Source: Ornithinimicrobium flavum
GTDB lineage: Bacteria; Actinomycetota; Actinomycetes; Actinomycetales; Dermatophilaceae
Assembly: GCF_004526345.1 (NCBI RefSeq)
Contig: NZ_CP038213.1
Location: 1,984,001-2,048,000, forward strand
Length of the DNA stretch: 64,000 nt
Reading direction: 5' to 3'
Each line of letters begins with the position of its first letter. The stretch's first letter is position 1. Position numbers and translations under genes: made by a program. The notes below the pieces were generated by a model, which did not search any database, had not been told where the DNA came from, and saw nothing but the letters and a program-made list of their open reading frames with translations. This document shows, piece by piece, positions 1 to 64,000 of the stretch.

Positions 1-312
1 CGTGGCGGGCAGGATGAAGGTGTAGCGACCGGGCGTGGCCGCCTTCACCGCCCGGAAGACCGCGTTGTCGAGCTGCACCAGCTGCCCGAGCTGGGAGAAG
101 TCCGCGCACATGAGGGTGAAGTGGTGCCGCTCGTCGACGTGCCGGATCTCGCGGATGCGCTCCTTGGCGTCCGGGTCACCCAGACGGGCACCGAGGGTGT
201 AGCAGGCGTCGGTCGGGAAGGCCGCCAGCCCACCCCCGTCCAGCACGTCCACGACCTGCTGGACCAGCCGGGGCTGCGGGTCGACCGGGTGGATGTCGAG
301 GAATCGGGCCAC
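1..312 (-). CDS. YciO/YrdC/Sua5-family protein (partial, C-terminus missing)
   Basis: The N-terminal 104 residues are present and the gene runs off the left edge. The sequence follows E. coli YciO closely: an IHP...NPQ-like opening (here IHPVDPQPRLVQQ), then FPTDACYTLG, then HHFTLMC, and a TPGRYTFILPAT segment. The family shares the Sua5/YrdC fold that makes threonylcarbamoyl-AMP for tRNA t6A, but YciO proteins are a separate branch whose cellular role is less certain. The GTG start at 312 is supported by a TAGGGT box 6 nt upstream, which suggests a leaderless transcript. Confidence 0.8.
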   Translation of the reverse strand, partial: MARFLDIHPVDPQPRLVQQVVDVLDGGGLAAFPTDACYTLGARLGDPDAKERIREIRHVDERHHFTLMCADFSQLGQLVQLDNAVFRAVKAATPGRYTFILPAT

Positions 313-318
313 GTCGGC

Positions 319-324
319 ACCCTA
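319..324 (-). promoter_or_regulatory. -10 box of YciO gene (leaderless)
   Basis: TAGGGT ends 6 nt before the GTG start at 312. There is no clear -35 box and no Shine-Dalgarno, so transcription probably begins at or next to the start codon. Confidence 0.5.
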
Positions 325-350
325 CGCCCGGGGCGGGCGGTCCCGCCCGC

Positions 351-1151
351 TCACTGGTGCAGGAAGTGCCGGACGGCCGCCGTGAAGGTCTCGGGCTGCT
401 GGGAGTGCACCCAGTGCCCGGCGCCCTTGACCGTCAGCAGCACCGTCCTCGGGAAGAGCCTGCGCATGGTCGGCGACTGCTCCGCGGTGACGTAGGGCGA
501 GTCGGCGCCGGCGACCCAGAGCACCGGACCCTCGAAGGGCACCGTCTCCTCCCCAGCCGCGGAGGGTATGTCGTCGGTGACGGTGCCGAGGTCGCGCAGG
601 AGCAGCTCCAGGTTGGGCTGCCAGCCGAAGGCCCGGGTCGTGCGGTCCCGGCGCAGGTTCTGCAGCAGGAAACCCCGCAGCGAGGGCTGGGGCACGTCCC
701 GGGCCAGCTGCCGGTCGGCCTCGCCGAGGCTGGCCAGGCCCTCCAGGTCGATCCGGCGCAGAGAGGTCAGCAGGTGCTCGAACTCGCTCACCTCGCCGGA
801 CCCCGTCGGGCTGATGTCGACGACCACGAGTCGGTCGACGAGGTCGGGGTGGGTGAGGGCGAGCTCCATCGCGATCTTGCCGCCCATGGAGTGGCCCACC
901 ACGTGGACCGGACCGTCGGCGGCCACCCCCGCGCGCAGGTGGTCGGCCACGAGACCCGCCGCGGTGGCGTAGTCGAAGCGGTCGGTCCAGACCGACCCGC
1001 CGTGGTCGGGCATGTCCAGCAGCAGCGAGCGGAAGTCGGGCCGCAGCGCCTTGGCGATCGAGGAGAAGTTACGGCCTCGCCCGAAGAGGCCGTGGCAGAA
1101 CACCACGACCGGGCCGTCGTCCCCGACGAGGGTCCCGGAGAGGTCGCTCAC
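351..1151 (-). CDS. alpha/beta hydrolase
   Basis: A 266-residue single-domain alpha/beta hydrolase with an oxyanion HGLFGRG segment near residue 18, the nucleophile elbow GHSMGG (Ser near residue 82) and the catalytic histidine in GAGHWVH near the C-terminus. It resembles the esterase YbfF and epoxide-hydrolase-like enzymes; the substrate cannot be read from sequence. There is no signal peptide, so it is probably cytosolic. The GTG start at 1151 overlaps the stop of the upstream acetyltransferase as GTGA, so the two are translationally coupled. Confidence 0.85.
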   Translation of the reverse strand: MSDLSGTLVGDDGPVVVFCHGLFGRGRNFSSIAKALRPDFRSLLLDMPDHGGSVWTDRFDYATAAGLVADHLRAGVAADGPVHVVGHSMGGKIAMELALTHPDLVDRLVVVDISPTGSGEVSEFEHLLTSLRRIDLEGLASLGEADRQLARDVPQPSLRGFLLQNLRRDRTTRAFGWQPNLELLLRDLGTVTDDIPSAAGEETVPFEGPVLWVAGADSPYVTAEQSPTMRRLFPRTVLLTVKGAGHWVHSQQPETFTAAVRHFLHQ

Positions 1152-2125
1152 CCGCCCGGGACCGTCCGCCGCATGGAGGCGGTCTGGTGCTTGAGAGTGA
1201 AGCCCACCTTCTCGTAGAGGCGGGTGGCCCCGGTCGGGCTGTCGCTGTCGACGTCGAGCTCGATGAGGTCGTAGCGGCCCGAGCGGGCCGCCAGGCCCAG
1301 GGTCCGCGAGAGCGCCGCAGCCGCGACGCCCCGGCCCCGGGCGTGCGGAACGGTGCCGACGAGGTTGACGTAGGCCTGCCGGTCCACCCACTGGCCGACC
1401 ATGATGTAGGCCAGCACCTCACCCTCGCGCCAGCCGTCCACCTCACCACCGCGCGCGACGGCGATCGTCGACACCTCGGGGCGGGCGCTGCGGGAGGTCC
1501 AGTGGTCGTGCCAGCCCTCGGGCGTCGTGGGTCCGGAGCCGTAGTGGTCCTGGAAGGCGAGGTTGTGCGCCAGCAGCACCGCCTCCTCGTGCTCGGGCCC
1601 AGGGCTGATCAGCTCGATCCCGTCGAGGTCGGGGACCGCGGGCTCGTCCCCCACCGGCCGGCTGAGCAGGTTCCAGTACCGGTCCAGGGAGAACCCCCGG
1701 TCGGTCAGCAGCTCCCGGGCGGAGGACCCCTCCAGCCCGCCCCCGGCCGAGAGGTAGGCGGACCGACCCGGGTGACGCTCGCCGAGCAGGGCCAGGGCAC
1801 GGTCCTCCAGGCGGTCGAGCAGCTCCGTGCCCAGCCCCCGGCCCCGGTGGTCCTGGTGCACCCCTCCCCCGAGGTAGCCGCGCCCCTTCCCCTCGTGGTC
1901 GGGGGTGACGGGCACGAACGCGGCACCGAAACCGACCATCTGCCCGCCGTCCCAGACCGCCCAGGTGTCGATCGCCGGGTCGTGGTGCGGAGCGGCCAGC
2001 TCCTCCGCGAGGTCCTCCGCCGACAGGAACTCCTCCGTGCCGTCCACGACGGCCAGGTGGTTGCACAGGTCGCTCCAGGCGGGGGTGTCCTCGGGGGTCA
2101 GCCGGGCCCAGCGGTAGTCGGTCAT
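1148..2125 (-). CDS. tandem GNAT-domain acetyltransferase
   Basis: 325 residues with two GNAT folds. The N-terminal domain carries the acetyl-CoA loop DHRGRGLGTELL near residue 95, and the C-terminal domain carries VPHARGRGVAAAAL followed by the typical TRLYEKVGF ending. Two-domain GNATs of this size include mycothiol synthase MshD, and the organism does make mycothiol (mshC is at 58.5-59.8 kb), but this sequence lacks clear MshD-specific features and could equally be an antibiotic- or small-molecule-directed enzyme. The ATG start at 2125 opens the domain cleanly. Confidence 0.75.
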   Translation of the reverse strand: MTDYRWARLTPEDTPAWSDLCNHLAVVDGTEEFLSAEDLAEELAAPHHDPAIDTWAVWDGGQMVGFGAAFVPVTPDHEGKGRGYLGGGVHQDHRGRGLGTELLDRLEDRALALLGERHPGRSAYLSAGGGLEGSSARELLTDRGFSLDRYWNLLSRPVGDEPAVPDLDGIELISPGPEHEEAVLLAHNLAFQDHYGSGPTTPEGWHDHWTSRSARPEVSTIAVARGGEVDGWREGEVLAYIMVGQWVDRQAYVNLVGTVPHARGRGVAAAALSRTLGLAARSGRYDLIELDVDSDSPTGATRLYEKVGFTLKHQTASMRRTVPGG

Positions 2126-2139
2126 GGGACTAGCCTGCC

Positions 2140-3434
2140 TCACCGGGGCGGCTCGCCACGACTCGATTTCCCCGACCGGCTGCCGGGCCCGGTCCGGGAA
2201 CGCAGGAGGTGGACCGCCAGACCGGCGCCGACCACGCCGAGACCGCTCAGCACCGCACCCGCGGGGAGGCTGGCGGCCAGGGCCAGACAGCCCGCCAGCC
2301 CCAGGACGGGGACGACGGGCGCCCCGCCCCAGTCCCCCCGCAGCGTCAGGGCGGCCGCGTTGGCCACCGCGTAGTAGAGGAGGACCCCGAAGCTGGAGAA
2401 GCCGATCGCCGACCGCAGGTCCCCCACGAGCACCACCACCAGGACGACGACCCCGACGGTGATCTCGGCCGTGCGGGGCACCGAGGACGGGCCCGCGAGG
2501 CTGGCCAGCCGACGGGGCAGATGACCGTCCCGGGCCATCGCCACCCCGGTGCGGGAGATGCCCAGGACCAGGTTGAGCAGGGCGCCGAGCGCGGCCAGCC
2601 CCGCCGCCACCCTCACCACCCAGGCCCAGCCCGCGCCCCAAACCGCGGTGGCGGCCTGTGCGACCGGGGCGTCCGAGGCGGCGGTGGCCGCGGGGCCGAG
2701 CACCCCGAGGACGACCACCCCCACCACGAGGTAGAGGACCAGCACCGTGCCCAGCGCGAGGACGACCGCCCGGGGGATGGTCCGTCGCGGGTCCCGCACC
2801 TCCTCCCCCAGGGTCGCGATCCGCGCGTACCCCGCGAAGGCGAAGAAGAGCAGCCCGGCGGCCTGCAGGACCCCAGGGCGGTGCCGCCTCCGGCCGTCAG
2901 CACCTGGTCGGGACGCAGGACCGCGCCACCCGCGCGGGGCCAGACCGCCGCGACGGCCACCCCCAGCAGCGCGCACCCGACCACGGACAGGATGACCCGG
3001 GAGGCGGAGACCGAGCGCTGCACGCCGACGACGTTGAGCGCGGTGACCAGGACGACGGCCGCCACCGCACCCACCCGCTCGGCGCCCGGGGTGAGGTAGG
3101 CCGCCACCGTCAGCGCCATCGCCGCGCACGACGCGGTCTTCCCCACGACGAAGCACCACCCGGCCAGGTAGCCCCATACCTCGCCCAGCCGTTCCCGGCC
3201 GTAGACGTAGGTGCCCCCTGCGGAGGGGTGGCGGGCCGCGAGCGCGGCTGATGACAGCGCGTTGCAGGTGGCCACCACGGCGGCGATCCCCAGGGACAGC
3301 AGCACCAGACCTCCGGCGGCACCCGCCGCGGGGGCCCAGACCGCGAAGACGCCCGCCCCCACCATCGCCCCGAGGCCGACGGTGACGGCGTCGCCCAGGC
3401 CCAGGACGCGGCGCAGCCGGGCGGGCCCGCCCAT
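2140..3434 (-). CDS. APC-family amino acid permease (apparent frameshift)
   Basis: Membrane transporter of the amino acid-polyamine-organocation superfamily with about 12 hydrophobic segments. The first half shows the family signature (GDAVTVGLGAMVGAGVFAVW near residue 15) and SAGGTYVYG. The second half carries FFAFAGYARIATLGEE and the following helices. The halves lie in different frames. Restoring one base in the C run at 2871-2874 joins ALG to VLQAAGLLFF and gives about 431 residues, a normal length. The ATG start at 3434 shares one base with the osmC stop (TGATG). The substrate is unknown. Confidence 0.8.
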
Positions 3435-3862
3435 CACCCGGTCGTGAAGGAGACCGGGGTGGGCAGCAGGACCGTGCGGGACACGGTGCACAGGCGGTCC
3501 CTCGAGAGGTCCACCGCCTCCGGCAGCCGCGTGCGGGCGGCGTCCCCCTCCTCCCCCGGCGGGAAGGTGACGGACACGGTGACCGTCACCGGACCCAGGT
3601 GGTTGCCCTGCTCGTCCCGGACCTTGGTCGCGGCCGCCGAGACCTCGAAGGACTCCGGCTCGGCCAGCCGCGAGGTGAGCATGTCCACGTCGATGCCCGA
3701 GCACCCGGCGACCGCGGCGAGCAGGAGCTCGACGGGCGAGAAGTGGTTGCTCCCGTCGGTGGGTGACCCCAGGACGAGCTCGCCACCCCGCGCGTTGCGG
3801 GCGACGAAGGTCGAGGGGCCGGTGCGGGTCAGGGTCACGCTGCGCAGCGCGTCGTCAGCCAT
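3434..3862 (-). CDS. OsmC/Ohr-family protein
   Basis: 142 residues with both conserved OsmC cysteines: the first in AAVAGCSGIDV near residue 54 and the second in RLCTVSRT near residue 128. The family consists of thiol-dependent peroxidases that reduce organic hydroperoxides; this subgroup (YhfA-like) is less well characterised. It lies 21 nt downstream of the GCS2-type ligase and overlaps the permease by one base, so the three probably share a transcript and may together serve thiol or redox metabolism. Confidence 0.85.
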   Translation of the reverse strand: MADDALRSVTLTRTGPSTFVARNARGGELVLGSPTDGSNHFSPVELLLAAVAGCSGIDVDMLTSRLAEPESFEVSAAATKVRDEQGNHLGPVTVTVSVTFPPGEEGDAARTRLPEAVDLSRDRLCTVSRTVLLPTPVSFTTG

Positions 3863-3883
3863 GCGCCGTAGTCTGCCAGCCCC

Positions 3884-5410
3884 TCAGGCGACGTCGGTGA
3901 CCTCCACGCCGTCGGCGGGCTCGATGGAGGGGACGTCCCAGGTGTGGACCGGCGTGTTGTCGTCGGACCGCTCCGCGTAGTCGGCCAGCATCCGCCGCAG
4001 CGCCTCCTCCCGGGAGTGGCCCGCCGCCTCGTAGGCCTCGGTGACCGCCACCTGCCAGCTGGCCCCGTTGGTGCGGGTCCGGCACCGACCCTCGATGACG
4101 GACAGGAAGTGGTTGCGCACCTCCCGACGCAGACCCAGGGCCGCCAGACCGTCGTCGGCGACCGGGAGCAGGTGGTCGGCGATGAGGTCAACGGCCGGGA
4201 CCCGGCCGACACCCGGCCAGGCCTGGGTGGCCGAGATGCCGAACTTGGCGGCGTCCAGGAAGTTCTTGCTCACGTCCGAGAACGCCATCTTGGTCCAGAT
4301 GGGTCGCCCGCTGCTCGTGAACGACTCGAGCAGGCCGTAGTAGAAGCAGGCGTTGGCGACCATGTCGACGACGGTGGGACCGGCCGGGAGCACGCGGTTC
4401 TCCACCCGCAGGTGAGGCACGCCCTGGCTGGTGTCGTAGATGGGGCGGTTCCACCGCCAGACCGTGCCGTTGTGCAGCTTGAGGTCGCGCAGCTGGGGCA
4501 CGCCGCGGGCGGCGAGCACGGCCTGGGAGTCCTCCTCCGAGGACTCGGGCAGCAGGGCGGGGAAGGAGCGGACGTTCTCCTCGAAGAGGTCGAAGATCGA
4601 GGTGATCCAGGACCGCCCGAAGTAGGCGCGCGGTCGCACGCCCTGGTGCTTGAGCTCGACCGAGCGGGTGTCGGTCATCTGGGTGAAGAGCGGGATCCGC
4701 GTCTCGGCCCAGAGCCGGCGGCCGAACAGGTAGGGGGAGTTGGCGCCGATCGCGACCTGGAGGGAGGAGATGACCGTCGCGGCGTTCCAGAAGACGGGGA
4801 AGTCCTGGGGGGTGACCTGCTGGTGCAGCTGGACGGAGGTGCAGCCCGACAGCGGACCGATGGTGTCGAAGTACTGGCAGACCCGCTCCCCGGTCGGACC
4901 CTCGATGTCCAGCTCGAACCCCTCGCCGCGCTCGCGCATGAGCGAGTCGTTGAGGGCCTTGTAGCGCACGCCGTCCGAGAGCCACGGGCGCTCGAAGAGG
5001 TCGGCCTTGAGGGTGGGCAGGATGCCGACGGCCACGACCCTGGCCTGGTGGGGCCGGGCGGCGTCCCCGGCACGACGCAGCGACTGCGCCAGCCAGCGCT
5101 CGAGTCGCACCGCCTGGTCCCCGGCCATCGGCCGGGGCGGCACGTTCATCTCGATGTTGTAGCGCCCGACCTCGGTCTGGAAGTCGTCGTCCCCGAGCTC
5201 GGCCAGGACGTCGTGGTTGCGCAGGGCCGGCTCGAAGGTCTCGGAGTCAGCGAGGTTCAGCTCGATCTCCAGCCCCATCTGCGGGCGGGTGAAGTCGAAC
5301 CGGCTGCCCTCGAGCATCTGCTCGAAGACGTCCAGGTCGGTGAGCACCCTCTCCCGGAACGAGAGCCGCTGCTCCCGTGTGAACTCGCTGTGGCTGACCT
5401 CTTGACCCAT
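3884..5410 (-). CDS. glutamate-cysteine ligase family protein (GCS2)
   Basis: 508 residues. GCS2-type carboxylate-amine ligase: MGLEIELNL supplies the metal/ATP acidic pair, followed by EVGRYNIEMNV, the substrate loop GCTSVQLHQQV, IGANSPYLFG, and HLRVENRVLPAGPTVVD. GCS2 enzymes form gamma-glutamyl-amine bonds; characterised members make gamma-glutamylcysteine or, as EgtA, feed ergothioneine synthesis. This version is longer than EgtA and its product is unknown. I prefer the ATG at 5410 over 5419 because GAGG sits 9 nt upstream of it. Confidence 0.8.
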   Translation of the reverse strand: MGQEVSHSEFTREQRLSFRERVLTDLDVFEQMLEGSRFDFTRPQMGLEIELNLADSETFEPALRNHDVLAELGDDDFQTEVGRYNIEMNVPPRPMAGDQAVRLERWLAQSLRRAGDAARPHQARVVAVGILPTLKADLFERPWLSDGVRYKALNDSLMRERGEGFELDIEGPTGERVCQYFDTIGPLSGCTSVQLHQQVTPQDFPVFWNAATVISSLQVAIGANSPYLFGRRLWAETRIPLFTQMTDTRSVELKHQGVRPRAYFGRSWITSIFDLFEENVRSFPALLPESSEEDSQAVLAARGVPQLRDLKLHNGTVWRWNRPIYDTSQGVPHLRVENRVLPAGPTVVDMVANACFYYGLLESFTSSGRPIWTKMAFSDVSKNFLDAAKFGISATQAWPGVGRVPAVDLIADHLLPVADDGLAALGLRREVRNHFLSVIEGRCRTRTNGASWQVAVTEAYEAAGHSREEALRRMLADYAERSDDNTPVHTWDVPSIEPADGVEVTDVA

Positions 5411-5435
5411 GCTGGGCATCCTCGCACCTCACGGC

Positions 5436-5489
5436 CCGCATCACCAGGGATGGGAGGGGTATGGCGCCTCCCACCTGCTGGTGATGCGG
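5436..5489 (-). terminator. long stem-loop downstream of gcvP
   Basis: Perfect 12-bp arms (CCGCATCACCAG and its complement) enclose an inner GGGAGG/CCTCCC stem. It starts 27 nt after the gcvP stop and before the GCS2 gene. There is no T-run, so it could terminate transcription inefficiently or stabilise the 3' end. Confidence 0.55.
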
Positions 5490-5515
5490 CCGCGACGTGC
5501 GTCGGCCGGCCGGGC

Positions 5516-8460
<2,945 letters not shown>

Positions 8461-8501
8461 GAGGAGCTCCTTGTCGAAGGGCAGGGGCAGGACGCACCGC
8501 T

Positions 8502-8632
8502 CCCCCTCTGTCCGACCCGGCCGGAGCCGGTCGTTCCAGAGTGCCTCGGTCACGCGGTCCGGGCGCCTGAGAGCTTGACGGGGAAGTTGCCCCTTCGGCG
8601 CCTCACCCGAAGATGGTGAGGACTCTCCCGCA
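8502..8632 (-). ncRNA. glycine riboswitch (singlet with ghost second aptamer)
   Basis: Reading the minus strand, CGGGAGAG at the 5' end, then the core GGCGCCGAAGGGGCAA, a CCCCGTCAAGCTCTCAGGC segment, and GGACCGCGTGA...CACTCTGGA match the conserved gcvT-type glycine aptamer. Only one core is present. The second aptamer is replaced by a simple stem: CTCTG near 8547 pairs with CAGAG near 8506, around an inner CGACC/GGTCG helix. This is the ghost-aptamer arrangement known for singlet glycine riboswitches. It precedes gcvP by about 40 nt. Confidence 0.9.
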
Positions 8633-8652
8633 TGACGTTGACGGCGAGGCCA

Positions 8653-8658
8653 AATCTA
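8653..8658 (-). promoter_or_regulatory. -10 box for riboswitch-gcvP transcript
   Basis: TAGATT lies about 20 nt upstream of the first conserved riboswitch stem, giving a start point near 8646. No good -35 box is visible. Confidence 0.45.
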
Positions 8659-8708
8659 GCAGCCGAGCGACCCGTGCGGGCGCTCGGCGGCCGGCGGGTC
8701 CGGGTGCC

Positions 8709-9314
8709 TCAGGAGGTCTTGCGCGCGCGACGACGGGCGGACAGCTCGTCGGCGGGGTGGTCCCCGGGCAGCTCGTCCGCGCGCTCGCTGGGCAGCTCGG
8801 CGAGCTGACCCTCCACCTCGCGCCAGACGCTGCCGACGGCGATGCCGAAGACGCCCTGCCCCCCGCGGACCAGGTCGATCACCTCGTCGTCGCTGGTGCA
8901 CTCGTAGACGCTCGCGCCGTCGCTCATGAGGGTGATCCGGGCGAGGTCCTGCACCCCCCGCTCGCGCAGCGCGGTCACGGCGACCCGGATCTGCTGCAGC
9001 GACACCCCGGTGTCGAGCAGCCGCTTGATGATCTTGAGCACGAGGATGTCTCGGAAGCTGTAGAGCCGCTGGGTGCCCGACCCGGAGGGGTTGCGGACCG
9101 AGGGCTGCACCAGGCCGGTGCGTGCCCAGTAGTCGAGCTGGCGGTAGGTGACCCCGGCCGCGCCGCACGCCGTGGGGCCGCGGTAGCCGATCGAGTCGTC
9201 CAGGGCCGGCGTGTCCTGCGTGAAGAGCATCCCCTGGGACGGCGGCTGCTCCTGCACCGGCCCGCCAGGTGCGTCTGCGCCAGCGTTCACCGGTCCTCCT
9301 CGCTCGTGTGACAT
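8709..9314 (-). CDS. MerR-family regulator (Rv1830/ResR-like)
   Basis: 201 residues. Winged-helix MerR domain from about residue 42: IGYRGPTACGAAGVTYRQLDYWARTGLVQPS, then the wing SGTQRLYSFRDILVLKIIKRLLDTGVSLQQIR. There is no long coiled-coil effector domain; the second half (VFGIAVGSVWREVEGQLAELPSE) is actinobacteria-specific. Its position between the DUF151 gene and gcvP equals that of M. tuberculosis Rv1830, a MerR-type growth and division regulator. ATG at 9314 with GGAG 6 nt upstream. The start codon lies inside a set of 9-bp repeats, which suggests autoregulation. Confidence 0.85.
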   Translation of the reverse strand: MSHERGGPVNAGADAPGGPVQEQPPSQGMLFTQDTPALDDSIGYRGPTACGAAGVTYRQLDYWARTGLVQPSVRNPSGSGTQRLYSFRDILVLKIIKRLLDTGVSLQQIRVAVTALRERGVQDLARITLMSDGASVYECTSDDEVIDLVRGGQGVFGIAVGSVWREVEGQLAELPSERADELPGDHPADELSARRRARKTS

Positions 9315-9333
9315 CTGTGACTCCTGTGAGTCA
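9307..9333. repeat. three 9-bp-period TGTGA repeats, candidate operator
   Basis: On the plus strand TGTGAC, TGTGAC and TGTGAG start at 9307, 9316 and 9325. The last two also form the inverted repeat TGACTC-N4-GAGTCA (9318-9333). They overlap the Shine-Dalgarno and start codon of the MerR gene and lie just downstream of its promoter, as expected for a self-repression site. Confidence 0.45.
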
Positions 9334-9346
9334 GGAGCACACCCTG

Positions 9347-9375
9347 ACGGTAGGCCGACGACGGGGGCAGGTCAA
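9347..9375 (-). promoter_or_regulatory. promoter of MerR (Rv1830-like) gene
   Basis: TTGACC (9375-9370), a 17-nt spacer and TACCGT (9352-9347): one of the few places here with a recognisable -35. The start point would be near 9340, giving a leader of about 26 nt. Confidence 0.6.
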
Positions 9376-9411
9376 CGGCGCCACGCCGGGAGGTGGGCCC
9401 GGCCGGACGGC

Positions 9412-9894
9412 TCATTCCTCGAAGTCCTCGGCGGAGACCGAGTCGAGGAACTCCCGGAAACGCTCCACCTCGTCCTCCTCCTCGACCGCCATGGTGACCC
9501 CGACCTCGTCGAGGAGCTCCTCGCTGGCCAGGATGGGGGCGGCCGACCTCAGCGCGAGCGCGATGGCGTCGGAGGGCCGGGAGGACAGGACCGTGCCGCC
9601 GTCGAAGACGAGCTCGGCGAAGAAGATGCCTCCCTCACCACCGGGCCGACGCTCCAGGCGGGTGATCCGGACCTGCTCCAGCTGGCGCCCCAGGGCCTGG
9701 ATCATCGAGACCATGAGGTCGTGGGTGAGGGGACGGGGCGGCTCGACACCCTGCTGGGCGTAGGCGATCGCGGTGGCCTCGGGAGCACCGATCCAGATGG
9801 GGACGTAGCGCTGACCGTCCCGCTCCCGCAGGAGCACGATGGGGCTGTTCGTGGGCATCTCGACCCGGACGCCGAGGACGTCGAGCTCTTTCAC
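9412..9894 (-). CDS. bifunctional nuclease family protein (DUF151)
   Basis: 160 residues. DUF151/BFN domain: RVEMPTNSPIVLL at the N-terminus, YVPIWIGAPEATAIA, then RPSDAIALALRSAAPI. The family is named from a plant protein with DNase/RNase activity; the bacterial function is not settled. It corresponds by position to M. tuberculosis Rv1829, between the two MerR genes. The C-terminus is acidic (EEEDEVERFREFLDSVSAEDFEE-type tail). The GTG start is fixed by a -10 box 6 nt upstream. Confidence 0.85.
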   Translation of the reverse strand: MKELDVLGVRVEMPTNSPIVLLRERDGQRYVPIWIGAPEATAIAYAQQGVEPPRPLTHDLMVSMIQALGRQLEQVRITRLERRPGGEGGIFFAELVFDGGTVLSSRPSDAIALALRSAAPILASEELLDEVGVTMAVEEEDEVERFREFLDSVSAEDFEE

Positions 9895-9900
9895 CCTCCC

Positions 9901-9906
9901 ACGGTA
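9901..9906 (-). promoter_or_regulatory. -10 box of DUF151 gene (leaderless)
   Basis: TACCGT ends 6 nt before the GTG at 9894. The six intervening bases are GGGAGG, so a purine-rich stretch directly abuts the start. Confidence 0.5.
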
Positions 9907-9934
9907 CCCCTGCCGACGCCGGGGCGTCAGCCGG

Positions 9935-10771
9935 TCATCGTCCCTGGGCCAGCCCGGAACGGACCAGGGCGATGTGCAGGGCCAGGCTGTGCGCGAGGAG
10001 CTGGGCCTCGACCTCCCCCGGGTCGGGCCCGGCCGCGCCGCGGGCGTGACGTCGGCGCAGGGGCTCCAGGATCTGCTCGGTCAGACCGATCTCCCGGTCG
10101 GCGGCCACGCGGAAGAGCCTCAGGTGGCGGGCCTCGAGGCCGTAGCCCGCCAGGGCCGCGGCCGCGGACGCCACGTCCAGGTCGTCGGCGTGGTGGCGGC
10201 CCGAGGAGTCGGTCCGGAGCAGGCCGAACGCCTTGAGCTGGCCGTAGGTGCCCTGGTCCAGGCCGGTGCGCTCCCGCAGCTCGGCCGGCGTCAGGCGCAC
10301 GGTCCGTCGGCGGCGCAGTGCCGCGGCGCTCAGGTCACCCAGGGTCGCGCCGTGCGACGCGCCCTGGTGCGCCTCGGCGGAGGACGGTCCTGCCCCCTCG
10401 TCCTCACCCTGCTCCTGCGTCAGACCGGGGACGTCCAGCCCGCGGTCGAGCCGGTCCAGGGCGTCCTTGATGACCTTGTGCGGCCAGAAGCGGTCCCGCT
10501 GCGCGGTGAGGATGAAGCGCAGCCGGGCGATGTCGGCCTCGGTGAACAGCCGGTAGCCGGAGGCCCGGCGCTCCGGGCTGATGAGCCCCTCGGTCTCCAG
10601 GTAGCGGATCTTGGAGATCGTCAGGTCCGGGAAGTCGGGCTCGAGCCGGCGCAGGACGGCCCCGATCGACAGACCCCCGGCGAGCCGCCGGGGTGCTCCT
10701 GCCGTGCGGCCGAGCTCACGCGCGGCCGCGGTAGTAGACCAGCCGGAACTTGCCGATCTGCACCTCGTCAC
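9935..10771 (-). CDS. MerR-family regulator, FtsR-like (Rv1828 position)
   Basis: 278 residues. MerR helix-turn-helix from about residue 35: LSIGAVLRRLEPDFPDLTISK, IRYLETEGLISP, SGYRLFTEADIARLRFIL. This reads like FtsR, the activator of ftsZ in Corynebacterium, and occupies the Rv1828 position next to garA. A variable acidic linker (about 125-150) joins a C-terminal helical domain ending HSLALHIALVRSGL. The only standard start codon upstream of the domain is the ATG at 10771, 56 nt inside garA; a non-canonical start nearer the domain cannot be excluded. Confidence 0.85.
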   Translation of the reverse strand: MTRCRSASSGWSTTAAARELGRTAGAPRRLAGGLSIGAVLRRLEPDFPDLTISKIRYLETEGLISPERRASGYRLFTEADIARLRFILTAQRDRFWPHKVIKDALDRLDRGLDVPGLTQEQGEDEGAGPSSAEAHQGASHGATLGDLSAAALRRRRTVRLTPAELRERTGLDQGTYGQLKAFGLLRTDSSGRHHADDLDVASAAAALAGYGLEARHLRLFRVAADREIGLTEQILEPLRRRHARGAAGPDPGEVEAQLLAHSLALHIALVRSGLAQGR

Positions 10772-11171
10772 CCTGGGTGAGGACGGCCTCGTCGATGCGC
10801 TGCCTGTTGACGTAGGTGCCGTTGAGCGAGCCCACGTCCCTCACGAGGTAGCCGTCGCCCTCCTTGACGAACTGCGCGTGCTTGCGCGAGACGGTCACGT
10901 CGTCGAGGAAGATGTCGCTGTGGGGGTGCCGGCCGGAGGTCACCCGGTCCGCGTCGAGCAGGAAGCGTGCCCCCGTGTTCGGGCCCCGGAGCACGATGAG
11001 CAGCGCCGTGCCGGGTCGCAGGGCGTCGACGGTCCGCTGGTCCTCCGGGGAGAGCCTGGGCAGCTCGTCGTCGAAGGTGTACTCCGCCGCCGGCAGGTCC
11101 GCCCCGTGCGGGATCCGGGCCGTGGTCGGGTCGGTGCCGTAGTCGTGGTGCTCGCGGTCGCGGTCGCTCAC
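10716..11171 (-). CDS. garA: FHA-domain regulator GarA/OdhI
   Basis: 151 residues. FHA domain from about residue 50: GARFLLDADRVTSGRHPHSD, IFLDDVTVSRKHAQF, VGSLNGTYVNRQ, DEVQIGKFRLV. It keeps the phospho-threonine-binding Arg, Ser and Asn. GarA/OdhI binds and inhibits 2-oxoglutarate dehydrogenase and controls glutamate metabolism; phosphorylation of an N-terminal Thr makes the FHA domain bind its own tail. The usual ETTSVF phospho-motif is missing here; only a loose TDPTTARIP lies in that region. GTG start with AGGAAGG upstream; gcvH precedes it. Confidence 0.88.
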   Translation of the reverse strand: MSDRDREHHDYGTDPTTARIPHGADLPAAEYTFDDELPRLSPEDQRTVDALRPGTALLIVLRGPNTGARFLLDADRVTSGRHPHSDIFLDDVTVSRKHAQFVKEGDGYLVRDVGSLNGTYVNRQRIDEAVLTQGDEVQIGKFRLVYYRGRA

Positions 11172-11263
11172 GGTCAGACCTTCCTGGAGAGGGGTGGACG
11201 GGGGGCGGCGGCCTTCGGACGCGAGGGCCGGGTGCGCACCCCCGGGGTGGTCACCCGGCGCCC

Positions 11264-11269
11264 ACTGTA
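11264..11269 (-). promoter_or_regulatory. candidate -10 box for garA
   Basis: TACAGT in the 121-nt gap between gcvH and garA, with a leader of about 85 nt carrying AGGAAGG near the start. No -35 is evident. The rest of the gap holds nothing else I recognise. Confidence 0.35.
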
Positions 11270-11292
11270 GATCACGGGAGGGACGGACCTGC

Positions 11293-11682
11293 TCAGTCGA
11301 GCTGGGCCTGGTAGGCCTCCGCGTCCAGCAGGCTCTCCACGACCGAGGAGTCCTCGACCCGCAGCTCGTACATCCAGCCCTCGCCGTAGCTGTCGGTGTT
11401 GATGAGCTCGGGCGTGGCGTCCAGCGCCTCGTTGACCGCGGTCACCTCACCGGCGAGCGGGGAGTAGATGTCGCTGACGGACTTCGTGGACTCGATCTCC
11501 CCGCTGGAGTCGCCGGCGGCCAGGGTGTCGCCCACCGAGGGGAGCGAGACGTACACCACGTCGCCCATGGCGTCGGCGGCGTAGGCCGTGACCCCGATGC
11601 GCACCACACCGTCACCCTGGTCCCGGACCCACTCGTGGTCGTCGGTGTAGCGGAGGTCGTCAGGGTACTGAAGGTTGCTCAT
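11293..11682 (-). CDS. gcvH: glycine cleavage system H protein
   Basis: 129 residues, full length. Lipoyl carrier that shuttles the aminomethyl group between the P, T and L proteins. The lipoylated lysine is in SSGEIESTKSVSDIYSP near residue 68; DDHEWV and the GEGWMYELRV end are standard. gcvP lies downstream in the same cluster; gcvT is not in the window. ATG with a GAGGAG-type ribosome-binding sequence. Confidence 0.96.
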   Translation of the reverse strand: MSNLQYPDDLRYTDDHEWVRDQGDGVVRIGVTAYAADAMGDVVYVSLPSVGDTLAAGDSSGEIESTKSVSDIYSPLAGEVTAVNEALDATPELINTDSYGEGWMYELRVEDSSVVESLLDAEAYQAQLD

Positions 11683-11741
11683 CGCTCTCCTCGAGGTCGT
11701 CGGCGACGCGGCTCCGCGCGGCCGGTGGACGTGCGTGACCC

Positions 11742-11770
11742 ACCCTATCGACCCCGGCTCACGGCGTCGA
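11742..11770 (-). promoter_or_regulatory. gcvH: candidate promoter of gcvH
   Basis: TCGACG (11770-11765), 17-nt spacer, TAGGGT (11747-11742), about 60 nt upstream of the ATG. The -35 lies inside the end of the preceding DUF881 gene. Confidence 0.4.
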
Positions 11771-12550
11771 CGGGGACGGGACGGGCCGGGCGTACCGAGC
11801 CTCCCGGGGCTGGTGCAACGCCTCGATCCGGACCACGTCGGACTCCAGGACGGTGACCGTGGCGCCGGTCCCGCGCAGGCTGTCGGTGAAGCCGCCCGGG
11901 ATCGCTATCGCCCCCGCGAGGGTGTGGGCGTCACCCACGGCCGTGATGGTGTAGGGCTGACGCAGCGGCACCCCGTCCAGGACGACGTCGCCCGCGGCGT
12001 CGGTGCCGACGTAGGTGGAGGCCACCACCCGCACGCTGCCGATCTGGATCGCCTCCGCCCCGGCGTCCCGCAGCTCCTGGATCCCGTCCAGCAGCATGGT
12101 CTGCGTGATGACCGCCCCCGGGTCGTCGACCCGGACCGTGATGCCGGGGCCCTGGACGGGGACGGTCCCGGCGAGGATCTGGTAGGACTCCAGCCGGTCC
12201 TGGGCCGCGGCGGCCGCGGCCTGGTCGCCCTGCCCGCCCTGCAACCGGCTGCGGTCGGCCTCCAGCTGCCGCACCTCCTCCCGCAGCGAGTCCGCGCGGG
12301 TGGTGACGTCGTCCAGCAGGGCGACGAGCTCGGTCTCGCGCAGCTCCCGCAGCCCGGCCTCGTCGGTGACCCGGACCTGCGCCATGAGGGCCACGCCGAG
12401 TAGGACGGTGAGCAGCGCGGTCAGCACGTGGCCTCGGGTTAGGTGCACGGTGCCCAGCGCCCGCCGGAGCCGGTTGCGGGCCTCCTGCGGGGTGGGCGGC
12501 TCCGGCCGCCGTCGTCGCGCGAACCGCGGTCGGGGTGCCTCCGCGGTCAT
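11759..12550 (-). CDS. DUF881 membrane protein (Rv1825-like)
   Basis: 263 residues: a basic cytosolic N-terminus (RFARRRRPEP), one membrane segment about residues 38-58 (VLTALLTVLLGVALMAQV), a coiled coil (ETELVALLDDVTTRADSLREEV) and an extracytoplasmic DUF881 domain with GPGITVRVDDPG and LLDGIQELRDAGAEAI. The function is unknown; in mycobacteria the Rv1823-Rv1825 genes flank Sbp and membrane proteins of this kind are thought to act at the cell envelope or division site. The start overlaps the DUF1290 stop (TGATG). Confidence 0.85.
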   Translation of the reverse strand: MTAEAPRPRFARRRRPEPPTPQEARNRLRRALGTVHLTRGHVLTALLTVLLGVALMAQVRVTDEAGLRELRETELVALLDDVTTRADSLREEVRQLEADRSRLQGGQGDQAAAAAAQDRLESYQILAGTVPVQGPGITVRVDDPGAVITQTMLLDGIQELRDAGAEAIQIGSVRVVASTYVGTDAAGDVVLDGVPLRQPYTITAVGDAHTLAGAIAIPGGFTDSLRGTGATVTVLESDVVRIEALHQPREARYARPVPSPSTP

Positions 12551-12882
12551 CACGCCCCCAGCAGATGTCGCCTGATCGCGGCGACGTTGGAGAAGATGCG
12601 CAGCCCGAGCACCACGACGACACCGGTGGACAGCTGGGCACCGACACCGAGCTGGTTGCCCAGGAAGACGATCAGTGCGGCCACCACCACGTTCGAGGCG
12701 ATCGAGATGACGAAGACGCGGTCGTTGAAGACGCCCTCCAGGGCCGCCCGGGTCGCGCCGAACACCGCGTCGAGGGCCGCGATCACCGCGATCGGCAGGT
12801 AGGGCTGCATCCAGACCGGCACCTCGGGGGTGAACACGAGGCCGATGAGGACGCCGGCCAGCAGGCCGAGGACGGGGATCAT
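12550..12882 (-). CDS. sbp: small basic protein Sbp (DUF1290)
   Basis: 110 residues, very hydrophobic, with about three membrane helices: MIPVLGLLAGVLIGL, LPIAVIAALDAVFGATRAALEG, and VVAALIVFLGNQLG. The segment DAVFGATRAALEGVF...VFVISI is the DUF1290 signature. In Bacillus, Sbp is encoded near divisome genes; its function is not known. It is sandwiched between two DUF881 genes with overlapping stops and starts, so the three products are probably made in fixed ratio and may form one complex. Confidence 0.85.
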   Translation of the reverse strand: MIPVLGLLAGVLIGLVFTPEVPVWMQPYLPIAVIAALDAVFGATRAALEGVFNDRVFVISIASNVVVAALIVFLGNQLGVGAQLSTGVVVVLGLRIFSNVAAIRRHLLGA

Positions 12883-13823
12883 GGGGTGTCCTCCGGGGGA
12901 TCGGTGGGCGTGGGGTCCTGCGTCGTGGGCGGTGCCCCGGGCGTCTGCTCCTGCTCGGGCGGCCCCACGACGGCCTCCCCCACCCGGGTGGCCAGCCGCC
13001 CCGCGGCGGGCACGACCAGGTCCGTGCCCTCGACCACAGCGGCCCGCAGACCGACCTGGGTGCCGAGCTCGGTGAGGTAGCTGCCGACGAACCCCGAGCT
13101 GGTCTCCCGTGCCAGGGCGACCGGGTCGCCCAGCGCGACGACCTCGTAGGGGGGCGCCAGGCTGCGGAAGTCCACGACGATCGCCTCACCGGCGAACCGG
13201 ATCGCCGAGATGCTCGTGAGCCGGTGGCCGTTGACGGCCACGGCTTCCGCACCCGCGGCCCACAGGCCGTTGACGACGAGCTGCAGGTCGCGCGCGTTGA
13301 CCCGCTCGCGGTCGACCGGCTCGCCGGGCGCGATGTCCGAGGGGAGCGGCGCGTCGTCGAGGGTGATGACCACACCGGGGCCGGTGACGGCCGAGGCCCC
13401 GGCACGCAGGCCGGCCGCCCCGATCTCGACCGCCGCGGCCGGCTCGTCGGGGCCGATCGCCGCCTGCTCCAGCTCGACGATCTCCGCGCGGAGCTCCTCG
13501 ACCCGGTCGCGCTGGGCGTCCCCTGCGGACTCGGCCGCCTCGATCCGGGCGATGAGCTGGCTGCGCCCCTCCGCCGCGGCCGGGTCCGGCGCCCGCAGGG
13601 TGGTCGCGGCCACGGCGGCCAGCAGCCCGAGCAGGAAGCAGGCCGCGAGCATGAGCCAGGTCCTCGACCCCGACGAGGCCGGATGCCCGGCAGCGAGGCG
13701 GCGCTCGGCCGCGGAGTGGTAGCCGGGACCGACCGGCGGGTCCAGCACCTCCTCCAGGAGGGCCATCGAGGCGGCGGGGTCCTTCCCGCTGCCCGGGGGG
13801 ACGCGCGGTGAGGGCCACCTCAT
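12879..13823 (-). CDS. DUF881 membrane protein (Rv1823-like)
   Basis: 314 residues. Cytosolic N-terminal 60 residues, membrane helix LMLAACFLLGLLAAVAAT, coiled coil (QLIARIEAAESAGDAQRDRVEELRAEIVE-type heptads, about 90-125), then the DUF881 domain with GPGVVITLDDAPLP and LQLVVNGLWAAGAEAVAVNG. The proline- and glutamine-rich tail ends in PTPTDPPEDTP. A paralogue of the 11759-12550 product. The ATG overlaps the phosphatidyltransferase stop (ATGA). Confidence 0.85.
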   Translation of the reverse strand: MRWPSPRVPPGSGKDPAASMALLEEVLDPPVGPGYHSAAERRLAAGHPASSGSRTWLMLAACFLLGLLAAVAATTLRAPDPAAAEGRSQLIARIEAAESAGDAQRDRVEELRAEIVELEQAAIGPDEPAAAVEIGAAGLRAGASAVTGPGVVITLDDAPLPSDIAPGEPVDRERVNARDLQLVVNGLWAAGAEAVAVNGHRLTSISAIRFAGEAIVVDFRSLAPPYEVVALGDPVALARETSSGFVGSYLTELGTQVGLRAAVVEGTDLVVPAAGRLATRVGEAVVGPPEQEQTPGAPPTTQDPTPTDPPEDTP

Positions 13824-14446
13824 CGGGCGCTCCCCCTGCGCTGGCGGACCATGTCGCGCACCTGCCAGGCGTAGACCACGCCGGCGGCCCAGTACAGCGC
13901 GGTCCCCCACCACACCAGGGCCCACCCGGCCGCGAGGCACAGCACCTGGAACGGGCTGTCCACGCTGCCGAGCAGGAGCAGCGGAAAACCTCCGAGCAGG
14001 TTGAAGGTGGCCGCCTTGCCGATGAAGTCGACGGGCGGGATGGGCAGCCGGAGCCGGCGGACGGTGGGGTACATCGTGAGGATGAGAGCGTCCCGGGCCA
14101 CCAGCCCCAGCACCAGCCACCACGGGATGACGTCGACGGCGGCCAGTCCGATGAGGGTGGCCGCGATGTAGAGACGGTCGGCGATCGGGTCGAGCATCTG
14201 CCCCAGCCGGGTGACCAGGCCGTAGCGCCGGGCGATCTTGCCGTCGGCGTAGTCCGAGAGTCCGGCGACGACCAGCACCAGGCCGGCCCATCCCAGCTCC
14301 CGCGTCACGAGCAGCCAGATGAAGACCGGCACGAGGACCAGGCGCAGCAGGGACAGGACGTTGGGCACGTTCAGCACCTGACCGCCCTCCGGCGGCTCGT
14401 CTGACGAAGGACCCGTCACGACGTCCTCCCCCTGCCCGCTGCTCAT
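13820..14446 (-). CDS. CDP-alcohol phosphatidyltransferase (PgsA-like)
   Basis: 208 residues with about six membrane helices. The catalytic signature D-x2-D-G-x2-A-R-x8-G-x3-D-x3-D is complete in SDYADGKIARRY followed by GQMLDPIADR. Enzymes of this family transfer a phosphatidyl group from CDP-diacylglycerol to glycerol-3-phosphate, inositol phosphate or a second lipid. The position matches Rv1822 (pgsA2) of M. tuberculosis; the acceptor cannot be fixed from sequence. First gene of a run with the DUF881-Sbp-DUF881 genes, with a -10 box 6 nt before the ATG. Confidence 0.9.
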   Translation of the reverse strand: MSSGQGEDVVTGPSSDEPPEGGQVLNVPNVLSLLRLVLVPVFIWLLVTRELGWAGLVLVVAGLSDYADGKIARRYGLVTRLGQMLDPIADRLYIAATLIGLAAVDVIPWWLVLGLVARDALILTMYPTVRRLRLPIPPVDFIGKAATFNLLGGFPLLLLGSVDSPFQVLCLAAGWALVWWGTALYWAAGVVYAWQVRDMVRQRRGSAR

Positions 14447-14452
14447 GGGTGC

Positions 14453-14458
14453 AGTCTA
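14453..14458 (-). promoter_or_regulatory. -10 box of CDP-alcohol phosphatidyltransferase gene (leaderless)
   Basis: TAGACT ends 6 nt before the ATG at 14446, with no Shine-Dalgarno in between. Confidence 0.55.
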
Positions 14459-14539
14459 GGTGGGCGCCCCTGCCGGACCGGCCAGGCACGGGTATGACGT
14501 CCCCGCCGGCTTCGGGTGCGGGTCGCTGGTCGAGGATTG

Positions 14540-14579
14540 GGAAGGGGCCCTGCCGGATCGCTCCGGCAGGGCCCCTTCC
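14540..14579 (-). terminator. 18-bp perfect stem-loop after tRNA-Pro
   Basis: GGAAGGGGCCCTGCCGGA and its exact complement flank a 4-nt TCGC loop. It lies 20 nt beyond the 3' end of tRNA-Pro, so it most likely ends that transcript and insulates the phosphatidyltransferase operon. T-run weak. Confidence 0.8.
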
Positions 14580-14598
14580 GCGGTGTGCCTCTTCTCGG

Positions 14599-14672
<74 letters not shown>

Positions 14673-14703
14673 AGGTGGGTTGCTGCCCGAGGACAGCCCG
14701 GCA

Positions 14704-14734
14704 AGGTTACCTCATCCCGGGGGCAGGCTCCCAA
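14704..14734 (-). promoter_or_regulatory. candidate promoter of tRNA-Pro
   Basis: TTGGGA (14734-14729) and TAACCT (14709-14704) with a 19-nt spacer, about 32 nt upstream of the mature 5' end. The spacer is longer than ideal. Confidence 0.3.
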
Positions 14735-14749
14735 CCCGGTACCGGGACC

Positions 14750-16318
14750 TCAGCGCCGGGAACGCTTCTCGCGGACCCGGACCGAGATCTCGATCGGGCT
14801 GCCCTCGAAGCCGAACTCCTCACGCAGCCGCCGCTCCAGGAAGCGGCGGTAGCCGGCCTCGACGAAACCGGAGGCGAAGAGGACGAACTTCGGCGGTCGG
14901 GTGTCGGCCTGGGTGGCGAAGAGGATCCGTGGCTGCTTGCCCCCGCGGACGGGGTGCGGATGGGCGGCCGCGACCTCCCCGAGGAAGGCGTTGAGCCGGG
15001 CCGTGGGGATCCGCCGGTCCCACGAGGCCAGGGCGGTCTCCAGCGCGGGCACGAGCTTTTGGACGTGCCGCCCGGTCGTGGCGGAGATGTTGACCCGGGG
15101 GGCCCAGGTGATCTGCACCAGCTCCCGCTCGATCTCCCGCTCCAGGTAGTACTGCCGCTCCTCGTCCAGGACGTCCCACTTGTTGTAGGCCACGACGAGG
15201 GCGCGCCCGGCGTCGACGACCTGCTGCACCACCCGGATGTCCTGCTCGGCGATGGGCTCCGAGACGTCGATGAGGACGACGGCGACCTCAGCCTTCTCCA
15301 GGGCCGCCTGCGTGCGCAGCGAGGCGTAGAAGTCCGCACCACGCGTCTGGTGGACGCGACGCCGGATCCCGGCCGTGTCGACGAAGCGCCAGACCTTGCC
15401 CCCGAGCTCGATGAGCTCGTCGACCGGGTCGCGCGTGGTGCCGGCGACGTTGTCGACGACGACCCGCTCGCTGCCCGCGAGCTTGTTGAGCAGCGAGGAC
15501 TTGCCGACGTTGGGCCGGCCCACCAGCGCCACGCGCCGGGGGCCCCCGCGGGGGTAGGCCCCGGCCACGGCGCTCGTGCTCGGCAGGACGTCCAGGAGGG
15601 CGTCCAGGGCGTCACCGGACCCGCGCCCGTGCAGGGCGGACACGGGCCACGGCTGCCCGAGGCCCAGACTCCACAGGGCCGCGGCGTCGGACTCCATCCG
15701 CTGGTCGTCGACCTTGTTGGCCACCAGCACGACCGGCCGTCCGGAGCGCCGCAGCAGACGCACCACCTGCTCGTCCGTGTCGGTGGCGCCCACAGTGGCG
15801 TCGACGACGAAGAGCACCGCGTCGGCGAGCTCCACCGCCACCTCCGCCTGCTCGGCGACCCGCAGGTGGATGCCCGTCGCGTCCACGTCCCAGCCGCCGG
15901 TGTCGACGACCGTGAAGCGCCGGCCGGCCCACTCAGCGTCGTAGGCGACGCGGTCCCGGGTGACTCCGGGCACGTCCTCGACCACGGCCTCCCTGCGACC
16001 CAGGATCCGGTTGACCAGGCTGGACTTGCCGACGTTGGGGCGACCCACGACGGCCACGACCGGGCGGGAGGCGGCGTCGTCGTCCTCGTCCTCGGCCAGC
16101 TCCCCGGTCTCGACGAGCGCGAGGTCCTCCTCGGAGAGCTCGAACTCGGTCAGGCCGGCCCGCAGGGCCGACTCCAGGGCCTCGTCGTCCTCGGAGAGCT
16201 GCCCGCTCCCGGCGTCCTCGGGCCCTGGCCCGTCCGGGTCCGGGCCCACGGTCCACTCGACCTCGACACCCTCGTCGTCGGGCCCCTGCGCAGGACCCGT
16301 GCCCTGCGGGGTGGTCAT
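14750..16318 (-). CDS. der: ribosome-associated GTPase Der/EngA
   Basis: 522 residues. Two tandem GTPase domains after an acidic actinobacterial N-terminal extension of about 85 residues. Domain 1: [23 protein letters not shown]. Domain 2: [24 protein letters not shown]. The C-terminal KH-like domain ends in RVREKRSRR. Der is needed for 50S ribosomal subunit assembly. The start overlaps the sufE-like stop (ATGA), placing it last in a cmk-sseA-sufE-der run. Confidence 0.96.
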
Positions 16319-16793
16319 GCCGCTCCCCCGGCGTCGGCGGCCTCGGCGCGCAGCCGCACCTGCCGCTTGATCCGGGCCAGCATGCCCACCATGCCGCGCA
16401 GCCGCAGCGGTGACACGGCCTCGGCCAGGGCGAAGCGGTAGGGCGCGTCCTCCGGGACGGCCAGCACCTGCGCGGCCGGCAGCCCGTCCAGGCCCTCGTG
16501 GAGGATGCCCGCGAATCCGCGGGTCGTGGGCGCCTCGAGGGGCGCGTCGAAGAAGAGGCTCACGGTCCGGTCGGCATCGGGGGCGACCTCCACGGCCAGG
16601 AACAGCGGCGACTGGCACTCGTCGACGCGCTCCATCTTCTCCAGGTGCCCGGCGTAGCGCTCGGGGAGCGGGGCAGCTCCTGGGACAGCTCGAGCAGCAG
16701 CTGGAGGCGCTCACGCTGGCTCACCGCGTGGAAGTCCTCGGCCAGCTCGGCCAGGGCGTCGGGCAGGTCCGCGCCCGGGGGGGTGGACGTCAT
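16315..16793 (-). CDS. SufE-family protein (apparent frameshift)
   Basis: About 159 residues once one base is restored in the G run at 16670-16673, which joins LLELSQELP to [21 protein letters not shown]. SufE proteins accept persulfide sulfur on a cysteine; that Cys is in [10 protein letters not shown]. The C-terminal helix is [19 protein letters not shown]. It lies 3 nt after the rhodanese gene; a sulfurtransferase next to a SufE-like protein is also seen at Rv3283-Rv3284 of M. tuberculosis. It probably relays sulfur from that enzyme. Confidence 0.85.
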
Positions 16794-16796
16794 ACC

Positions 16797-17654
16797 TCAG
16801 CGCTCCACCGGCACGCCCACGGCGTTGCCCCACTCGGTCCAGCTGCCGTCGTAGTTGCGCACCCGCTCGAACCCGAGCAGGTGGGTCAGGACGAACCAGG
16901 TGTGGCTCGAGCGCTCGCCGATCCGGCAGTAGGCGACCACGTCGTCGGAGGGCGCCAGGCCCTGCTCCTGCAGGTAGATGGCCTCCAGCTCCTCGCGGCT
17001 GCGGAAGGTGCCGTCGTCGTTCGCGGCCCGCGCCCACGGCACCGACCTGGCGCCGGGGATGTGCCCACCGCGCATGGCCCCCTCCTGCGGGTAGTCCGGC
17101 ATGTGGAGCAGCTCGCCGGAGTACTCCCCCGGGCTGCGGACGTCGACCATCGGTCGTCCCAGGTGCTGCAGCACGTCGTCCTTAAAGGCCCGGACCGCGG
17201 AGTCGTCCCGGTCCACCACGGGGTAGTCGACCGGGTCCACCGTGGGGACCTCGGTGGTCATCTCGCGGCCCTCCGCGAGCCACTTGGCCCGGCCGCCGTC
17301 GAGCAGCCGCACGTCCTCGTGGCCGAAGAGCGTCATCACCCACAGGGCGTAGGCCGCCCACCAGTTGGACCGGTCGCCGTAGATCACCACGGTGGTGTCC
17401 CGCCCGATGCCCCGCTCGCCCATCACCTGGGCGAAGCGCTCCCCGTCCACGTAGTCCCGGGTCAGGGGGTCGTTGAGGTCCGTGTGCCAGTCGAGCTTGA
17501 GCGCCCCGGGGACGTGGCCCGTGTCGTAGAGCAGGACGTCCTCGTCGGACTCCAGCACCCGCACGCCGTCGTCGTGGAGGTGCTCGGCCAGCCACTGCGT
17601 GGTGACCAGCCGCTCCGGGTGGGCGTAGGCCTGGATCTTGTCGTCTGCGGTCAT
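16797..17654 (-). CDS. sseA: thiosulfate/3-mercaptopyruvate sulfurtransferase (SseA-like)
   Basis: 285 residues, two rhodanese domains. The N-terminal domain is inactive: [19 protein letters not shown], no loop cysteine. The C-terminal domain has [12 protein letters not shown] and the active-site loop [11 protein letters not shown] near residue 239. It transfers sulfane sulfur to thiols, proteins or cyanide. Coupled by ATGA overlap to cmk upstream and followed by the SufE-like gene. Confidence 0.92.
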
Positions 17655-18418
17655 GAGAGCTCCTCGGGGTCGGCGGTCGGGGGGACGGGGTCGTCGGCGG
17701 GCGTCCCGACGGGCACCGGGGCGGGCCGGGTCCCGACCTCACCCCGCACCAGCGCCAGAACGGTCGACACGACCTCGTCGAAGGTCAGGTCGGAGGTGTC
17801 GACGGTCACGACACCGTCGGCCGCCTCCAGGAAGGCGCTGACGGTGGAGTCGTCACGGTCCCGTCGCACGATCTGGTCACGGGTCGAGGCCACCGCCTCG
17901 GCCGCGGCGGTGCCGTGCAGCTCGAGGGAGCGGCGGGCCAGCCGGGCCTGCTCGGAGGCCGTGAGGAGCAGCCGGTGCTCGGCGTCGGGGGCCACCACCG
18001 TCGTGATGTCACGTCCCTCGGCCACGACGCCGCCGTGCGCGGCGCGCTGCTCCTCGATGATCTCCCGCTGGCGGCGGCGCAGCTCGGCACGGACGTCGAG
18101 GTTGGTCGCGACCGCGGAGACCTGCTCGCTGATCCGGCTCTCGCGGATGGCCTCGGTCACGTCGGTGCCCCCCACGGACACCGCGGGGGCCTGCGGGTCG
18201 GTGGCGATCTCCAGCGGGAGGGTGCGCGCGAGCTCGGCCACGGCGGAGGCGTCCGACAGGTCGGTGCCGGCGTCCAGGCAGGCCCAGGTGAGCGCGCGGT
18301 ACATCGCGCCGGTGTCGAGGTAGGCGAGGTCCAGCTCGCGGGCCACCGCACGGGAGACCGACGACTTCCCGGACCCGCTGGGTCCGTCGACGGCGACGGT
18401 GATCGGGGAGGGAGGCAC
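17651..18418 (-). CDS. cmk: cytidylate kinase
   Basis: 255 residues. Phosphorylates CMP/dCMP. P-loop [16 protein letters not shown] at residue 11, [12 protein letters not shown], the CMP-binding insert with [11 protein letters not shown], and [12 protein letters not shown]. The C-terminus has an extra proline-rich tail of about 30 residues. GTG start with a -10 box 6 nt upstream. In related genomes cmk directly follows scpA-scpB-rluB; here a plus-strand surface-protein gene separates them. Confidence 0.95.
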
Positions 18419-18424
18419 CCGCTC

Positions 18425-18430
18425 AGCCTA
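18425..18430 (-). promoter_or_regulatory. cmk: -10 box of cmk (leaderless)
   Basis: TAGGCT ends 6 nt before the GTG at 18418. It would let the cmk operon be transcribed on its own after the cluster was split. Confidence 0.5.
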
Positions 18431-18439
18431 CCTGCCGCA

Positions 18440-18475
18440 AGATCCTCCCTCCGGCAGCGCAGATCATCCCTCCGA
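18440..18475. repeat. paired direct repeats upstream of cell-wall protein gene
   Basis: AGATCCTCCCTCCGG at 18440-18454 and AGATCATCCCTCCGA at 18461-18475 are 21 bp apart, two helical turns, in the 136-bp gap between cmk and the divergent surface-protein gene. This suggests two sites on one face of the DNA for a regulator. Confidence 0.4.
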
Positions 18476-18554
18476 CGGTATCCGGCGGCGCCGACCCGTC
18501 CTCATACTCGTGTCGCCGCCATCCCGGCGGCACCGACAGACCCGGAGGTCGCTC

Positions 18555-19985
18555 ATGCACGATCGCAGCTCACGACACCCTGTCCCCGGAGGAACGGCGG
18601 CCGCCGCCCTCCTGGCCGCCGGCTCCCTCACCGCCCTGGCGGCCCTGCCGGCCGCCGCCGCGACGCTGGAGGACTACGAGATCACGGGGGTGCAGTTCAT
18701 CAACGAGGACTGCTCCCGCAACGAGTATGTCGTCAACGGCACCGTGACCGGGACGACGGACGACGGAGGTGGCTTCGACCGCCTCTCCTTCCAGGTCTGG
18801 GACGACGGGGTGCTGAAGGACTCCCGCGAGCGGGAGGTCGCGGTGGGTTCGACGGTGGACCTGACCGCGTTCCTGTCCTTCGTCGGTCTCTACGGCACCG
18901 GGGCGCCCGGGGTCGGCATCATCATCGAGGACATCACCGCCAGCGGGAGCGACGGATACCTCGCCCTGGAGGACCCGTTCTTCCCCGAGGACGTGGACGG
19001 CCCGTGCACCTTCGACGTGGAACGGATCGGCGGGGCCGACCGGGTCGCCACCTCGGTGCTGCTGTCGCAGCAGAAGTTCGTCCGGGCCGACACGGTCATG
19101 ATCGCCACCGCCGCCGACTACCCCGACGCGCTGACCGCCGCCCCCTGGGCGGCGCAGCAGGGTGCGCCGCTGCTGCTGAGCAGGCCCGACGGCCTGCCCG
19201 GGTCGGTCGTCACCGAGCTGCAGCGGCTCGCCCCGAGCAGGGTCGTGGTGCTCGGCGGGGCGGGGGCCCTGAGCGAGCAGGTCGTGACGGACGCCGAGGC
19301 CGCCCTCCCGTCCGCCACGGTGGACCGCGTCGGCGGGTCGACGCGCTACGCCACCGCCGGTCTCATCGCCCAGGAGGTGGTCCAGGACAGCTCGGCCGAG
19401 GTCTACGTGGCCTCGGGCGAGGACTTCCCGGACGCCCTGGTCCTCAGCGCCCTGGCAGCTCGTGAGCAGGCACCGCTGGTCCTGGTCAAGGAGACGGCGG
19501 TGCCCTCGGCGACGAGTGCCGCGCTCGCCGCGCTGGACTACGACTCCCTCGTCGCCGCCGGCGGCACGGGCGTCATCAGCGACGCGGTCCTCACCGAGGC
19601 CGCCGACGGGGTGCCCGTGACCCGGTACGCCGGGGCTGACCGGTACGCCACGGCCGAGCAGATCCTCGAGCAGTTCCCGGCCGAGGGCACGGTGCTGGTG
19701 GCCACCGGGCAGGAGTTCCCCGACTCCCTGACCGCGGTGCCGGTCGCGGCCCGGACCGACGCCGGTGTGGCGCTGACCCGGCCCGACTCCGTGCCCGCGG
19801 GGATCCTCGACGAGATCGACCGTCTGATCTCCGGCTCGGCCTTCCCGCTCATCACCATCGTCGGTGGCGAGGCGGCCGTGCACCCCTCGGTCCAGGCCCA
19901 GCTGGAGGCGCTCTTCGGCGGTGCCGCCGACCCGGCCGACCGCCCGGCGGGGACCTCGACGGAGAGCAACGTGCCCACCGAGTGA
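18555..19985 (+). CDS. secreted protein with three cell-wall-binding repeats (CWB2)
   Basis: 476 residues. Signal peptide residues 1-35 (GGTAAAALLAAGSLTALAAL, then PAAAA). Residues about 36-155 are a unique beta-rich domain with two cysteines (NEDCSRNEY, GPCTFD) that could pair. Then three CWB2 repeats, each opening R-x-G-G/A-x-x-R-Y/V-A-T: RIGGADRVATS, RVGGSTRYATA, RYAGADRYATA. CWB2 modules anchor proteins non-covalently to cell-wall polymers in clostridia and actinobacteria. ATG with GGAGG 7 nt upstream. It is the only plus-strand gene in this region. Confidence 0.88.
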   Translation: MHDRSSRHPVPGGTAAAALLAAGSLTALAALPAAAATLEDYEITGVQFINEDCSRNEYVVNGTVTGTTDDGGGFDRLSFQVWDDGVLKDSREREVAVGSTVDLTAFLSFVGLYGTGAPGVGIIIEDITASGSDGYLALEDPFFPEDVDGPCTFDVERIGGADRVATSVLLSQQKFVRADTVMIATAADYPDALTAAPWAAQQGAPLLLSRPDGLPGSVVTELQRLAPSRVVVLGGAGALSEQVVTDAEAALPSATVDRVGGSTRYATAGLIAQEVVQDSSAEVYVASGEDFPDALVLSALAAREQAPLVLVKETAVPSATSAALAALDYDSLVAAGGTGVISDAVLTEAADGVPVTRYAGADRYATAEQILEQFPAEGTVLVATGQEFPDSLTAVPVAARTDAGVALTRPDSVPAGILDEIDRLISGSAFPLITIVGGEAAVHPSVQAQLEALFGGAADPADRPAGTSTESNVPTE

Positions 19986-20006
19986 CCCGCAGGTCAGGAT
20001 GACGGC

Positions 20007-20035
20007 GGCGCGGCGACCCTCACGGTCGCCGCGCC
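20007..20035. terminator. bidirectional stem-loop between surface protein gene and rluB
   Basis: Perfect 12-bp arms GGCGCGGCGACC/GGTCGCCGCGCC with a 5-nt loop, between two convergent genes. Confidence 0.75.
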
Positions 20036-20078
20036 GTCGCCCGTCCTCCTCGCCCCCGGGACGCAGGACGTGGCCCGC

Positions 20079-21008
20079 TCAGAGCCCGGCGGCGCGGTAG
20101 AGCTGGGCGACCTCCTCGGCGGACAGCGAGCGGTAGCGGCCCGGCCGCAGCTCGGCCAGCCGGATCGGTCCCACCTGGGTCCGGGCCAGCTTGACGACGG
20201 GATAGCCGACCTCGTCGAGCATCCGCCGCACGATGTGCTTGCGCCCCTCGTGCAGCACCACCTCCACGATGGAGTGCCCGGGGAGGGAGTCGACGACCTT
20301 GAACGAGTCGGCCCGGGCCGGGCCGTCCTCCAGCGCCACACCCTCGCGCAGCTGCCGGCCGACGTCCCTGCCCACCACGCCGTCGACCTGGGCCACGTAG
20401 GTCTTCGGCACGCCGTAGGCCGGGTGCTGGAGCCGGTGGGCCAGGTCGCCGTCGTTGGTGAGCAGCAGCAGCCCCTCGGTGTCCTGGTCGAGGCGACCCA
20501 CGTGGAAGAGCCGCTGCGAGAGGTGGCCGACGTAGTCGGCCAGGCACGGGCGACCCTCCTCGTCCTGCATGGTCGAGAGCACCCCGGCCGGCTTGTTGAA
20601 GGCCAGGTAGACCTTGCCGGTGTCGACGACCACCCGGTCGCCGTCGACGCGGACGACCTGGCGGGTCGGGTCGACCCGGACCCCGAGCTCGGTCACGACC
20701 TGCTCGTCGACCTCGACCCGGCCGTCCTCGATGAGCTTCTCGCACGCTCGCCGGGAGCCGAACCCGGCGGTCGCCAGGAGCTTCTGCAGACGCACGCCGT
20801 CCGGGTCGTGGACGTCCACGTCGGGACGGTCCGCCGCAGGTCGCCGGCGGCGCGGAGGGCGTGAGCCCCCGGCCCGGCGCGGTCCCGCGGACCCGCCCTG
20901 GCCGGGAACGCTCCCGCGGCGCCGGGGGCCACCCACACCGGGCGCTCCGCGTCCCGACCCGCCGCCGCGTCCTGCGCCGCCCTTGCCGCCGCTCGTGCCG
21001 TTGCTCAT
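20079..21008 (-). CDS. rluB: 23S rRNA pseudouridine synthase RluB-like
   Basis: 309 residues. A Gly/Arg-rich disordered N-terminus of about 65 residues, an S4 RNA-binding domain (RLQKLLATAGFGSRRACEKLI), then the RsuA-type catalytic domain with GRLDQDTEGLLLLTNDG near residue 175 (catalytic Asp) and HEGRKHIVRRMLDEVGYPV. Modifies 23S rRNA, probably helix 89 by family. The start overlaps the scpB stop. Confidence 0.9.
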   Translation of the reverse strand: MSNGTSGGKGGAGRGGGSGRGAPGVGGPRRRGSVPGQGGSAGPRRAGGSRPPRRRRPAADRPDVDVHDPDGVRLQKLLATAGFGSRRACEKLIEDGRVEVDEQVVTELGVRVDPTRQVVRVDGDRVVVDTGKVYLAFNKPAGVLSTMQDEEGRPCLADYVGHLSQRLFHVGRLDQDTEGLLLLTNDGDLAHRLQHPAYGVPKTYVAQVDGVVGRDVGRQLREGVALEDGPARADSFKVVDSLPGHSIVEVVLHEGRKHIVRRMLDEVGYPVVKLARTQVGPIRLAELRPGRYRSLSAEEVAQLYRAAGL

Positions 21009-21682
21009 GCCAGTCCTTCCGCCGCCAGCTCCTCGAGCACCTCTGCCGAGGGCAGGTAGGGCGCGAGGGCCGGCAGATCGTCGAGTGAGTCCAGCCCCAT
21101 GCGCTGGAGGAAAAGGTCGGTCGTGCCGTAGAGGACGGCCCCGCCGGTCGGGTCCTGCCCGACCTCGGTGACCATGCCGCGGGCGAGCAGGGTGCGCACC
21201 ACGCCGTCGACGTTGACGCCCCGGATCGCGCCGACGCGCGCCCGGCTGACGGGCTGACGGTAGGCGATGACCGCCAGGGTCTCCAAGGCGGCCTGGCTCA
21301 GCCGCGCCTGCTGACCCCCCATCAGGAAGCGCTCCACGACCGGCGCGTGCTCGGGCCGGGTGTAGACCCGCCAGCCCCCGCCCAGGCGCCGGAGCACGAA
21401 GCCACGCTCGGCCTCGGCATACTCCCGGGCCAGCTCGTCCAGCACCGCGCCCACGTCCTGGACGGGCAGTCCCAGCGCGTCGGCCAGGGCCTCCTCGGGG
21501 ACCGGCTCGTCAACGACCATGAGGACCGCCTCGATCGCGGCGCGGGCCCCACCGGGGACGTGGTGGACGTCGTAGGCGACGTCGAGGTCCTGGGTGACAT
21601 CGCCGTCGGGGGTGGCATCGAGACCCTCGGTGGCATCGCCGTCGGCGTGGCCGTCGTGCTCGTGCGCGGTCTGCTCGCTCAT
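21005..21682 (-). CDS. scpB: segregation and condensation protein B
   Basis: 225 residues. An acidic N-terminal extension of about 45 residues with repeated DG/AT motifs, then two winged-helix domains (AAIEAVLMVVDEPVPEEALA; SQAALETLAVIAYRQPVSRARV; GLDSLDDLPALAPYLP). ScpB dimers bind the ScpA kleisin of the SMC condensin. The start overlaps the scpA stop (ATGA). Confidence 0.94.
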   Translation of the reverse strand: MSEQTAHEHDGHADGDATEGLDATPDGDVTQDLDVAYDVHHVPGGARAAIEAVLMVVDEPVPEEALADALGLPVQDVGAVLDELAREYAEAERGFVLRRLGGGWRVYTRPEHAPVVERFLMGGQQARLSQAALETLAVIAYRQPVSRARVGAIRGVNVDGVVRTLLARGMVTEVGQDPTGGAVLYGTTDLFLQRMGLDSLDDLPALAPYLPSAEVLEELAAEGLA

Positions 21683-22545
21683 GCGTCGGTCTCCTCGTCC
21701 CGGTGGGACCCGTCCGGGTCATCCTCGTCGAACTCGTCCCCGACGTCGACGGTCCCGACCTCGGGGCCCGTCCAGCGCACGGTCAGCTCGGCCAGCGCCT
21801 CCGGCTGGTCCAGGGTGACGAGGGCGTCGCGGAAGAGCTCGAGCAGCGCCAGGAACCTCGCCACGACCACCAGCGTCGTCCCGGCGTCGCGCACGAGGTC
21901 GCGGAAGGTGGCGCTGCCCTGACCCCTCAGTCGGGCCACGAGGACCGAGGCCTGCTCGCGCACCGAGACGGTCGGTGCGTGCAGGTGGGCCACCCCGACG
22001 GTCGGGGGCGGGCGCGGGATCATGGCGCGGCCGGCGATCATCGCCAGCTCCTCGGGGGTCACCCCGAGGACGATCTCCGGCAGCAGGGAGGCGAAGCGCT
22101 CCTCCACCCCGACGTCGCGCGCGAAGATGCGGCCCGCCCCCTCCATCCGCAGACGCATCTCCTCCGCGACCTGCTTGAAGGCGCGGTACTGCAGCAGCCG
22201 GGCGAAGAGCAGGTCCCGGGCCTCGATGAGGGCGAGGTCCTCCTCGTCGTCCTCCCGGGCGCTGGGGAGCAGCCGGGCGGCCTTGAGGTCGAGCAGGGTG
22301 GCTGCCACGAGCACGAACTCGCTGGCCTGCGACAGGTCCCAGTCGACCTCGGCCTCCTGGGCCGTCCGCAGGTGCGCCATGAACTCGTCGGTGACCCTGG
22401 CCAGGGCGATCTCGGTGATGTCCAGCCTGTGCTTGGCGATGAGGCCCAGGAGCAGCTCGAAGGGCCCGGAGAAGACGTCGAGGTGAACCTCGAAACCACC
22501 CCGGTGGCCGGTGAGGATCCCGCCGGGGGTCGCCGGCCGGCTCAC
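21679..22545 (-). CDS. scpA: segregation and condensation protein A (kleisin)
   Basis: 288 residues. N-terminal GGFEVHLDVFSGPFELLLGLI, LVAATLLDLKAARLLP, and the C-terminal winged helix FLALLELFRDALVTLDQPEALAELTV are typical. The acidic tail (VGDEFDEDDPDG) follows. It links SMC heads and ScpB. The GTG at 22545 lies 2 nt after the parA stop. Confidence 0.94.
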   Translation of the reverse strand: MSRPATPGGILTGHRGGFEVHLDVFSGPFELLLGLIAKHRLDITEIALARVTDEFMAHLRTAQEAEVDWDLSQASEFVLVAATLLDLKAARLLPSAREDDEEDLALIEARDLLFARLLQYRAFKQVAEEMRLRMEGAGRIFARDVGVEERFASLLPEIVLGVTPEELAMIAGRAMIPRPPPTVGVAHLHAPTVSVREQASVLVARLRGQGSATFRDLVRDAGTTLVVVARFLALLELFRDALVTLDQPEALAELTVRWTGPEVGTVDVGDEFDEDDPDGSHRDEETDA

Positions 22546-22547
22546 CT

Positions 22548-23450
22548 CTAGGGGGCGCCGCCGCGGGCGACGAGCTCCCGCGCCAGCTGCCGGTAGGCCT
22601 CGGCGCCCGAGTGGGTGCTGGCGTAGGTGGTGATGGGCTCGGCGGCCAGGGTGGCGTCGGGGAACTTCACGGTGCGGCTGATGACCGTGTGGAAGACGGT
22701 GTCCCGGAAGTGATCCACCACGCTGCGCACGACCTCGCGCGAGTGCAAGGTGCGCCCGTCGTACATCGTGGGCAGGATGCCGTCGACCTGCAGGCGCGGG
22801 TTGAGCCGGTCGGTGATCTTCTCGATGGTCTCGATGAGCAGCGCCACCCCGCGCATGGCGAAGAACTCGGTCTCCAGCGGGATGATGACGCCGTGGGCGG
22901 CGGTGAGGGCGTTGACCGTCAGCAGGCCGAGCGAGGGCTGGCAGTCGATGAAGATGACGTCGTAGTCGTCCAGGACCGGCCTCAGCACCCTGGCCAGGAC
23001 CTGCTCGCGCGCGACCTCCCCGACGAGCTGCACCTCGGCCGCGGCCAGGTCGATGTTGGCCGGGAGGATGTCGATCCCGGGCACCCGGGTCGACTGGATG
23101 ACGTCCCGGACGTCGTGGCCCCGCTCCACGAGCAGGTTGTAGACGGTGACGTCCAGGTCGTGGGCCCGCACCCCGAACCCGACCGACAGCGCGCCCTGGG
23201 GGTCGAAGTCGACCATGAGGATCCGGCGGCCGTACTCCGCCAGGGCCGCACCGAGGTTGATCGTGGTCGTGGTCTTGCCGACCCCGCCCTTCTGGTTGCA
23301 CATGGCGATGATGCGCGCGGGCCCGTGGCTGCTCAGCGGTGCGGGGACCGGGAAGTCGGGCAGGGGTCGTCCGGTGGGCCCCTCCTGCCCCACCCCGGTC
23401 GCCTCGGTGCCGGGCAGCCGGTCGTAGGTGGCCTGTGCCTCACGGTTCAC
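22548..23450 (-). CDS. ParA-family ATPase (Rv1708-like)
   Basis: 300 residues. Deviant Walker A CNQKGGVGKTTTTINL near residue 60, Walker A' VDFDPQGALSVGFG, Walker B DVIFIDCQPSLGLL. ParA/Soj-type ATPases form dynamic filaments or gradients for DNA or cell-pole positioning. This copy sits with scpA-scpB as Rv1708 does, distinct from the origin-proximal parA. The start is the GTG at 23450, with GGAG 7 nt upstream, leaving a 50-residue non-conserved N-terminus. Confidence 0.88.
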   Translation of the reverse strand: MNREAQATYDRLPGTEATGVGQEGPTGRPLPDFPVPAPLSSHGPARIIAMCNQKGGVGKTTTTINLGAALAEYGRRILMVDFDPQGALSVGFGVRAHDLDVTVYNLLVERGHDVRDVIQSTRVPGIDILPANIDLAAAEVQLVGEVAREQVLARVLRPVLDDYDVIFIDCQPSLGLLTVNALTAAHGVIIPLETEFFAMRGVALLIETIEKITDRLNPRLQVDGILPTMYDGRTLHSREVVRSVVDHFRDTVFHTVISRTVKFPDATLAAEPITTYASTHSGAEAYRQLARELVARGGAP

Positions 23451-23503
23451 GCGTCGTCTCCAGCCTCGCTCGCTCGGGGTCGGCCTCCCGCCGATCAAGG
23501 TCG

Positions 23504-23509
23504 ACCCTA
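23504..23509 (-). promoter_or_regulatory. candidate -10 box for parA-scpAB-rluB
   Basis: TAGGGT 54 nt upstream of the parA GTG. No -35 match; a palindrome lies just upstream. Confidence 0.35.
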
Positions 23510-23543
23510 ACCGGTGGGCGCCCCGTCCCACCATCCTGCTGAA

Positions 23544-23562
23544 CCTCGACCTGAGGTCGAGG
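23544..23562. promoter_or_regulatory. 19-bp palindrome between xerD and parA
   Basis: CCTCGACCT-G-AGGTCGAGG, perfect 9-bp arms, directly after the xerD stop and about 35 nt upstream of the candidate parA -10. The tight centre is more like a protein-binding operator than a hairpin. It is not a LexA box (TCGAAC-N4-GTTCGA). Confidence 0.4.
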
Positions 23563-24558
23563 TCAGGGTCGGGCCGGGCCCGGGGTGCGCGCCCGCGGGT
23601 GGGACTGGGCGTAGACCTCCCGCAGGTGCTGGGTGGAGACGTGGGTGTAGATCTGCGTGGTCGTCACCGACGCATGGCCGAGCAGCTCCTGCACCACCCG
23701 CACGTCGGCACCGCCGTCCAGGAGGTGGGTCGCGAAGGAGTGACGCAGCGTGTGCGGGGAGATCTCCCCCGTGAGCCCGGCCCGGTCGGCGGCACCCTTG
23801 ATCGCGGTCCAGGCGGACTGGCGGGAGAGCCGGCCACCGCGGGCGTTGACGAACAGGGCGGGGGTGCCGGTGCCGGCCCGGACCATCCCCGGGCGGCCCC
23901 TCACCACCCAGGCGTCGACGGCCTCGCGGGCGTAGCGGCCGAGGGGCACGATCCGCTCCTTGCCCCCCTTGCCGAGCAGGCGGACCATCCCCCCTCCCCC
24001 ACGGTCGTCGTCCGGTGCCGGCTCCAGGTCGTCGAAGTCCAGCCCGATGGCCTCGCTGACCCGGGCGCCGCTGCCGTAGAGAACCTCCAGGAGGGCCCGG
24101 TCGCGCAGCGCCGCGGGGGTGTCGCCCAGGGCGGCCGCCTGCAGCAGCCGCTCGACGTCGTGCACCGGGAGAGCCTTGGGCAGGCGCCGCGGTGGCGTGG
24201 GCGGGGAGACCTCCTGGGCCGGGTCCGACCCGCTCTCACCCTCCAGGGCCAGGAAGGTGTGCAGCCCCCGGACGGCCACGACGGCCCGGGCCGCCGATGT
24301 GGCGGCCAGCGGAGGATGCTCCTCGTCACCGGCCCGCAACGAGGCGAGGAAGCTGGTGACGTGCTCCTCCGTGACCTGGTCCGGGTCCTGGACGCCCCGG
24401 GCGGCGAGGAAGTCGAGGTAGCGGCCGGTGTCCCGCCGGTAGGCCCGCAGCGTGTGCTCGCTGCGGCCGCGCTCGACCCGCAGGTGGTCCAGCCAGCCGT
24501 CGACAGCGCGTCGTAGCGCGGTGCGCGGCGCGGGCGGTCGGGGGCCGGGGTCGCTCAC
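23563..24558 (-). CDS. xerD: site-specific tyrosine recombinase XerD
   Basis: 331 residues. N-terminal SAM-like domain ([21 protein letters not shown]). Catalytic residues: Arg in [13 protein letters not shown], Lys in [14 protein letters not shown]-x-x-R in [15 protein letters not shown], His in [12 protein letters not shown] and nucleophile Tyr in IYTHVS. With XerC it resolves chromosome dimers at dif. The GTG start overlaps the upstream membrane-protein stop (GTGA). Inserts between residues 95 and 140 are longer than in E. coli. Confidence 0.94.
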
Positions 24559-25208
24559 CCCGGGATCATCGCAGCCCGGGTGGCGCGGGAGGCGTCCGGC
24601 TCGCGCGAGGCCCGCCACAGCACGACGAGGAACCAGATGCCCAGGACGATGCCCGCCACGAGAAGGACCACGGCGGGGACGGCCAAGGCCAGGGCGCCAC
24701 CACCCAGGAGCGTCGAGGTCGGGACCGACAGGGTCGTGTCCTCGACCATGAGCACGGCCACCAGGCCGAGCAGGCCCCCGGCCAGGCTGACGGCGGGCAG
24801 CATCCAGCGCAGGACCCGGGCCGGCCCGAGCACCCCGGGGGCGCCGGAGCGGGCGAGCAGGGCCGTGCAGAGGGCGACCACGACCACCGCCTCCAGGACG
24901 GTGTCGGCGAGGCTGGTCCAGGGGCTCTCGACCACCGCCCCTGTGGAGGGGTCCACGTGCCGCAGGAGCAGCCCGACCGTCGACGTGACGACCCCGACGA
25001 GGGCGGCGCCACGGGCCCAGCCGAAACCCTGGTGCAGCGGCACGAGGGACCGGACCCCCGACGCCAGGACGAGGTAGCCGACCGGGTCCAGGAGCACGTC
25101 CAGCCGACCGATGTTCAGGTCGACCGCGACCAGGAGGATCCCGAGGACCACACGCCGCAGCGGAGCGAGCGGTTCCCGGGTCGGCCCGGGCGTCAGGTGG
25201 CGAGTCAT
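24555..25208 (-). CDS. integral membrane protein of unknown function
   Basis: 217 residues, about six hydrophobic segments ([91 protein letters not shown]). I do not recognise a family. The ATG at 25208 has AGGA 7 nt upstream; an in-frame ATG at 25229 lacks one. It is coupled by GTGA overlap to xerD and diverges from the next membrane-protein gene. Confidence 0.65.
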
Positions 25209-25281
25209 GCCCTCATCCTGTCGGGCCATGAGTAGGTGTTGCACGCGGCGGGCCGCCGACCCGTCGGAGAGACTGGCACCC

Positions 25282-25893
25282 ATGCACCTGTATGCCTCCT
25301 CCCCCGCCCGGCGCGCGCGTCAGGTCACCGCCGACCTCCTCGTCCTCGGGTGGGTCGTGGTGTGGGTCCTCGTCGGCCGCTGGGTCTTCGGGCTCGTGAT
25401 GACGCTGGCCGCGCCTGCGGAGCCGCTGCGGGACGCGGGCACCGGCCTCAGCAGCCGGATGCGCGACATCGCCGACCGCATCGCCGGGGTCCCGCTCGTC
25501 GGCGAGGAGCTGGACGCCCCCTTCGTGGGGACGGCCGCGGTCGGGGACGACCTGGTCGCGGCCGGGGACCAGCTCGAGGCTGCCGTCCGCACCGTGGCCT
25601 GGGTCGTGTCGCTGCTGTCCGCGGGCACCCCCGTGCTCCTCGTCCTGCTGCTGTGGCTGCTGGTGCGCGGCACGTGGGTGCGCCGGGCCGCGAGGCTGGG
25701 GCGGGAGGTCGGGGACCGCGGGTCGCAGCAGCTGCTGGCCCTGCGCGCCCTGGTGCGTCAGGACCCGCGGCGGCTGCAGCGGCTCTACCCGGACCCGGTG
25801 GGCGCCTACGCCTCCGGCGACCCCGAGGTATGGCGTGCCCTCGCCGATCTCGAGCTGGCCGAGGTGGGGCTGCGCACCCGTCCCTCGCGATGA
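25282..25893 (+). CDS. two-helix membrane protein of unknown function
   Basis: 203 residues. Membrane helices about residues 18-44 (LLVLGWVVVWVLVGRWVFGL) and about 110-132 (LLSAGTPVLLVLLLWLLVRG), separated by about 60 extracytoplasmic residues with GLSSRMRDIADRIAG. The cytosolic tail is Arg-rich. I know similar proteins only as hypothetical in Micrococcales. It ends 4 nt before the hisIE stop, so the two transcripts collide with no terminator visible. Confidence 0.65.
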   Translation: MHLYASSPARRARQVTADLLVLGWVVVWVLVGRWVFGLVMTLAAPAEPLRDAGTGLSSRMRDIADRIAGVPLVGEELDAPFVGTAAVGDDLVAAGDQLEAAVRTVAWVVSLLSAGTPVLLVLLLWLLVRGTWVRRAARLGREVGDRGSQQLLALRALVRQDPRRLQRLYPDPVGAYASGDPEVWRALADLELAEVGLRTRPSR

Positions 25894-25897
25894 CCCG

Positions 25898-26533
25898 TCA
25901 GCCGTGCCGCTCCCGCAGGACGCGCTCGACGTCCCGCAGACCCAGGCCCCGGGAGCGCAGCAGCACCAGCAGGTGGAAGACGAGGTCCGCCGACTCGCCC
26001 AGGAGGTCCTCGTCGTCCTGGGCGACCGCGGCGAGCGCCGTCTCCACGCCTTCCTCCCCCACCTTCTGGGCGACCTGGCGCACCCCGCCCTCCAGGAGCC
26101 GGGTGGTGTAGGAGCCCTCGGGCCGCTGCTCGTCCCGGTCGCGGACGACCTCGTCCAGCAGCGGCAGGAAGGATCCGCCGAGCGCCTCCGGCCCGAAGCA
26201 CGTCGGGTCACCGGTGTGGCAGGTCGGCCCGGCCGGGACGGCGTGCAGCAGCAGCGTGTCGCGGTCGCAGTCGACCTCCACCGCCCGCACGGCCAGGGTG
26301 TGGCCGCTGCTCTCGCCCTTGGTCCAGCGGGAGGCCCGGGACCGGGACCAGAAGGTCGCCAGCCCGGTGCGCAGGGTGGTGCGCAGCGCGTCCTCGTCGA
26401 GGAAGCCCACCATGAGGACCTGCCCGGTCCGGGCGTCCTGCACGACCCCGGGCACCAGCCCGTCGAGCTTGGCGAAGTCCACGTCACCGACGTCCACGCC
26501 CGCGGGCAGCAGGGGCACGGGAGGGCTCGTCAT
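25898..26533 (-). CDS. hisI: bifunctional PRA-cyclohydrolase / PRA-pyrophosphohydrolase HisIE
   Basis: 211 residues carrying steps 2 and 3 of histidine synthesis in one chain. The N-terminal cyclohydrolase domain (1-115) has [12 protein letters not shown] and the metal-binding [10 protein letters not shown]. The C-terminal pyrophosphohydrolase domain (about 116-211) has [14 protein letters not shown] and [13 protein letters not shown]. In most Actinobacteria these are separate hisI and hisE genes; the fusion is typical of enterobacteria. Last gene of the operon; the ATG overlaps the hisF stop (ATGA). Confidence 0.95.
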
Positions 26534-27320
26534 GCCGGCACCTCCTCGGGGGCGCGGACCTCCAGGCCCGCCGCGGCGAGCGTGCGCTTGAGGTCCGGGA
26601 TGGGGATGTGACCGGAGTGGAAGACGGTGGCGGCCAGGGCCCCGTCCACGTCCGCCTCCCGGAAGACCTCGACGAAGTGCTCGGGCTCCCCCGCCCCGCC
26701 GCTGGCGACCAGGGGCACCGTGCAGACCTCGCGGACGGCCGCCAGCTGCTCGACGTCATAGCCCTGGCGGACCCCGTCCGACCCCATGCAGTTGAGGACG
26801 ATCTCGCCCGCGCCCAGCTCCTGCACCCGCCGCACCCAGTCCAGCGTGCTCACGGGCAGCGCCCGGGTGGCCTCGGGGTCACCGGTGAGTGGCGGATCCG
26901 CCACACCCCGTCCTCGTCGCGCAGGGAGTCGACGCCCACGACGACGCACTGCACGCCGAAGGCGTCGGCGAGCTCCCCCACCAGCTCGGGCCGCTGGGTC
27001 GCCGGGGTGTTGACCGACACCTTGTCGGCGCCGGCGTGGAGCACGTCCCGGGCCGTGGCGACCGACCGGATGCCACCGGCGACGCAGAAGGGGATGTCGA
27101 TCGCCCGGGCGACCCGCTCCACCCAGCCCACGTCCACGCCGCGCCCCTGCGGGCTCGCCGTGATGTCGTAGAAGACCAGCTCGTCCGCGCCCTCGCGGGC
27201 GTACCGGGTGGCCAGCTCGACGATGTCGCCCATGTCGCGGTGGTCGCGGAACCGGGTGCCCTTGACGACCCGGCCCTCACGCACGTCCAGGCAGGGGATG
27301 ATGCGGCGGGCCAGCGTCAT
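26530..27320 (-). CDS. hisF: imidazole glycerol phosphate synthase, cyclase subunit (apparent frameshift)
   Basis: About 263 residues after repair. Seen: [20 protein letters not shown] (catalytic Asp), [34 protein letters not shown] (second catalytic Asp), and after the break [43 protein letters not shown]. One base is missing near 26887. Motifs such as [19 protein letters not shown] and FGVQCVVVG follow E. coli HisF rather than the actinobacterial form (TFLDITASS, VPLTVGGGVR). Partner of HisH. Confidence 0.94.
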
Positions 27321-28111
27321 ACCGCCTCCTCCCGGACCGCGTCGGCGACGGTGAGCCGGCCCTCGAGGATGGCCTTGCCGAGGATGATGCCTCCGCACCC
27401 GGTGCGGCGTGCCGCCCGGACGTCCTCCACCGAGCGCGCACCGCCCGAGGCCTGGATCTCCAGCTCGGGGGCGGACCGGGTGAGCATGGTGTAGAGGTGG
27501 AAGTTGGGGCCGGACAGGGTGCCGTCCCGGCCGATGTCGGTGCAGAGCACGTGCCGCAGACCCGAGCCTTCGTAGGAGTGCAGGGTGGTGATGAGGTCCT
27601 GCTCCCCCACGGACGTCCAGCCCGCCGTGGGCAGCACCCAGGTGCCGTCGGGACCGATGCGCGTGTCGAGCGCGACCGTGATGCGCTCGGGGCCGAACCG
27701 CTCGATCCAGGACCGCACCGTGTGTGGCTCCCGCACCGCCAGGGAGCCGACGACGACCCGGGCCGCCCCCGCCTCCAGCAGCCGGTCGACGTCCTCCTCG
27801 CTGCGGACCCCGCCCCCGGTCTGGACCTGCAGGCCGGTGGCGTCCACGATCGCCCGGAGGGTGTCGTGCAGGGTGTAGCCGCCGGCGCGGGCGGCGTCGA
27901 GGTCCACCAGGTGCAGCCAGGCCGAGCCGCCGCGCGCGTAGTTCTCGGCCACGGCCAGCGGGTTGTCGGTGTAGCGGGTCTCCTGGTCGTAGTCACCCTT
28001 GTGCAGGCGCACGACGGCGCCGCCACGGACGTCGATCGCGGGGTAGACGGTGAACGGTCGGATGGTGTCCACAGGAATCTCTCCGGGTCGGGGGTGGGGG
28101 TCGGGCGTCAT
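27317..28111 (-). CDS. hisA: ProFAR isomerase HisA (enterobacterial type, not PriA)
   Basis: 264 residues, TIM barrel. [20 protein letters not shown] holds the first catalytic Asp, then [35 protein letters not shown] text, and [18 protein letters not shown] with the second Asp. The [16 protein letters not shown] and [10 protein letters not shown] segments are those of E. coli HisA; the actinobacterial dual-substrate PriA has different residues there. The ATG at 28111 overlaps the hisH stop (ATGA, GGAGG upstream); GTG at 28072 also has GGAGA and would remove a 13-residue leader. Confidence 0.93.
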
Positions 28112-28716
28112 CGGTCGACCTCCACCACGAAGTTTCGCAGAAGCCGCGCGCCCAGCGACGCCGACCTCTCCGGGTGGAACTGCGCGCCCCAGCGCAGGCC
28201 GGAGCGGACCACCGCACTCAGGGGTGTGCCGTGGACCGTCGTGGCCAGCGTCGAGGGCCCCACCGGCGCGGCGTAGGAGTGCACGAAGTAGGCCCGCTGG
28301 CCAGGCTCGATCCCGGCCAGCAGCGGGTCGGCCACCAGGTCGGTCAGGGTGTTCCATCCCATGTGCGGCACCCGCACCCCCGGCGCGGCCGGGATGGGGT
28401 CGACCGGGCCGTGGATGAGCCCCAGCGTGTCGACGCCGCCATCCTCCGCCGAGCGGTCGAAGAGCAGCTGCATCCCCAGGCACACCCCGAGCAGCGGGGC
28501 CTGGACCTCGCGCAGGACGTCGGCGAGGCCGAGCTGGTCCAGCCGGGCCATCGCGGCCCGGGCCGCACCCACGCCCGGCAGGATCACCCGGTCCGCGGCG
28601 AGGATGTCCGCCGGGTCGGCCGTCAGGCGGGACGCGGCCCCCAAGCGCTCGAGGGCGTAGCTGACGGACCCGATGTTGGTGCCGCCGGAGTCGACGAGGG
28701 CGACCCGCACGCTCAC
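28108..28716 (-). CDS. hisH: imidazole glycerol phosphate synthase, glutaminase subunit
   Basis: 202 residues, class I glutamine amidotransferase. Catalytic Cys in [12 protein letters not shown], His and Glu in [19 protein letters not shown] and [11 protein letters not shown] resemble the E. coli protein (PHMGWN, YFVHSYAMPV). Delivers ammonia to HisF. The GTG start overlaps the hisB stop as GTGA. Confidence 0.95.
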
Positions 28717-29834
28717 AGGACGCCCTTGGTGGAGGGCAGCTCGGTGGCGTCGCCCTGCCGGGCCAGCGCCATCCGCAGCGCGCGGGCCACGGCCTTGAAG
28801 CCCACCTCGATCTGGTGGTGGGCGTTGCTGCCCTCCACCGACAGGTGCAGGGTGCACCGCAGGGCGTCGGCGAAGGAGCGCCAGAAGTGCTCGACCATCT
28901 CGGTGGAGAAGTCCCCGACGGTGGGCCGGTCGAAGCTGCCCCGGTAGGCGAAGAAGGGCCGTCCGGACAGGTCGATCGCGGCGCTGGCCTGCGCCTCGTC
29001 CATGGGCAGGGTGAAGCCGTAGCGACCGATGCCGCGCTTGTCCCCCAGTGCGGTGCGGATCGCCTCACCCACCGCCAGCGCCACGTCCTCGATCGTGTGG
29101 TGGTCGTCGATGTGCAGGTCCCCCCGGCAGCGCACGGTCATCGCGAAGCCGCCGTGCTTGGCCAGCTGGTCGAGCATGTGGTCGTAGAAGCCGATCCCGG
29201 TGTCCGCGTCCCCGCCGGGCGTCCCGTCCAGGTCGACGTCGACGGTGATCCGGGTCTCGGCCGTGTTCCGCTCCACCGAGGCGACCCGGGGACGGTCCGC
29301 GAGCTCGTGGGCGATCCGGTCCCAGGTCGTCGTCGCGCCGTCGCCGTCGTCGTCGTGGGGGTCGGTCGCGGTCCCGGCGGGGCCCGGGAGCAGGTAGGTC
29401 CGCACCCCCAGGTTGTCGCCGAACTCCCGGTCGGTGGGGCGGTCGCCGACCATGACCGAGCGCTCCCAGTCCACGGACCGGTCCTTGAGGAGGTGGACCA
29501 CCATCCCGATGCCGGGCTTGCGCGTCCACGGCGCGTCCGGGCCGGCGGGGTGCGGGTCGACGAGCACCTCGCGGAAGCGGACCCCCTGGCTGGTGAGGAC
29601 CTGCAGCACCAGCTGGTGGGGGCCGTCGAAGTCCTCCTGGGGAAAGGCCGCGGTGCCGAGGCCGTCCTGGTTGCTGACCATGACCAGGTCGAAGCCCGCG
29701 TCCTGGATGCGCAGCAGGGCGGGGATGACGCCCTCCACGAACCGGACCTTGGACAGGGAGTCGACCTGGAAGTCGTCGGGCTCCTCGATGATCGTGCCGT
29801 CGCGGTCGACGAAGCAGATCGGACGGGTGCTCAT
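28713..29834 (-). CDS. hisB: bifunctional histidinol-phosphatase / IGP dehydratase HisB
   Basis: 373 residues, same architecture and length class as E. coli HisB (355). Residues 1-160 are a HAD phosphatase: nucleophile [32 protein letters not shown] text, [26 protein letters not shown]. The zinc-loop cysteines (CPH...CDC in E. coli) are absent; the segment reads [16 protein letters not shown]. Residues about 180-373 are the dehydratase: [53 protein letters not shown] end. Actinobacterial HisB is normally dehydratase only. Confidence 0.96.
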
Positions 29835-31048
29835 GCGGGGTTCTCCTCGGCGGGGGCTGACGGGTGGGGTACGGGTGTGGCGCCGCGGGCGGGCCCGGAG
29901 GCGGGTCCGGAGGCGGGCCCGGAGGGGGGCGCCGGGGTGCCCTCGGGGGTGGACAGGGCCTGCCGCAGGGCGGCCATCTCCGGCTCGGAGCCGACGGTGA
30001 TGCGCAGGGCGTCCTCCAGGCCCGGGGAGGCGCGGAAGTCCCGCACGGCGATGCCGGCGGCGTCGAGCACCCGGAGCAGCCGCGCCGGGTCGTCGCTGCG
30101 CACGAGGAAGAAGTTGGCCTCCGAGGCGTAGACCGCCCGGACGCCGGGCAGGTCGCGCAGGAACCGGCCGAGCTCGTCGCGCAGCCGCAGGGTCAGGCCC
30201 ACGCGCTGCCGGGTGGCCTCCAGGGCCCGGGGCGCGAGCGCGGCAAGGGCGAGGTCCCGCACCGGGACCGGCACGGGGTATGGCGCCTGCACCCGCCGCA
30301 GCACCGTGGCCAGGTCGGGGTGGGCGAGGGCGAACCCGACCCGTGCCCCGGCGAGGGCGTGCGCCTTGGACAGGGTGCGCAGGACCACGACGTTGGGGTG
30401 CTCCTCGAGCAGGGTGGCGGCCGAGCGCTGGGCGGCGAACTCGCCGTAGGCCTCGTCGACGACGAGCACCGCCTGCCGGGCGACGGCGTCCGCCAGCTCG
30501 GCGAGCTGCGCCAGCGGCACGACGGACCCCGTGGGGTTGCCCGGGGTCGCGACGAAGACGGCCCGAGACCCCGTGCGCAGGGTCGCCTCGGCCATCGCCC
30601 GCGTGTCGACCCGCCAGCGCAGGCCGTCCTCGGCCTGCGGGACGTCGGTGACGGGCACCCCGTGGAGCCGGGCGGACACGGCATACATCCCGAAGGTCGG
30701 GGAGGCGACGACGACCCCGTCCTGCCCGGGCCGGCAGACCGAGCGCACGACGAGCTCGATGAGCTCGTCGCTGCCCCGCCCGACCACCACGCGATCCTCG
30801 GTGGTGGACCACAGGTCCGCGAGGGCGGTGAGCAGCGGTGGTGGCTGGGGGTCCGGGTAGCGGCGGCTCGACCCCTCCGGGTCGGCGCCGCTGGCTCCGG
30901 CGGCCTCGTTGGCGTTGAGCCAGATCCGGGTCGGCGCGGCGGTGGTCGCCGGGGCGGACATCCTGGCCGAGGAGTAGCCGGTGAAGTTCTGCAGGTCGGG
31001 TCGCACCAGGCCGCGGGGGAAGTCCGCCGCGGCCGCGTCGGCCCTCAC
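29831..31048 (-). CDS. hisC: histidinol-phosphate aminotransferase
   Basis: 405 residues, class I/II PLP aminotransferase. [67 protein letters not shown], and the PLP lysine in [23 protein letters not shown] and the THR-LEU-SER-LYS context follow E. coli HisC. The GTG at 31048 overlaps the hisD stop and brings in [14 protein letters not shown], which aligns with the N-terminal arm of E. coli HisC. A C-terminal extension of about 40 residues has SGPA repeats. Confidence 0.93.
29888..29923. repeat. three 12-bp tandem units in hisC 3' end
   Basis: GGCGGG(C/T)CCGGA three times in a row; on the minus strand it encodes [12 protein letters not shown] in the non-conserved tail of HisC. Confidence 0.85.
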
Positions 31049-32355
31049 CAGGGCCCCGGAGCGAGGCGGTCCAGCCGGCGGGTCACGGCACGCTGGTGCG
31101 CGTGCAGCTGCTCGGCCTCGGCCAAGATGACCGCGCACGGCCCGACCTCCTGCAGCCCGGCCGGGGTGGCGCGCTGCACGGTCATCGCGATCTGGAAGGC
31201 CGCGACGTTGACCCCGCCGGTGTAGCGGGCGGCGCCCGCCGTCGGGAGCACGTGGTTGGTCCCCGAGCAGTAGTCGCCGAGCGTCTCCGGCGTGTGGTCG
31301 CCGAGGAAGACCGAGCCGGCGCGGTCCACCCGGTCGATCCAGGCCCGGGGGTCCCGCAGCGCCAGGATGAGGTGCTCGGGCGCGTAGTCGTTGGAGACCT
31401 CCAGGGCGGTCTCCAGGTCGGGGGTGACGATGAGCCGGGAGGCGGCGAGCGCCTTGCGGGCGATCGCGGCGCGCGGGAGGGTCTCCACCTGCTCCTGCAC
31501 CTGCGCGGCGACGGCGTCGGCCAGCGCGGGGCTGTCGGTGAGCAGGATGACCTGGCTGTCGGGGCCGTGCTCGGCCTGGGAGAGCAGGTCGGCGGCGACG
31601 AACTCGGGGTCCGCCCCGGCGTCGGCGACGACCAGCACCTCGGAGGGGCCGGCGGGCAGGTCGATGCCGGGCCCGCCCTCCGCGGTGGACACCTGCCGCT
31701 TGGCCTCGGTGACCCAGGCGTTGCCGGGGCCGAAGATCTTGTCGCAGCGCGGGACGGTCGGCGTCCCGTAGGCCATGGCGGCGACCGCCTGCGCCCCGCC
31801 GACGAGGAAGACCTGGGTGATGCCGCACTCGGCCGCGGCGGCCAGCACGGCCGGGTCGGCCGTGCCGTCGGGACGCGGGGGCGTGCACAGGACGACCTCG
31901 GGGCACCCGGCGAGCTGGGCGGGGACGCCGAGCATGAGCGCGGTCGAAGGCAGCGGGGCCGAGCCCGCGGGCACGTAGAGACCGACGCGGCGGATGGGCC
32001 GCACCACCCGCTCGCACACGACACCGGGGGCCGTCTCCACGGCATACCCCTGCTGCCGGCCCGCCTCGTGGAAGACGCGGATCCGGCCCGCGGCCTCCGT
32101 GATCGCGTCGCGGAGGGCCGGGTCCAGGCCGGCGACGGCGGCGGCCCGGGCGTCGGCGGGGACCTCGATCGTCGCCGGCTCCGCCCCGTCCAGGCGTGCG
32201 GTGAGCTCGCGGAGCGCGTCGTCGCCGCGGGTCCGCACCTCGCGCAGGATCTCCGCCACGCCAGCGGTGACCTCGGGCCCCGCGGCCGCGGTGCCGCGCC
32301 GCAGCGCCTCGGCGCGACCGGCCTCGTCGAGCTCGGTCCAGGTCAGGACGTTCAT
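31045..32355 (-). CDS. hisD: histidinol dehydrogenase
   Basis: 436 residues. Zinc-dependent oxidation of histidinol to histidine, last step of the pathway. [82 protein letters not shown] (zinc/catalytic His), NDYAPEHL and [17 protein letters not shown] overlaps the hisG stop (ATGA). Confidence 0.97.
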
Positions 32356-33257
32356 GCCAGCATCCCCTCGACGGGCAGGACCATGAGGTTGTGCGCGCCG
32401 GCCTGCTTGAGCTGCTCGAGCTTGGCCCAGGACACCGACCCGTGCACCAGCACCTGCACCGAGACCTCCGTGCGGTCGTCCACCTGCAGCACGGTCGGCT
32501 CGTGACCGGCCGGCAGCAGCGGCAGCAGGTCGGTCAGGGTCTCCCGGGCGGCGCGCAGCATGAGCAGACGGGACTCCTTGAGCTGCACCGCCCCGTCCAG
32601 GCGCCGCATCAGCAGGTCGGCGATCTCCTGGCGCCCGTCGTCCAGCGTGGAGTCGGGCCCGGCGATGACCGCCTCGGAGTGCAGGATGGTGGTGACGGGC
32701 CGCAGCTGGTTGGCACGCAGGGTCCCGCCGGTGGAGACCAGGTCGCAGACCACGTCGGCCTGGCCCAGGCGCGGGGCGATCTCGACGGAGCCGTTGAGGA
32801 CCACCGGCTCGGCGCGCACGTCGTGGTCGCGCAGCCAGCGGGTGAGCGTGTGCGGGTAGGAGGTCGCGATCCGCAGCCCGGCCAGCTGCTCGGGGCCGGT
32901 CCACTCCTGCCCCTCGTCGATGGCGACGTCCAGCCGGCAGGTGCCCCAGCCCAGCTGCCGCCACTCGGTCAGCCCGGAGGGGCGGCCCTCCTCCTCCCGG
33001 CCCAGGCTGTGCTCCACGAGGACGTTGCGGCCCACGATGCCGAGGTCGCACACCCCGTCGGCGATGAGGCCGGGGATGTCGTCGTCGCGGACCAGCAGCA
33101 GGTCCACGGGCAGCGACTCGCCGTAGAGGAAGAGCTTGTCCCGGCTCTCACGCCAGGTGAGACCGCAGGAGGCGAGCAGCTCGCGGGCCGGGTCGCCGAG
33201 GCGGCCGGACTTCTGGATGGCCACGCGCAGACGGTCGCGCGGCGCGGGCGGGGTCAT
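32352..33257 (-). CDS. hisG: ATP phosphoribosyltransferase, long form
   Basis: 301 residues, first and feedback-controlled step. [74 protein letters not shown] (PRPP site), and a C-terminal ACT-like regulatory domain (about 228-301) ending [14 protein letters not shown]. These segments read like E. coli HisG ([40 protein letters not shown]). Preceded by a 57-nt gap with GGAAGG before the ATG. Confidence 0.96.
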
Positions 33258-33314
33258 GACGACCTTCCGGACGAGGAGGGAGAAGGGGACCTGTGGCGCG
33301 GCGGGAGCAGGTGG

Positions 33315-33623
33315 CTACCGCCGCGACGGATGGTGCGGGAGCGCCGCGAGGTATCCCCCGGCCCCGCCGTCCAGGCAGCGGGCGATGCGCCCGACGGTGG
33401 TTACGCTGACGCCGGTCACCTCGTGGATGCGACGGTACGGCATCCCGTCGGCGAGCAGCGGCACGACCGACCACCGGTCGGCCAGGGCCTCCACCTCCGC
33501 CGGGGTGCACAGGTCGTCGAGGAAGGCATCCACCTCGGCGGGGTCGTCGAGACCGGCGAGCGTGGCGGCGAGCTCGGCGCGCACGAGCCCGGCCCGCTGC
33601 GCACCACCCTGTCGCTGCTTCAT
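33315..33623 (-). CDS. TrpR-like YerC-family regulator, probable HisR
   Basis: 102 residues. TrpR-superfamily domain: VDAFLDDLCTPAEVEALADRWSVVPLLADGMPYRRI, then the reading helix GVSVTTVGRIARCL. The YerC/YecD family has been proposed as histidine-responsive repressor HisR in Gram-positive bacteria. Directly upstream of hisG on the same strand, with GGAAGGA before the ATG and a 20-bp imperfect palindrome in its promoter. Most likely the first gene of the his operon and its autoregulated repressor with histidine as co-repressor (inference). Confidence 0.82.
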   Translation of the reverse strand: MKQRQGGAQRAGLVRAELAATLAGLDDPAEVDAFLDDLCTPAEVEALADRWSVVPLLADGMPYRRIHEVTGVSVTTVGRIARCLDGGAGGYLAALPHHPSRR

Positions 33624-33661
33624 CCTGGTCCTTCCACGGGAACGCGCCGGCCGTGTGCCAG

Positions 33662-33681
33662 CGCGCTATTACGCTAGCACG
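33662..33681. promoter_or_regulatory. candidate HisR operator
   Basis: CGCGCTATTACGCTAGCACG: half-sites GCTA/TAGC six bases apart, extending to CG-N-GCTA...TAGC-N-CG. It contains a TAGCGT -10 candidate (33676-33671, minus) for the regulator-his operon and lies in the -35 region of the divergent cyclophilin promoter. CTAG-centred half-sites are also used by TrpR. Confidence 0.55.
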
Positions 33682-33696
33682 CCTCCGGGGCGGTCC

Positions 33697-33702
33697 TAGA
33701 AT
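33697..33702 (+). promoter_or_regulatory. -10 box of cyclophilin gene (leaderless)
   Basis: TAGAAT ends 8 nt before the ATG at 33711; no Shine-Dalgarno. Confidence 0.6.
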
Positions 33703-33710
33703 CCTGCGTC

Positions 33711-34415
33711 ATGCGTCGTCCCCTGGTCCCCGCCCTCGCCCTGGCCACCACCCTCGCCCTCGCCGCGTGCGGCAGCGGCTCCCCGATGTTCGGGGCCGAC
33801 GACGCCCCGTCCGCGTCGGGCGACGCGCCGGGGACCGAGGTGGAGTGCGCCGAGCCCCCGGCCCCGCCCTCCTCGCCCCCGCAGTTCTCCCAGGACGACC
33901 TTCCGGCACCGCACCCGGGCGACCCGGCCACTGTGACGGCCACCCTGGGGACGAGCTGCGGCGACATCGTCGTGGAGCTCTTCGCCGACCGGGCCCCGCA
34001 GACCGTGGCGTCCTTCGTCCTCCTGGCCCAGGAGGGCTACTGGGACGACAGCCCCTGCCACCGGCTCACCACCCAGGGGATCTACGTGCTGCAGTGCGGC
34101 GACCCCACCGGGACCGGTCGCGGCAACCCGGGCTACGCCTACGGGATCGAGAACGCCCCGAGCGACGGGATCTACCCGCCGGGCACGCTGGCGATGGCCC
34201 GCACCCAGGACCCGAACAGCAACGGCGGCCAGTTCTTCGTGGTCCACGAGACGACCCAGCTCCCCGTCGACGGAGGCGGCTACAGCATCTTCGGGCAGGT
34301 GACTGAGGGCCTGGACATCGTCGAGGCGGTCGCCGCCCAGGGCGGGCAGGGCGGCACCCCGGACGGGGCCCCCGCCCAGCCGATCAGCATCCTCACGGTG
34401 GACGTCGAGGACTGA
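33711..34415 (+). CDS. cyclophilin-type peptidyl-prolyl isomerase, lipoprotein
   Basis: 234 residues. Lipoprotein signal peptide with lipobox LALAAC (Cys near residue 20), then a Pro/Ser-rich linker and the cyclophilin domain from about residue 75: [31 protein letters not shown] text, [28 protein letters not shown] and [17 protein letters not shown]. It would fold proteins outside the membrane. Actinobacteria commonly carry this gene next to rel and hisS (Rv2580-Rv2583). Some active-site residues differ from human cyclophilin A, as is usual in this group. Confidence 0.9.
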
Positions 34416-34421
34416 CGCCGC

Positions 34422-35825
34422 TCAGACCTGGGGCTGGGCCAGCTCGACCCGCAGGGCGGAGACCACCTCGGCCCGCGGGACGGTGAACTGGTCCTGCCGG
34501 CACAGGTCCTTGATGGTGACCGTGTCGTCCGACACCTCCTGCTCGCCGAGCAGGGCGACGAACCGGATGCCGGCGCGGTCGGCATACCGGAGCTGCTTGC
34601 CGAGCTTGCCCCCGTCGAGGACGGCCTCGGTGTTGATGCCGCCGTGGCGCAGCTGGGAGGCGAGGGCCAGCTGCTGGTCCAGCAGGTCGGCATCCAGCTG
34701 GGGGACGAGGACCTGGACGGTCGACCGGCCGCTGGACTCCTCGAGCAGGCCCGCCTCCCGCAGCTGCCAGAAGAGCCGGGAGAGGCCGATCGAGATCCCC
34801 ACGCCGGGGAGCCGGGACCGGGTGTACTGCCCCGCGAGGTTGTCGGCGGCCGCCGGAGCAGATGGAGCCGATCTCCGGGTGCTCGTCCAGGGTTGTCTCG
34901 TAGACCGTGCCGGTGTAGTAGTCCAGCCCGCGGGCGATCGAGAAGTTGAGGCAGTAGTCGGCCTCGGGGACGCCCATCGCCCGGACCAGGGTCAGCACCT
35001 CCCGCAGCTCGGACACGCCGGTGGCCAGGGCCGGGCTGCCGGCCGACCCCGCCTCCACCTCGGCCAACCGGGCCAGGGCGTCGTCGTGGCCGCGGGACCG
35101 GACCTGGACGAAGGCGAGGATCCGCTCGACGACCTCCTGGGCGAGGTCGAAGCCGGGGCCGGTGAGGGTCTCGGTGAGGTAGGCCGGTCCCCGCTTGTCC
35201 AGCTTGTCCACCTCGCGCAGGACGGCGGCCTGGGAGTCAGGGTCGGTGATGCCCAGGTCATCGTAGAAACCCCGGAGCAGCTTGCGGTTGTTGATCTGGA
35301 TGGTGAAGGGGCCGATGGCCAGGTCGGTGAAGATGCTGTGGATGATCGCCGGCGCCTCGGCGTCGTGCCGCACGGAGAGCTCGTCCTTGCCGATGATGTC
35401 CACGTCGCACTGGTAGAACTCGCGGAACCGGCCCCGCTGCGGGCGCTCGCCGCGGTAGACGCGCTGCATCTGGTAGCGGCGGAAGGGGAAGGTGAGCTGG
35501 TGCTCGTGCTCGGCCACGTAGCGCGCCAGGGGGACGGTGAGGTCGAACCGGAGGGCGAGCTCGGGGAGCGTCCCTCCTCCCCCGCGGCCTGCCCCTCCCG
35601 CGTCTTCTCCAGGGCCCCGGTCGACTGCACGAAGTAGACCTGACGTTCGGTCTCCCCGCCGGTCTTGGTCAGCAGCACGTCGGAGCGCTCGAAGACGGGG
35701 GTCTCCACGGGCAGGAAGCCGAACCGCTCATAGCCGGCACGGATCTGGTCGAGCATCCGCTGGAAGGCCACCTGGTCGGGCGGCAGCAGCTCGAGGACGC
35801 CGGAAGGGGTGCGGGGGGTGATCAC
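34422..35825 (-). CDS. hisS: histidyl-tRNA synthetase (two apparent frameshifts)
   Basis: About 468 residues after repair. Class II motifs: the N-terminal [18 protein letters not shown] and VFERSDVL; motif 2 [25 protein letters not shown]; histidine loops [13 protein letters not shown] and CSGGR; C-terminal anticodon domain [10 protein letters not shown] to [11 protein letters not shown]. The frame breaks near 35571 (one base, joining GEEG to [18 protein letters not shown]) and at 34845/34846 (two bases, restoring the GGRYDNL motif). GTG start with a -10 box 6 nt upstream. Confidence 0.93.
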
Positions 35826-35831
35826 CGGGCG

Positions 35832-35837
35832 AGTCTA
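35832..35837 (-). promoter_or_regulatory. hisS: -10 box of hisS (leaderless)
   Basis: TAGACT ends 6 nt before the GTG at 35825. Confidence 0.55.
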
Positions 35838-35863
35838 CCGAGGCGGGTATGCCGCTCCGGGCC

Positions 35864-36562
35864 TCAGCCGGCGACGTCGAGCAGGTAGGGGTTGGTCGCC
35901 CGCTCGCGGGCGATCGTGGTGGCCGGCCCGTGGCCGGGCAGGACCAGGGTGGGGTCGGGCTGGGTCAGGACGACCTCGCGCAGGGAGCGCTGCATCGCCG
36001 CCGGGTCCCCGCCGGGCAGGTCGGTGCGTCCGATCGAGCCGGCGAAGAGCACGTCACCGGACAGCACGGTGCGCTCGAGCTCGTCGGTCGGGATGCCCTG
36101 CGGCACCCCCGCCAGCGAGAACAGGACCGAGCCCTCCGTGTGGCCCGGGGCGTGGGCCACCTCGATGCTGAGCCCCGCGATCCGCAGCACCTCCCGGTCG
36201 ACGATCTCGACGACCTCCTCCGGCTCGGTCCAGGTCGCCCTCCGGCCGAACTGCTGCTCGAGCGCGGGCAGCAGACCCGGCCCGAGGCTGGCCAGCGGGT
36301 CGACCAGGCGGTAGCGGTCGTCGGTGTGGATGTGCGCGGCCACGGTGCCGGCGCAGACCGGGGTGACGGCATATACGTGGTCGAGGTGACCGTGGGTGAG
36401 CAGGACCGCGGCGGGCCGCAGCCGGTGCTCGCGGAGGATCTCCTGCACCCGCCCCTCCACCCCGATGCCGGGGTCGACGATGATGCACTCCTCCCCCTCG
36501 GCGGGCGCCACGACGTAGCAGTTGGTCCCGAAGGCGTCGGCCACGACGCTGCGCACGAACAT
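35864..36562 (-). CDS. metallo-beta-lactamase-fold hydrolase (glyoxalase II-like)
   Basis: 232 residues. Metal-binding HGHLDH near residue 58, the further His in APGHTEGSVLF and Asp in LSGDVLFAGSIGRTDLPGGD, final GHGP. Resembles GloB/YcbL hydroxyacylglutathione hydrolase-like enzymes; in a mycothiol organism the thioester substrate is unknown. Same position as Rv2581c beside hisS. ATG with a -10 box 6 nt upstream. Confidence 0.9.
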   Translation of the reverse strand: MFVRSVVADAFGTNCYVVAPAEGEECIIVDPGIGVEGRVQEILREHRLRPAAVLLTHGHLDHVYAVTPVCAGTVAAHIHTDDRYRLVDPLASLGPGLLPALEQQFGRRATWTEPEEVVEIVDREVLRIAGLSIEVAHAPGHTEGSVLFSLAGVPQGIPTDELERTVLSGDVLFAGSIGRTDLPGGDPAAMQRSLREVVLTQPDPTLVLPGHGPATTIARERATNPYLLDVAG

Positions 36563-36568
36563 GCTGCG

Positions 36569-36574
36569 AGGTTA
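36569..36574 (-). promoter_or_regulatory. -10 box of metallo-hydrolase gene (leaderless)
   Basis: TAACCT ends 6 nt before the ATG at 36562. Confidence 0.5.
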
Positions 36575-36603
36575 TCCCTGCGGGCGGCAGGGGGGTCGTT
36601 AGG

Positions 36604-36609
36604 TAGGGT
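36604..36609 (+). promoter_or_regulatory. -10 box for DUF349 gene
   Basis: TAGGGT, 15 nt before an in-frame ATG at 36625 and about 73 nt before the GTG at 36682. Confidence 0.4.
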
Positions 36610-36681
36610 CGGACCACCCACGCCATGTCGTGCACGACCCCGATGGTCGCGCGCGCGGTCCTCACAGATAGGCCACCACCA

Positions 36682-38538
36682 GTGTCCGAGCAGACCCACC
36701 AGCCCGAGCAGGTCCCCGAGTCGGACCCGACCCCCGCGGTCGAGGCGCCGACGACGGAGACGCCCGACAGCGACGTGCCCGTGAGCGAGGACACCGGGGC
36801 GGAGGTCTCCGAGCCCGAGTCGGCCGGGGAGTCCGAGCCCGAGACGGTCGAGGCCTCCGAGGTCTCCGAGCCCGAGACGGCCGAGGCCTCCGAGCCCGAG
36901 ACGGCCGGGGAGTCCGAAGCCACCGAGCCCGAGGCTGCCGAGCCTGAGGCTGCCGAGCCCGAGGCCGCCGAGCCCGACGCTGCCGAGGTCTCTGCGGACG
37001 CTACGACCCAGGACGGCCCAGTCGAGGCACCCGTGGAGGAGGCGCCCCCGGGTGCCGAGGTCCCCGCCGAGGAGACGCCGGCCGAGCCGGACGCGCCCTC
37101 TCCCGCCCCCGCGCAGGACGCGCCGGTGGCACCGCGGCCCGCTCCCCCGACGCCGGCGATGTTCGCCGCGCGTCGGCCGGCGGCACCCCGCCCCGCACCC
37201 GCCGTCCCCGCGGCCTCCGGGGCCGACTCCGGTGCCGCCGACGTGGAGAGCGGGGCCACCAGCCAGCTGCCCCCTACGCCCTCCACCCCCAGCGAGTCGA
37301 TGAAGCACGGCCGTGTCGGGGACGACGGCACCGTCTACGTCGTCGCCGCCGACGGATCGGAGAGAGCGGTCGGCTCCTACCCCGACGCCACGCCGGAGGA
37401 GGCCCTGGCCTACTTCGCCCGCAAGTACGACGAGCTCGCCGCCGCCGCGGACCTGCTACGCGCCCGGCTCGCCGGCACGGAGGTCAGCGCGCACGACGCC
37501 CGCCAGTCCCTGGCGCACCTGAAGGAGCAGATCGGGGACGCCCACGTGGTGGGCGACCTGGCCGCCCTGGAGGCCGTGGTGGGCCACCTGGAGGAGGCCG
37601 TGGCCACCAAGGCCGCCCAGGAGGCCGAGCTGCGGGCCGCCGCCAAGGCGAAGGCGGCCGTGGAGCGCGAGGCGATCGTGGCCGAGGCCGAGCAGCTGGC
37701 GGCGACCGACCCGGCCCGGATGCAGTGGAAGCAGAGCAGCAGCAGGGTGCGGGAGCTGCTGGACGAGTGGAAGTCCCACCAGCGCTCAGGCCCCCGCCTG
37801 GACAAGGACGTCGAGGGCGCCCTGTGGCAGCGCTTCAGCGGGGCCCGGTCGAGCTTCGACAAGGCCCGCAAGGCCTGGTTCGCCCAGCTCGACGACCAGC
37901 ACGCCGAGGCCCGGAGGGCCAAGGAGAAGCTCGTCGCCGAGGCCGAGGCGCTCGCCTCCAGCAAGGACTGGGGGCCCACCGCGAGCGCCTTCAAGCGCCT
38001 CATGCAGGACTGGAAGCGGGCCGGTCGGGCCGCCCGGGCCGACGACGACGCGCTGTGGTCCCGGTTCAAGGCGGCCCAGGACTCCTTCTTCAACGCCAAG
38101 GACGAGGTGGTGGCCGCCGAGGAGGCGGAGTACGCCGAGAACCTCAAGGTCAAGGAGGCGCTGCTCGCGGAGGCGGAGGCGATCACGGTGGACCTGGCCC
38201 ACCTGGACCAGGCCAAGGAGCAGCTGCGGCGCATCCAGGACCGGTGGGACGCCGCGGGCAAGGTGCCGCGGGCCGACATCCATCGGGTCGAGGGGCGTCT
38301 GCGCGCCGTCGAGCAGGCCGTGCGGGACCTGGAGGAGTCCCAGTGGAAGCGATCGGACCCCGAGCTGACCGCCCGCGCTCGGTCGATGGTCGACCAGCTC
38401 GAGCGGCAGGTCCAGGGTCTGGAGTCCGACCTGGCGGCCGCCCGCGCCGCCGGTGACGAGCGACGTGTCGCCGGCATCGAGACCGAGCTGGCCACGAAGA
38501 AGGTGTGGCTGGAGTCCGCCCGCGGCGGACTCGGCTGA
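36682..38538 (+). CDS. DUF349 repeat protein with acidic repetitive N-terminus
   Basis: 618 residues from the GTG at 36682; an in-frame ATG at 36625 would add 19. Residues 1-205 are low-complexity: ETAEASEPE-type and PEAAE repeats, then Pro/Ala-rich. From about 210 there is a short conserved strand (GRVGDDGTVYVVAADGSERAVG) and then helical DUF349 repeats, each with a W-x-x-x-G/S core: WKQSSSRVRELLDEWKSHQ, WGPTASAFKRLMQDWKRAGR, RIQDRWDAAGKVPR. The function is unknown; the long coiled-coil structure suggests a scaffold. Confidence 0.85.
   Translation: MSEQTHQPEQVPESDPTPAVEAPTTETPDSDVPVSEDTGAEVSEPESAGESEPETVEASEVSEPETAEASEPETAGESEATEPEAAEPEAAEPEAAEPDAAEVSADATTQDGPVEAPVEEAPPGAEVPAEETPAEPDAPSPAPAQDAPVAPRPAPPTPAMFAARRPAAPRPAPAVPAASGADSGAADVESGATSQLPPTPSTPSESMKHGRVGDDGTVYVVAADGSERAVGSYPDATPEEALAYFARKYDELAAAADLLRARLAGTEVSAHDARQSLAHLKEQIGDAHVVGDLAALEAVVGHLEEAVATKAAQEAELRAAAKAKAAVEREAIVAEAEQLAATDPARMQWKQSSSRVRELLDEWKSHQRSGPRLDKDVEGALWQRFSGARSSFDKARKAWFAQLDDQHAEARRAKEKLVAEAEALASSKDWGPTASAFKRLMQDWKRAGRAARADDDALWSRFKAAQDSFFNAKDEVVAAEEAEYAENLKVKEALLAEAEAITVDLAHLDQAKEQLRRIQDRWDAAGKVPRADIHRVEGRLRAVEQAVRDLEESQWKRSDPELTARARSMVDQLERQVQGLESDLAAARAAGDERRVAGIETELATKKVWLESARGGLG
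36928..36987 (+). repeat. four 15-bp tandem units encoding PEAAE
   Basis: CCCGAGGCTGCCGAG and three near-copies in a row (one unit has GAC, giving PDAAE). Part of a longer Glu-rich repetitive stretch at about 36800-36987. Confidence 0.9.
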
Positions 38539-39884
38539 TGGCCGCCGCCGACCTCGCCACCCGCGTCACCGAGGTGGCGGAGGGTCTGTGCCGCTACCTC
38601 GACGCCTCCCCGTCCCCGTTCCACGCCGTCGGGTCGGCCGCCGACCTGCTGGCCGAGCAGGGGTTCGTCGAGGTGACCGAGACAGACGTCACGCCCACCC
38701 GGCCCGGGTCCTACCTCGTGCGGCGGGGCGGCTCGTTGCTGGCCTGGTCGACCGCCCACCTCGCGGGCCCGGACGGGTATGCCGCGTCCACCCCCTACCG
38801 CGTCGTGGGGGCCCACACCGACTCCCCCAACCTGCGCGTCAAGCCGCACCCGGACTGGAGCCGGGCCGGCTGGCAGATGCTGGGGGTCGAGATCTACGGC
38901 GGGGCCCTGACCAACTCCTGGCTGGACCGTGACCTGGGCCTGTCCGGACGGGTCACCGTCCGCGACGCGGACGCGCCGGACGGCTTCACCGCCCGGCTGT
39001 GGCGCTGCGACGACCCGCTGCTGCGGGTCTCCCAGCTCGCGATCCACCTGGACCGGACGGTCCGCACCGAGGGCCTGCAGCTCAACGACCAGCAGCACCT
39101 CGCCCCGCACTGGGCCCTGGGCCACGCCGACGGGAGCCGGACCTTCCGCGGCTGGCTGGCCGACCAGGTCGGGGTGGCCCCCGAGGACGTCCTGGCCTAC
39201 GACGCCATGACCCACGACCTCACCCCCGCCCGGCGCATCGGGCTCGACGGCGAGCTCCTCGCCTCGGCCCGGCTCGACAACCTGGCGACCTCCTACGCCG
39301 CCGTCCTCGCGCTCCTGGAGGCGGTGCAGGAGCCGGCCGCCCGGCCCAGCATCCCGATGATCGTGCTCTTCGACCACGAGGAGGTGGGGAGCATGTCCGA
39401 GCGGGGCGCCCAGTCCACCTTCCTGCCCTCGTGGCTGGAGCGTCTGGTCCAGGCCGCCGGCGGCACGCGCGAGGACTACTGGCGGGCGCTCGCCGGGTCG
39501 GTCATCGCCTCGGGCGACATGGCGCACGCCACGCACCCCAACTACGCCGAGCGGCACGAGCCCGAGCACCCGATCCTCATGAACGGCGGACCGGTGCTGA
39601 AGGTCAACGCCAACCTGCGCTACGCCACGGACTCCCTGGGGGCCAGCGCCTTCGCCCTGGCCTGCGAGCAGGCGGGTGTTCCGATGCAGACCTTCGTCAC
39701 CCGCACCGACCTGCCGTGCGGCTCCACCGTGGGACCGATGACCTCGGCCCTGACGGGGGCGACGACGGTCGACTTCGGCGCTCCGGTGCTCTCCATGCAC
39801 TCCACGAGAGAGATCTGCGGCACGCTGGACCAGGCCGGGTATGCCGCGGCCCTGGGCGCGTTCCTGGCCCCCCGGGCCGGTTGA
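38538..39884 (+). CDS. M18-family aminopeptidase
   Basis: 448 residues. Zinc ligands: His in VVGAHTDSPNLRVKP, Asp in LASARLDNLATS, Glu pair in LFDHEEVGSMSERGAQS, and His near the C-terminus in PVLSMHSTREICG. Matches PepC/aspartyl-aminopeptidase-type M18 enzymes, which remove N-terminal residues, often acidic ones. The ATG shares one base with the DUF349 stop (TGATG), so the two are coupled. Confidence 0.93.
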   Translation: MAAADLATRVTEVAEGLCRYLDASPSPFHAVGSAADLLAEQGFVEVTETDVTPTRPGSYLVRRGGSLLAWSTAHLAGPDGYAASTPYRVVGAHTDSPNLRVKPHPDWSRAGWQMLGVEIYGGALTNSWLDRDLGLSGRVTVRDADAPDGFTARLWRCDDPLLRVSQLAIHLDRTVRTEGLQLNDQQHLAPHWALGHADGSRTFRGWLADQVGVAPEDVLAYDAMTHDLTPARRIGLDGELLASARLDNLATSYAAVLALLEAVQEPAARPSIPMIVLFDHEEVGSMSERGAQSTFLPSWLERLVQAAGGTREDYWRALAGSVIASGDMAHATHPNYAERHEPEHPILMNGGPVLKVNANLRYATDSLGASAFALACEQAGVPMQTFVTRTDLPCGSTVGPMTSALTGATTVDFGAPVLSMHSTREICGTLDQAGYAAALGAFLAPRAG

Positions 39885-39894
39885 GCCGGGGGCG

Positions 39895-42213
39895 TCAGGC
39901 CGGACGGCGCCGGTGCGGGTCGGTCCGGGCCGTGCCGGTGACCCGGTAGGCGTCGAGGACCGCCGGGATCCGGCGCACCGCCCGGATGACCGAGTCCAGG
40001 TGCGAGGGGTCTGCCATCTCGAAGGTGAACTTCGACAGCGCGACCCGGTCGCTGCTGGTCTGGACCGACGCCGACAGGATGTTGACGTGCTGCTCCGACA
40101 GGGCGCGGGTGATGTCGGACAGCAGGCCCGCCCGGTCCAGCGCCTCGACCTGGAGGTTGACGAGGAAGAGGCTGGAGGAGGTGGGTGCCCACGCCACGGA
40201 GATGAGGCGCTCGGGGTGCCGCTGCAGCTGCTCGGCGTTGGTGCAGTCGGTCCGGTGCACCGACACCCCTTGCCGTGGGTGACGAAGCCCAGGATCGGGT
40301 CGCCGGGCACGGGCGTGCAGCACTTGGCGAGCTTGACCCACACGTCGTCGGCCCCGACGACCGTGACCCCCGGGTCGCCCTGCAGCACCCGTCCCCGTCG
40401 CGGGCGGACCCCCTCGGCGAGGTCCTCCTCCGCCGCGTCCTCCCCACCCAGGGTCGCGACCAGCTGCCGGACCACGTGCTGCGCCGAGACGTGGCCCTCC
40501 CCCACCGCGGCGAAGAGCCCCTCGAGGTCCTTGTAGCTGAGGTCCTGCGCCACCGCCGTCAGGGTGTCGTGGCTCATGAGCCGCTGGACCGGGGCGTTCT
40601 GCTTGCGGATGACCTTGGCGATCTCGTCCTTGCCGGACTCGACCATCTCGTCGCGGCGCTCACGGGTGAACCACTGGCGGATCTTGTTGCGGGCCCGGGC
40701 GCTCTTGACGAAGCTGAGCCAGTCCCGGCTCGGGCCGGCGTCCTGGGCCTTGCTCGTGATGATCTCGCACACGTCACCGTTGGCGAGCTCGGAGTCCACG
40801 CGGGACCAGCTTGCCGTTGACCCGGCCGCCGACGCACCGGTGGCCCACCTCCGTGTGCACGGCGTAGGCGAAGTCGACGGGCGTCGCCCCGGCGGGCAGC
40901 GCCATGACGTCGCCGCCCGGGGTGAAGACGTAGACCTCCGCCGCACCGACCTCGAAGCGCAGGGAGTCGAGGAACTCCCCCGGGTCGCTCGTCTCCCGCT
41001 GCCACTCCAGCAGCTGGCTGAGCCACTGCATACCCTCCAGCGCCCCGGGGGCGCCGTCGCTGCCGGTGCCGGCCCGGGTGCCGTCGGGCCCACCCTCCTT
41101 GTACTTCCAGTGCGCCGCGACGCCGTACTCGGCCCGGCGGTGCATCTGGTACGTGCGGATCTGGATCTCGACCGGCTTGCCCTCGGGGCCGATCACCGTC
41201 GTGTGCAACGACTGGTACATGTTGAACTTCGGCATCGCGATGTAGTCCTTGAACCGCCCGGGCACCGGGTTCCAGCGGTTGTGGATCGCGCCGAGCACGG
41301 CGTAGCAGTCCTGGATGGAGTCGACCAGGACCCGCACGCCCATGAGGTCGTAGATCTTGTCGAAGTCGGTCCCGCGCACGATCATCTTCTGGTAGACCGA
41401 GTAGTAGTGCTTGGGGCGGCCGGTCACGGTGGCCCTGACCTTGGCGTCCTTGAGCTCCTCCTTGATCTGGGCCCGGACCTTGGAGAGCATCTCCTCCCTC
41501 GCGGGGGCCCTGTCGGCGACCATGCGGACGATCTCGTCGTAGACCTTGGGGTAGAGCTGGGCGAAGGCCAGGTCCTCGAGCTCCCACTTGATGGTGTTCA
41601 TCCCCAGCCGGTGGGCGAGGGGGGCGTAGATCTCCAGCGTCTCGGACGCCTTGCGGGCCGCGCTCTCCGGGGAGACGTAGCGCCAGGTGCGGGCGTTGTG
41701 CACCCGGTCCGCGAGCTTGATGACCAGCACCCGGATGTCCCGGGCCATGGCCACGACCATCTTGCGGACGGTCTCGGCCTGGGCCGCCTCGCCGTAGGTC
41801 ACCTTGTCGAGCTTGGTGACCCCGTCGACCAGCATGGCGATCTCCTCGCCGAAGTCCTTGCGCAGCTGCTGGAGCGAGTAGGAGGTGTCCTCCACCGTGT
41901 CGTGCAGGAGGGCGGCCGCGATCGTGGACGGCGTCATGCCCAGCTCGGCCAGGATGCTGGCCACCGCGAGGGGGTGGGTGATGTAGGCGTCCCCGCTCTT
42001 GCGGGTCTGGCCCCGGTGGGCCTCCTCGGCCGTGGCGTAGGCCCGTTCGATCAGCGACAGGTCGGCCCGCGGGTGGGTGGCCCGGACGGCGCGCAGCAGC
42101 GGCTCGAGGGCCGGGTTCGTCGGGGCACGTGTGCCGCCGAGTCGCGCCCAGCGGGGCCGCAGCCCGCCGCCGGAGCGGCTGGCCGGCGCAGAGCTGGGCG
42201 GCTGCTCGGTCAT
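39895..42213 (-). CDS. rel: bifunctional (p)ppGpp synthetase/hydrolase (two compensating frameshifts)
   Basis: 772 residues after repair. Hydrolase HD domain: [10 protein letters not shown] and [30 protein letters not shown] text; synthetase domain: [19 protein letters not shown] and [24 protein letters not shown] domain [27 protein letters not shown]; zinc-finger/ACT C-terminus with [20 protein letters not shown] and [16 protein letters not shown]. An extra base at 40799 and a missing base in the run at 40266-40269 shift about 180 residues; overall the frame is kept. Controls the stringent response. Confidence 0.94.
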
Positions 42214-42219
42214 GGACCG

Positions 42220-42225
42220 ATCATA
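42220..42225 (-). promoter_or_regulatory. rel: -10 box of rel (leaderless)
   Basis: TATGAT, close to consensus, ends 6 nt before the ATG at 42213. Confidence 0.6.
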
Positions 42226-42279
42226 GGTCCCGGCAGGGGCGCCCAGCCCCGCCGCCTCCGCGGTGGGCCCACCACCACC

Positions 42280-42816
42280 TCAGATGGTGACCTGGCAGTG
42301 CAGGTCGTAGCCGGAGAGCTTCGCAGCACCCCCGAGAGCGCCGATCTCCAGGACGATCTCGATCGCGGCGACGCTGGCCCCGCACCGCTCGATGAGCTCG
42401 CAGGTGGCCGCCAGCGTGCCACCGGTCGCCAGCACGTCGTCCACGACCAGCACGCGCTCGTGGTGGGAGACCGCGTCCTGGTGGATCTCCAGGGTCGCCG
42501 TGCCGTACTCCAACGAGTAGGACTCGGAGTGGACGGGGGCCGGGAGCTTGCCCTCCTTGCGGACCGGGACGAAGCCCACGCCGAGCTCGTGGGCGATCAT
42601 CGACCCCAGGATGAAACCTCGGGCCTCGATGCCGGCCACGACGTCCACCTGTCCCCGGCGCCGCTCGACGGTGTCCCGCACGATGAGGTCACGGAGGTCG
42701 GGGTCGAGCAGGATGGGGGTGAAGTCCTTGAAGACCACCCCGGCCTCCGGGAAGTCGGGGATGTCCCGCATGGCCGCCGCCACGCGGGCGGCCAGCTGCT
42801 GGTCCACCGGGGCCAC
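42280..42816 (-). CDS. apt: adenine phosphoribosyltransferase
   Basis: 178 residues. PRPP-binding VLVVDDVLATGGTLAATCELI, GIEARGFILGSMIAHELG and VPVRKEGKLP. Salvages adenine to AMP. The GTG start lies 3 nt after the secF stop. The 66 nt between apt and rel hold only the rel promoter. Confidence 0.95.
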   Translation of the reverse strand: MAPVDQQLAARVAAAMRDIPDFPEAGVVFKDFTPILLDPDLRDLIVRDTVERRRGQVDVVAGIEARGFILGSMIAHELGVGFVPVRKEGKLPAPVHSESYSLEYGTATLEIHQDAVSHHERVLVVDDVLATGGTLAATCELIERCGASVAAIEIVLEIGALGGAAKLSGYDLHCQVTI

Positions 42817-42819
42817 CGG

Positions 42820-44025
42820 TCAGCTCCGGTTCTTGCGCTTGGGCTGGTTGCGCGGCCCGCGCTGGGCGTAGGGGTGGAGCTGGCGCCCCGGCACCGAGAC
42901 ACCCGTGGCCGGGGAGGCCGTGCCGGGGGTCGGAGCGGTCGCGGTCCGACGACCGGCGGGCACCAGGTCATCCTCGCCGTCCGCCAGGTCCTGCTCGGGC
43001 TCCAGCTCCGGGACGGCGCTCTCGCCGCGGCCCGAGCGGGCCAGCGCCCGCTGGCGACGCTTGGTGACCTGGGCGTCCTGCTTGCGGATCTCCAGCTCGC
43101 CGGAGCGCATGTCGACCAGCAGGGGGGTGGCGATGAAGATCGAGGAGAAGGTGCCCACCGCGATGCCGATGAACAGCGCCCACGCCAGGTCCACCAGGGT
43201 GCCCGGTCCGATGAGGGTGATGCCGACGAGCAGGATGACGCCCACGGGCAGCAGCGCCACGATCGAGGTGTTGATCGAGCGCACGAAGGTCTGGTTGACC
43301 GCGGTGTTCGCCGCCTCGGCGAAGGTCTGCCGCTTGGTGTCGGCGGCGTGCTCGGTGTTCTCCCGGACCTTGTCGAAGACGACGATCGTGTCGTAGATGG
43401 AGTAGCCCAGGATGGTGAGGAAGCCGATGACCGACGCCGGCGACACCTCGATCCCCAGCAGCGCGTAGACACCGATGGTGAACAGCACGTCGTGGACGAG
43501 CGCGACCATCGCCGCCGCGGCCATCTTCCACGTGGAGAAGTAGAGGGTGAGCACCACCGTGACCAGGGCCAGGAACACCGCCAGCGCGATCGCGGCACGC
43601 TGGGTCACGGTCTCGCCCCAGGACGGGCCGACCAGGGAGCTGGCTACGTCGGCGACCTCGACGTCGAACTCCTCGGCGAGCTGGGCCCGTGCCGTCTCGG
43701 CCTGCGCGCTCTCGAGCTCACCGGTCTGGATCCGGACGGTGTCGTCCCCGATCCGGGTCACGGTCGTCGTGCTGCCGGGCGACAGCTCCTCGACGATGGC
43801 CCCGGCCCGACCCTCGTAACCCTGCATGTCCTGGACCTGGCTGACCCGCAGCTCCGAGCCGCCGCGGAACTCGATGCCGAAGTTCAGTCCACGCCCCACC
43901 AGCCCGGCGAGGGACAGCAGGATGAGCACCGCGGTCACGGCATACCAGACCTTGCGTCGGCCGACGATGTCGAAGACTCGCTTGCCGCTGTAGAGGTCGT
44001 TGCCGAACTGGGAGAAACGCGACAT
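42820..44025 (-). CDS. secF: protein translocase subunit SecF
   Basis: 401 residues with six membrane helices. LNFGIEFRGGSELRV, GPSWGETVTQRAAIALAVFLAL, LTILGYSIYDTIVVFDKVREN and QTFVRSINTS are SecF signatures. The basic C-terminal tail of about 75 residues ends in PRNQPKRKNRS. Works with SecD and YajC to pull exported proteins across the membrane using the proton gradient. TGATG overlap with secD. Confidence 0.96.
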   Translation of the reverse strand: MSRFSQFGNDLYSGKRVFDIVGRRKVWYAVTAVLILLSLAGLVGRGLNFGIEFRGGSELRVSQVQDMQGYEGRAGAIVEELSPGSTTTVTRIGDDTVRIQTGELESAQAETARAQLAEEFDVEVADVASSLVGPSWGETVTQRAAIALAVFLALVTVVLTLYFSTWKMAAAAMVALVHDVLFTIGVYALLGIEVSPASVIGFLTILGYSIYDTIVVFDKVRENTEHAADTKRQTFAEAANTAVNQTFVRSINTSIVALLPVGVILLVGITLIGPGTLVDLAWALFIGIAVGTFSSIFIATPLLVDMRSGELEIRKQDAQVTKRRQRALARSGRGESAVPELEPEQDLADGEDDLVPAGRRTATAPTPGTASPATGVSVPGRQLHPYAQRGPRNQPKRKNRS

Positions 44026-46001
44026 CAGACCACACCACCTTCCAGCTCTTCGCGGGTATGCCGTCTGCGGCCCGGGGCGAGCACCTCGGGCTCACGCACC
44101 TGCCCGCGTCCGAGGTAGGCCGACCGCTTGGCGCCCAGCCGCTCGGGCTCCATGCCCGACCACTTGCGCCCCTCGCCGAAGAACCGGGTGTTGGCCAGGA
44201 TGCTCACGACAGGGTGGGTGAACATGAAGACGACCAGCAGGTCGATGACGGTGGTCAGGCCCAGGGCGAACGCGAACGCCTTGACCCCGGCCTCGGAGAG
44301 GAAGTAGAGCACGGCGGCGGCGATGAGGTTGACCACGTCGGAGATGATCAGCGTGCGGCGGGCACGCTCCCACCCGGTGTCGACGGCGTAGCGCAACGGG
44401 CGACCGGAGCGCACCTCGTCGCGGATCCGCTCGAAGTAGACGATGAAGCTGTCGGCCGTGATGCCGATCGCCACGATGAGACCGGTGACCCCGGCCATGG
44501 TGAGCCGGAAGTTGTTGGCCCACCCGAGCAGCGTGACCGAGCCGTAGGCCAGCAGCGCCGCGATGATCAGCGAGGCGATGGCCACCAGCCCGAGCGCGTG
44601 GTACTGGACCAGCATGAAGACGAAGACGAGCAGGAGGCCGATCGCCCCGGCGATGACGCCGTAGCGCAGCTGCTCCCCACCGAGGGTGGGGCTGATCTGC
44701 TCGGAGGTCTGCACGTCGAAGCTGAGCGGCAGGGCGCCGAACTTCAGCTGGTTGGCCAGCGTCTGGGCGGTCTCCGGGGTGAAGGTGCCGCTGATGGTCG
44801 CGGTGCCGCCGGAGATGACGTCGTTGACGGTCGGCGCAGAGATGACCTCGCCGTCGAGCACCATCGCGAACCGGTTCTGCGCGGACCCCTGCGGGTAGCC
44901 GAACAGGCGCTGGGTCACCTGGGTGAACGCCTCGCGGCCCTCGTCGTCGAAGGTGAGGTTGACGACCCAGCGGCCGCTCACCGCCCCACCCTGCAGTTGC
45001 TCCGGCGCGGCGACCGCGTCGGTGAGGTTGCCGCCGGAGAGCTCGGCGGGACCGAGGATGTACTTCTCGTCACCCTCGCTGCTGCAGGCGACGATCGGCT
45101 GGTTCGCGGGGGCCGAGGCCACCGTGTCCTGCAGCTGCGGGTCGGCGCAGTCGGCGGCGGTGAAGGCCGCCTGCAGCTCGGGCGTGATCTGCGCCAGGTC
45201 CGAGGGGTTGGTGGCCGGGGGTGCGGGGGCGGGCTCCTGCGTCGGGGTGGCCTCGTCGTCGGCGGGGACACCCGGCGCGATGGTCTCGACCGCGGCGTCG
45301 GCGCTGCTCGGCAGCCGCTCCCCGCCGCGGTTCTCGTCGGTCTGCTCCGCCTCGTCCCCGGGGGGTGCCGACTCCTCGGCCTCCTGCTCCTCCAGGAGCT
45401 CCTCGAGCTGGCGCTGCTGGTCCTCCAGCTGCTCCTGCAGCACGGAGGGCGGCAGCGGCAGGGTCCGCTGCGTCGGCTGCTCCTCGCCCGGGGCCAGGAC
45501 GGGCTGGGCCACCAGGACGGGACGGAAACGCATCTGGGACGATCGGCTCAGGGCCTCGAGCTGCTCGGGGGTCGGGTTCCCGGGGATGGCGACGGAGATG
45601 TTGCCGCCCAGCCGGGAGACTTCGGCCTCGGCGACGCCACCGCCGTCGATGCGGCGACGGATGATGTCGATGGCCTGGTCGAGCTCCGAGGCGCCGATCA
45701 CCTCCCCCTCGTCGGTGACCGGGGCCATGACGATCTGCCGGCCGCCGGCCAGGTCCAGGCCCAGCAGCGGGGTGAGCTCGCCACGCGGGCTCCCCCACAG
45801 GTGCGCAGCCCCGATGCCGCTGAAGAGCGCCAGCATGAGGGCGAGCAGGGCCAGGAGCGTCCGCCGGGGGCCACGGGTGCGGGGGTTGCGGCGCGGCCGG
45901 GTGCGCCGGCTGCCTGCGGACCGTCCCTGCCGGCGTCCTGAGTCCGCGCCCGATCCCGGAAGGTCCTCGTCCCGCCGGGACGCCGGGGTCGAGGTGCTCA
46001 T
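44025..46001 (-). CDS. secD: protein translocase subunit SecD
   Basis: 658 residues. A basic Arg-rich cytosolic N-terminus of about 45 residues, helix LLALLALMLALFSGIGAA, LGLDLAGGRQIVM, periplasmic P1 domain interrupted at about 190-285 by a Gln/Glu coiled coil (LEDQQRQLEELLEEQEAEES) and an acidic Pro/Thr-rich stretch, then ISGTFTPETAQTLANQLKFGALPL and helices with AGVTGLIVAIGITADSFIVYFERIRDE. Such an insert is common in actinobacterial SecD. ATGA overlap with yajC. Confidence 0.96.
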   Translation of the reverse strand: MSTSTPASRRDEDLPGSGADSGRRQGRSAGSRRTRPRRNPRTRGPRRTLLALLALMLALFSGIGAAHLWGSPRGELTPLLGLDLAGGRQIVMAPVTDEGEVIGASELDQAIDIIRRRIDGGGVAEAEVSRLGGNISVAIPGNPTPEQLEALSRSSQMRFRPVLVAQPVLAPGEEQPTQRTLPLPPSVLQEQLEDQQRQLEELLEEQEAEESAPPGDEAEQTDENRGGERLPSSADAAVETIAPGVPADDEATPTQEPAPAPPATNPSDLAQITPELQAAFTAADCADPQLQDTVASAPANQPIVACSSEGDEKYILGPAELSGGNLTDAVAAPEQLQGGAVSGRWVVNLTFDDEGREAFTQVTQRLFGYPQGSAQNRFAMVLDGEVISAPTVNDVISGGTATISGTFTPETAQTLANQLKFGALPLSFDVQTSEQISPTLGGEQLRYGVIAGAIGLLLVFVFMLVQYHALGLVAIASLIIAALLAYGSVTLLGWANNFRLTMAGVTGLIVAIGITADSFIVYFERIRDEVRSGRPLRYAVDTGWERARRTLIISDVVNLIAAAVLYFLSEAGVKAFAFALGLTTVIDLLVVFMFTHPVVSILANTRFFGEGRKWSGMEPERLGAKRSAYLGRGQVREPEVLAPGRRRHTREELEGGVV

Positions 46002-46321
46002 GCGGCCGGACCCTGCCCGGAGGGGCGACCCGGCGCCATGCTCAACGGGACGATCGCGCGACGGTCGTGGCGGACCACGACACCGTCCGCGATGCGCAGG
46101 TGGACCACGTCGTTCTCCAGGCCCTGGATCACTCCGTGCATCCCGGCGGTGGTCATCACCTCCTGGCCGACCTGCAGGCCTTGCTGCGCCTGGGTCATCG
46201 CCCGGGCGCGGCGGCGCTGGGTGACCATGAGGTAGATGAGCAGCAGGATCGGCAGCGCCAGCAGGAGCAGCGACATCGTGCCGCTTCCCTGGGCAGCGGC
46301 CGCGCCGGTCGCCAGTGTCAT
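45998..46321 (-). CDS. yajC: preprotein translocase subunit YajC
   Basis: 107 residues. One membrane helix (SLLLLALPILLLIYLMV), then QRRRARAMTQAQQGLQVGQEVMTTAGMHGVIQGLEND with the YajC core. Accessory subunit of SecDF. ATG with GAAGG upstream; first gene of yajC-secD-secF. Confidence 0.93.
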   Translation of the reverse strand: MTLATGAAAAQGSGTMSLLLLALPILLLIYLMVTQRRRARAMTQAQQGLQVGQEVMTTAGMHGVIQGLENDVVHLRIADGVVVRHDRRAIVPLSMAPGRPSGQGPAA

Positions 46322-46368
46322 TGAATGGAACCCTTCACAAGATGTCCGTGGGTGGCGCCGCAGGGGAG

Positions 46369-46414
46369 CCGGGTGCTCGAGCGACGCCGCGTGGTCGCGG
46401 CAACAGGCACCCGG
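46369..46414 (-). promoter_or_regulatory. nested stem-loop between ruvB and yajC
   Basis: Outer 8-bp arms CCGGGTGC/GCACCCGG enclose an inner GCCGCG/CGCGGC stem with a TGGT loop. It lies 57 nt beyond the ruvB stop and within the yajC leader. It could terminate ruvCAB or structure the yajC leader. Confidence 0.45.
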
Positions 46415-46417
46415 GGA

Positions 46418-46447
46418 AGTCTAGGTGAGTGGCCCGGCGCCACCAAA
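46418..46447 (-). promoter_or_regulatory. candidate promoter of yajC-secDF
   Basis: TTTGGT (46447-46442), 18-nt spacer, TAGACT (46423-46418). The transcript would begin at the nested stem-loop. Confidence 0.35.
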
Positions 46448-46470
46448 GAGGCGGGTCTCCCGTGTCGGCC

Positions 46471-47661
46471 CTACTCCGGCTCCAGGGGAAGGGTCTGCTG
46501 CCGTGCCGCCTCGGCGGGCGTACGCCCGAGCCGGCTTGGGCCGAGGTCCACCGGGCCGCTCCCGGAGGGGCGGTCACCCGCGGTGGGCGGGACCAGCCCC
46601 AGGTGCTCCCAGGCGGCAGGACTGGCGGCGCGGCCCCGCGGGGTCCGCACCAGGAAGCCCTCCCGCACGAGGTAGGGCTCGGCCACCGTCTCGACGGTGT
46701 CCGGCTCCTCCCCCACGGCGACGGCGAGCGTGGACAGACCCACCGGACCGCCACCGAAACGCGTGCACAGCACCTCGAGCACCGACCGGTCGAGGCGGTC
46801 CAGACCGATCTCGTCCACGTCGAAGAGGGCGAGGGCGGACCGTGCGGCCGGCTCGTCCACGACCCCCTCGCCGTGCACCTGCGCCCAGTCACGCACCCGC
46901 CGCAGCAGGCGGTTGGCGATGCGGGGGGTGCCGCGGGACCGGGAGGCGACCTGGTGGACCCCTGCCTCGTCCGCCTCGATCCCGAGCAGGGCCGCGTTGC
47001 GGTGCAGGATGGTGACGAGGTCCTCGGTGGCGTAGTAGTCCAGGTGCCCCGTGAAGCCGAACCGGTCGCGCAACGGCGCGGGCAGCAGCCCCGAGCGGGT
47101 CGTGGCGCCGACCACCGTGAACGGCGGGAGCTCGAGCGGGATCGCAGTCGCGCCGGGCCCCTTGCCGACGATGACGTCGACCCGGAAGTCCTCCATCGCG
47201 AGGTAGAGCATCTCCTCAGCCGGTCGGCTCATGCGGTGGATCTCGTCGAGGAAGAGGACCTCTCCCTCGACCAGGGAGGACAGGACCGCCGCCAGGTCGC
47301 CCGCGTGCTGGATGGCCGGGCCGCTGGTGATCCGCAGCGGCTGCTCCAGCTCCCCGGCGATGATCATGGCCAGGGTCGTCTTACCGAGCCCGGGCGGGCC
47401 GGAGAGCAGCACGTGGTCCGGCGGTGAGACGCGTCGACGGGCGGCCTCGAGCACCAGACCCAGCTGGTCGCGCACCCGCTGCTGGCCGGGGAAGTCGGCG
47501 AGCCGGCGTGGCCGCAGCGCGGCCTCGATGCGCCGCTCCTCGTCCCCACCCCCGGGGTCGACGATCCGCCCGACGCCGGGGTCCTCCCCGGCCCCGAAGT
47601 CGGGCTCGACCTCTCGCGACCCGTCCCCCCAGGGGCTCGGGTCGAGCTCCGAGGCGCTCAC
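46471..47661 (-). CDS. ruvB: Holliday junction helicase RuvB
   Basis: 396 residues. After a non-conserved acidic N-terminus of about 45 residues: [14 protein letters not shown], Walker [18 protein letters not shown], Walker [16 protein letters not shown], sensor 1 [11 protein letters not shown], arginine finger [10 protein letters not shown]-terminal winged helix with [14 protein letters not shown]. Hexameric motor for branch migration. GTG start overlaps the ruvA stop (GTGA). Confidence 0.96.
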
Positions 47662-48264
47662 CGGCCCAGCTCCCGGAGGGCCGCGCGCAGCAGGTCGGAG
47701 ACCTCGGTCGGGGCGTCCGGGTCCCGGGCGATCGCGGACAGGGCGCCGTCCGCCTGCTTGGCGCTCCACCCCAGACCCTCCAGCGCCTCGCGCACCTGGC
47801 CCACCACGGCCTCCTCCCCGGCCCGGCCCGAGGTGGTCGCGGGCTGGGAGGCAGGGTCCACCCCGACGGCCAGCATCTTGTCCTTGAGCTCGAGCACCAG
47901 GCGCTCGGCGGACTTCCTGCCGATGCCCGGCACCTTGGTGAGCGCGACCAGGTCGCCCTGCGCAGCGCCCGGCGGACCTCCTCGGGGCTGTGGACGGACA
48001 GCATGGCGAGCGCCAGCCGGGGGCCGACGCCGCTGACGGTCTGCACCTGCTCGAACAGCGCCCTGGCCTCCGGTGCGGCGAACCCGTAGAGGGTCAGCGA
48101 CTCCTCGCGCACCACCAGCGTGGTCTCGAGGAGGACCTCCTGCCCGGAGCGGGCCTCGGCGGCGGTGGCCGGGGTGGTGTGGACCAGCAGGCCCACCCCC
48201 CGACCTCGACGACGAGGTGGTCGAGCCCGACGTGCCGCACGGGGCCGCGGACGGAAGCGATCAC
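47658..48264 (-). CDS. ruvA: Holliday junction protein RuvA (two apparent frameshifts)
   Basis: 202 residues after repair. Domain I starts [23 protein letters not shown]; the C run at 48196-48201 needs one more base to reach VGLLVHTT. The helix-hairpin-helix region [20 protein letters not shown] breaks near 47963, where one base restores [28 protein letters not shown] text. Domain [24 protein letters not shown] follows. Tetramer that binds junctions and loads RuvB. The GTG overlaps the ruvC stop. Confidence 0.94.
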
Positions 48265-48938
48265 GGGATGGTCCTCCTGCTGGTCATGGATGTGCCGCCG
48301 CGGGTGCCGCCACGGCCTGAGGCTCGGGCGGCGGCGGCGCGGGCCGCGGTGCGGTGCTGGGCGTGCAGCTCGGCCAGTCTGTTGGTCGGCGTGCCCGCGC
48401 GAGCAGCCTGCTCCTGGGCCTCCTGGAGCCGGTTGGGCCCCGCCGGGTCTCCTGAGAGGCCCGGTGCGCCGCCACGCCACAGGTGGCAGATCGCCAGGGC
48501 GAGGGCGTCGGCGGCGTCGGCGGGCCGGGGCGTCTGCGCCAGGCCGAGGATGCGGGTGACCATGTGCCCCACCTGCGCCTTGTCGGCGCGGCCGTTGCCG
48601 GTGACGGCCGCCTTGACCTCCGACGGGGTGTGCATGGCCAGCGGGAGTCCGAGGCGGGCAGCCGCCAGCATGGGGACCGCGGAGGCCTGCGCCGTGCCCA
48701 TGATCCCCCGGATGTTGGCCCGGGCGAAGACCCGCTCCACCGCCACCGCGTCGGGCGTCGTGCGGGCCAGCCACTCGTCCAGCTCGGTCTGCAGCGTCAG
48801 CAGCCGCTCCGCCGGGTCGTCGCCCACGGGCGTGCGCACGACGCCGACCTCGACCAGCCGTAGCCGGCGACCCGGCAGCCCCTCGACCACGCCGAGACCG
48901 CACCGGGTGAGACCCGGATCGACTCCGAGCACGCGCAC
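48261..48938 (-). CDS. ruvC: Holliday junction resolvase RuvC
   Basis: 225 residues. [18 protein letters not shown] holds the first catalytic Asp; [16 protein letters not shown] the Glu; [14 protein letters not shown] the last Asp pair. I choose the GTG at 48938 because GGAGG is 7 nt upstream and the protein then begins as RuvC proteins do; an in-frame ATG at 48965 lacks a ribosome site. The C-terminal 65 residues after HLWRGG are Ala/Arg-rich and not conserved. Confidence 0.93.
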
Positions 48939-49126
48939 GGGCTCACCTCCGGGCCGGTCGGTCATGTGGACAGATGTTCGCACTCGCGACGTTACCCGCG
49001 AGCGGCCCCGCCCGGGGCACCGACACGCTGAGAGGGGCGCCCGCGCGGGTGACGCGCCCTCCCCGCGGCGTCGCCCGCCCGCCGGAGGGCAGGGGCCGGA
49101 CGGGGCGGCCGGAGGGGTCCGGGTGG
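48939..49126. other. intergenic gap, ruvC-yebC
   Basis: 188 bp, very GC-rich, without a convincing promoter, hairpin or small gene. It contains the ruvC Shine-Dalgarno. Confidence 0.5.
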
Positions 49127-49894
49127 TCAGTCCTCCTGGAGCTGGGCGAGGACCTCGTCGGAGATGTCGGCGTTGGAGTAGACGTTCTGGACGTCGTCGC
49201 AGTCCTCGAGGGCGTCGATGACCCGCATCACCTTGCGGGCGCCGTCCGCGTCGAGCGGCACCTCCATGCTCGGCACGAAGGTCGCCTCGGCCGAGTCGTA
49301 GTCGAGACCGGCCTCCTGCAGCGCGGTCCGCACCGCCACGACGTCACCGGCGTCGGAGAGGACCTCGAAGCTGTCGCCCAGGTCCTCGATCTCCTCCGCA
49401 CCGGCCTCCAGCAGGACGTCGAGGAGCGCGTCCTCGCTCGTGGCGCCGCCCTCCTGCTCCTTGGGGACGACGACCTGGCCCTTGCGCTCGAAGAGGTAGG
49501 CGACCGAGCCGCTGTCGGCCATCGACCCGCCGTTGCGGGAGAGCGCGGTGCGGACCTCCATGACGGCCCGGTTCTTGTTGTCGGTCAGGCACTCGATGTA
49601 GAGCGCCACCCCGCCGGGTGCGTAGCCCTCGTAGACCAGCGCCTCGTAGCTCGCCCCTCCGGCCTCGGCACCGGAGCCGCGCTTGACCGCGCGGTCGATG
49701 TTGTCGTTGGGGACCGAGCTCTTCTTGGCCTTCTGGATGGCGTCGTAGAGCGTCGGGTTGCCGGCCGGGTCCCCTCCGCCCATCCGGGCAGCGACCTCGA
49801 TGTTCTTGATGAGCTTGGCGAACAGCTTGCCGCGCTTGGCGTCGATCGCGGCCTTCTTGTGCTTGGTCGTCGCCCACTTGGAGTGACCCGACAT
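49127..49894 (-). CDS. yebC: YebC/PmpR-family regulator
   Basis: 255 residues. [25 protein letters not shown] is the family N-terminus; [36 protein letters not shown] and the [12 protein letters not shown] segment follow. YebC proteins bind DNA, and recent work links them to translation of proline-rich stretches. Gene order yebC-ruvC-ruvA-ruvB is usual. ATG with AGGAG upstream. Confidence 0.95.
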
Positions 49895-49928
49895 CTGCGT
49901 CTCCTGCTTCCCTCGTCCGGCTCGGAAC

Positions 49929-50573
49929 TCAGCGCCCGATGCTACCTGCCGGGGGCACCGTCCCCGGTGCCCGACCGGCCTGCGCCTCGCGGCACATCCG
50001 CACGAACAGCTCGTGGACCCGGTGGTCGCCGCCGACCTCGGGGTGGAAGGAGGTCGCCAGCAGCCGCCCCTGCCGGACCGCCACGGGGTGTCCCTCGACG
50101 CGGGCGAGCACCTCGACGTCCGGGCCGGTCCGCTCCACCCAGGGCGCCCGGATGAAGACGGCCCGCACCGGACGGGTGGGGTCCGTCAGGCCGGCCACCT
50201 CCAGGTCCGTCTCGAAGGACTCGACCTGACGGCCGAAGGCGTTGCGGCGCACCGTCATGTCGATGCCGCCGAAGGACTGCTGCTCCCGGTGCCCGTCCAG
50301 GATCTCCTGCGCCAGCTGGATCATCCCGGCGCAGGACCCGTAGACGGGAAGTCCCTCCGCGATCAGCCGACGGATGGGCTCGTGCAGCCCGAACACCCTG
50401 GCCAGCCGGTCGATGGTGGTCGACTCACCGCCCGGCACCACGAGCCCGGCCAGGCCCTCCAGCTCGGCCGGCCGCCGCACCCGCCGGGGCTCGGCCCCCG
50501 CGGCGCGTAGGGCCGCCTCGTGCTCGCGGACGTCGCCCTGGACGGCCAGGACACCGATGAGCGGCGCGCTCAC
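49929..50573 (-). CDS. pdxT: PLP synthase glutaminase subunit
   Basis: 214 residues. [17 protein letters not shown], oxyanion [11 protein letters not shown], catalytic Cys in [12 protein letters not shown], His/Glu in [11 protein letters not shown]. Supplies ammonia to PdxS for pyridoxal 5'-phosphate. GTG start; 25 nt after the pdxS stop. Confidence 0.96.
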
Positions 50574-50598
50574 CGGGGCGCCCCGTCGCCGCCCGGTC

Positions 50599-51504
50599 TC
50601 ACCACCCGCGCTCGGCGAGGCGGTGGGGCTGGGCGATCTCGTCCACGTTGATGCCCACCATGGCCTCGCCCAGCCCGCGGGAGACCTCGGCGATGGTGTC
50701 GGGGTCGTCGTGGAAGGTCGTCGCCTTGACGATCGCGGCCGCGCGCTGCGCCGGGTTGCCGGACTTGAAGATGCCCGACCCGACGAACACCCCCTCCGCG
50801 CCCAGCTGCATCATCATGGCCGCGTCGGCGGGCGTGGCGATCCCTCCGGCGGTGAAGAGCACCACCGGCAGCTTGCCCGCCCGGGCGACCTCCTTGACCA
50901 GGTCGTAGGGCGCCTGCAGCTCCTTGGCCGCGACGTAGAGCTCGTCCTCGGCCATCCCCTGGAGGCGGCGCATCTCCGCCCGGATGGTGCGCATGTGGGT
51001 GGTGGCGTTCGAGACATCGCCGGTGCCCGCCTCCCCCTTGGACCGGATCATGGCGGCACCCTCGGTGATGCGGCGCAGCGCCTCACCCAGGTTGGTCGCG
51101 CCGCACACGAAGGGCACGGTGAAGGCCCACTTGTCGATGTGGTTGGCGTAGTCGGCCGGGGTGAGCACCTCCGACTCGTCCACGTAGTCCACGCCCAGGC
51201 TCTGCAGGACCTGCGCCTCGACGAAGTGACCGATCCGGGCCTTGGCCATGACCGGGATGGAGACGGCCTCGATGATCCCGTCGATCATGTCCGGGTCGCT
51301 CATCCGGGAGACCCCGCCCTGGGCCCGGATGTCGGCGGGCACCCGCTCCAGGGCCATGACGGCCACCGCGCCGGCGTCCTCGGCGATCTTGGCCTGGTCG
51401 GGGGTGACGACATCCATGATCACGCCGCCCTTGAGCATGTCGGCCATGCCGCGCTTGACGCGGGTCGTGCCGGTGGCGTGGTCGGTCTGCGTGGGCTCGC
51501 TCAT
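50599..51504 (-). CDS. pdxS: PLP synthase lyase subunit
   Basis: 301 residues. [42 protein letters not shown], the imine-forming lysine in [14 protein letters not shown], and [16 protein letters not shown]. Makes PLP from ribose 5-phosphate, glyceraldehyde 3-phosphate and ammonia; feeds PLP enzymes here such as GcvP and HisC. Confidence 0.97.
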
Positions 51505-51573
51505 GCGGGTCTCTCTTCGGGGGGAGGGTATGAGGCGGACGCTGCGGGGGGAGGCCAAGGCGTCGCACCGGCC

Positions 51574-51579
51574 ATTCTA
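51574..51579 (-). promoter_or_regulatory. pdxS: candidate -10 box of pdxS
   Basis: TAGAAT, about 70 nt upstream of the pdxS ATG; no -35 seen. Confidence 0.4.
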
Positions 51580-51605
51580 CGACCTCGCTCGTGGCCTCCG
51601 ACCGC

Positions 51606-51629
51606 GGTGCCGGGACGACCCCGGGCACC
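51606..51629 (-). terminator. stem-loop after HIT gene
   Basis: GGTGCCCGGG pairs with CCCGGCACC with one bulge, 18 nt beyond the HIT stop. Confidence 0.5.
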
Positions 51630-51646
51630 GTGCAGGACCGGTCGGG

Positions 51647-52183
51647 CTACTCCTGCGGCCAGGCCGCCACGAGCTGGCGTCGGACGTCGTCGAGGAGCTG
51701 GGGAAGGGCCTTGGTGCGGCCCACGATCGGCAGGAAGTTGGCGTCACCGCCCCAGCGCGGGACGACGTGCTGGTGCAGGTGGGCCGCGACCCCGGCCCCG
51801 GCGACCTCGCCCTGGTTCATCCCCAGGTTGAAGCCGTGAGGGCCGCTGGCCGCCTGCACGGCGCGCATGGCGGACTTGGTCAGCCGGGTGAACTCCTCGG
51901 TCTCCTCCTCCGTGAGGTCTAGGTAGAGCGGGACGTGCCGGTAGGGGCAGATGAGCAGGTGGCCGGGGTTGTAGGGGAAGAGGTTGAGCACGACGTAGCA
52001 GGAGACGCCGCGGTGCACGATGAGGCCCTCGGCGTCCTCCTTCCCGGGCGCCGCGCAGAAGGGGCATCCCTGCCCTGCCGACTCGCTGGGCCGCTCCCCC
52101 CTCACGTAGGCCATCCGGTGAGGCGTCCACAGCCGCTCGAACCCGTCGGGGGAACCAGCCAGGTCAGCGGCGTCCTCGGTCAT
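51647..52183 (-). CDS. HIT-domain nucleotide hydrolase/AP4A phosphorylase-like
   Basis: 178 residues. Two N-terminal cysteines CPFC near residue 41 (zinc), HRGVSCYVVLNLFPYNPGHLLICPYRHV-type text and the HIT triad HLHQHVVPRW. Similar to Rv2613c of M. tuberculosis, an AP4A phosphorylase, and in the same thrS-HIT neighbourhood. ATG with a -10 box 7 nt upstream. Confidence 0.92.
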   Translation of the reverse strand: MTEDAADLAGSPDGFERLWTPHRMAYVRGERPSESAGQGCPFCAAPGKEDAEGLIVHRGVSCYVVLNLFPYNPGHLLICPYRHVPLYLDLTEEETEEFTRLTKSAMRAVQAASGPHGFNLGMNQGEVAGAGVAAHLHQHVVPRWGGDANFLPIVGRTKALPQLLDDVRRQLVAAWPQE

Positions 52184-52190
52184 GGGGCCG

Positions 52191-52196
52191 ATCCTA
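52191..52196 (-). promoter_or_regulatory. -10 box of HIT gene (leaderless)
   Basis: TAGGAT ends 7 nt before the ATG at 52183. Confidence 0.55.
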
Positions 52197-52235
52197 GACG
52201 GGAACACCCGCGCCGCCGGGTCGGTTGCCGCACCC

Positions 52236-52753
52236 ATGAACGAGGATCTGCACGTCCTGGCCGACGGAGCCGCCGACGAGGCCCGGCCCCCGGCCTACCT
52301 GCCGAGCGGCAGAGCGGTGTCGCCCGGCAGCTGGCGGACATCGACCGGGCCGGCACCACCGACGCCGCCCAGATCCAGGGGCGGCCGATCGTGGTGGTGA
52401 CGATGCGGGGCGCCCGCAGCGGGATGCTCCGGCGCGTCCCCCTCATGCGGGTCGAGCACGAGGGCAGCTACCTCGCCGTCGCGAGCAAGGGTGGCGCCCC
52501 GGAGCACCCGCACTGGTTCCACAACGTGGTGGCCCACCCCGACGTCCTGGTCCAGGATGGCTCCCGCCAGCACCCCCTGCGTGCCCGGCTCCTCCAGGAC
52601 GGTCCCGAGCGCGACACCTGGTGGGAGCGCGCCGTGGCGGCGTTCCCGCCGTACGCCGACTACCAGGCGGGTACCACGCGGCAGATCCCGCTCTTCCTGC
52701 TGGCTCCGCCCCGCGGGCCCCACACGGGCCGGCGCGACCACGGCGACGGCTGA
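52236..52753 (+). CDS. deazaflavin-dependent nitroreductase-family protein (apparent frameshift)
   Basis: About 172 residues after repair. MNEDLHVLADGAADEARPPAYLP joins ERQSGVARQLADIDRAGT when one base is added near 52312-52314. Core: GRPIVVVTMRGARSGMLRRVPLMRVEHEG-type text, YLAVASKGGAPEHPHWFHNVVAHPDV, and WWERAVAAFPPYADYQAGT. This is the DDN/F420H2-dependent family (DUF385) of split-barrel enzymes; the physiological substrate is unknown. No Shine-Dalgarno is visible. Confidence 0.85.
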
Positions 52754-52765
52754 CGCGCCGGCGCC

Positions 52766-53257
52766 TCAGGGGCTGGTCGGCAGACTGACGCGCCGGAGCG
52801 GCAGGACGTCCGCGCGGGCCCCGTCCAGGACGGCGGTCGGCAGCCGGACGTCGTGCGCCACCTCCACCGCCGGGTAGCCCTCCCGCCGGGCCCAGGAGAC
52901 GATCCCCCGGACCAGGGCCAGGGTCACCGCCTCCGCCCGGGGCTCCTCCTCGACCAGGGCCTCGAGCAGGACCAGCTCGGGGGTCCCGGGTCCCACGCGG
53001 GGCAGGAGCGGCACGCGGCAGATCGTCATCCCCACGTGCTCCCCGTCCGCCTCCGCGACCCAGGCCGGCAGGTCGAGGGACCGCTGCTGCCAGGACCGGG
53101 CGAAGGCCTGGACGTGCGAGGGGCCGCCGGGCCGGGCTGCGGGTGTCCGGCCACGACGGCGCAGGGACTGCAGGTGCAGGGCGCCCAGCAGGAGAGCCTC
53201 GTCGTCGGGCACGGTCCGCACGCGCACCGCGGCGGCCGACTCACCCAGCGACGGCAT
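52766..53257 (-). CDS. possible GNAT-like acetyltransferase
   Basis: 163 residues. LPAWVAEADGEHVGMTICRV resembles the central strands of a GNAT fold and VTLALVRGIVSWARREGYPAVEVAHDV the region after the acetyl-CoA loop, but the R/Q-x-x-G-x-G/A motif is not clear. GGAGG is upstream of the ATG. Next upstream is thrS, 32 nt away, so it may be co-transcribed. Confidence 0.6.
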   Translation of the reverse strand: MPSLGESAAAVRVRTVPDDEALLLGALHLQSLRRRGRTPAARPGGPSHVQAFARSWQQRSLDLPAWVAEADGEHVGMTICRVPLLPRVGPGTPELVLLEALVEEEPRAEAVTLALVRGIVSWARREGYPAVEVAHDVRLPTAVLDGARADVLPLRRVSLPTSP

Positions 53258-53289
53258 ACCCCTGGCCCTCCGACACGCGGCCCGCCCGC

Positions 53290-55281
53290 TCAGACCTGCA
53301 CGCGGCTGCGCACGGCGGCGGTGATCTCCGCGACCGCATCCGCGACCGGCACGCCGTTCTTCTGCGAGCCGTCCCGGTAGCGGAAGGACACCGCGCCGGC
53401 CTCGCGGTCCTCGCCCCCGGCGATGAGGATGAAGGGGGCCTTGCTCCTGCTGGCGTTGCGGATCTTCTTCGGGAAACGGTCGTCGGAGAGGTCCAGCTCC
53501 ACGCGGATGCCCTCGGCCCGCAGCTGCCCCTCGACGTCGCGCAGGTAGTCGTCGAAGTCCTCGGCGACCGGGACCCCGACCACCTGCACGGGGGCCAGCC
53601 AGGGCGGGAACATGCCGGCGTAGTGCTCGATGAGCACCCCCATGAACCGCTCGATGGCACCGAACTTGGCCGAGTGGATCATCACCGGCTGCTGGCGCGA
53701 GCCGTCCGCGGCGGAGTACTCGAGCCCGAAGCGCTCGGGCTGGTTGAAGTCGTACTGGATGGTCGACATCTGCCAGCTACGCCCGATCGCGTCGCGGGCC
53801 TGGACGGAGATCTTCGGGCCGTAGTAGGCCGCACCCCCCGGGTCCGCGACGAGCTCGATGCCGGACTCGACGGCGACCTGCTCCAGCACGGCCGTCGCCT
53901 CCGCCCACTGCTCGTCGGAGCCGATGAACTTGTCCTTCTTCTCCCCGGTCTCGTCCCGGGTCGACAGCTCCAGGTAGTAGTCGTCCAGGCCGAAGTCGCG
54001 CAGCAGCCCCAGGACGAAGTCCAGCAGGTGCTTGATCTCCCCGGGTGCCTGCTCCTTGGTGACGTAGGAGTGGCTGTCGTCCTGGGTGATCATCCGCACG
54101 CGGGTCAGCCCCTGCAGCACGCCGGACTTCTCGTTGCGGTAGACCGTGCCGAACTCGAAGTAGCGCAGCGGGAGGTCCCGGTAGGACCGCTGCTGGGACC
54201 GGTAGATGAGGTTGTGCATCGGGCAGTTCATCGCCTTGATGCGGTAGGCCTGACCGTCGTCGTCCAGCGGCGGCATCATGCCGTCGGCGTAGTAGGGCAG
54301 GTGCCCGGAGGTGTGGAACAGCCCCTCCTTGGACAGGTGCGGGGTGGTGACGTAGGAGAAGCCGGCTTTCACGTGCGCCTGCCAGACGTAGTCCTCCATG
54401 GTGCGCCGCAGAATCGCGCCCTTGGGGTGGAACACCGGCAGGCCGGGGCCGACCTCCTCCGGGAAGGAGAAGAGATCCATCTCCGCCCCGAGCCTGCGGT
54501 GGTCGCGGCGCTCGGCCTCGGCGAGCCGCTCGAGGTAGGCCTTGAGGTCGTCCTTCGTCGCCCACGCGGTGCCGTAGATCCGCTGCAGCTGCGGGTTCTT
54601 CTCCGAGCCGCGCCAGTAGGCGGCCGCGCTGCGCATGAGCTTGAAGCCGTTGGCGATGAGCTTGGTCGTCGGCACGTGCGGGCCGCGGCACAGGTCGCCC
54701 CAGACGACCTCACCGGTCCGGTCGAGGTTGTCGTAGATGGTCAGCTGGGAGCCGCCGACCTCCACGCTCGCGCCCTCCGCCGCATCGTCGGCGGCACCGC
54801 CCTTGAGGCCGATGAGCTCCAGCTTGTAGGGCTCGTCGGCCAGCTCCTGCCGCGCCTGCTCGTCGGAGACCTCGCGCCGGGCGAAGGTCTGCCCGCTGTT
54901 GATGATCTTCTGCATCGAGCGCTCGAGCGCCTTGAGGTCGTCCGGGGTGAACGGCTCGGCGACGTCGAAGTCGTAGTAGAAGCCGTCGCGGATCGGCGGG
55001 CCGATCCCGAGCTTCGCCTCCGGGAAGGCCTGCTGCACGGCCTGCGCGAGCACGTGGGCGCAGGAGTGGCGCAGCACGGCCAGCCCCTCGTCCTCGGTGA
55101 CCAGGACCGGCTCCAAGACGTCACCGTCCTGGAGCACGTGGGCCAGGTCGCGCAGCTCGCCGGCCACGCGCGCCACGACGACCTGACGGTCGTCGGCGAA
55201 GAGGTCACCCGCGGTGGTGCCCTGCTCCACCGTGCGCTCGCTCCCTGCGACGACGACACTGACGGGGATCTGGCTGGGCAC
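53290..55281 (-). CDS. thrS: threonyl-tRNA synthetase
   Basis: 663 residues. TGS domain ([15 protein letters not shown]), editing domain with [26 protein letters not shown] and CRGPHVPTT, class II motifs: [51 protein letters not shown], anticodon domain [15 protein letters not shown]. Full length. GTG with GAGGAG upstream. Confidence 0.97.
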
Positions 55282-55351
55282 GGGTGCGCTCCTCGGTGGT
55301 GGGCGGGTGGGGCGGTGCACCGGCGGGTCGGGCCGCGCCGGTGCCCTGCAA

Positions 55352-55357
55352 ACCCTA
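55352..55357 (-). promoter_or_regulatory. thrS: candidate -10 box of thrS
   Basis: TAGGGT, about 70 nt upstream of the GTG; it diverges from the NUDIX promoter 30 bp away. No T-box is visible. Confidence 0.4.
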
Positions 55358-55386
55358 CCGCCAGCGCCACGGCACACCCGCACGGT

Positions 55387-55392
55387 TATCGT
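55387..55392 (+). promoter_or_regulatory. -10 box of NUDIX gene (leaderless)
   Basis: TATCGT ends 6 nt before the GTG at 55399. Confidence 0.55.
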
Positions 55393-55398
55393 CGCCCG

Positions 55399-55899
55399 GT
55401 GGGACACGTCGAGGACCGGGAGCCCCCGGACGGGATCGTCAAGCACTTCACGGTGGCGGTCTTCGTCGTCAGCGCCGGCCACGTGCTGCTGCACCCCCAC
55501 CCGAAGGTCGGTCTGTGGCTCCCGCCCGGCGGCCACATCGAGCCGCACGAGCTGCCCGACGACGCGGCGACGCGGGAGACGACGGAGGAGACGGGACTGA
55601 CGGTGCGCCTGGTCGGTGCCGCGGGCATCGAGCACGACGCCCCGGGCTCACCCCGCCAGCTGCTCCGGCCGGAGGGCGTCCAGGTGGAGGACATCTCCCC
55701 CGGGCACCAGCACATCGACCTCATCTACTTCGCGGTGCCGGACCCGGACGTCCCGCTCCCGAGGGTCCAGGAGGACGAGGGTATGCGGTGGGTCGACCGG
55801 TCCGCCCTGGGGGCGCTGCCGGTCACGGCCGAGGTCGCGCAGTGGGTCGACCTGGCGCTCCGGGAGGTCCCGCGGCGGCTGGGCACGGCCGCCCGCTGA
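55399..55899 (+). CDS. NUDIX hydrolase
   Basis: 166 residues. Complete NUDIX box G-x5-E-x7-R-E-x2-E-E-x-[21 protein letters not shown] followed by TGL, near residues 55-77. [11 protein letters not shown] precedes it. Hydrolyses a nucleoside diphosphate linked to another moiety; the substrate is not evident. Confidence 0.92.
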
Positions 55900-55927
55900 G
55901 CGCACCGGGTCGGTGGGTGCCCGCGGT

Positions 55928-55933
55928 TAGGGT
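55928..55933 (+). promoter_or_regulatory. -10 box of RecB-like nuclease gene (leaderless)
   Basis: TAGGGT ends 7 nt before the ATG at 55941. Confidence 0.55.
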
Positions 55934-55940
55934 GAGCCGC

Positions 55941-56843
55941 ATGCAGGGTGCACCGGCGGGCGTGGACGGGCCGGCGGCCGGGGCGCCGTCGCCCTCCCGG
56001 GCGTCGTCGCCCTCCCGTGCGCTGTCCCCCTCCCGGGCCGCGGACTTCATGCAGTGCCCGATGCTCTACCGCTTCCGGGTCGTCGACCAGCTCCCGGAGC
56101 CCGTCAGCGCCGCCGCGGCGCGCGGGACCCTGGTCCACGCCGTCCTCGAGCACCTCTTCGACCTGCCGGCCGCCGAGCGCACCCCGGAGGCCGCCCTGTC
56201 CCTCGTCCCCTCCGAGTGGGCCCGCCTGCTGGACGAGCGACCGGAGCTGTCACAGCTGGACGAGGAGCTGCCCGGCGAGGAGACGAGCCACCTGCTGCGG
56301 CGCTGGTTCGACCTGGAGGACCCCACCGGCCTGGAGCCCGCGGAGCGGGAGCTCTACGTCGAGGCCGATCTGGGCGACCTCGTCATCCGGGGCTACGTCG
56401 ACCGGCTCGACGCCGCGCCGGACGGTCGGCTCCGGGTCGTCGACTACAAGACCGGTCGGGCCCCCTCTGAGGCCTTCGAGGGACGGGCCCTGTTCCAGCT
56501 CAAGTTCTACGCCCTGGCCCTGTGGCGCAGCACCGGCGTCCTGCCGAGCCGTCTCCAGCTGGTCTACCCCCGCGACCGCACCGTGCTGTGGATCGACCCG
56601 ACCGAGGCCGAGCTGCTGGCCACCGAGCGCAAGGTGCGGGCCCTGTGGTCAGCGATCGAGGACGTGGCCACACAGGGCTCGTGGCGCCCCCGCCGGGGGC
56701 CGGCGTGCTCCTGGTGCGCGCACCGGGCCCTCTGCCCGGCGTGGGGCGGCACTCCTCCACCGCTGCCTCCGTACGCGCGGGCCCGCGCCCTGGACCCCCG
56801 CGCCGCGGGACTCACCGGCCCGCGGGCCGAGGACACGGAGTAG
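55941..56843 (+). CDS. RecB-family PD-(D/E)XK nuclease with Fe-S cysteines
   Basis: 300 residues. A Ser/Pro/Arg/Ala repeat (SPSRAx three times) precedes SRAADFMQCPMLYRFRVVD. Nuclease motifs: GTLVHAVLEHLF, GYVDRLDAAPDG, VVDYKTGRAP and LFQLKFYALAL. Four cysteines (QCP near the start; CSWCAHRALC near the end) match the 4Fe-4S staple of AddB/Cas4-like nucleases. Standalone, like Rv2119 of M. tuberculosis; a DNA repair role is likely but unproven. Confidence 0.9.
   Translation: MQGAPAGVDGPAAGAPSPSRASSPSRALSPSRAADFMQCPMLYRFRVVDQLPEPVSAAAARGTLVHAVLEHLFDLPAAERTPEAALSLVPSEWARLLDERPELSQLDEELPGEETSHLLRRWFDLEDPTGLEPAERELYVEADLGDLVIRGYVDRLDAAPDGRLRVVDYKTGRAPSEAFEGRALFQLKFYALALWRSTGVLPSRLQLVYPRDRTVLWIDPTEAELLATERKVRALWSAIEDVATQGSWRPRRGPACSWCAHRALCPAWGGTPPPLPPYARARALDPRAAGLTGPRAEDTE
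55989..56042 (+). repeat. three 18-bp units encoding SPSRAx
   Basis: Imperfect tandem 18-bp repeat (TCGCCCTCCCGGGCGTCG and variants), just upstream of the conserved nuclease domain. Confidence 0.8.
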
Positions 56844-56856
56844 CCGCCGGGCGCGC

Positions 56857-57705
56857 CTACCCGGAGTCGTCGCGACGCCGGAGGTAGCGCTCGAACTCCT
56901 TGGCGATCGCGTCGCCCGAGGCCTCCGGCAGGTCGGCCGTGTCCTGGGCCTCCTCCAGCTGGCGGACGTAGTCGGCGACCTCCTCGTCGCTCGCCGCGAG
57001 CTCGTCCACCCCCCGCTCCCAGGCCCGGGCCGCCTCCTGGATCGCGCTGTCGTCCAGGACGCAGTCGAGCAGCTCCTCGATCTGGCCGAGCAGCGCCAGC
57101 GACGCCTTCGGGGAGGGCGCACCCCCGGCGTAGTGCGGGACGGCCGCCCAGCAGGAGAGCGCCGGCAGCTCGTGCTGCCGGGCCTCCTCGGTGAGCACGC
57201 CCACGATGCCGGTGGGCCCCTCGTAGCTGCTGCGCTCGACGTCCTCGCCGCTGGCGAGCAGGCTGTCGTCCTCGGTCGTGAGGCTCACCGGGATGGGCCG
57301 CGTGTGGGGCACGTCCGCGAGCAGACCCCCCAGCACCACCACCAGCTCGGACCCCTGGTCCAGCAGGTAGGACAGCAGGTCGAGGGCGAAGGTGCGCCAC
57401 CGCACCGACGGCTCGATGCCGTGGACGAGGAGCACGTCGCGGCCGACCGGGGTGTCGCGGGCCAGCAGCACCCGGGTCGTGGGCCAGCGCACGGTCCGCC
57501 GACCGTCGACGTTGACGACCTGGGGACGGTTGACCTGGAAGTCGTAGTAGTCCTCCGGGTCGACGGCGGCCACGACCTCGGCCTTCCACATCGTCGCGAG
57601 ATGCTTGACCACGGCCGAGGCGCACTCCCCGGCGTCGTTCCACCCCTCGAAGGCGGCGATGACGATCGGGTCCCTCAGCTCACCGACGTCCTGCAGCTCG
57701 ATCAT
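56857..57705 (-). CDS. PAC2-family protein
   Basis: 282 residues. MIELQDVGELRDPIVIAAFEGWNDAGECAS opens the PAC2 domain; LVVVLGGLLADVPHTRPIPV and GPTGIVGVL follow. PAC2 proteins are named after a proteasome assembly chaperone, but in Actinobacteria their role is unknown. ATG with GGAAGG upstream; divergent from the HAD gene. Confidence 0.9.
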   Translation of the reverse strand: MIELQDVGELRDPIVIAAFEGWNDAGECASAVVKHLATMWKAEVVAAVDPEDYYDFQVNRPQVVNVDGRRTVRWPTTRVLLARDTPVGRDVLLVHGIEPSVRWRTFALDLLSYLLDQGSELVVVLGGLLADVPHTRPIPVSLTTEDDSLLASGEDVERSSYEGPTGIVGVLTEEARQHELPALSCWAAVPHYAGGAPSPKASLALLGQIEELLDCVLDDSAIQEAARAWERGVDELAASDEEVADYVRQLEEAQDTADLPEASGDAIAKEFERYLRRRDDSG

Positions 57706-57755
57706 GGGCACCTTCCGAACGCTCGACGAGGGCCGGGGCCAACCAGCCTCCGACC

Positions 57756-57761
57756 ACCCTA
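57756..57761 (-). promoter_or_regulatory. -10 box of PAC2 gene
   Basis: TAGGGT, giving a leader of about 45 nt with GGAAGG; back-to-back with the HAD-gene promoter. Confidence 0.45.
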
Positions 57762-57776
57762 ATCTCCTCGGGCGGC

Positions 57777-57782
57777 TAGCGT
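57777..57782 (+). promoter_or_regulatory. -10 box of HAD phosphatase gene (leaderless)
   Basis: TAGCGT ends 8 nt before the GTG at 57791. Confidence 0.5.
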
Positions 57783-57790
57783 GGTCGCCC

Positions 57791-58480
57791 GTGACACCTC
57801 CCCCGCCCGCCCTGCCCGCAGCCGTCCTGTGGGACATGGACGGCACCATCATCGACACCGAGCCCTACTGGATCGCCGAGGAGCACCTGCTCGTCGAGGC
57901 CGCCGGAGGGGTGTGGTCGGAGGCCGACGCGCACGACCTGGTCGGCCAGGACCTGCTGCACTCCGCGAGGATCATCCTGGAGCGCACGCCGGTCACGGGC
58001 ACCCCCGAGGACGTGGTGCACCGGCTGCTCCACGCCGTCGCGCGCCGCACGCGCGAGCGCCTCCCCTGGCGTCCGGGGGCGCGCGAGCTGCTGGCCGAGC
58101 TCGGGGACCGGGGGGTCCCCTGCGCGCTGGTGACCATGTCCTGGACGACCCTCGCGGAGGTGCTGGTCGACCGGCTGCCGGAGGGCACGTTCGCCGCGGT
58201 CGTCACCGGTGAGCAGGTCGCTCACGGCAAGCCGCACCCCGAGCCCTACCTGGAGGCCGCGCGCCGGCTGGGGGTGGACCCCGCGGCGTGCGTGGCGCTC
58301 GAGGACTCCCCCACCGGGGCGGCGTCCGCGACGGCTGCCGGGGTGCCCACCCTGGTGGTCCCCCACGTCGTGGCGGTCCCGGAGATGGCGGGGGCCGTGC
58401 ACGTCGCGAGCCTGGCCGGCGTGGGCGCCGAGGACCTGCTCCGGCTGGTGCGGGCTGCCGGCCCGGCGCCCAGCGCCTGA
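57791..58480 (+). CDS. HAD-superfamily phosphatase
   Basis: 229 residues. Nucleophile DMDGTIIDTEPYW, motif II in CALVTMSWTT, motif III Lys in AHGKPHPEPYLEAARRLG, motif IV ALEDSPTGAASATAAGVPTLVV. Beta-phosphoglucomutase-like subgroup with a helical cap; substrate unknown. Convergent with mshC. Confidence 0.93.
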   Translation: MTPPPPALPAAVLWDMDGTIIDTEPYWIAEEHLLVEAAGGVWSEADAHDLVGQDLLHSARIILERTPVTGTPEDVVHRLLHAVARRTRERLPWRPGARELLAELGDRGVPCALVTMSWTTLAEVLVDRLPEGTFAAVVTGEQVAHGKPHPEPYLEAARRLGVDPAACVALEDSPTGAASATAAGVPTLVVPHVVAVPEMAGAVHVASLAGVGAEDLLRLVRAAGPAPSA

Positions 58481-58490
58481 CGCGCGGCGC

Positions 58491-59762
58491 TCAGAGCCTG
58501 ACGCCGAGGAGGGCGTCGACCGCAGGGGGGACCACACCCCCGTGACCGCCCGCCTGCAGCGCCGTGCGGGCCCACGCGTCGACCACCTCGAGGGCGGCGG
58601 GGGCGTCCAGGTCCTCGGCGAGGAGGCCGCGCACCTCGGTCACGACGGCCTCGTCCCCCACCCCGGCGCCCTCGCCGAGGGCGGCGGCGGAACGCCATAC
58701 CTCCAGCCGCTCCTGGGCACGGTGCAGCAGCCCGTCGGTCCACTCCCAGGCGCTCCGGTAGTGCTGGGCGAGCAGCACCAGGCGCACGGCCATGGGGTCC
58801 GCACCGGCAGCGCGCAGCCGGGAGACGAGCACGAGGTTGCCCCTCGACTTGCTCATCTTCTCCCCGTCCAGGCCGACCATCGCCTGGTGGACGTAGGCGC
58901 GGGCGAACTGGCGTCCGCCGGTCATGGCGGCCGTCTCGACGGAGGTCATCTCGTGGTGCGGGAAGATGAGGTCGCTGCCCCCGCCCTGCACGTCCAGGCC
59001 GACCCCGAGGTAGCGCTGCGCGATCGTCGAGCACTCGATGTGCCAGCCCGGCCGACCACGGCCCAGGGTCTCCCCGTCCCAGTGCGGCTCCCCCACCCGT
59101 CCCGCGCGCCACAGCAGCGGGTCCAGCGGGTCGCGCTTGCCCACGCGCTCGGGGTCACCGCCACGCTCGGCGCTGACCGCCATCATCTCCTCCCGGGTCC
59201 ACCCGCTCACGTGGCCGAAGGTGTCCTGGGTCGCGAGGTCGAGGTAGAGGTCGACGCGCCCGGCACCCTCGACGGTGCGCTCCTCCTCCGGGACGGGCAC
59301 GGGGTATGCGACGCCGGTGCCCAGCAGCTGCCGGACGGCGGCGACGTCGTCGGGGATCCCCTCGACCGCGCCGACGTAGTGGTCCGGGGGCAGCACCCGC
59401 AGGGCCTCCATGTCGGAGAAGAACAGGTCGATCTCCCGACGCGCCAGCTCCTCCCAGGGCACACCGTCGCGTTCGGCCCGCTCCAGGAGCGGCTCGTCCA
59501 CGTCGGTGACGTTCTGGACGTAGGTCACGTCGTAACCCGCGTCGCGCCAGACGCGGTGGAGCAGGTCGAAGGTGACGTAGGTCGCGGCGTGGCCCATGTG
59601 GGTGGCGTCGTAGGGCGTGATGCCGCAGACGTACAGCCGGGCGGTGCCGTCCGCGCTCCCCACCGGGACCACCTCTCCACGGGCCGTGTCGTGCACGCGG
59701 ACCGGGTGACCGGGGTGCGACGACGGGACGGGAGGGACGGGGACGGCGGACCAGGACTTCAC
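58491..59762 (-). CDS. mshC: cysteine:GlcN-Ins ligase (mycothiol synthesis)
   Basis: 423 residues. CysS-like: zinc/HIGH region LYVCGITPYDATHMGHAATYVTF (family cysteine in the first motif), KMSKS in LDGEKMSKSRGNLV, HIECS and PHHEMTSVETA. Lacks the C-terminal anticodon-binding domain of CysS, and has the MshC-type PYDATHMGHA. Joins cysteine to GlcN-inositol. GTG start with a -10 box 6 nt upstream. Confidence 0.95.
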   Translation of the reverse strand: MKSWSAVPVPPVPSSHPGHPVRVHDTARGEVVPVGSADGTARLYVCGITPYDATHMGHAATYVTFDLLHRVWRDAGYDVTYVQNVTDVDEPLLERAERDGVPWEELARREIDLFFSDMEALRVLPPDHYVGAVEGIPDDVAAVRQLLGTGVAYPVPVPEEERTVEGAGRVDLYLDLATQDTFGHVSGWTREEMMAVSAERGGDPERVGKRDPLDPLLWRAGRVGEPHWDGETLGRGRPGWHIECSTIAQRYLGVGLDVQGGGSDLIFPHHEMTSVETAAMTGGRQFARAYVHQAMVGLDGEKMSKSRGNLVLVSRLRAAGADPMAVRLVLLAQHYRSAWEWTDGLLHRAQERLEVWRSAAALGEGAGVGDEAVVTEVRGLLAEDLDAPAALEVVDAWARTALQAGGHGGVVPPAVDALLGVRL

Positions 59763-59768
59763 AGCGGG

Positions 59769-59774
59769 AGCCTA
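59769..59774 (-). promoter_or_regulatory. mshC: -10 box of mshC (leaderless)
   Basis: TAGGCT ends 6 nt before the GTG at 59762. Confidence 0.55.
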
Positions 59775-59836
59775 ACCGCCGCCCGACCCTGCCCCGGCGC
59801 GACCCCGGGCTGCGCCGGACCGGCGGGCGGGGGCTC

Positions 59837-60718
59837 TCACCACAGGGGCCAGGGCAGGGGGTACCGGTCCTGCGGCGGGGCGGGAAAGGTCCGGCTCGCG
59901 AGCAGGCCGGCGACCCGGGCACCCAGCGCCTCCCGCTCCTGCGGGTGGAGCAGGGGCTCCAGGCCGGCTCCGCCGCCGGCCGCCAGGGCATCGGCGAGCC
60001 GCTCCAGCGCGTCGACCTCGGGCGGGGCCAGCGGTGCCCCGGCCCAGCCCCACAGCACCGTCCGCAGCTTGTCCTGCACGTGCAGGCACAGCCCGTGGTC
60101 GAAGCCGCGCAACCGTCCGAGGGGGTCGAGGGTGAGGTGCGCCGCCTTGCGGTCGGCGTTGTTGAGGACGACGTCGAGCACCGCCATCAGCCGCAGCCGA
60201 GGGTCGTCGGCGTGCGCGACCACGACCTCCTCACCCTCCTCGGTCCGGGCGTCCACCACGGGGAGCCACCGCTCGTCCAGACCGGTGGCCGGCAGGATCT
60301 CGACGAGCCCGCCGGCGGGGTCCGCGAGGCGCTCGGGGGTCTGGTCGACCCACCACTGCACCGAGCCCGGACCCAGCGGTCCGTCCCGCAGGACCGTGGG
60401 CGGCACCAGATCCAGACCGGCGGCCGCGGAGACGAGGTAGGAGGCGACCTCCCGGGAGGCCAGGGTGCCGTGCGGGAAGTCCGCCAGCGGGCGCTCCCCC
60501 CGGCGGGGCTTGTAGACGGCGCGATGGCCCGTGAGGTCCCCCGCCGCGTCGTGCAGCTCCACGAGCAGCGTCAGGTTGGAGGCGGCGGTCAGCACGCCCA
60601 CGGGCTCGAGGCGGGCTCCGGTGAGGATCTCGACGGCATCGTCGTCGGTCAGCTCCGGCGTGCGGACCGGCAGGTCGTCACCGGCCCCGGTCGACCCCGC
60701 GGCCACCCCGTCCGCCAC
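59837..60718 (-). CDS. SCO1664-family protein with PI3/4-kinase-like fold
   Basis: 293 residues. AVYKPRRGERPLADFPHGTLASREVASYLVS-type text carries the ATP-lysine; LVPPTVLRDGPLGPGSVQWWV, LMAVLDVVLNNADRKAAHLTL (catalytic loop N-N-x-D) and RLRGFDHGLCLHV (metal DH) follow. The pattern is that of phosphoinositide-kinase-like enzymes such as HipA relatives. The substrate is unknown; always beside DUF3090 and mshC. Confidence 0.88.
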   Translation of the reverse strand: MADGVAAGSTGAGDDLPVRTPELTDDDAVEILTGARLEPVGVLTAASNLTLLVELHDAAGDLTGHRAVYKPRRGERPLADFPHGTLASREVASYLVSAAAGLDLVPPTVLRDGPLGPGSVQWWVDQTPERLADPAGGLVEILPATGLDERWLPVVDARTEEGEEVVVAHADDPRLRLMAVLDVVLNNADRKAAHLTLDPLGRLRGFDHGLCLHVQDKLRTVLWGWAGAPLAPPEVDALERLADALAAGGGAGLEPLLHPQEREALGARVAGLLASRTFPAPPQDRYPLPWPLW

Positions 60719-60719
60719 G

Positions 60720-61277
60720 TCAGCGACGGTAGCCGTTGGCCCGGGGGCAGATGTGCCCCGAGGGGTCCAGCGGCTGCCCGCAGAACGGGCAGGAGGGCCG
60801 GCCGCCCTCGAGCGAGCTCGCGCAGCGGGAGGCGAAGGCGCGGGCGGGGCCGGGGGCCAGGACCACCCGCAGCGACTGGGGAGGCATGCCCGACCAGGGG
60901 AACTCCGCGTCGTCGTCCGGCTCGAGCTCCAGCAGGTCGCTCGCCTCCGGCCGGTCGAAGGCCTCGATCACGACGCGCCGCCGCTCACCCTCCCACGCGA
61001 CCGACAGCCGCTGCACCCGGAAGTCGTCCTCGATGGGGGTGTCGAGGGGGGCGGTGTCGGCATACCTCTCCCCGCTCCCGGACGACCCCTCCTCCCCCCC
61101 GACCTCGTCGAGCAGCTCGGCGAGGGACTCACCGAGCAGCCGCACCTGCTCCTTCTCCAGGGACACGCTCACCACCCGGCCGCCCCCGCCGGCCTGCAGG
61201 AAGAACGTCCGCTGACCTGGGGGGCCGACGCTGCCGGCGACGCACCGCTCCGGCGGGTCGAAGACGTGCTGGACCAT
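60720..61277 (-). CDS. DUF3090 protein with zinc ribbon
   Basis: 185 residues. MVQHVFDPPERCVAGSVGPPGQRTFFLQA at the N-terminus, VVIEAFDRPE, and a C-terminal C-x2-C...C ribbon: CPFCGQPLDPSGHICPRANGYRR-type end. Function unknown; conserved with the SCO1664-like kinase, which it may regulate or serve as substrate (inference). Confidence 0.9.
   Translation of the reverse strand: MVQHVFDPPERCVAGSVGPPGQRTFFLQAGGGGRVVSVSLEKEQVRLLGESLAELLDEVGGEEGSSGSGERYADTAPLDTPIEDDFRVQRLSVAWEGERRRVVIEAFDRPEASDLLELEPDDDAEFPWSGMPPQSLRVVLAPGPARAFASRCASSLEGGRPSCPFCGQPLDPSGHICPRANGYRR
60726..60731 (-). promoter_or_regulatory. -10 box of SCO1664-like gene (leaderless)
   Basis: TACCGT ends 7 nt before the GTG at 60718 and lies inside the last codons of DUF3090. 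Confidence 0.45.
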
Positions 61278-61284
61278 GGGGGTC

Positions 61285-61290
61285 AGCCTA
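61285..61290 (-). promoter_or_regulatory. -10 box of DUF3090 gene (leaderless)
   Basis: TAGGCT ends 7 nt before the ATG at 61277; its first three bases are the stop codon of the phosphatase gene. Confidence 0.5.
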
Positions 61291-62028
61291 CGTCCCCGCC
61301 GGCGGGAGGCCCGCTCCCCCGCCGACGTCCGCATCGCCGTTGGCCCCCTCGCGGACGAGGGAGGCCACCAGGCCGGAGAGGTCCACCGGGTCGGTGCCGG
61401 TGTCGTTGGTCCGCAGGACGAAGGGACGACCCGGTGTCCGGTGCACGATGCTCACCGAGGCCGGGTCCACGACGATGCGCTGGAAATGGTCCAGCGGGGT
61501 CGCGAGGGCGTCGGCGAGCACCGCCTTGATGACGTCCCCGTGGCTGACCGCCACCCACACCGCGCCCGGCCCGTGCTCCTGCTCCAGCCGGGCGTCCCAC
61601 GCGCGGACAGCAGCCACCGCGCGCTCCTGCATGGCCGACATCGCCTCGTGCTCGAAGCTGGGGCTGGCCGGGAAGGTGACGCGCGAGGGGGCGTCCTGCA
61701 CGGTCCGCCAGAGGGGCTCCTTGGCCAGCTCCGCGAGCGGGCGCCCGGTCCAGGCGCCGTACCGGGCCTCCCCCAGCCCCGGCTCGGTGGACCGGGAGAC
61801 CTCATGCCCGGCGGGCTGCGCCGCGCTGATGGCCGCCGCCGTCTCCTGGCAGCGTTGCAGCGGGCTTGCGACGACGGCCACCAGCCCGGTGGCGGCCAGC
61901 CGCTCCCCGACCCGCTGGGCCTGGTCCCTCCCGGTGTCGTCCAGCCCCACCCCGGGGGTCCACCCGGCCAGGGTGCCGTCGGCGTTGGAGCGCGTGCGTC
62001 CGTGCCTGACCAGCAGGCAGATCGCCAT
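61288..62028 (-). CDS. histidine phosphatase (MSMEG_4193 family)
   Basis: 246 residues. LLVRHGRTRSNADGTLAGW holds the RHG phospho-histidine, ASPLQRCQETAAAI and GEARYGAWTGR the arginine and acid, and VSHGDVIKAVL the second His. Phosphoglycerate-mutase-like fold. The substrate is unknown; the gene sits in the LLM-phosphatase-DUF3090-SCO1664-mshC actinobacterial cluster. TGATG overlap with the LLM gene. Confidence 0.9.
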   Translation of the reverse strand: MAICLLVRHGRTRSNADGTLAGWTPGVGLDDTGRDQAQRVGERLAATGLVAVVASPLQRCQETAAAISAAQPAGHEVSRSTEPGLGEARYGAWTGRPLAELAKEPLWRTVQDAPSRVTFPASPSFEHEAMSAMQERAVAAVRAWDARLEQEHGPGAVWVAVSHGDVIKAVLADALATPLDHFQRIVVDPASVSIVHRTPGRPFVLRTNDTGTDPVDLSGLVASLVREGANGDADVGGGAGLPPAGT

Positions 62029-63086
62029 CAGCCGGCGGCCCCGTCGTCGCCGAGCCGGGAGTGCGCCTCCACGGCCGCCTCCAGGGCCGCCACCCGGGCG
62101 TCGAGGTCGGCACCCCAGGGGGCCACGGAGATCGTGCTCATCCCGGCGTCCCGGTAGCGGCGCATCCGCTCGGTGATGCGGTCCACGTCGCCCAGCAGCG
62201 AGGTGTCGTCGACGAACTGGGGCGGCAGGGCCGCCGCGGCGCCCCGGTGGTCCTTGGCGAGGTAGAGCTCCTGCACCCGCTCGGCCTCCCGCTCGTAGCC
62301 CATGCGGCACGCGAGCTGGTTGTAGAAGTTGTGCTCCCGGCTGCCCATGCCGCCGACGTAGAGCGCGGCGTACGGGCTGACGGTCCGGGCGCACGCCTCG
62401 AGGTCCTCCCCCACGGCCAGGGCCACCGTCCCGTCCAGCTCGAACGGCCGGGGCGGAGGGGTATGCCGTCTGGCCAGGCCGGCGTCCAGGTGCGCCTTCT
62501 GCTCGGCGATGAAGTCGGGTGCGACGAAGACACCGAGCCACCCGTCGGCGATCTCCCCCGCCAGCTCGAGGTTGCGGGGGCCGACGGCCGCCAGGTAGAG
62601 CGGGATGTCGGGACGGTGGGTGTGCGTCAGGCGCAGGGCCTTGCCGGGTCCGTCCGGCAGCGGCAGGGTGAAGAACTCCCCGTCGTAGGCCACCGGCCGG
62701 CGCTCCAGGGCGGTGCGCACGATGTCGACGTACTCCCGGGTGCGTGCCAGCGGCTTGCGGAAGCGCACGCCGTGCCACCCCTCGGACACCTGCGGCCCGC
62801 TCACGCCCAGCCCGAGGCGGAAGCGGCCACCGGACAGGCTGTCCAGGCTCACGCTCGCCATCGCGGTGGCGGCCGGGGTGCGTGCGGGGATCTGGAGCAC
62901 GCCGGCGCCCAGCCCGATCCGGCGGGTCCGCGCGGCGAGGTAGGACAGGATGCTCACGGCGTCCGGGCCGTAGGCCTCGGCCACCCAGACCACGTCGACG
63001 CCCAGCGCGTCGGCCCGCTCCACCAGGGCGATGTTCTCCTCGTCGCGGCCCTGCCCCCAGAAGCCGCAGCTCAGTCCCAGACGCAC
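62028..63086 (-). CDS. LLM-class F420-dependent oxidoreductase
   Basis: 352 residues, TIM-barrel luciferase-like. GLSCGFWGQGRDEENIALVERADALG, WVAEAYGPDAVSILSYLAARTRRIGLG-type text, GRFRLGLGVSGPQVSEGWHG, and LAAVGPRNLELAGEIADGWLG are typical of F420-binding members. The oxidised substrate is unknown. GTG start 3 nt after the acidic-protein stop. Confidence 0.92.
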   Translation of the reverse strand: MRLGLSCGFWGQGRDEENIALVERADALGVDVVWVAEAYGPDAVSILSYLAARTRRIGLGAGVLQIPARTPAATAMASVSLDSLSGGRFRLGLGVSGPQVSEGWHGVRFRKPLARTREYVDIVRTALERRPVAYDGEFFTLPLPDGPGKALRLTHTHRPDIPLYLAAVGPRNLELAGEIADGWLGVFVAPDFIAEQKAHLDAGLARRHTPPPRPFELDGTVALAVGEDLEACARTVSPYAALYVGGMGSREHNFYNQLACRMGYEREAERVQELYLAKDHRGAAAALPPQFVDDTSLLGDVDRITERMRRYRDAGMSTISVAPWGADLDARVAALEAAVEAHSRLGDDGAAG

Positions 63087-63089
63087 CGG

Positions 63090-63508
63090 TCAGCCCCGGG
63101 GGTCCGTGTCGACGTCGTACTCCTCGTCGTCCAGCCCCTGGTAGGTCTGGTCGTCGTCCTCCTCGTCGTCGTCGTCGAAGGTGTCGTCACCCTCGTCGTC
63201 GTCGTCACCGCACCGTCGTCATCATCGTCACCGTCGTCGTCGCCCTCGTCGTCGTCCTCGTCACCCTCGTCCTCGAAGTCGTCGTCGTCCTCGTCGGCGG
63301 CGAGGTCCTCGTCGAAGAGCACCAGGGGGGTGACCTCGCGGTAGGCGTCGTGCAGGGCGTCCTCGTAGGCGGTGAACGCCTCGGCGACCCGCTCGTAGGC
63401 CGCCACCACGGAGGGGTCGTCCTTGCCCCGGCGGACCGCGGCCGTCTCCAGGTGCGTCTCGAGCGCGGCGACGAAGACGGACAGGGCGGAACGAGGGTCG
63501 GCGGTCAT
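63090..63508 (-). CDS. acidic low-complexity protein (apparent frameshift)
   Basis: About 139 residues after repair. Residues 1-70 are conserved-looking: DPRSALSVFVAALETHLETAAVRRG, VVAAYERVAEAFTAYEDALHDAYREVTPLVLFDEDL-type text. The rest is nearly all Asp and Glu. One base is missing near 63208-63212; the corrected tail ends in TYQGLDDEEYDVDTDPRG. Proteins like this are sometimes labelled primosomal protein, without support I can see. Confidence 0.65.
63130..63300. repeat. GTC/GAC trinucleotide-rich tract
   Basis: Imperfect GTC repeats on the plus strand, encoding poly-Asp on the minus strand; prone to slippage and probably the source of the nearby indel. Confidence 0.75.
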
Positions 63509-63515
63509 GGGTCAG

Positions 63516-63521
63516 ACGGTA
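63516..63521 (-). promoter_or_regulatory. -10 box of acidic-protein gene (leaderless)
   Basis: TACCGT ends 7 nt before the ATG at 63508. Confidence 0.5.
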
Positions 63522-63574
63522 GCGAAGATCGGCGTGGCGTGGGGCTCGGTGCACGCGCCCCCGGGCGTCCTGCC

Positions 63575-63580
63575 TATGCT
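63575..63580 (+). promoter_or_regulatory. -10 box of DUF5703 gene (leaderless)
   Basis: TATGCT ends 9 nt before the ATG at 63590. Confidence 0.5.
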
Positions 63581-63589
63581 GGCGCCACC

Positions 63590-63775
63590 ATGGTGGAGTA
63601 CGAGTTCCGGGAGCTCACCTTCGGTCGGGACACCGGCCGCGCGGAGGTGCGGCAGGCCCTGACCGAGCACGCCGAGTACGGCAGCTGGGAGCTCTTCCGC
63701 GTCCGGGTATTCTGGGGCGGCGTCCGCAAGGTCGTGCTGCGGCGCAGGATCATCCGGGTGCGCCGCACCGCCTGA
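63590..63775 (+). CDS. DUF5703 small protein
   Basis: 61 residues. VEYEFRELTFGRD, VRQALTEHAEYGSWELFRVRV and a basic end VVLRRRIIRVRRTA. Small conserved actinobacterial protein of unknown function. It ends 6 nt before the stop of the convergent M20 gene. Confidence 0.85.
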   Translation: MVEYEFRELTFGRDTGRAEVRQALTEHAEYGSWELFRVRVFWGGVRKVVLRRRIIRVRRTA

Positions 63776-63781
63776 GCCCGC

Positions 63782-64000
63782 TCAGCAGTCCGCGATGAGC
63801 TGGGCCAGCACCCGGGTCCCGAAGCGGATCGCGTCGACGGGCACCCGCTCGTCGACGCCGTGGAACATCCCCACGAAGTCGAGGTCCTCCGGCAGCCGCA
63901 GCGGGGCGAAGCCGTAGCCCGTGATCCCCAGCCGCGACAGGTGCTTGTTGTCGGTGCCGCCGGACAGGCAGTACGGCAGCACGTGGGCGCCCGGGTCCTC
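63782..64000 (-). CDS. M20-family metallopeptidase (partial, C-terminus only)
   Basis: The last 72 residues; the gene continues past the right edge. HVLPYCLSGGTDNKHLSRLGITGYGFAPLRLPEDLDF and GVDERVPVDAIRFGTRVLAQLI are the catalytic-domain end of M20 dipeptidase-like enzymes, with the metal-binding His in MFHGVDERV. Confidence 0.85.
   Translation of the reverse strand, partial: EDPGAHVLPYCLSGGTDNKHLSRLGITGYGFAPLRLPEDLDFVGMFHGVDERVPVDAIRFGTRVLAQLIADC

Follow-up and report, generated by a model that had tools for sequence, protein, structure and literature searches.

A Lysobacterales-type histidine operon with its own repressor, and the probable origin of TrpF-only PriA, in Ornithinimicrobium

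What leads a dual-function enzyme to give up one of its activities? Transfer of entire his operons across phyla is already known, and PriA serves as a model of how an enzyme with two functions loses one of them. In Corynebacterium, the acquisition of a whole trp operon is said to have turned PriA into SubHisA, as Noda-Garcia et al. reportedly described in 2013. The locus analysed here resembles that case in that a transferred pathway operon would free PriA from one of its two jobs, and it is its mirror image in that PriA keeps the HisA function there and would keep the TrpF function here.

The operon itself also has described counterparts. Fani et al. (2007, PMC1963479) described the transfer of a gammaproteobacterial hisNB-type operon to Campylobacter and CFB bacteria, and their survey gives 0% HisNB among 36 His+ Actinobacteria. 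As in that transfer, an entire hisGDC[NB]HAF[IE] appears to have crossed phyla in our case; in contrast to it, an actinobacterium received the operon, hisR and its operator were transferred with the enzyme genes, and one native enzyme with two functions stayed behind. Similarly, in the account of HisR regulons by Ashniev et al. (2022, PMC9413887), hisR is the first his-operon gene in the majority of hisR-bearing Proteobacteria, Xanthomonadales included, and, as here, it leads the operon behind an operator that is a 20-bp palindrome. The actinobacterial HisR presented there, however, are those of Coriobacteriales and Eggerthellales, with another motif, and the main text of that paper makes no mention of Ornithinimicrobium. 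Finally, PMC13055916 (2026) describes SubTrpF2 in Ornithinimicrobiaceae, where complementation assigned only HisA activity to the HisA of O. murale and only TrpF activity to its PriA, and attributes the TrpF-only PriA to a lineage-specific hisA duplication. Our genome belongs to the same family, carries HisA and PriA together without TrpF, and has the same PriA positions changed. It differs from that account in several respects: the HisA is foreign rather than duplicated; the priA neighbourhood, to the knowledge of the authors of PMC13055916 unreported before, is here the vacated native his site; and a Kytococcus-like genus has the same arrangement, Kytococcus being absent from the main text of that paper.

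The window, that is, the whole 64,000-nucleotide stretch of Ornithinimicrobium flavum DNA that was analysed, contains the following features.

33655..33680, minus strand: predicted HisR operator, GTGCTAGCGTAATAGCGCGCTGGCAC, holding the window's top matrix site
33315..33623, minus strand: hisR, TrpR-family (YerC/YecD) repressor gene; TIGR02531 55 bits (cut-off 42.2), PF01371 76.1 bits
32352..33257, minus strand: hisG, ATP phosphoribosyltransferase with C-terminal domain; TIGR00070 160 bits, TIGR03455 60.3 bits
31045..32355, minus strand: hisD, histidinol dehydrogenase; TIGR00069 518.2 bits
29831..31048, minus strand: hisC, histidinol-phosphate transaminase; TIGR01141 295 bits (cut-off 276.55)
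28713..29834, minus strand: hisB, fused histidinol-phosphatase / IGP dehydratase; NF003937 502.5 bits (cut-off 443), TIGR01261 184.5 bits
28108..28716, minus strand: hisH, IGP synthase glutaminase subunit; TIGR01855 196 bits
27317..28111, minus strand: hisA, HisA-type ProFAR isomerase, not PriA, by TIGR00007 (over cut-off) and tree
26530..27320, minus strand: hisF, IGP synthase cyclase subunit, with a frame change near 26890 in the assembly; its two pieces cover TIGR00735 1-136 and 155-254
25898..26533, minus strand: hisIE, fused PR-AMP cyclohydrolase / PR-ATP diphosphatase; NF002747 242.6 bits (cut-off 187)

The initial annotation had the gene order hisG-D-C-B-H-A-F-IE right, on one strand (minus, 33257 to 25898), as well as the fusions of HisB with a phosphatase and of HisI with HisE, for which NF003937 and NF002747 both score above cut-off. 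Likewise, the 4-nt overlap (ATGA or GTGA) that it described recurs at 7 of 7 his operon junctions by ORF ends and sequence, the one between hisH and hisA being counted with the longest hisA start, and its proposed amelioration to the host's GC content fits a G+C of 74.8% in the operon, near the 73.5% of the window. The operon's isomerase is indeed of the HisA type (TIGR00007 236.7 bits, cut-off 228.95, versus 169.2 for the PriA model, cut-off 306.45), but it does not stand in place of PriA, as a diverged priA is kept elsewhere in the genome in the native position adjoining sseB.

The operon was also called complete. All eight genes are there, but hisF is not one open frame in the assembly: ORF 26850-27320 encodes the N part, and ORF 26530-26949, in another frame, the C part. 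Near 26890 the window is one base short relative to the hisF of 21 of 21 aligned relatives, which stay in frame, and a single hisF match is obtained in 29 of the genus's 30 other genomes, the remaining one being a 74%-complete assembly. Nearby, hisS falls into three frame pieces (two breaks) against the proteins of two of the three relatives tried, the third (L183) having been read in a poor frame that gave weak scattered pieces only. An assembly error is the likeliest cause of the hisF break, because hisS in the same window is fragmented as well. That hisF is truly split into two half-barrel pieces, the second starting from a GTG that overlaps the stop of the first (GTGA, 26851-26854) much as at the other operon junctions, is very improbable given the intact frames of the relatives and the doubly broken hisS.

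Upstream of hisG, hisR and its operator form part of the transferred unit and were overlooked in the initial annotation. The gene occupies the same position in 7 of 8 Lysobacterales loci, at 56-71% identity. Scored with a matrix derived from 10 operators of non-actinobacterial origin, chosen by eye among palindromes, the predicted operator contains the best of 127,962 positions in the window (both strands); the extended operator pattern, at up to 3 mismatches, has its sole match in the 3.71-Mb genome at this site. Three positions differ from the consensus printed in PMC9413887. All 22 of the actinobacterial loci examined have an operator of the proteobacterial type 5' of hisR. A search of positions 25000-36700 for an RNA attenuator or T-box ahead of the operon yielded no Rfam match at E <=1, save one chance match below gathering score.

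How widely is this operon distributed? Every genome of the genus (31 of 31) and both genomes (2 of 2) of a second genus (g132, Kytococcus-like) score above cut-off for the HisB phosphatase domain, as do 0 of 153 other genomes of the family; phosphatase and IGPD domains share one open frame in 33 of 33 of the genomes that have it. In a sample of the phylum the domain was found in 1 of 396 genomes, the window's own. Presence across the whole genus and a second genus rules out a recent strain-specific transfer. The fusions had been flagged as possibly ancestral in the family, and this holds in part, since the event is old and common to the genus and a second genus; the foreign origin is not refuted by it.

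With respect to origin, the concatenated eight-protein tree, which used the 38 of 52 non-native rows having all eight proteins, places the two genera together (support 100) inside Lysobacterales, which lie inside the gammaproteobacterial rows, and rejects a Lysobacterales-only clade (p-AU 6.8e-5). For all eight Ornithinimicrobium proteins, mean identity falls from Lysobacterales to other gammaproteobacteria, Bacteroidota and native relatives, the last step being small for two of them, HisC (33.6 to 33.3) and HisA (35.7 to 35.2, the native counterpart compared being PriA). The arrangement itself, G-D-C-B-H-A-F-IE with fused HisB and HisIE and hisR directly 5' of hisG, is the Lysobacterales-type order, and Lysobacterales loci share it. 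We reject an enterobacterial donor because both the identities and the tree point to Lysobacterales and no hisR is seen in the E. coli locus; the original description of the proteins as E. coli-like was accordingly too narrow.

The trees proposed for the individual proteins do not settle the origin by themselves. Grouping the natives with the two genera was left unrejected for HisG (p 0.18), HisH (0.31), HisB (0.72), HisD (0.32) and HisC (0.62), the constrained tree having the higher likelihood for HisB and HisC, and was rejected only for HisF (p 0.02). Natives sit on long branches, and we attribute these five non-rejections among six tests to the long native branch, which stayed in the trees. 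By choice, each tree drew on 10-11 of the 18 fetched genus loci and one Serinicoccus (one set comprised the window, L036 and 9 fetched genus loci), and 19 of 21 native loci were used, L215 and L224 being left out; short rows were excluded beforehand, which left HisIE with one native row. The place of the natives in these tests would accommodate a fused operon that is old in these actinobacteria and was taken from them by Lysobacterales, but we give such vertical descent hardly any credence: the HisB phosphatase domain is missing above cut-off from the 153 other family genomes, the two genera are nested within Lysobacterales, which themselves lie among gammaproteobacterial rows, and the operator is of the proteobacterial kind (compare PMC9413887). 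Very likely, and as the best explanation, the operon was acquired laterally as a unit from a Lysobacterales (Xanthomonadales)-type bacterium (Stenotrophomonas, Lysobacter) by an ancestor shared by Ornithinimicrobium and the Kytococcus-like genus.

Could the two genera have acquired the operon separately, or one from the other, after they split? They are not resolved as a clade in the HisG, HisH and HisF trees; several Kytococcus-like proteins are hardly nearer to Ornithinimicrobium than Lysobacterales proteins are, and HisD is not nearer at all; and PriA of the Kytococcus-like genus nests within that of Ornithinimicrobium (98/85), in contrast to the side-by-side placement of the genera in the operon tree. 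Being unrooted, the trees of GlnE and GlnA cannot show the genera as sisters. Against two transfers, the concatenated tree unites the genera, 17 of 18 genus regions and 2 of 2 Kytococcus-like ones have hisS within a few kb upstream on the operon's strand, and the PriA residue losses described below, like the emptied native site, are common to both genera. We consider two transfers unlikely and retain a single acquisition.

What became of the native genes? Relatives have glnA-glnE-hisD-hisC-hisB-orfX-hisH-priA-sseB; operon-bearing genomes have glnA-glnE-(orfX)-priA-sseB in its place, and therefore the native operon is gone and priA left. The site is vacated in the window's genome and in 18 of 18 fetched genus regions. 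The genome search that had been suggested for native remains found priA and a HisN-like gene; HisG has one match, the operon's own, and no second copy of hisG or of an IGP dehydratase gene was found in this genome. Missing hisE-hisG beside ribH is weak evidence alone, because 1 of 3 native genomes checked shows the same. The claim that the native pathway was replaced as a unit by lateral transfer is thus borne out by the concatenated tree, the vacated site and the single-copy HisG and IGP dehydratase, with the amendments that the donor was of Lysobacterales type and that priA and the HisN-like gene remain.

Because this HisN-like gene persists (203 bits, cut-off 275), histidinol phosphatase is not cleanly replaced in Ornithinimicrobium. 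The same model gives 266-292 in eight native relatives, 189-256 in five other genus members and at most 137 in the second genus. For Kytococcus, PMC5516325 states that HisN was not found and suggests another phosphatase. Four Kytococcus HisB proteins are of fused length, three of them named bifunctional histidinol-phosphatase/dehydratase, and fused HisB offers an answer to this published gap.

The retained PriA appears, from its sequence, to serve tryptophan synthesis only. A profile search did not find TrpF (PF00697) in the window's genome, which pairs HisA with absent TrpF as SubTrpF2 genomes do. In M. tuberculosis numbering, taken from PMC13055916 with positions placed here by motif, the equivalents of Trp145, Arg85, Thr105 and Thr170 are changed in 21 of 21 rows from the two genera and kept in 19 of 19 native rows; this genome has A, A, T and A at Arg85, Thr105, Trp145 and Thr170, respectively. 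The catalytic Asp residues are kept in all rows. The Arg19-to-Gln change, which PMC13055916 also lists, is seen in 21 of 21 rows from the two genera but is not specific because 19 of 19 native rows have this Gln too.

PMC13055916 states from its PriA/HisA tree that one gene duplicated within the family yielded both HisA and the TrpF-only PriA, which would leave the rest of the operon native. In our tree HisA lies within Lysobacterales, whereas PriA of the two genera joins native PriA (100/100, although the bootstrap had not settled). HisA and PriA of the two genera as one clade are rejected (p-AU 2.4e-5); their HisA with all PriA as one clade gave p 0.06. Moreover, PriA occupies the native priA position beside sseB, and hisR and the other operon proteins point to Lysobacterales. 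A duplication origin is scarcely credible on this evidence.

From gene content, synteny, trees, operator and residue losses we infer an order of events. The ancestor of Ornithinimicrobium (with Serinicoccus and Ornithinicoccus) and the Kytococcus-like genus would have gained operator, hisR and hisGDC[NB]HAF[IE] as one unit, presumably once, a short way downstream of hisS, where it sits in both genera. Histidine synthesis by the foreign operon would follow the usual steps and would most likely be switched off at the single operator by HisR, for which histidine is the likely co-repressor. Native genes, now redundant, would have been lost: hisE, hisG, and the hisD, hisC, hisB and hisH that lay between glnE and sseB. 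With no trpF in the genome, the TrpF step presumably still depended on priA, which for that reason could not be lost. Freed from the HisA step, PriA may then have lost its ProFAR-binding residues and become a TrpF-only enzyme. We propose that a single transfer of a self-regulated unit (operator, repressor and eight genes) into the ancestor of Ornithinimicrobiaceae and Kytococcus probably both emptied the native locus and made dual-function PriA TrpF-only, and was the true cause of SubTrpF2.

The locus joins his operon transfer with PriA specialisation, names a likely cause of the published specialisation and contradicts its explanation by duplication. A repressor and operator travelling with the enzymes may help explain why a foreign operon was retained. 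Finally, the replicate lineages, 31 genomes of one genus and 2 of another, let relaxed selection on one activity be followed.

How is the histidine operon of Ornithinimicrobium flavum organised? The initial annotation described eight his genes on one strand, in the order and with the HisB and HisIE fusions known from E. coli, joined by 4-nt overlaps. Curated models and the open reading frame ends confirm this arrangement, with a 4-base overlap at all seven junctions:

33257-25898, minus strand: hisG, hisD, hisC, fused hisB, hisH, hisA, hisF and fused hisIE (curated models, gene by gene)
33315-33623, in front of hisG: hisR, a TrpR-family gene (curated models)

At its C-terminus (29834-29950) HisC has a tail rich in proline, serine and glycine in which a short motif is repeated. 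In the window hisF is broken into two parts in different frames; the window sequence lacks one base near 26890 when aligned with 21 relatives. The gene is a single unbroken match in 29 of the 31 genomes of the genus, the exceptions being the window's genome and G504, which is 74% complete and yields many fragments. Compared with the proteins of two relatives (loci L188 and L177), the neighbouring hisS (34425-35834) breaks into three frame pieces; comparison with a third (L183), which was read in a poor frame, gave weak scattered pieces. Because hisS should be indispensable yet is in pieces, assembly indels are the likely cause of both frame breaks; such errors are probably present in single-copy genes of this assembly, and we treat hisF as functional in the organism. 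The GTGA at 26851-26854, in which the stop of the first hisF piece overlaps the GTG of the second frame, resembles the other junctions, probably by chance. The hisF of another family genome (G034:C1:1878543-1879249) is likewise in two pieces.

Distribution was counted with the HisB phosphatase-domain model TIGR01261 at its curated cut-off. Matches above it occur in one of 396 genomes of the phylum sample (the window's own), in two of 396 of the order sample (both of the window's genus) and in 33 of 186 family genomes, namely 31/31 of the genus and 2/2 of genus g132; in all 33 one open frame also encodes the IGP dehydratase domain. Counting every match at E 0.001, whatever its strength, raises the family figure to 85/186 genomes, these 33 included. 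Genomes G460 and G461 share the genus code g132, which we call Kytococcus-like. In the NCBI taxonomy Ornithinimicrobium belongs to Ornithinimicrobiaceae and Kytococcus to Kytococcaceae; the genome dataset has both in one family (f1). Matches to hisR, hisG, hisD, hisC, hisB, hisH, hisA, hisF and hisIE follow one another in this order in 20 of 20 fetched regions (18 of the genus, two of g132), although L184 has its hisC split in two and L186 only a partial hisD. Among the best 120 HisB proteins listed, the named ones belong mostly to Ornithinimicrobium, Serinicoccus and Ornithinicoccus, followed by Kytococcus and after it Lysobacter. Entries named Tolypothrix (P0097) and Acidobacteria bacterium (P0011) share 62% and 82% identity with the window's HisB and likely represent mislabelled or contaminated assemblies. 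A HisF named Aestuariimicrobium (P0182), 81% identical to the N part of the window's HisF, perhaps shows that this operon was also transferred to one more actinobacterial genus.

The operon appears to carry its own regulation. A matrix built from ten operators of non-actinobacterial loci, picked by eye, scores highest, at 16.6 bits, on a palindrome immediately before hisR, out of 127,962 window positions on both strands. The palindrome in shifted registers reaches 2.6 bits and the best site elsewhere -3.8; when the upstream region was shuffled 2000 times, 16.6 bits was never reached. With at most three mismatches, the extended operator pattern has a single match in the 3.71-Mb genome, upstream of hisR. 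We examined 22 actinobacterial loci, 20 from the genus (the window among them) and two Kytococcus-like; the motif precedes hisR in every one, and 0/300 shuffles score as high in 21 loci and 1/300 in the remaining one. These predicted operators make control by a local, histidine-dependent repressor likely.

What is the origin of this operon? HisB similarity gave at least 599 loci, of which we took the top 80; hisR (E 1e-5) is present in 12, comprising one Serinicoccus, seven of eight Lysobacterales, two gammaproteobacterial MAGs, a Woeseiaceae and a Planctomycetaceae MAG. The eighth Lysobacterales contig starts inside hisD. At the same threshold hisR was not found in the E. coli, Vibrionaceae, Shewanella or Bacteroidota loci, some of which end at contig ends. 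Mean identity of the Ornithinimicrobium proteins is 47-70% to Lysobacterales, 37-62% to other Gammaproteobacteria, 34-48% to Bacteroidota and 30-46% to the native proteins of actinobacterial relatives (35% for HisA against native PriA); the step from Bacteroidota to natives is narrow for HisC and HisA. In a joined tree of all eight proteins (38 rows, 2339 columns, Bacteroidota as outgroup), Ornithinimicrobium and the Kytococcus-like genus form one group (support 100) nested within Lysobacterales, and constraining Lysobacterales to one clade is 107 log units worse (p-AU 6.8e-5). Against foreign origin, five of six single-gene tests do not reject holding both genera together with the natives (HisG 0.18, HisH 0.31, HisB 0.72, HisD 0.32, HisC 0.62); only HisF does (p 0.02), and for HisB and HisC the constrained tree scores higher than the free one. 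The natives sit on long branches, and these tests therefore mainly ask where a distant outgroup attaches. The case for foreign origin rests on the joined tree, the identities, synteny and hisR.

Besides HisA and HisF, all 31 genomes of the genus encode a third, diverged member; the genes are fragmented in G504, and in the window hisF is in two pieces. A 2026 paper on the TrpF-only PriA of Ornithinimicrobiaceae (PMC13055916) infers a lineage-specific duplication. In our tree of HisA and PriA (88 rows; the bootstrap had not settled), HisA from both genera falls among Lysobacterales, and their PriA joins the native PriA group (100/100). Uniting their HisA with their PriA costs 107 log units (p-AU 2.4e-5), and we reject the duplication; placing their HisA with all PriA as one clade gives p 0.06.

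What remains of the native genes? In 21 of 21 regions from other family genera, hisD, hisC, hisB, hisH and priA follow one another on the same strand over at most about 9 kb (with about 2-3.5 kb between hisH and priA in L215, L219 and L225), and sseB adjoins priA. The conserved gene orfX is near the hisB-hisH border in 17 of these regions, and glnE precedes hisD in 13, the stretch fetched for the other eight having no glnE. The order glnA-glnE-orfX-priA-sseB is found in 18/18 regions of the genus and in the window's genome, and glnA-glnE-priA-sseB, with orfX undetected, in both Kytococcus-like regions. The native operon site is therefore recognisable, and hisD, hisC, hisB and hisH have been lost from it. 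In Ornithinimicrobium orfX (L005:9512-10141, minus strand) lies beside priA; it has no Pfam or NCBIfam match at E 0.01. Native hisE adjoins hisG in 9/9 loci examined of the 19 used in trees, with ribH alongside in six. None of nine genomes examined (seven of the genus, two of g132) has hisE/hisG beside ribH; this site is weaker evidence of loss than the priA site because G438, one of the three native genomes checked at ribH, lacks them there too. HisG is single-copy in 31/31 genomes tested (nine of the genus, two of g132, 20 native), as is IGP dehydratase in the window's genome. Replacement of the native pathway as a unit is supported, but its removal was not complete: priA and a HisN-like gene remain. 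The latter (L303, G000:C1:2674829-2675596) persists although fused HisB supplies a phosphatase; its scores in the tested members of the genus are below those of native relatives, possibly reflecting relaxed constraint or another use.

Finally, we compared PriA from 19 Ornithinimicrobium-group and two Kytococcus-like rows with 19 native rows, positions being placed by motif. Asp11, Asp130, Asp175 and Arg143 are kept in all 21, which have lost Trp145, Arg85, Thr105 and Thr170; where loop 1 was measured (18 Ornithinimicrobium-group and two Kytococcus-like rows), it has 5-7 residues fewer. Gln stands at position 19 in every row, the native ones too, and so is no marker of the specialised PriA. Numbering, Arg143 excepted, follows PMC13055916, which reports that O. 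murale HisA complements a hisA mutant only and PriA a trpF mutant only, and that TrpF is absent from all Ornithinimicrobiaceae genomes searched there. We likewise found no TrpF in the window's genome with a model that finds it in 14/14 control genomes. That paper calls the priA neighbourhood, to its authors' knowledge, previously unreported; in its main text "horizontal" occurs twice, in a remark on other lineages and in the title of a reference. Among the open-access papers listed in our searches, judged by title and abstract opening, none reports transfer of this operon to Ornithinimicrobium or Kytococcus. In substance, the initial finding holds. The best reading is that a self-regulated his operon of Lysobacterales type took the place of the native operon before diversification of the genus, and probably before its split from the Kytococcus-like genus, and that PriA was left with the tryptophan step alone.
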